From the NCBI GenBank assembly GCA_022561415.1, contig JADFRH010000012.1, positions 1-18,922 on the forward strand: a stretch of DNA of 18,922 nucleotides, read 5' to 3'. Every line of letters begins with the position of its first letter. Position 1 is the first letter of the stretch. This stretch comes from Planctomycetota bacterium (lineage in GTDB: Bacteria > Planctomycetota > Phycisphaerae > UBA1845). The position numbers and the translations under genes were made by a program. Positions 1 to 18,922 of this stretch are shown here, in pieces. The notes beneath the pieces were generated by a model. That model had not been told where the DNA came from. It did not search any database and worked only from the letters and a program-made list of their open reading frames with translations.

Positions 1-1596
1 GGCGTTGCAGTCCTCGCCGAGCGGATTCAAAGGAGGCAGATCGCACGCATCCGGCAATCCGTTGCCGTTGCAGTCGGCGCACGCCACGTCGTTCGGGAGG
101 CAGTCGGCGATGTCGCACGCGTCGGCGATCCCATTGCTGTTGCAGTCAGTCGCACCGGGCGCAGCAACACTGCAATCGGCCGGGATCCTCAGGAAGTAGA
201 CATCCTGCTCACCGTTGAAGGTGGCCGCGTACGCCAGGCTCGCACCCGCGTCGTCGGAAATCATGTGGTAATAGTCGCCCAGCTTGTTCTGAGAAGGCCA
301 CCCGACGAAGCTGTCGAACATGGGGCTTACCGCGACGTTCGCTTCCCACGTCAGGCCGCCATCGAACGACGACGAATGGAACAGCTCGGATAAGTTGGTC
401 ACGCCGGAGTTGCGGGTGTCATTCCAGACAACGTCAATCCGCCCGCCAGGGGCGACGGACATCGTTCCGAACCACTGCCAGGCATTGCTCCCGATCGGAT
501 CGTCATTGACGCGAACGGGAGCGCTCCACGTGAATCCGCCGTCCTCGCTGCGAATGAAATGGACATCGAGCGGGTCGGGACCGGGTGGGTTGACCGATTG
601 CAGCACGTAAATGTTTCCGGCCGTGGGTCCGGACGAATGATCCACGGCGATCCAAGTCTGCCCCAGTAGCCCGGCCGGGTTCGGACCGGTAGCGAAGTTC
701 ACCGCTCCGCCCAAGTTGACCCCGAACATCAGGTCGAAGGTCGGATTCGCAGCCGCGTTCTGCGCCACGAGCGATCTGCCGAACACGTGACCGGCCTGAT
801 TGAGCGTGGTGCCGGCCACGTATAGCGTGCCATCGGGACCGACATCGAGCGTTCCCCATTTCATCTTCGGGGTCGGTAGCGCATAGGGTCCGTCAAACGA
901 AGCTCCGCCATCGCTCGATCGCGTGAAGTCGGCCCCGCCGCAGCACGAGTACTGCACGTTCCAAATCTGATAGACGTTCCCCGCGCCCAGTCCGGTCGTG
1001 CCATCGACGGCGATCCATTGTTTGTCGCCGCCGAACGCCGAAACAGGCGTCCCCCATGTCGCCCCGCCGTCGATGGACTTGAACACCTCGATGGATCTCA
1101 GCGAGCTGAGGCTCGAGTAGTAGAAGTTGCCGGCTGCGTCCGACCCGAGCACCGGGTCGCTGCGAAACTGACCCGGATCGAGCACGCCGGGAAAGGTCCA
1201 CGTCTGCCCGCCGTCTGTGCTGAACGCGATACCGGCCTGTCGAAAGTTCGACGTGATCGTGTCGAACTGACGCCAACCGATGGCCATCTTGCTCGGGTCG
1301 GTTGGGTCGATCGCGATCGAGGGTTCGTTCGCCGCATCACCGACGATGTTGGTGCCCACAGCGCTAACGTTGACCTGCACACTCACGAACGCACCGAGCC
1401 GAGCGATCATCCCCGGCGATTGTGCCCGACGCGCCAGCACCTCGGCCGGTGCAGGCGGATCGTCAAGCCGCTCACGAGGAAGGTTTGGCACGATCGCGGC
1501 GTCCGGCCCGTCCGCCGCTACAGTTCCCACGAACAAAGCCGCCGTCGCGAGCGCAGAGATGCAACATGCACGCGCGCCAACTCTCGCCAGGATCAT
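1..1596 (-). CDS. Exported BNR/Asp-box (sialidase-fold) protein with calcium-loop repeats, partial
   Basis: The frame is open from ATG at 1596 to the left edge (532 codons) with no stop, so the C-terminus is missing. A Shine-Dalgarno run (GGAAGGGGA, about 1606-1614) sits 9-10 nt upstream of the ATG. Residues 1-28 form a signal peptide (Arg near the N-terminus, hydrophobic core, VAA end). Five Asp-box motifs (S-x-D-G-G-x-T/S-W/F) lie near residues 126-133, 174-181, 227-234, 350-357 and 410-417, which predicts a beta-propeller of the BNR/sialidase type. After the propeller come DCNSNGIADACD (484-495) and DCNGNGLPDACD (508-519), and a third repeat begins at 529. These resemble thrombospondin type-3 or dockerin-like calcium loops that are frequent at the ends of planctomycete secreted proteins. 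No catalytic set for true sialidase activity can be assigned, so the role (surface glycan or protein binding, or hydrolysis) is open. Confidence 0.85.
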   Translation of the reverse strand, partial: MILARVGARACCISALATAALFVGTVAADGPDAAIVPNLPRERLDDPPAPAEVLARRAQSPGMIARLGAFVSVQVNVSAVGTNIVGDAANEPSIAIDPTDPSKMAIGWRQFDTITSNFRQAGIAFSTDGGQTWTFPGVLDPGQFRSDPVLGSDAAGNFYYSSLSSLRSIEVFKSIDGGATWGTPVSAFGGDKQWIAVDGTTGLGAGNVYQIWNVQYSCCGGADFTRSSDGGASFDGPYALPTPKMKWGTLDVGPDGTLYVAGTTLNQAGHVFGRSLVAQNAAANPTFDLMFGVNLGGAVNFATGPNPAGLLGQTWIAVDHSSGPTAGNIYVLQSVNPPGPDPLDVHFIRSEDGGFTWSAPVRVNDDPIGSNAWQWFGTMSVAPGGRIDVVWNDTRNSGVTNLSELFHSSSFDGGLTWEANVAVSPMFDSFVGWPSQNKLGDYYHMISDDAGASLAYAATFNGEQDVYFLRIPADCSVAAPGATDCNSNGIADACDIADCLPNDVACADCNGNGLPDACDLPPLNPLGEDCNA

Positions 1597-1619
1597 CACC
1601 AATTCCCCTTCCGTGAATA

Positions 1620-1633
1620 TTGGCACTTGCCAA
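1620..1633. promoter_or_regulatory. Short inverted repeat upstream of the Asp-box protein gene
   Basis: TTGGCA and TGCCAA form perfect 6-nt arms around a 2-nt centre. The site lies just upstream of the Shine-Dalgarno of the minus-strand gene starting at 1596. It could be an operator half-site pair or a leader hairpin; nothing else supports a role. Confidence 0.25.
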
Positions 1634-1830
1634 CCGAAACCGACGCCCGACTCTTCACCAGGATCTACCAATCTCTCCCCTCGAATAAACCCCCCTCGAG
1701 GTTCCGATATTCCTGGTCGATTGCAAAACCACAACCATTCTACCGAATCCCGCACTCCAAAGAAAAGAAAAAACACTCGAATCGGACGTAGCCGCGATTC
1801 GACGCGAGCCGTCGTGCGTTGACCAGCGAA

Positions 1831-1859
1831 TTGCGATTCGCGGACCCCTGGAGTATAGG
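1831..1859 (+). promoter_or_regulatory. Candidate sigma70-type promoter for the OPT operon
   Basis: TTGCGA (1831-1836), a 17-nt spacer and TATAGG (1854-1859) match the consensus at four of six positions in each box. Transcription would begin near 1866, leaving a leader of about 80 nt before the GTG at 1946. This is a motif match only. Confidence 0.3.
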
Positions 1860-1945
1860 AAGCCCGTAAAGTCGCAGGTTGATGGCCCGTGCGTTGGGCT
1901 TGGAGCGGGTGACGCGTCGAAATTCCTTGCGGGAGAACGCCGATC

Positions 1946-3778
1946 GTGGAGCATGACGCCCAAGGGCGACTAATTCGACGCGGGGCTTACCCTGAGCTTA
2001 CGCTTCCGGCGATCTTCGTGGGTTGGCTGCTCGGTTCGATCATCGCGATTTCGATCGGGTACGCTTCGCTGATCCTCGGGTTTTCGATCGAGGGGTCCGA
2101 GCTGGCGGCCATCTTGGGCTGGGGCATTCTTCGCGGTCTGATGCGCCGCACCAGCATCGTCGAAAACAACATCAACCAGACGCTCGCCTCGGCCGTCAAC
2201 GGCGCGTCGGCCGGCATGATGTTTTCCATTCCCGCCCTTTTCATTCTCGCCAGCCAGAACCCCGAAAAGTACGGCGAGGTCACGCAGTTCAGCACGGTCC
2301 TGATGGTTCTGGCGTGCATCACCGGCGGCGTCCTCGGCCTGGCTTTTATCATTCCGCTCCGCAAGCAGATGATCGATTTCAACCGCCTTGCGTACCCCGG
2401 TGGAATCGCGACGGCCGCCATTCTCAAATCACCCGGCGCCGGTCTCCGCAAAGCCGTCCTGCTGACCGGTTCGGCCGTCGTGTCCGGCATCGTCTACCTG
2501 CTGTTCCTGCATTACTTCGGCGAGCATCCCAAAGGTGAACTCGGAAAGGCCTGGGGGCTGCCGCCGCTACTGAACATCACGTTTCTTCTTTCCTTGATGA
2601 CCATCGGCGTGGGGTTCCTCTCCGGCAGAGGCGGCATGGTCTTTGCCTATGGCGGTTTCATCTGTTACTTCCTGCTCGCCCCGCTGCTGGCCTACTTTGG
2701 ATCTTCCGAAGTAAGACAGATCATTGATCCGTTGGCGGCCGGCGCACACGCCGCGCTCTCTGCGATCGAGCAGAGTGAACTGCTTGATGCGATCCCCAAC
2801 GTGCTGCGCGCCAAGCTCTTCAAGCCGACCGGCATCGGGATGCTGATCGGAGCGGCCCTCGGCGGCATCATCGCCGCGTTCCCCCTCGTTCGCAGCGCCA
2901 TCCGCTCCATGCAGCAGGCCTCCAAAGAGAAAGGCAAAGCCGGCGCCGGCGCGGGCGATGAAATGCCCATCGGCATTCTCTACGCTGCGATCGGCGGCGG
3001 CGCCCTCGCGCTGGTCGCCATTGCCTACGCATCCGTAGACGGCATGGTCGCCTGGCGCGCGGTTTCCATGGCCCTGCTCGGCACCTTGTGGATCTGGATC
3101 GCCGGCGTGATCGTGTCGGAGTGCCTCGGTCGCACGAACTGGTCACCGCTGTCCGGCATGACGCTCATCGCGATCACGATCCTCATTCTCATCAGCAGCG
3201 GGCTCAGCACCACAGCGTCAGTAATCAGTTCGGTTATGGTCGGGGCGGCCATCTGCGTCGCCATCGCCCAAGCGGGTGACATGATGCTCGACCTCAAGTC
3301 CGGCTATCTCGTCGGCGCAAGCCCCAAAAAGCAGCAGATCGCGCAGTACCTCGGCACCTGGCTCGGTCCGATTTTGATCATCATGCTCATCTTCGTTCTT
3401 CACAGAGCGTATGGACTCGGCAGCGAGAGGCTTCCCGCCCCGCAGGGTGAGGCACTGGCCGGCATGATTAACGGCCTGGTGGGCGGCGAGGTTCCGACCT
3501 GGCGCTACGCGGCCGGTGCCGGGCTCGGTGCGCTGCTCGCGTTCAGTGGGCTCGGCGGCATCGGCGTGCTGATCGGCCTGGGCTTCTACATGCCGTTCTC
3601 GACCGTGCTGACCTACACCATCGGCTGCGGCGGCCGCATACTCGTTGAGCGGGTCAAAGGAACGAAGTTTATCGAAGACGTAGGCATACCCATTGCGGCC
3701 GGTCTGATTGTCGGCGAGGCCTTGGTCGGCGTCGGCAACGCCGTTTATCACATCTACCGCGCGGAGATGGGCGGATGA
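1946..3778 (+). CDS. OPT-family oligopeptide/metal-chelate transporter
   Basis: This 610-residue, strongly hydrophobic inner-membrane protein has the length typical of prokaryotic OPT transporters and roughly 14-16 hydrophobic segments. OPT-like features include a conserved polar-to-helix stretch beginning ENNINQTLASAVNG (from residue 73), YPGGIATA (150-157), and a Gly/Phe/Tyr-rich C-terminal helix pair around FSGLGGIGVL (from 533) followed by MPFSTVLTYTIGCGGRI. A charged loop near 319-340 (QASKEKGKAG) is probably cytoplasmic. The family moves small peptides or metal chelates into the cell using the proton gradient; the substrate here cannot be read. The start is GTG at 1946, preceded by GGGAG at 1931-1935. 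The stop overlaps the next start (ATGA), so the two genes are translationally coupled. Confidence 0.85.
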   Translation: MEHDAQGRLIRRGAYPELTLPAIFVGWLLGSIIAISIGYASLILGFSIEGSELAAILGWGILRGLMRRTSIVENNINQTLASAVNGASAGMMFSIPALFILASQNPEKYGEVTQFSTVLMVLACITGGVLGLAFIIPLRKQMIDFNRLAYPGGIATAAILKSPGAGLRKAVLLTGSAVVSGIVYLLFLHYFGEHPKGELGKAWGLPPLLNITFLLSLMTIGVGFLSGRGGMVFAYGGFICYFLLAPLLAYFGSSEVRQIIDPLAAGAHAALSAIEQSELLDAIPNVLRAKLFKPTGIGMLIGAALGGIIAAFPLVRSAIRSMQQASKEKGKAGAGAGDEMPIGILYAAIGGGALALVAIAYASVDGMVAWRAVSMALLGTLWIWIAGVIVSECLGRTNWSPLSGMTLIAITILILISSGLSTTASVISSVMVGAAICVAIAQAGDMMLDLKSGYLVGASPKKQQIAQYLGTWLGPILIIMLIFVLHRAYGLGSERLPAPQGEALAGMINGLVGGEVPTWRYAAGAGLGALLAFSGLGGIGVLIGLGFYMPFSTVLTYTIGCGGRILVERVKGTKFIEDVGIPIAAGLIVGEALVGVGNAVYHIYRAEMGG

Positions 3779-4332
3779 GATTCTTCGGCGGACTGCTTCT
3801 GATGATCGGATTCTTCGGCGCCGCGTTCATCACCGTACGTCATGCGGATGCGGAGCATCTCGAGTGGCAGACGATCGAATGGGGCTGGTACGCCGTCGCG
3901 TTCGCAATTGGCCTGGTCGGCGTCGTCGTGTTGCGCGTGACGGCCAAGAGCACCGGCACCCAGGCGCACAAGCTCGACGCGGACCTGGAAGCGATGAAGA
4001 CCAGCCTCGGGCGGCTCGTCGACAAGCTTGCCGCGATGACCGCCGGCCGCGACGACGTCAGCGTGTACGATGTGCATGGCCGCATTGACGACGAGCTGAT
4101 GATCGACCTCAACGCGTTCGTGGAGGCCCGCGAAACGCTGATTCACCTGTACGGCCTGCAACCTTACGCGGATCTAATGAACCGATTCGCCCTGAGCGAA
4201 CGTAATATCAACCGGGCCTGGTCCGCCTCGGCCGACGGCTACATCGACGAGGTCTGGATATGCATGGAACGAGCGCAGCAAGAGATGACGGCCGCCCGAG
4301 ACCTACTTACGAAATATGTATCGAAGGGCTAG
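3775..4332 (+). CDS. Small two-helix membrane protein coupled to the OPT transporter
   Basis: This 185-residue protein has two hydrophobic helices (about residues 4-21 and 37-57) followed by a mainly helical soluble part with heptad-like stretches near 65-90 and again towards the C-terminus. No known domain was recognised. Its ATG overlaps the OPT stop codon (ATGA at 3775-3778), so it is co-translated with the transporter and may be an accessory or assembly subunit; that role is inferred from position alone. The short loop between the helices and the soluble tail would lie on opposite sides of the membrane. Confidence 0.8.
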   Translation: MRFFGGLLLMIGFFGAAFITVRHADAEHLEWQTIEWGWYAVAFAIGLVGVVVLRVTAKSTGTQAHKLDADLEAMKTSLGRLVDKLAAMTAGRDDVSVYDVHGRIDDELMIDLNAFVEARETLIHLYGLQPYADLMNRFALSERNINRAWSASADGYIDEVWICMERAQQEMTAARDLLTKYVSKG

Positions 4333-4369
4333 GTTGGTGAAGAGTTGCTAGTGAAGAGTAGAGGAAGTG

Positions 4370-4411
4370 GTCAGTTGTCAGTGTTCAGTAACGCAGGGGC
4401 GAGGCTCCTGC
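4370..4411. repeat. REP-like intergenic repeat upstream of the PQQ-like gene
   Basis: Two short repeat-like parts lie next to each other. The first is a reiterated CAGT tract (GTCAGTTGTCAGTGTTCAGT, 4370-4389). The second is a hairpin with arms GCAGGGGC (4393-4400) and GCTCCTGC (4404-4411), paired except for one G-T wobble, around a GAG loop. The hairpin has the look of dispersed GGCAGGAGCCTCGCCC-type palindromes seen in many bacterial genomes (recalled, not searched). There is no T-tract, so it is a poor terminator. Confidence 0.4.
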
Positions 4412-4425
4412 CCAGCCCCTATCCA

Positions 4426-5760
4426 ATGAAGAAGAGCATTCTCCTCGTTGCCGTTGTGTCTTTCGTGCTTCCCCTCTCGGCGCTTGCCGAGGAGAAGAAG
4501 CTCGATCCCCTCGACCAGTGGGCGCAGTGGCGCGGACCGCTTTCTACTGGCGTTGCGCCGCACGGTGATCCTCCGATCGAATGGAGCGAGGGCAAGAACG
4601 TTCGCTGGAAGATCGCGATTCCGGGACGGGGGCATTCATCGCCGGTCGTTTGGGGCGATCGTATTTTCCTTACCACGGCCATGGCTTTCGGCGACTTGCT
4701 CGAACCGCGACACACGCACGCTCACGGCGCGCACGACAGCATGCCCGCCCGGCGACAGCAGAAGTTCGTGGTCCTGGCCGTCGATCGCCGCAGCGGCTCC
4801 ATTCTCTGGCAAACAGCGGTCCGCACCGCTCGCCCGCACGCCGACACCCACGAGACCGGAAGCTGGGCGTCGAACTCGCCCGTCACGGACGGCGAGCACG
4901 TCTACGCCTCGTTCGGCTCGGGAGGGCTCTACTGTCTGGACTTCAAGGGCGAACTTGTCTGGAAAGTGGAACTCGGTGACATGAAAGTCAAGCATGACCA
5001 CGGCGAGGGCAGTTCGCCCGCGCTGCACGGCGACACGCTCGTGGTCAACTGGGACCACGAGGGCCAATCCTTCGTGATCGCGCTGGACAAGCGAACCGGC
5101 AAAGAGCGCTGGAAAGCGTCACGGGACGAGGGAACTTCATGGTCGACGCCGCTAATCGTCGAGCACGAGGGCAAGCATCAGGTCATCATCGCGGCCACCA
5201 AGCGCGTCCGGGCCTACGACCTCGACAACGGCCACCTCATCTGGCAGTGCAGTGGTCTATCTGGCAACGTCTGCGCGACACCGGTGTCAGGAGGCGGCTT
5301 CGTGTACGTCGCCAACAGCTATGAGACGCGCGTGATGTTGGCGATTCGATTATCGAAGGCCAAGGGCGACATCACCGGCACCGACGCCGTCGCCTGGACG
5401 CGCGACCGATACACGCCGTACGTGCCGTCGCCGCTTCTCTACGGCGACAGACTCTGCTACCTCAAGCACTACCAGGGCTACCTGACATGCGTGCATGCCA
5501 AGACAGGCGAAACTCTCTTCGGCCCCGAGCGCCTGCCCGGCATCGGCAACGTATATGCATCCATCGTCGGTGCGGCCGATCGCGTCTACATCGTCAGTCT
5601 CAACGGCAACGCCGTCGTTCTCGAGCGCGGAGCCAAGTTCAAGGTGTTGGCCCGCAACCGACTGGATGACTCCTTTGCGGCGTCACCTGCGATTGTTGGC
5701 AACGAGATGTTTCTGCGCGGTGAGAGGAATCTGTACTGCATCGCGAGGTCTGGAGGGTAA
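4426..5760 (+). CDS. Exported PQQ-like beta-propeller repeat protein
   Basis: This 444-residue protein is read from ATG 4426. Residues 1-22 (MKKSILLVAVVSFVLPLSAL) are a clear signal peptide ending near ALAEE. An upstream in-frame TTG (4345) would add 27 residues through repeat-like DNA before the signal peptide and was rejected. The mature part opens with WAQWRGP and NVRWKIAIPGRGHSSPVVWG, a signature of planctomycete PQQ-binding-like propeller proteins, followed by repeated blade motifs of the type GxxxWKxxx with Trp at blade ends (SILWQT, LVWKVEL, RWKAS, LIWQCSG). These proteins are periplasmic or surface propellers. Many do not bind PQQ, and no dehydrogenase active-site set is apparent. No good Shine-Dalgarno precedes the start. 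The gene converges with the minus-strand gene ending at 5788, only 27 nt away. Confidence 0.85.
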   Translation: MKKSILLVAVVSFVLPLSALAEEKKLDPLDQWAQWRGPLSTGVAPHGDPPIEWSEGKNVRWKIAIPGRGHSSPVVWGDRIFLTTAMAFGDLLEPRHTHAHGAHDSMPARRQQKFVVLAVDRRSGSILWQTAVRTARPHADTHETGSWASNSPVTDGEHVYASFGSGGLYCLDFKGELVWKVELGDMKVKHDHGEGSSPALHGDTLVVNWDHEGQSFVIALDKRTGKERWKASRDEGTSWSTPLIVEHEGKHQVIIAATKRVRAYDLDNGHLIWQCSGLSGNVCATPVSGGGFVYVANSYETRVMLAIRLSKAKGDITGTDAVAWTRDRYTPYVPSPLLYGDRLCYLKHYQGYLTCVHAKTGETLFGPERLPGIGNVYASIVGAADRVYIVSLNGNAVVLERGAKFKVLARNRLDDSFAASPAIVGNEMFLRGERNLYCIARSGG

Positions 5761-5773
5761 AGGTTCGAACCTT
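5760..5773. repeat. 14-nt perfect palindrome between convergent genes
   Basis: AAGGTTCGAACCTT begins on the last base of the PQQ-like gene and fills half of the 27-nt gap to the convergent gene. It lacks the GC stem and T-tract of an intrinsic terminator. It may be a weak bidirectional stop, a protein site or chance. Confidence 0.3.
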
Positions 5774-5787
5774 CAAGCCCGCGACCT

Positions 5788-6912
5788 TTAGCCCTTGTCC
5801 GCTTCCTCCCCGGACGCCGGGGGCTTGGCGATGATCGGTATGGCCTCGCTCAAACGAAACAGGCCCTTGTCATCTCCGCTGAATCCTTCTTCTCTCATCT
5901 TGCTGATTCGATCGGCACACCACTTTCTCTCGATCCGCGTTCCCGCGGCCGGCCGGCCTTCACCCGCCCCATCGAACCAATCGCCGAGGATCTGTATCTG
6001 CGCGAGCTGCACCATTCTCACGGCCTGGTCTTGCTTCTCGATCTCGCCGAACGGCAAGCCGGTTCTACCGGTCCATTCCTCGCACCGAACCTCAACCTGC
6101 ATCAGCAACGCCAGCGCCGTCGCTCGTCCGCCCTGCATCGCGAGCAGCCGGCACCTCTCGACGTTTGCAAAAAGCGCGTACGGCATGGCACCCTCGGCCG
6201 GTCTTCTGACCGCAAGGCCAAGAACGGACAGCGCACGCGGAATGTCCGACTCACCGCTACGAAGACAGGCCTGCCAGAGCGCGGCCGCCGCCGACACCGA
6301 TGGCTCTTCATCCTCGATCAGCGGTGAGAGTAACGAGACGGCACGTCGCACCTCGCCCGACGAGGCGTCATTTTTTCCCGGCAGCAAGTAAGCGCGAAGG
6401 CCCCTCGCGAACGCCTGCAACGTCTTGTGATGTCGCGCTACTTCGTTCCGCTCCGCCGGGGCCTCGGAGGCCTCGTCCGAGTCTTTGAGCAACGCCTCGG
6501 CGCGCGCGAGCAGGTCGTCGGCATGATCCAGCGCCGCGCGCAGCCCGGTGCCGTCAGCGTCACCACGGTCGATCCGCAAGAGCTTCCGGCTGCACGCCGG
6601 CTCGATCTGCCGGGCCAAAACCAGATTCGCTCCGGCCAGCAGTGTCGCGGCTCGGCGCAGGGCCGGCTCCTCGCGGGTGGCCGAGGCCTCGAGAGAAGCG
6701 ACGCGATCGGAGACGGATCGTACGAAGGCCGCGTCATCGTCAAACCCCGAAACCGGCGCGAGACCCACATCCGGAAGCTTCGGCTTTTCCACGGCCTCGC
6801 CCGCGACCGGCGAGTCGGTAGGGGTCTGCGCGAGGGCGTTCCCCAGCGCGACGGCGGGAAGCAGCCCGGCGACACATACCAACGCGATTACGATTCGGTT
6901 TCTCATGTTCAT
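5788..6912 (-). CDS. Exported helical protein of unknown function
   Basis: The preferred start is ATG at 6912 (ATG 6906 is also possible; GTG 6924 adds only four residues), because it directly precedes a signal peptide: MNMRNR, then a hydrophobic core VIALVCVAGLLPAVALG, ending near ALAQ. The mature part is Ala/Glu/Arg-rich and helical, with stretches such as LLARAEALLKD and SAAAALWQACLRSGESDIPRALSVLGLAV that look like degenerate TPR/Sel1-type helical hairpins. No family was recognised. No strong ribosome binding site is seen. It is divergent from the VWA-ExbBD operon, and its composition resembles the exported TPR proteins of that operon, so a shared envelope role is possible but unproven. 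Confidence 0.7.
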   Translation of the reverse strand: MNMRNRIVIALVCVAGLLPAVALGNALAQTPTDSPVAGEAVEKPKLPDVGLAPVSGFDDDAAFVRSVSDRVASLEASATREEPALRRAATLLAGANLVLARQIEPACSRKLLRIDRGDADGTGLRAALDHADDLLARAEALLKDSDEASEAPAERNEVARHHKTLQAFARGLRAYLLPGKNDASSGEVRRAVSLLSPLIEDEEPSVSAAAALWQACLRSGESDIPRALSVLGLAVRRPAEGAMPYALFANVERCRLLAMQGGRATALALLMQVEVRCEEWTGRTGLPFGEIEKQDQAVRMVQLAQIQILGDWFDGAGEGRPAAGTRIERKWCADRISKMREEGFSGDDKGLFRLSEAIPIIAKPPASGEEADKG

Positions 6913-6941
6913 CCACAAACCCACTCGGCCTCAATGACCCG

Positions 6942-6947
6942 ACTATA
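6942..6947 (-). promoter_or_regulatory. Candidate -10 box for the minus-strand exported protein
   Basis: TATAGT (read on the minus strand, 6947 to 6942) matches the -10 consensus at five of six positions, about 30 nt upstream of the ATG at 6912. No convincing -35 box precedes it. Confidence 0.35.
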
Positions 6948-6981
6948 CCGCAAGCTACGCGCAGGGAAAGCCGCGCCACGT

Positions 6982-7010
6982 TTGACCCGTTACCACAGCG
7001 GGCCTACACT
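6982..7010 (+). promoter_or_regulatory. Candidate sigma70-type promoter of the VWA-ExbBD operon
   Basis: TTGACC (6982-6987), a 17-nt spacer and TACACT (7005-7010) match consensus at five and four positions with ideal spacing. Transcription would begin near 7017, giving a leader of about 78 nt before ATG 7095. It faces away from the candidate -10 at 6942-6947, so the 180-nt gap holds a divergent promoter pair. Confidence 0.5.
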
Positions 7011-7094
7011 CTTATCGGCGTTGATGCGGGACGCTTCCCCCATTGCTTCGGCATCACCCGATGCCGCCTTGACCACCGACAGGCCTGAATCGCG

Positions 7095-8051
7095 ATGGCT
7101 CAAACGAATCCAACCGGCTCCGACGTTTCCTTGAAGACGCTCTGGCAGCACAAGGGATCGGCCTCATCGACGCTTTCAGGTCGCGCCGTGCTTGTCGCGT
7201 GGGCCGTATCCCTCGTAATTCACGTCCTGATTTTCGTCGTTATGGTGGCGCTGGTGTTCCCATTCGCACGGCAGGACGCAGCGCCCAACGTACCGTCCAC
7301 CCACGCGGAGATCATCGGCCCGATCAACGATTCTCAGTATGCCCCGAGCCCGACCGAGCGCCCCGACCGGTCGTTGGCCGTGTTCGACCGGAAGCCCAAG
7401 CGCTTCACCCCGCGTGAGTTCACAAAGCTCGCCGACCTATCGACGTTCAAGAAGCCGGAGCTGTCCATCATCGGCATCGGCGCCGGAGGCGGCGACGCCG
7501 CAGGGCTCGGGCTGTCGATGGGCCACGCTCCCGGACCCGAGTTCTTCGGCCTGGGAAGCTCCAGTCGCGGTGTCCGTCGAATCGTATACGTCGTCGACCG
7601 AAGCGGTTCGATGCTCGACACGTTCCGGTACGTGCAGGACGAATTGAAACGGTCGATCTCGGCCCTGCGTCGAAGCCAGAAGTTCCATGTGATTTTCTTC
7701 AGCACCGGCACCCCGGTGGAAAACAAGCCGCGCCGCCCCGTCAGTGCGATCGCGGCCCACAAGGAGGAGTTCTTCCGCTTCCTCGACACCGTCTTTCCCG
7801 GCGGCGGCACCGAGCCGGGACCGGCGCTCAAACTCGCGCTGAACCTCGAACCCGATCTGGTCTACCTACTCTCCGACGGCGTGGACTTCGACCCGGACCT
7901 GATGAAAAACCTGGATCGTTGGAACAAGAAACGAAACGTGCAGATCTTTACGATCGCGTACCTCGATCGAACCGGCAGCGAGTTCCTCGAGTTGATCGCC
8001 AGAGAGCACGGCGGCGATTTCAAGTATGTCACGGAACATGATCTCCCCTAA
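7095..8051 (+). CDS. Membrane-anchored VWA-domain protein with TonB-like SxxxH helix
   Basis: This protein has 318 residues. Residues 1-30 are a short polar cytoplasmic tail, 31-56 a single membrane helix, about 57-160 a Pro/Gly-rich periplasmic linker, and 161-318 a von Willebrand factor A domain. The metal site (MIDAS) is complete: D168-R-S170-G-S172, T239 in GGGTEPG and D261 in LLSDGVD. The helix contains S39-L-V-I-H43, the same S-x-x-x-H spacing that TonB uses to engage ExbB/ExbD. N-in topology and a periplasmic C-terminal domain also match TonB/TolA. It is the first gene of an operon with ExbB and two ExbDs, so the inferred role is the moving, energy-coupled partner of that motor, with the VWA domain binding a protein target. 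The C-terminus overlaps the next gene by 26 nt. Confidence 0.85.
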   Translation: MAQTNPTGSDVSLKTLWQHKGSASSTLSGRAVLVAWAVSLVIHVLIFVVMVALVFPFARQDAAPNVPSTHAEIIGPINDSQYAPSPTERPDRSLAVFDRKPKRFTPREFTKLADLSTFKKPELSIIGIGAGGGDAAGLGLSMGHAPGPEFFGLGSSSRGVRRIVYVVDRSGSMLDTFRYVQDELKRSISALRRSQKFHVIFFSTGTPVENKPRRPVSAIAAHKEEFFRFLDTVFPGGGTEPGPALKLALNLEPDLVYLLSDGVDFDPDLMKNLDRWNKKRNVQIFTIAYLDRTGSEFLELIAREHGGDFKYVTEHDLP

Positions 8052-9147
8052 CATCCCGGCAAGCCGGTTTTACCGGTTTGCCCCGACTGTCATCCTGCTG
8101 GCCGGATTCGCTTTTCCTTGCGCTGGGCCGCCGCAGGCGACCTACGCCGATCGCCTCGTCGTAAACGGCACGGAGTATGCCGGGGCCCGGATTGTCGCCA
8201 TGCAGCGCGGGCGTTTACGGTTCCGCCAAGCCGACGGCAGGCTGGACGAGGCCTGGGCCGACGAGGTCGACCGCATCCACGTCGAGCACGGCGGCGCCTT
8301 CATGGACTTCAATCAGGCCGAGCGACTCGTCGCCGAAGGCAAGATGGCCGCGGCGATTCCGCGCTACACCCGGTCACTCCGCCTGGTCGAGGACTTCTGG
8401 CCGGACCTGATCTCGATTCGATTGGTCAAAGCCTGCGACGCAACCGGCGACTTCGACGACGCCGTCGAGCATTTCATACGTGTGTTGCTCGGACCGCACG
8501 CCGGCCCGACCGCAGCCGCGAGGATCATTCCCCAAGGCGTGCCGACGAAACGCAACGCCAAGGTCACCCGGGCAATGGCCCGCATCGCCGCCAAGCTTCG
8601 CGGGGGTTCGGACGTGACCGACGCGCAGAAAGCCCTGCTCCGTCTGTTGCGGTACGAGATTTTGCGTCACACTGGCGACGAGGAAACCGTGGCGGCCGCC
8701 CGTGACGTCGCGACGAGCGCCATTCCGGCAGCGGCGAGATCAACCCAGGCCTATGCCATCGTGCATCACGCTTTGGAGACCCTTCTTCAAAGCGACCCGG
8801 ACGAGACACTCCTCGAAGGGCTGGACGCAGCCATTCGAGACTGCCCGAAGGAATCCCTCGCCGGCTTCCTGCTGCTCAAGGGAAAGACTCTGCTGCGGAC
8901 CGCCGCCACCCAGGAAGACCTTGTCCGTGCCGCATGGCCCCTTATGCGCGTGGCCATCCACCTGGGAAACGATCTCCTGGCGCCGGAAGCGCTCTACGAG
9001 GCGGCCACCGCGCTCGAGCGCATTGGGCGGAAAGGCCAAGCGGCCGATCTGCTGCGCGAGTGCCGTGAGCACCGGAAGGTGAGTGCAAAGACCGGCGCAC
9101 TCGCCAAAGTCGCGTCGGAGCGACTACAATCGACCGTGACCGATTGA
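8026..9147 (+). CDS. Exported TPR-like protein with N-terminal beta domain
   Basis: This 373-residue protein is read from ATG 8026; ATG 8038 gives 369. The start lies inside the VWA gene in another frame, so translation is probably coupled. A hydrophobic segment (about residues 18-35) ending near TYA is a signal peptide. Next comes a small beta-rich section, DRLVVNGTEYAGARIVAMQR to IHVEHG (about 43-90). Helical repeats follow, for example NQAERLVAEGKMAAAIPRYT and DDAVEHFIRVL (about 96-155) and LLLKGKTLLRTAATQEDL later, resembling TPR units. The product should be a periplasmic scaffold. Its position between the VWA and ExbB genes argues that it serves the same complex. Confidence 0.75.
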   Translation: MSRNMISPNIPASRFYRFAPTVILLAGFAFPCAGPPQATYADRLVVNGTEYAGARIVAMQRGRLRFRQADGRLDEAWADEVDRIHVEHGGAFMDFNQAERLVAEGKMAAAIPRYTRSLRLVEDFWPDLISIRLVKACDATGDFDDAVEHFIRVLLGPHAGPTAAARIIPQGVPTKRNAKVTRAMARIAAKLRGGSDVTDAQKALLRLLRYEILRHTGDEETVAAARDVATSAIPAAARSTQAYAIVHHALETLLQSDPDETLLEGLDAAIRDCPKESLAGFLLLKGKTLLRTAATQEDLVRAAWPLMRVAIHLGNDLLAPEALYEAATALERIGRKGQAADLLRECREHRKVSAKTGALAKVASERLQSTVTD

Positions 9148-9154
9148 GGCATCC

Positions 9155-9176
9155 AGCCCCGGCGCCGGGGGCTTTG
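9155..9176 (+). terminator. GC-rich hairpin in the ExbB leader (possible attenuator or processing site)
   Basis: AGCCCCGGC pairs with GCCGGGGGCT (one bulged G), followed by TTT. It lies in the 63-nt gap between the TPR gene stop and the ExbB start, the only sizeable gap inside the operon. It could end some transcripts or protect the upstream mRNA end. The T-tract is too short for a confident terminator. Confidence 0.35.
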
Positions 9177-9210
9177 CCAGACGTATCGAAACCAATAAGG
9201 AGAAGTGCCT

Positions 9211-9999
9211 GTGCGGGTACGCTTGTTTACACTTGCGTGTTTTCTATTGTTGATCCTTTTCGCGATGTTCGCCCTGCCGGCGACCGCCCAGCCGAATGCT
9301 CCCGCGCTGCCCACGATCGGCGAGAAGATCAAGTACTTCGATTTCTTCGTAGTGAAGGGCGGCCCCATCGCGTACGGATTGATCGCGCTCTCGATCGTCA
9401 CGATCGCGCTGACCGTCGAGCACTGCCTCTCCATTCGCGTCGCAACGATGGTCCCGCCCGAGGCGGCCGAGCAGACGAAGACGCTAATCGACAAGGGAAA
9501 GTACCTCGACGCGATCAAGTTCACCGCGGAAGATCCCAGCATGCTCGGCTACGTCCTGCACGCCGGCCTGGTCGAAGCGTCCAAGGGCTACGCCGCCATG
9601 GAACGAGCCCTGGAAGAATCGCTCGAGGACCGCGCCGCGAGGCTCTTTCGCAAGACGGAGTACATCAACATCATCGGCAACGTGTCGCCTATGATCGGCC
9701 TGCTCGGCACCGTGACCGGGATGATCCTGCTGTTCGCCGAAATCCACGCGGCCGACAGCTTCCCCGGAGCCCGCGATGTTGCCGACCGTATCGCCATTGC
9801 ACTCATCACCACCTTCTGGGGTCTCGCCGTTGCCATTCCCGCCCTGAGCATCTACGCAATCTTTAGAAACCGCATCGATGTACTCACCGCGGAGTGCGCC
9901 CTCGTCGCCGAGCACCTGCTGTCGGCGTTCAAACCGGGAGCATCGAACAAACCCACGAACGCATCGAGCCCACCCCAACCTCCCGCGAGTAAGTCCTAA
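9211..9999 (+). CDS. exbB: ExbB/TolQ/MotA-family proton channel subunit
   Basis: The protein is 262 residues from GTG 9211. This start is chosen over the in-frame GTG at 9205 because AAGGAG (9197-9202) sits 8 nt before 9211 but only 2 nt before 9205. Residues 1-27 are a signal-peptide-like hydrophobic segment ending PATAQ, giving an extra N-terminal helix compared with E. coli ExbB, as in many planctomycete and Bacteroidetes forms. Membrane helices follow near 50-75, 154-177 (GNVSPMIGLLGTVTGMI) and 194-218 (ALITTFWGLAVAIPALSIY). The last two carry the MotA/TolQ/ExbB signature and the Thr positions lining the channel. It forms the pentameric ring that, with ExbD, turns proton flow into motion of a partner protein. 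Its stop overlaps the exbD start (TAATG). Confidence 0.93.
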   Translation: MRVRLFTLACFLLLILFAMFALPATAQPNAPALPTIGEKIKYFDFFVVKGGPIAYGLIALSIVTIALTVEHCLSIRVATMVPPEAAEQTKTLIDKGKYLDAIKFTAEDPSMLGYVLHAGLVEASKGYAAMERALEESLEDRAARLFRKTEYINIIGNVSPMIGLLGTVTGMILLFAEIHAADSFPGARDVADRIAIALITTFWGLAVAIPALSIYAIFRNRIDVLTAECALVAEHLLSAFKPGASNKPTNASSPPQPPASKS

Positions 10000-10454
10000 T
10001 GCGATATCGCCGCAGTCACCGTCCGCGTGCCGGGGTCCTGAGTTTCAACGCCACGCCGCTGGTGGACGTGGTCTTTTTACTCACCATATTCTTCATGCTG
10101 ATCACGCGGTTCTCCTCGGCCGAACACGTCCGCATGCAGCTACCCCAGCCCACCGACAGCCGGGCGAAGGTCACGAAAATTCCGGAGAAGATCATCATCA
10201 ACTGCCGTCTAGCGCCGGCGGCCGATCCGCTGGGGCGGAACGTTCTCTACAGCGTCGGACCCAACGCCCCGGAACCGCTGGAGTCGCTCGCGAACCGGCT
10301 CGCGGCGCTCAAGCGCGAGCAGCCGAAACTCTCGGCCGTGATACGCGCCGATCGCCGGCTGCATTACGCTGACGTTCGCGCGGTCATGCAGATCATCGCC
10401 GACCAGGGTATCGAGATGCTCAACGTGGCCGCGCATGTGTCGGAGGACGATTGA
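9999..10454 (+). CDS. exbD: ExbD/TolR-family proton channel subunit, first copy
   Basis: This 151-residue protein has a short basic N-terminal tail, one membrane helix (about 20-38) and a periplasmic domain, the standard ExbD/TolR plan. The essential membrane Asp is present as D23 in TPLVDVVFLL. The periplasmic part ends with the usual strand-helix pattern (SAVIRADRRLHYADVRAVMQIIADQGI). The gene begins within the exbB stop codon (TAATG) and overlaps the second exbD only by its ribosome binding site (GGAGGA, 10442-10447). With ExbB it forms the proton-driven motor. Confidence 0.93.
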   Translation: MRYRRSHRPRAGVLSFNATPLVDVVFLLTIFFMLITRFSSAEHVRMQLPQPTDSRAKVTKIPEKIIINCRLAPAADPLGRNVLYSVGPNAPEPLESLANRLAALKREQPKLSAVIRADRRLHYADVRAVMQIIADQGIEMLNVAAHVSEDD

Positions 10455-10455
10455 C

Positions 10456-10965
10456 GTGCGCATGCCGTGGCGAGATCAACGGACCGGGGGACGACTGCGA
10501 AAGGTCAATCGCCTCGGAAGCTCGCCTCGTCGATCGGCCGGCACGCGCGGCGTACCGATCACGGTGAATCTCGCGCCCATGATCGACGTGTCCTTCCTAT
10601 TGCTGATCTTCTTCTTGGTGACCACCACGTTCGAGCGGGCCGAGGGGATTTTCTCCTCCAAGCTTCCCCGTGATGCCGGCGTGCCCGCGGTCGCCCTGCC
10701 CATCAGCCCCATCGTCGTTCGCATCACGCAGGTCGGCGTCGACCACGACGACTTCCGGATTCGGATCGATCACTTCGACGCCAAGCCCGCCGGCGCGACG
10801 GAACTTGCCGGTCATCTACGTCAGATCCAACGACAACCCGGCTTCGACCAGCAGACCCCGGTTCTCATCGTCCCGGACAGCGCCGTCCGATGGGACCACG
10901 TCATGGGCTGCTGGAACGCCGCCCTACGAGCAGGATGCAAGAGTGTCGCGTTTTCCGAGCCGTAG
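10456..10965 (+). CDS. exbD: ExbD/TolR-family proton channel subunit, second copy
   Basis: The protein is 169 residues from GTG 10456. GGAGG at 10442-10446 is 9 nt upstream, while the earlier in-frame ATG at 10435 precedes that site; ATG 10462 is an alternative. A longer basic N-terminal tail (about 35 residues, many Arg) leads to one membrane helix with NLAPMIDVSFLLLIFF, where D44 is the proton-carrying Asp. The periplasmic domain (LIVPDSAVRWDHVMGCWNAA) is ExbD-like but clearly different from the first copy. Two unlike ExbDs beside one ExbB suggest a heterodimer in the ExbB pore. Its last 23 nt overlap the next gene. Confidence 0.9.
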   Translation: MRMPWRDQRTGGRLRKVNRLGSSPRRSAGTRGVPITVNLAPMIDVSFLLLIFFLVTTTFERAEGIFSSKLPRDAGVPAVALPISPIVVRITQVGVDHDDFRIRIDHFDAKPAGATELAGHLRQIQRQPGFDQQTPVLIVPDSAVRWDHVMGCWNAALRAGCKSVAFSEP

Positions 10966-13756
10966 CCTTATTCGACTTGTCCTTTGGGTGCTCGCGACGT
11001 CACTACCCATCGTCACTAGCGGCAACGCGATCGCTCAGCCCCCACGGACAACGACCCAACCTGCGGAGGAAGATCGCCTGAGCATGGCCGCTTTCCGCGC
11101 CGGGCTCGACAAACGCGGCCTGACCGATCTGCTGGAACTCCACATCAAAGACTATCCGCCGAGCAGCGAAACCCAAGGTCGCCTGATGATGCGCGACATC
11201 AGACTCGCGGAGGCGGCCGACGCCACGCGCCCGAGGCGGCAGCGCGAGCAACACCTCGCCGACGCGAACCTGATTCTCGAAGAGGTCATCGCCGCCAACC
11301 CTTCAGACGCGCGCCGTTTCGAGTGGCGTTTCGATCTGGCGCGCTCGTTGATCTACGAAGAGGCCGACCCCCTGTTGACCAGCATTCTCTACCGCGAAGG
11401 CGGCGACTCGGATCGTCGTCTCCTCGAGGCGATCACGTCGCGCGCCGTCGGCACGCTCTCGGTCCTGTTGGAACAGCTCACGGCGGAGTTCGCCCGCATC
11501 GACGTCCTTCCCGTCGCCGAGTTCGAGCGCCTCGAAGCGAGCGGCTACATCGACCGGGTCGATCGCCTGGAACCGAGGGCGAAGTACCTAATGCTCTGGG
11601 CCCGCTTCTACGACGCCCTGCCCCGAGATGAAGCCGACCCGATTCGCATCGACCACCTTACCGAGCTTGCCGATGCCCTGACGCCGGAATCCGTCATCAT
11701 CAAGACGCCGCATAGTTCGAGCCGCATCCAGGTCCAGGGGCTTCTGCTTGCCGGAATGACGCACCGACGCCTCCACGATCATCAACGCGCAAGACAGAAC
11801 CTCGACCGGGCGATACGAACCGCGCAGACGCTGAGCGAGCCACAGCAGCAGCCGGTCCAATGGGCCGTGACGCTCGCCTCCATCGAGCGCATAAGAAACG
11901 AACTCGAAGACCGCCGCTTCGACGAGGCGCTGCGGCATTCCGAGGTCTTCATCCATGACGTCGCCCCGCAAAGCTTCGGCCTGCGCGTTGTCGCCGCGCT
12001 CCTGGAAAGGTCGGTCTATCGCCGACTTTCCCTAGCGTCCGCGCGAGATCACAAACCCGAGCGAGCGACGAGCTTCAAGGAATCCGCGTGGCAAGCGTTG
12101 GCCGACCTGGCTGCGGCCGAGCCGGAGCATCGCGATGAGCTCTACGCGACGCTCTATACATCCATCGATCCGCAAGCGGACCCGGCGAGCCTCGACCCCC
12201 TCGAGCAATGTGCCTTCATCGCGGGCCTTCTTCACGACGCGAGTGAGAATACCCATCAAACCCAGGAGCGACTCCGCCAGGCCATCGAGGTGGCGCGGCA
12301 CTTTCTCTCGCATACGGACTGGCAAAGCCGGCTTCCTGGCCGACGAACGAATTCGCTGGTCCCCGAGGTGCTCTACAACCTCGCCGTCGCACATTATCGA
12401 AGCGGCGACGAGATAGCTGCAACAAAGCGATTCATCGAAGTCGCACAGTATCATCCAAGTTTCGACCAGGCGTCGTCGGCCGCCGAACTTGCCGTCCAGA
12501 TCGCGTCGTCGCTGTCACAGCGAATTCAGAATTCAAGTCGAGACCATCGCGAGGTTGCCGATCTACACCGTCAAGCCCTCGAACTGCTCATAGCGCAGTA
12601 TCCCGACTCCGAGGCGGGTCGCTACTGGCGCTTCTATTATGCGCAGCTACTTGAAGAAACCGGCGCGTTCGATGAAGCGGCCGATCATTACGCCCGCGTG
12701 AAATCCGATCATGAACGTTATCTCGACAGCGCATTCGCCCAGGTGCGATGTCTCGCGTTTGCGCTCCATGAACGCTCCACGGACGACACGCAGGACATCA
12801 TCGCGTTTCGGCGCGAGTCCAGTGATTTCCTGGCCACCCTGCGCAACTTCAACACCCTGGCGACCGAGACGTTGAACCAGATATCTCATCCAGCCCGGAC
12901 TGAAGCGACCGGCCAGCCGGCCTCGCCGGTCCGCGCGATGCTCGCCGAGGCCCGCGTGCTGTCCGCCGAGGTACACGTGCTGTCACGACTCCCGCAACCG
13001 GCCCAGACGCTCGAAATGCTCGAAAGTTTCGAGACGGACTTCCCAAACCAGAGGACGCTGGCCGGACGGGTATGGCGCGTGCGACTCATCGCCTACGAAC
13101 GGCTCGGGCAGCTTGAAAATGCGATGGATGCCATCCCCGCCTACATGGCCGCTGACCCCGCGCGGGCCGGTCCTACGCTTCAATCGCTCTACCTTTCGCT
13201 CGCCGCCGACGCCGATGATCGGTTTCGCAAGGGCGATGACGCCGTAGCGCAGCGAAAGGGCGACATGGCCCTCGTGCTCGCGGAGCAGGTCCACCAATGG
13301 GCCAGTGAAAACGATGCCTGGGACGTGGCCGGCGGAAAGCGTGCGCTGTCACTGCAACTGGCGGAGGCCAATCTCCGAGCCGGAATGCTCCCCCGCGCCA
13401 AGCAACTGTTCCAGGCGCTGGACCAGAAGAGCGATGCTGCTGCGCAGGTCAAGAATAGCCCCGACCTGCGTTTCGAACTCGGTTACGCCGAGACCCTGTT
13501 TCAACTCGGCGAACTTGCCTCGGCGCTACCCCATTTCAATCGCCTGGCCACCGCGCTCTCCCCCACCGACCCGGTCCGCTGGAAATCGCTGCTTCGCGAT
13601 CTTCAGTGCCGGACCTCACTGGCCCACCCGCCCGCGGGCATCATCAGCGTGATCGAGCAGCAGCGGTTCTTCCATTCCGAACTCGGAGGCCCGCAATTCG
13701 CCCCGCAATTCGAAAAGCTAAAACGCGAAAACCAGCGCCGACTCGACGGCGCGTAG
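10943..13756 (+). CDS. Large exported TPR-repeat protein of the ExbBD operon
   Basis: This 937-residue protein is read from GTG 10943. AGGA at 10932-10935 is 7 nt upstream and the start leads straight into a signal peptide (SRFPSRSLIRLVLWVLATSL, ending near NAIAQ). The frame is open further upstream to 10670, but that part is Ser/Thr/Pro-rich read-through antisense to nothing useful and overlaps the second exbD. Most of the chain is paired helices. TPR-like units are clearest near residues 476-505 (LYNLAVAHYRSGDEIAATKRF), 564-600 (YYAQLLEETGAFDEAADHYARV) and 843-875 (FELGYAETLFQLGELASALPHF). It should be a periplasmic scaffold or substrate-binding partner of the VWA-ExbB-ExbD machine. Overlap with the upstream gene implies coupled translation. 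Confidence 0.8.
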   Translation: MSRFPSRSLIRLVLWVLATSLPIVTSGNAIAQPPRTTTQPAEEDRLSMAAFRAGLDKRGLTDLLELHIKDYPPSSETQGRLMMRDIRLAEAADATRPRRQREQHLADANLILEEVIAANPSDARRFEWRFDLARSLIYEEADPLLTSILYREGGDSDRRLLEAITSRAVGTLSVLLEQLTAEFARIDVLPVAEFERLEASGYIDRVDRLEPRAKYLMLWARFYDALPRDEADPIRIDHLTELADALTPESVIIKTPHSSSRIQVQGLLLAGMTHRRLHDHQRARQNLDRAIRTAQTLSEPQQQPVQWAVTLASIERIRNELEDRRFDEALRHSEVFIHDVAPQSFGLRVVAALLERSVYRRLSLASARDHKPERATSFKESAWQALADLAAAEPEHRDELYATLYTSIDPQADPASLDPLEQCAFIAGLLHDASENTHQTQERLRQAIEVARHFLSHTDWQSRLPGRRTNSLVPEVLYNLAVAHYRSGDEIAATKRFIEVAQYHPSFDQASSAAELAVQIASSLSQRIQNSSRDHREVADLHRQALELLIAQYPDSEAGRYWRFYYAQLLEETGAFDEAADHYARVKSDHERYLDSAFAQVRCLAFALHERSTDDTQDIIAFRRESSDFLATLRNFNTLATETLNQISHPARTEATGQPASPVRAMLAEARVLSAEVHVLSRLPQPAQTLEMLESFETDFPNQRTLAGRVWRVRLIAYERLGQLENAMDAIPAYMAADPARAGPTLQSLYLSLAADADDRFRKGDDAVAQRKGDMALVLAEQVHQWASENDAWDVAGGKRALSLQLAEANLRAGMLPRAKQLFQALDQKSDAAAQVKNSPDLRFELGYAETLFQLGELASALPHFNRLATALSPTDPVRWKSLLRDLQCRTSLAHPPAGIISVIEQQRFFHSELGGPQFAPQFEKLKRENQRRLDGA

Positions 13757-14196
13757 CGCCCGGACCCCGCACCGGCCGTTCTTGCTTTGCCTTGCGCCCG
13801 TCCCCGCACCGGCCGTCTTCACTGCTCGTTGTGGCCAGCAGGCGTGCGCGGCAGCATCGACGGGGCGGACCTGCCCAGCCGCATGCTCCAACCGCGAAGG
13901 AACCAACAGCCCCAACGGGGCGAAATAGCACAGCCCAGGGCAACGCCCTGGGTTCTCGTGACCCATGCGCGCGCAAATCCTGAAAGGGTGGAATAGCTTT
14001 ATCCCGCCCTTTCAGGGCTTGCGTTGGTTCGAACTGAACGATTCCCAGGGCGTTGCCCTGGGCTGTTATAGTCTGCCCTTTCAGGGCAAAGAGGAAGGCA
14101 CGTACATCCGGACCCGACGCCCGTCATACTTCCCCTGTCTGCGTTGACCGGCTACGCACGCGCGCGTAAACTCTCGCACGACCGGGAACAACAGAC
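13757..14196. other. Gene-free region filled with short repeats
   Basis: This 440-nt region has no convincing gene. It begins with a 15-nt direct repeat (CCCCGCACCGGCCGT at 13765-13779 and 13802-13816). It then holds the palindromic cluster at 13910-14087, and ends with about 100 nt of leader for the isochorismatase-like gene in which no good promoter was seen. Confidence 0.7.
13910..14087. repeat. Palindromic REP/BIME-like repeat cluster
   Basis: CCCAGGGCAACGCCCTGGG (13934-13952) recurs as its exact reverse complement at 14044-14062. Each copy is itself an 8-bp hairpin with a 3-nt loop. GCCCTTTCAGGGC occurs at 14006-14018 and 14075-14087, and its arm also pairs with CCTGAAAGGG at 13979-13988. 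A CCCC-AAC-GGGG hairpin sits at 13910-13920. Similar flanks (ATAGCACAG and the reverse-strand ATAACAG) precede both main copies, so the block is an inverted pair of one composite unit. Such elements are known as dispersed repeats in planctomycete and other genomes (recalled, not searched). Confidence 0.75.
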
Positions 14197-14778
14197 ATGA
14201 TGCGACCGAACCAACTCGATGCCGACCGCGCCTGCGTGCTCGTGATTGACGTGCAGGAAAAACTCCTTCCGCTCGTTCGAGATCACGACGCCATCGTGTC
14301 GGCGATCCAGAAACTGCTCACGGCCGCACCGATTTTCGAACTGCCCGTCATCGTCACCGAGCAGTACCCACGCGGCATCGGCCACACGGTCGAAGCAGTC
14401 TCTGCCTGCCTAGAGCGCGGCCGCGATTCGATCATCGAAAAATCGGCCTTTAGCGCCTGGGCCGAGCCGTCGGTTCGAGAAGCGATTCTCGCCGTCGATC
14501 GCCCGCAGGTCATCGTTACCGGAATCGAGACGCACGTCTGCGTGCAGCAAACCGCCCTCGATCTGGCAAGCCGCGACTACGACGTCTACGTCTGCGCCGA
14601 CGCGATCGGCTCACGCGGTCGCGCCGACCACCAGCGCGCCCTCGAGCGCATGCGTCAAGACGGCGTCTGGATCACCACGGTCGAAAGCGTACTGTTCGAG
14701 CTGTGCGGCCGGTGCGACGCGCCGCGTTTCAAGCCGATGCTCGACGTGATAAAACGATTCCCGCCGGCGTCCGGATGA
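14197..14778 (+). CDS. Isochorismatase-fold cysteine hydrolase
   Basis: This 193-residue protein has the normal size of the family. The catalytic triad is visible: D18 in VLVIDVQ, K82 in EKSAFSAW and C115 in TGIETHVCVQQT, in the usual order and spacing. The E-T-H-V-C context and EQYPRGIGHT resemble the YcaC/ISOC1-2 branch rather than true isochorismatases or nicotinamidases. The soluble enzyme would hydrolyse a small amide, ester or vinyl ether; the substrate is unknown. It is followed after 1 nt by the zinc-ribbon gene, so the two form a small operon. Confidence 0.88.
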   Translation: MMRPNQLDADRACVLVIDVQEKLLPLVRDHDAIVSAIQKLLTAAPIFELPVIVTEQYPRGIGHTVEAVSACLERGRDSIIEKSAFSAWAEPSVREAILAVDRPQVIVTGIETHVCVQQTALDLASRDYDVYVCADAIGSRGRADHQRALERMRQDGVWITTVESVLFELCGRCDAPRFKPMLDVIKRFPPASG

Positions 14779-14779
14779 A

Positions 14780-15016
14780 ATGATCGATATCGACGAATAC
14801 GCCGACGAGGAGTGGGTAGACGACGAAGAAGACACCGGCGACGACCTGCTCACCTGCCCCGCTTGCCGACAGGCCGTCCATGAAGAGACGCAGCAGTGCC
14901 CGCATTGCGGCGACTGGATTGTCCCCGTCGACACCCGAGGCCGCTGGCGACGCACCGCCTGGATCGTGGCCGTCGTCCTGGTCATCCTCTCCTTTACGTT
15001 GATGACCGTATTCTAA
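14780..15016 (+). CDS. Small zinc-ribbon protein with C-terminal membrane helix
   Basis: This 78-residue protein has an acidic N-terminal tail (about residues 1-24, mostly Asp/Glu), a zinc-ribbon with CPAC (26-29) and CPHC (40-43), and a membrane helix near 60-77 (AWIVAVVLVILSFTLMTVF) preceded by basic residues. The zinc-ribbon should face the cytoplasm. Its start lies 1 nt after the upstream stop, implying coupled translation. This layout is common for small planctomycete proteins; no function is known. Confidence 0.8.
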   Translation: MIDIDEYADEEWVDDEEDTGDDLLTCPACRQAVHEETQQCPHCGDWIVPVDTRGRWRRTAWIVAVVLVILSFTLMTVF

Positions 15017-15046
15017 GCGACCGCTGGTGTGCGCCGCTGATGCGAT

Positions 15047-15060
15047 CCCGGCGCGCCGGG
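15047..15060. repeat. 14-nt perfect GC palindrome between convergent genes
   Basis: CCCGGCGCGCCGGG lies 31 nt after the zinc-ribbon gene and 76 nt before the end of the minus-strand pseudogene. It could act as a stem for termination in either direction, but it has no T-tract. Confidence 0.35.
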
Positions 15061-15135
15061 ACTACCCAGAATGGCGCGCCAACTCCGAAGCCTTCGGCCA
15101 TGCGGCGATTGTCGTGCGACCGTTGTCGCTGCGCA

Positions 15136-16503
15136 TCAGCCCTGGTCAAAGGTTGCCGAATGCGCCGGTCGGCGGCGGGCGATGAGAACCGCCCCCCCCG
15201 AGAGCAGCAACAGCGACGTGATGATCAGGCCCCATTCAGAAACCGCCGGAATTTTCGTCCCAGGCTCGCACGTGCAGCCGCTTGCACAATTCCCAGGGCA
15301 CTTCGCATCGTCCGATCCGTCACACTCCTCGCCCGCCTCGACGATCCCGTTGCCGCACACGATAGCGGTTTCGCACAACGAACCCGCAAATCCGGCATCG
15401 CACGTACACACCCCGTCGGCTTCACAGGTGCCCCTACCGTTGCAGACACTATGCCGGAATTGCCCACAAATCCCTCCACACACGGTCGCGCAGGCCACTC
15501 CTTCCGCCCCACGGAAGCCCTGGGCCACGAGATTCACGCGGTTGACGGCCGGATCACGCGCAATCCGAAAATAGCCAAGTTCCCCCCACGCTTCGCCGAA
15601 GGAATTCTTACACAGCCAGTAATCGAGCCCGCTAGCGATATCGGTCCCGAATCCGATGACCAATATGACATGTCCGCCACGGATAAAAGCTTCACCACCC
15701 GTATAGACCCCTTCGCTATATGCCCCAAAACCATCCCGAATATCCATGGCGCCCACGACGGAGCCCACATTTTCCAAATACGCCATGACCTCGCCATCAG
15801 TTTCAAAATCCCGTTGATTAGTCACCTGATAGCGATCGGAAAAGGATGCCGATGGGGTGTTGGGACAAGTCGATGGACACGCACCTGCGAAAGTTCTATC
15901 CCATGTTCACTAGTCGTCGGACGTCAAGCCATTGGCTATCAGCCAGCTCATATGAGCGCTAATACTGCTCTGAAAAGCACACCCAGAGCCCGGTCCACAA
16001 AACATATTTTCTTGCGCCGAAGCCTGGATGTCCGGGTTTCCCAGTTCTCCAAAGATGCTAACAGGAGGTGGAGCCGGAAAGCCGGCTCGCACATTCGCCA
16101 TACAAACCGCCAATTCAACCAGACCGGCCGTCGCTATGGGCTCACCGGCAAGGCATCCATGCTGTGTCAACACAGGGGTTCGACACCCTTCGTACGGCGA
16201 ACCGTGCGCAAAGGGATCGAAACAAGGCCCGTCAGCGGGATCGCAGGTGGTCTGTGCGTGGGCCGCTGAGGCGGCGACGCACAGGGTCAACGCCAACCAC
16301 GCGGCACCATTGCGTAGTTTCCTCGCCGACCGTATACCCAAGGCCGAGGATCTCCTGCGGCGCAGTTCGATCCGGGCGGCATCGACGGTGTGCCACTGCT
16401 GTGTCAGCAGTGCCGATCGCCGTGCCACCCGCGTACCGTCAAGGCCACTTTTCACGGGGCAGCGGCATTCTGCCGCGCCGTTTGCAAATCGTTGAAATTG
16501 CAT
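15136..16503 (-). pseudogene. Papain-fold surface protein gene broken by two adjacent stop codons
   Basis: This is a paralogue of the intact gene at 16960-18315, colinear in one frame from ATG 16503. Tandem in-frame stops TAG (15912-15910) and TGA (15909-15907) replace the Cys-Trp codons of the intact copy. No frameshift is needed, since the aligned stretch has equal length on both sides. Upstream part: repeat-derived N-terminal extension, signal peptide (WLALTLCVAASAAHAQ) and a TPVLTQHGC region. Downstream part: papain-like C-half with His in GGHVILVIGFG and Asn in CKNSFGEAWGELGYF, an EGF-like module, a CGNGIVEAGEECDG module and an IPAVSEWG-type sorting tail. At the nucleophile position Gly (LAGEPIA) replaces Cys. 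The good state of the downstream half suggests recent inactivation, or less likely readthrough. Confidence 0.8.
16394..16412. repeat. Palindrome inside the N-terminal coding region (unit 1)
   Basis: CACTGCTG and CAGCAGTG are perfect 8-nt arms around TGT. This is part of a longer repeat-like block (about 16383-16475) read in frame by the broken gene. The matching block in unit 2 is at 18200-18280. Confidence 0.6.
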
Positions 16504-16959
16504 GTCTTTTGTCTCTCGTTGGTTGAACTGTCGCATCGCACACACTCCCCGGCCCGGCTTGCGGACCAGGAGACAATGTTAAACGATCAGCCTCGCCTCC
16601 AGAAGCAGTCGCCGCGAACTTGGTAGGAACCCGGATCGACCCATCAAGCCGGAGTGGCAGGTGTCGCGCCCGGGGAGAAACCCTGCCAGTACGCTACCGC
16701 CATGGTAGGAAAATCGATGGGGCTGAGTCAAGAGAATTATGACGATATCAGCCGGAATAGCCGCAATCCCCGCTACGGCGCAGCGCCTACGGCTGGTCCG
16801 GGCGGTTCCGCCGCTATCGGTATTCTGTCGGGGAGGGATCCCTTCCCGTTGATCGCGGGAACCAATGGGACGCAAGGTTGGAATCCCGCCAAGAATGCCT
16901 CGCCCACGCCGAAGCTTTCGGCCATGCGGCGATCCTCGCGCAACCGTTGTCGGTGTGCA
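16504..16959. other. Non-coding leader between the two paralogues
   Basis: This 456-nt stretch holds the ribosome binding area and leader of the broken gene, a 45-nt block identical to unit 2 (16681-16725), a candidate promoter (16702-16731), a GGGAGGGATCCCTTCCC hairpin (16831-16847) and an imperfect inverted repeat near 16855-16891 that could end transcripts of the intact gene. No credible coding sequence was found. Confidence 0.6.
16681..16725 (-). promoter_or_regulatory. Conserved leader/promoter block, unit 1
   Basis: These 45 nt are identical to 18579-18623 although the flanking coding regions have diverged. On the minus strand, TTGACT (16731-16726), an 18-nt spacer and TACCAT (16707-16702) form a candidate promoter. 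CTACC-ATGGC-GGTAG could form a small hairpin over the -10. Just downstream, GGCAGG (16686-16681 and beyond) and CCTGCC arms flank a GC-rich centre and could fold. Confidence 0.45.
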
Positions 16960-18315
16960 TCAGTGATGATCAACCGCTACGCCACGCGTTATTCGGCGGC
17001 GGGCGATGAGAACCGTCCCCCCAGCCAGAAGCAACATGGACGTAATGATCAGACCCCATTCAGAAACCGCCGGGATTTTCGTCCCAGGCTCGCATGTGCA
17101 GTCGCCAGCGCAATTCTCCGGGCACTTCGCATCGTCCAATCCGTCGCATTCCTCGCCCGCCTCGACGATCCCGTTGCCGCACACGATAGCGGTTTCGCAC
17201 AACGAACCCGAAAACCCGGCATCGCACGTACACGCGCCATCCGTTTCACACGTGCCCCTTCCGTTGCATACAGCATGTCTCATTTGCCCACAAATGCCTC
17301 CACACATGGTGTCGCAGGCTATACCTTCAGTCCCCCAGAAGCTCGTGCTCAGGAAACCCACGTTATTTTTGAAGCTGCGACTAATCCTAAAATAGCCCCT
17401 CTCCCCCCAACTCCCGCCAAAATTACCTTTAGCCAACCAATAATCCCCGAAGAAAGAATCTGTCCCGAATCCGAAGACCATGACGGAATGCTCGCCGACT
17501 ATATCAGAAGAATCGGGACTTATGGATGAGTAGACCCCCGACGTATAGCTCAAGAAATCTCGCCGCTGGGTAAAAGTTATCACAGCCGGGCCGACATTTT
17601 CCAGATAGGTCATGGCATCCAGGTCATCCGCAAAATTCCGGAGATTCTTCACATGGTTGCGATCGGAGAGCGATGCCGATGGGTTGGAGGGGCAAGACGA
17701 GGGACATCCACCCGTCCAGGATGGATTCCATCCCCAGCAATCATTGGACGTCACACCATTTATCAGCACCCACTTGAGATTAAGGATAAGATCGGTCCCA
17801 ACGGAACAAATCCCTGCGCTCACTCCACAAAAATGAATTTGTTGCGCCGACATTTGGATAGTCGGTTCCCCAAGCACTGGAAGAGGAAACCCGGCTCGCA
17901 CATTTGCCATACAAACCGCCAATTCAGCCATAGCAGCCGTCGCCATGGCTGAACTGGATTTGCAGCCGAGATAGTCAAGGACAGGGGTCCGACAGCCTTC
18001 GTAGGGAGAACCCGGCGCAAAGGGATTGAAACAAGGCGCACCGGGCACGCATGGCGCGATCGGCTGTGCGTAGGTCGCTGAAACCAAGACAGACAGGGCC
18101 AACACCGACCACGCGGCTCCGCGGCATGACGTCCTTGCAGACCGCGTGCCGAAGGCCGAGGGCCTCCTGAGGCGCGGTTCGATCCGGGCCGCATCGACGG
18201 TGTGCCACTGATGTGTCAGCAGTGCCGATCGCCGTGACACCCGCGTACCGTCAAGGCCACTGCTCACAGAGCAGTGGCACACCGCTTCGTCGATTACTGA
18301 TTGCTGAGATTGCAT
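16960..18315 (-). CDS. Papain-fold surface protein, predicted Cys-to-Ser at the active site, IPTL-type sorting tail
   Basis: This 451-residue protein starts at ATG 18315, with GAGGGAG about 8 nt upstream. Residues 10-60 are a repeat-derived basic extension. Residues 62-84 are the signal peptide (AAWSVLALSVLVSATYAQ). The papain-like domain spans about 105-335. TPVLDYLGCKSSSAM (110-124) aligns with papain TPVKNQGSCGSCWAF, placing S121 at the catalytic Cys, S122 at the Trp and Y115 at the oxyanion Gln. MSAQQIHFC (155-163) matches the SEQxLxxC loop. H276 (GEHSVMVFGFG) and N298 (KGNFGGSWGERGYFRI) match the catalytic His and Asn. Next come an EGF-like module (about 349-374), CGNGIVEAGEECDG (379-392) and IPAVSEWG (414-421) with a membrane helix and ARRR, an IPTL-CTERM exosortase-type signal. 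Proteolysis is doubtful; binding, or Ser-based catalysis, is possible. Confidence 0.85.
   Translation of the reverse strand: MQSQQSVIDEAVCHCSVSSGLDGTRVSRRSALLTHQWHTVDAARIEPRLRRPSAFGTRSARTSCRGAAWSVLALSVLVSATYAQPIAPCVPGAPCFNPFAPGSPYEGCRTPVLDYLGCKSSSAMATAAMAELAVCMANVRAGFPLPVLGEPTIQMSAQQIHFCGVSAGICSVGTDLILNLKWVLINGVTSNDCWGWNPSWTGGCPSSCPSNPSASLSDRNHVKNLRNFADDLDAMTYLENVGPAVITFTQRRDFLSYTSGVYSSISPDSSDIVGEHSVMVFGFGTDSFFGDYWLAKGNFGGSWGERGYFRISRSFKNNVGFLSTSFWGTEGIACDTMCGGICGQMRHAVCNGRGTCETDGACTCDAGFSGSLCETAIVCGNGIVEAGEECDGLDDAKCPENCAGDCTCEPGTKIPAVSEWGLIITSMLLLAGGTVLIARRRITRGVAVDHH
18200..18280. repeat. Palindromic repeat translated as the N-terminal extension (unit 2)
   Basis: GCCACTGCTC-ACA-GAGCAGTGGC (18256-18278) is a perfect 10-bp hairpin. 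A second, related half-palindrome (CACTGATGTGTCAGCAGTG) lies near 18206-18224, so the block is bounded by related inverted ends. Read on the minus strand it encodes residues 11-39 of the papain-fold protein (AVCHCSVSSG to QWHT). It looks like a dispersed intergenic repeat that became coding. Confidence 0.6.
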
Positions 18316-18371
18316 GTCTTTTCTCCCTCGCTGGTTGAGATGTTACTCAAACTGACCAGTTTTCCCAAACC

Positions 18372-18463
18372 GAGCCGCAGGCTTTAGCCTGCGCGGTGGT
18401 TCGATCGCGAACGCACTGTTCCCGCCGTGTGGGCGGGCCACGCGGGCTAAAGCCCGCGGCTCA
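18372..18463. repeat. Inverted pair of REP-like hairpins (BIME-like)
   Basis: The left arm GAGCCGCAGGCTTTAGCCTG (starting 18372) and the reverse complement of the right arm, GAGCCGCGGGCTTTAGCCCG (starting at 18462 on the minus strand), are near-identical. Each is itself palindromic about TTTA. About 40 nt separate them. The pair is absent from the matching leader of unit 1, so it was gained or lost after the duplication. Confidence 0.7.
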
Positions 18464-18578
18464 GGCAACGGCGGTGAGCTATCGGGCTCACCGCGCACCT
18501 CGAAGCAATCGCCGCGAACGTAAAGGGATCAGCATCGACCCTTCAAGCCGAAGTGGCAGGCGTCGCCCCGGGGCGAAT

Positions 18579-18623
18579 CCCTGCCAGTACGCTACCGCCA
18601 TGGTAGGAAAATCGATGGGGCTG
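18579..18623 (-). promoter_or_regulatory. Conserved leader/promoter block, unit 2
   Basis: This block is identical over 45 nt to 16681-16725. TTGACG (18629-18624), an 18-nt spacer and TACCAT (18605-18600) on the minus strand suggest a promoter. Downstream, GGCAGG and CCTGCC arms with CGCCCC/GGGGCG inside (about 18554-18584) make a strong GC hairpin in the predicted leader of about 275 nt. Confidence 0.45.
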
Positions 18624-18728
18624 CGTCAAGGGAATTATGGCGATTCCGGCCCGAATGGCCACAATCCCCGCTGGGACAGAGCACCGGCGGCTTACTGAGC
18701 GGCTCCGCAGCTCTCGGTATATTGTCGA

Positions 18729-18748
18729 CGCGGGAATCCCTTCCCGCG
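18729..18748. repeat. Perfect 8-bp hairpin at the end of duplication unit 2
   Basis: CGCGGGAA and TTCCCGCG pair perfectly around TCCC. The same place in unit 1 (16831-16847) keeps an imperfect version, GGGAGGG-ATC-CCTTCCC, so the structure predates the duplication. It has no T-tract. Confidence 0.5.
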
Positions 18749-18761
18749 GAGCGTCGGGGCG

Positions 18762-18767
18762 TATAAA
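18762..18767 (+). promoter_or_regulatory. Candidate -10 box for the CPxC gene
   Basis: TATAAA matches the -10 consensus at five of six positions, 62 nt before ATG 18830. The expected -35 position (about 18739-18744) falls inside the hairpin and does not match. Confidence 0.25.
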
Positions 18768-18829
18768 ACGCGAGATTCGAGCCCTACCGAATAGTGGGGT
18801 TGACGTCGGAAACTCGTCCCAGCACACGA

Positions 18830-18922
18830 ATGAGCGATACGCCACAATCCACTGAGTCGACGGAACTGCGCTGCCCAGAGTGTGACTACAATCTCACCGG
18901 CGCTCCGGGTGATCGATGTCCA
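18830..18922 (+). CDS. CPxC zinc-ribbon protein, N-terminal fragment
   Basis: Thirty-one codons are visible from ATG 18830 to the right edge. A polar Ser/Thr/Glu tail is followed by LRCPECDYNLTGAPGDRCP, a close match to the CPxCgYdLrGlpxxxCP opening of zinc-ribbon membrane proteins common in planctomycetes. The second half of the ribbon, and probably membrane helices, lie beyond the window. The Shine-Dalgarno is weak (CGGA near 18807). Confidence 0.75.
   Translation, partial: MSDTPQSTESTELRCPECDYNLTGAPGDRCP

What the first reader, a model, noticed from the sequence alone, without database searches (positions are those of the whole stretch)
7095..8051. VWA protein with a TonB-type SxxxH membrane helix at the head of an ExbB-ExbD-ExbD operon
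Seen: the only membrane helix contains S39-LVI-H43, an N-in/C-out layout is predicted, a complete MIDAS VWA domain lies outside, and exbB, exbD and exbD follow in the same operon. Known: in TonB, Ser16 and His20 (S-x-x-x-H) in the membrane helix are needed for coupling to ExbB/ExbD. Inferred: this is a force-transducing TonB/TolA analogue whose working end is a VWA domain, so the motor would pull on a protein ligand held by a metal ion rather than on a TonB-dependent receptor. No TonB C-terminal domain is encoded in the window.
Basis: partly seen in the sequence, partly recalled or inferred. Interest (0 to 1): 0.78.

Follow-up and report, generated by a model that had tools for sequence, protein, structure and literature searches.

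The report
VWA protein driven by ExbBD motor
In a planctomycete-type bacterium, a protein with a metal-binding 'sticky' domain is fixed in the inner membrane by the same serine-histidine helix that couples TonB and TolA to their proton motor; a 2025 paper already proposed this class, and the conservation tests made here support it.

Summary
Observation confirmed. ORF 7095-8051 (318 aa) has one membrane helix with S39-x3-H43, a disordered linker of about 100 residues and a VWA domain with full MIDAS; it heads an operon vwa-tpr-exbB-exbD-exbD-tpr. S39, H43 and five MIDAS residues are invariant in the 120 listed homologues, window included. All six genes stand in order in 47 of 80 relatives' loci. 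Beside exbB, 60 of 60 family VWA ORFs with a visible helix have SxxxH, against 0 of 33 control VWA ORFs and 3 of 422 other membrane segments. In a 3.79-Mb chromosome the operon's exbB is the only MotA/ExbB gene found, with no TonB C-terminal domain or receptor plug found. Five orphan VWA genes are exceptions to the linkage. What the VWA domain grips is unknown. In passing: an unrelated protein family (PD40 propeller, toroid) near other exbB genes carries the same invariant S-x3-H helix (120 of 120 listed).

The parts
7095..8051 (+). vwa: inner-membrane-anchored VWA protein, 318 aa
   Evidence: ORF, Pfam VWA, AlphaFold2 mean pLDDT 79.8
7179..7256 (+). membrane helix, residues 29-54
   Evidence: AlphaFold2/DSSP; hydropathy 37-55
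7209..7211 (+). codon of S39 of the S-x3-H motif
   Evidence: sequence; 120 of 120
7221..7223 (+). codon of H43 of the S-x3-H motif
   Evidence: sequence; 120 of 120
7293..7319 (+). residues 67-75, conserved linker segment placed like TonB's D-box (H+24 to H+32)
   Evidence: mean column entropy 1.7 against 2.76 (57-66) and 2.53 (76-90) on its two sides; no pattern excess in the more diverse set, so tentative
7572..8048 (+). VWA domain, residues 160-318
   Evidence: ten-residue pLDDT blocks of 94 or more from 161 on, save the last (88); Foldseek to ITIH, anthrax-receptor and CLCA1 VWA domains
7596..7610 (+). MIDAS DxSxS (D168-S172); with T239 (7809-7811) and D261 (7875-7877)
   Evidence: 120 of 120 at all five residues
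8026..9147 (+). tpr1: secreted beta-domain plus TPR-type solenoid, 373 aa from its first ATG, overlapping vwa by 26 bases
   Evidence: Pfam TPR matches, all below cut-off; AlphaFold2 mean pLDDT 92.2; Foldseek to consensus TPR proteins
9205..9999 (+). exbB, GTG start, 264 aa
   Evidence: PF01618 E 6.9e-28; over 60 ExbB proteins (59 loci and the window) T169 and T203 60, P212 58, S63 58
9999..10454 (+). exbD copy 1, 151 aa, pore-helix Asp in PLVDV
   Evidence: PF02472 E 1e-19; P-x-[VI]-D motif in 53 of 55 rows of this set
10435..10965 (+). exbD copy 2; likely start ATG 10462 (inferred); pore-helix Asp in PMIDV
   Evidence: PF02472 E 7.5e-15; motif in at least 51 of 61 rows of this set
10958..13756 (+). 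tpr2: large secreted TPR protein, start codon uncertain
   Evidence: Pfam TPR; same place in 47 of 80 loci
5788..6924 (-). divergent neighbour, 378 aa, apparently secreted, unknown family; association only
   Evidence: one sequence cluster holds it in the window and 26 of 80 loci, 1-2 kb upstream of vwa on the opposite strand; no Pfam match

Best explanation
The VWA protein is a TonB/TolA-like transducer with a different working end. Its N-in membrane helix docks through S39/H43 on the outer face of the ExbB ring; two different ExbD proteins fill the pore and are driven by proton flow; the motion is passed along a flexible linker of about 100 residues to a periplasmic VWA domain that grips a partner through its MIDAS metal. 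The partner is most likely one of the two co-encoded TPR proteins, or something they present at the outer membrane or cell wall. Shown: conservation, gene order, predicted fold, and in one genome no alternative TonB or ExbB found. Inferred: docking, force, metal, ligand.
For: S39 and H43 120 of 120 while neighbouring helix columns vary. SxxxH 60 of 60 beside exbB against 0 of 33 control VWA ORFs and 3 of 422 other membrane segments. Six-gene order in 47 of 80 loci. Motor residues kept over 60 ExbB proteins: T169 and T203 60, P212 58, S63 58; pore Asp motif in 53 of 55 and at least 51 of 61 ExbD rows. MIDAS 120 of 120. G003: one PF01618 match, the operon's own, and no TonB_C or Plug match; G001 and G002 also give no TonB_C or Plug match. 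TonB S16/H20 contact ExbB S34/W38 in cryo-EM (PMC12215075, passages).
Against: At the place of E. coli Trp38, which also contacts TonB, ExbB here has mostly Ile/Val/Leu; Trp in only 2 of 60. The L and second S of the SHLS motif are M50 and V54. The D-box pattern is not above shuffles over the 72 SxxxH ORFs of the loci set (8 against 7.2). Five orphan VWA genes keep SxxxH without exbB nearby. TonB_C is found in 5 and Plug in 9 of the 15 genomes checked, so the family also lives beside true TonB systems. No complex model could be made; no experiment is known to me; no ligand is known.
Confidence: 0.75

Rival explanations
1. The helix and S/H are used to regulate or gate the motor (a plug or sensor): the VWA domain senses a ligand and switches proton flow on, rather than pulling.
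For: PMC12215075 suggests that tension on TonB may open the pore through S16/H20 to S34/W38 to P190 (passages). The same conserved residues would serve gating.
Against: A linker of about 100 disordered residues suits reach and pull; gating alone would not need it. Not excluded.
Confidence: 0.15
2. TPH-type VWA (second family of PMC12204202): the VWA helix itself sits in the ExbB pore as an ExbD substitute.
For: Membrane-tethered VWA beside a tolQ/exbB homologue.
Against: No Asp/Glu in the helix; two separate ExbD genes with the pore Asp; S/H invariant, which that family lacks according to the paper.
Confidence: 0.03
3. Ordinary Bat-type (BatA/BatB) or signal-peptide VWA protein beside a motor by chance.
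For: VWA plus TPR genes occur in Bat operons (recalled); weak BatC_Lepto hit of tpr2 (E 0.00083, 18.9 bits against a cut-off of 175).
Against: One helix only and no hydrophobic segment after the VWA domain; linkage to exbB in 58 loci with a visible helix; the two-helix VWA ORFs fetched from such genomes have no SxxxH.
Confidence: 0.02
4. The conserved S/H serve another membrane partner or a metal, and exbBD linkage reflects a shared pathway only.
For: Trp38 of ExbB is not kept; five orphan copies.
Against: Same spacing and placement as in TonB/TolA; ExbB Ser kept 58 of 60; only MotA/ExbB gene found in G003.
Confidence: 0.05

Closest known systems
vWA force transducers of 'Origin and Evolution of Bacterial Periplasmic Force Transducers' (PMC12204202, Mol Biol Evol 2025)
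   Same: SHLS-type helix, disordered linker of about 100 residues, vWA C-terminal domain, TPR gene, tolQ-like gene and two different tolR-like genes, reported in Planctomycetes among others (section 8)
   Different: Here the vwa gene is upstream of the motor genes, two TPR genes flank the motor and MIDAS invariance was measured; the paper says 'often found downstream' and its main text has no occurrence of MIDAS or Phycisphaer. Sequence homology to its Tichowtungia example was not tested
TonB / TolA
   Same: N-in single helix with S-x3-H, ExbB-ExbD or TolQ-TolR partners, a conserved linker segment at about H+24
   Different: No TonB_C/TolA C-terminal domain; VWA with MIDAS instead
TPH-vWA proteins (second family of PMC12204202)
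   Same: Membrane-tethered vWA beside tolQ/exbB
   Different: Those carry a pore Asp and have no ExbD neighbours; here no acidic helix residue and two ExbD genes
ITIH / anthrax-receptor / CLCA1 VWA domains (PDB 9c4f chain I, 6fpy, 1shu, 6pyo)
   Same: VWA fold (Foldseek; ITIH4 and ITIH1 also by sequence profile)
   Different: Animal secreted or receptor proteins, no motor

Membership tests
vWA force transducers (PMC12204202) | membrane helix with SHLS motif, at least Ser and His | tested here: met
   S39/H43 120 of 120; the L and second S positions are M50 and V54
vWA force transducers (PMC12204202) | disordered linker of about 100 residues, then vWA fold | tested here: met
   112 residues from the helix window to MIDAS; AlphaFold2 and Foldseek
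vWA force transducers (PMC12204202) | motor box (beta strand) after the helix | tested here: inconclusive
   Conserved segment 67-75; D-box pattern 44 of 120 against 11.8 shuffled in close homologues but 8 of 72 against 7.2 in the loci set; no strand there in the monomer model
vWA force transducers (PMC12204202) | adjacent TPR, tolQ-like and two tolR-like genes | tested here: met
   In the window and 47 of 80 loci
vWA force transducers (PMC12204202) | sequence homology to the Tichowtungia vWA protein | not tested
   That protein was not fetched
vWA force transducers (PMC12204202) | helix docks on the motor edge in a complex model | not testable with these tools
   No multimer prediction on hand
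TonB/TolA | TonB/TolA C-terminal domain | tested here: not met
   No TonB/TolA family among the Pfam matches at E up to 0.1; VWA families instead
TPH-vWA | acidic pore residue in the helix, no ExbD neighbour | tested here: not met
   No D/E in residues 31-55; two ExbD genes
Bat/aerotolerance VWA proteins | further N-terminal helix and often a helix after VWA (recalled; such ORFs seen in control loci) | tested here: not met

The most novel reading that the evidence does not exclude
The Ser-x3-His helix is a portable motor adaptor: in planctomycetes, some with no TonB C-terminal domain found, it has been joined to at least two unrelated output modules, the MIDAS VWA domain here and a second protein of about 1,000-1,700 aa (PD40 beta-propeller, then the S-x3-H helix, then alpha/alpha-toroid and/or carboxypeptidase-regulatory domains) near its own exbB, so that ExbBD motors drive several dedicated envelope machines there.
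Probability: 0.5. Interest if true: 0.7.

Novelty: new member of a known kind. Interest (0 to 1): 0.45.

Why it matters
If true, the proton-driven ExbBD/TolQR motor does not only open nutrient receptors or hold the outer membrane; it can pull on a metal-dependent adhesion-type domain. The invariant His, Ser and five MIDAS residues give point mutants that would test this directly. A chromosome in which this operon's exbB is the only MotA/ExbB gene found is a clean natural case. The class had been predicted in print but, by that paper's own words, without any reported deletion phenotype.

Tried and rejected
Tried: strict D-box pattern over the 72 SxxxH-bearing VWA ORFs of the loci set, window included (8 against 7.2 shuffled): no excess, so the D-box is kept only as tentative. 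Pore-helix (TPH) reading: rejected, no acidic residue in the helix. Bat-type VWA: rejected by topology and controls. Lipoprotein TPR1: lipobox-like strings in 10 of 52 rows, inside the hydrophobic stretch and not conserved, so read as secreted. Phylum search with alignment A1: 74 of 149 genomes matched at 1e-10, but most listed rows cover only the VWA domain, so it does not give the spread of the family. Six paper searches (one search found nothing) showed one paper on vWA transducers. The Fisher tests are descriptive only, because the sequences are related; they are not used.

Rows dropped before counts: of 87 VWA-HMM rows, the window, 24 rows without exbB within 8 kb and 2 exbB-near rows without a visible helix (L032 and the second L063 piece) are outside the 60 of 60. 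Of the 24, 11 have SxxxH by script plus L056 by eye, 10 do not (two of them with other architecture in L048 and L065 each; L079 has Ala in place of Ser), 2 have no helix; in 7 of the 12 with SxxxH the contig ends within 2.3 kb downstream. The 32 locus rows of alignment A2 were chosen for having SxxxH, so its S/H invariance is circular for them and is not used as evidence.

Full report
Observation. The ORF 7095-8051 encodes 318 aa. Its single hydrophobic segment carries S39-LVI-H43. AlphaFold2, from an 82-row alignment, gives a helix at 29-54, a low-confidence linker and a VWA fold with ten-residue pLDDT blocks of 94 or more from residue 161, save the last. The charge balance (+2 over 1-30, 0 over 56-70) fits N-in/C-out, and the helix has no acidic residue. 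Pfam gives VWA (8.5e-09), MotA_ExbB (6.9e-28) and ExbD twice (1e-19, 7.5e-15). The operon is richer than the finding says: tpr1 (8026-9147) overlaps the end of vwa and precedes exbB, and tpr2 (to 13756) closes the run.

Conservation test. Of 349 database homologues at E up to 1e-5 the best 120 were listed, the first being the window's own protein. All 120 have S39, H43 and the five MIDAS residues D168, S170, S172, T239, D261; W36 is kept in 118 of 119. Most other helix columns have entropies of 1 to 3 bits, so the S/H pair stands out from general similarity.

Linkage test. Iterated HMM searches found vwa-tpr1-exbB-exbD-exbD-tpr2 in that order on one strand in 47 of 80. In L059 the motor genes and tpr1 lie on the opposite strand; L058, L060-L062, L066-L068 and L070-L072 keep vwa, exbB and one or two exbD without a recognised tpr1, though an unlabelled ORF stands between vwa and exbB in L060, L066, L070 and L072. 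Besides the window, 62 VWA rows lie within 8 kb of exbB; 60 have a visible helix and all 60 have SxxxH. Control 1: 30 loci of 2.1-3.4 kb were fetched for the best of 197 PF13519 matches in 15 genomes; 33 VWA ORFs there had an upstream hydrophobic segment and no exbB in the locus, and none had SxxxH, while the one such ORF near exbB had it. The flanks are only about 1.5 kb, and many of these ORFs look like the two-helix Bat type (a label recalled) or carry signal peptides, so this shows that SxxxH is not a general VWA trait, not that every exbB-less relative lacks it. Control 2: 3 of 422 hydrophobic segments of other mechanical ORFs in the loci have SxxxH.

Results against. Five family-like VWA ORFs (L041, L056, L057, L064, L074) have SxxxH and no exbB in at least 5.6 kb downstream. 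All five genomes hold PF01618 genes elsewhere. For L041 one of them scores 313.6 with the operon's exbB model and has two exbD-like ORFs beside it, so that operon looks split; the genome of L056 has another VWA ORF directly before exbB and exbD (L149); partners of L057, L064 and L074 are unknown. ExbB keeps a Ser at the place of E. coli S34 in 58 of 60 proteins (59 loci and the window), but the place of W38 is mostly Ile, Val or Leu, with Trp in 2 of 60, the same two that have Asp for the Ser (placement of S34/W38 rests on recalled letters). PMC12215075 describes TonB S16/H20 in contact with both (passages). T148, T181 and P190 of E. coli ExbB correspond to T169, T203 and P212 (alignment) and are kept in 60, 60 and 58 of 60. 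The D-box (PMC10907165, passages) is only half supported: residues 67-75 are a conserved island at H+24 to H+32, and the hydrophobic pattern occurs in 44 of 120 close homologues against 11.8 in shuffles, but in 8 of 72 of the more diverse set against 7.2. The most conserved linker stretch is another one, 122-135 (mean entropy 0.77), and it is unexplained.

Is there another transducer? In 15 genomes that hold the family, TonB_C was found in 5 and the receptor Plug in 9, so the family is not confined to TonB-less genomes. The three chromosome records G001-G003 gave neither. G003 has one PF01618 match in 3.79 Mb, and it lies in this operon. G001 and G002 have two more each: one stands before an OmpA-domain gene among what I read as flagellar genes, the MotA-MotB arrangement, and one lies beside exbD and a protein of about 1,500 aa. 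Some stretches of these genomes are masked, so absence is not absolute.

Mechanism. The best reading is a TonB/TolA-like adaptor with a VWA working end: helix on ExbB TM1, ExbD heterodimer in the pore, linker across the periplasm, MIDAS on a ligand. The two TPR proteins are the nearest candidates for the ligand or its carrier; the tpr1 model is a small beta domain with a TPR-type solenoid. Only anatomy and conservation are shown; docking, metal, force and ligand are inferred.

Prior art. Section 8 of PMC12204202 (read in full; other parts as passages) proposes this class, including Planctomycetes, the SHLS helix, a motor box, TPR, tolQ and a pair of tolR genes, with AF3 models; it states that no deletion phenotypes had been reported. 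Its main text has no occurrence of MIDAS or Phycisphaer. So the window holds a new, well-supported member of a published kind for which I saw no experiment. Added here: the measured invariance of S, H and MIDAS, the controls, the six-gene order with vwa at the head and two TPR genes, and the single-motor chromosome.

In passing. The proteins of about 1,500 aa beside the third exbB-exbD of G001 and G002 have PD40 repeats, a helix with S-x3-H, a toroid-like stretch and a CarboxypepD_reg match (just below its cut-off in the second). Of 164 homologues of that helix region the best 120 were listed, 978-1744 aa long; S and H are 120 of 120. Eight of 15 genomes have a match, and in all eight it lies 1.6-1.7 kb from a PF01618 match; exbD beside it was seen only in the two read out. 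The listings showed no paper on it. This suggests that the motor-coupling helix is portable, which is the most novel reading left open.

Noticed in passing
L142:6994-11571 (+) and L144:1331-5755 (-): A ~1,500-aa protein directly after exbB-exbD: PD40 beta-propeller, then a helix with S-x3-H, then a toroid-like stretch (SQHop_cyclase matches) and CarboxypepD_reg. S and H are 120 of 120 in the listed homologues; in the 8 of 15 genomes with a match it lies 1.6-1.7 kb from a MotA/ExbB match. A possible second, unrelated force transducer.
   Followed up: partly
window 7458-7499 (residues 122-135 of the VWA protein): Short Gly-rich stretch (IIGIGAGGGD) before the VWA domain, the most conserved part of the linker (mean entropy 0.77), low confidence in the model; role unknown.
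   Followed up: no
L045:3273-6575, L047:7147-10513: Two tandem VWA genes, both with SxxxH, ahead of one motor operon that has an extra exbD-like hit.
   Followed up: no
L041 (genome G164, L150): Operon apparently split: vwa-tpr1 on one contig, orthologous exbB with two exbD-like ORFs on another in the same genome.
   Followed up: partly
window 5788-6924 (-): Divergent neighbour with no Pfam match, found 1-2 kb upstream of vwa in 26 of 80 loci as well; a candidate further component.
   Followed up: no
L053:3907-4689, L054:9282-10136: The two ExbB proteins with Asp in place of the TM1 serine are the same two that have Trp four residues on; their VWA partners keep SxxxH.
   Followed up: no
window 15136-18315 (-): Papain-family protein with EGF-like and IPTL-CTERM-type C-terminal matches (16960-18315), and a second, similar copy that lies in two ORFs (15136-15825 and, by eye only, 15910-16545, which has no Pfam match).
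   Followed up: partly
window 14197-14778 (+): Isochorismatase-family gene, also found 6-9 kb from vwa in 17 of 80 loci.
   Followed up: no
window 1946-3778 (+): OPT oligopeptide transporter gene (PF03169, E 1.4e-52).
   Followed up: no
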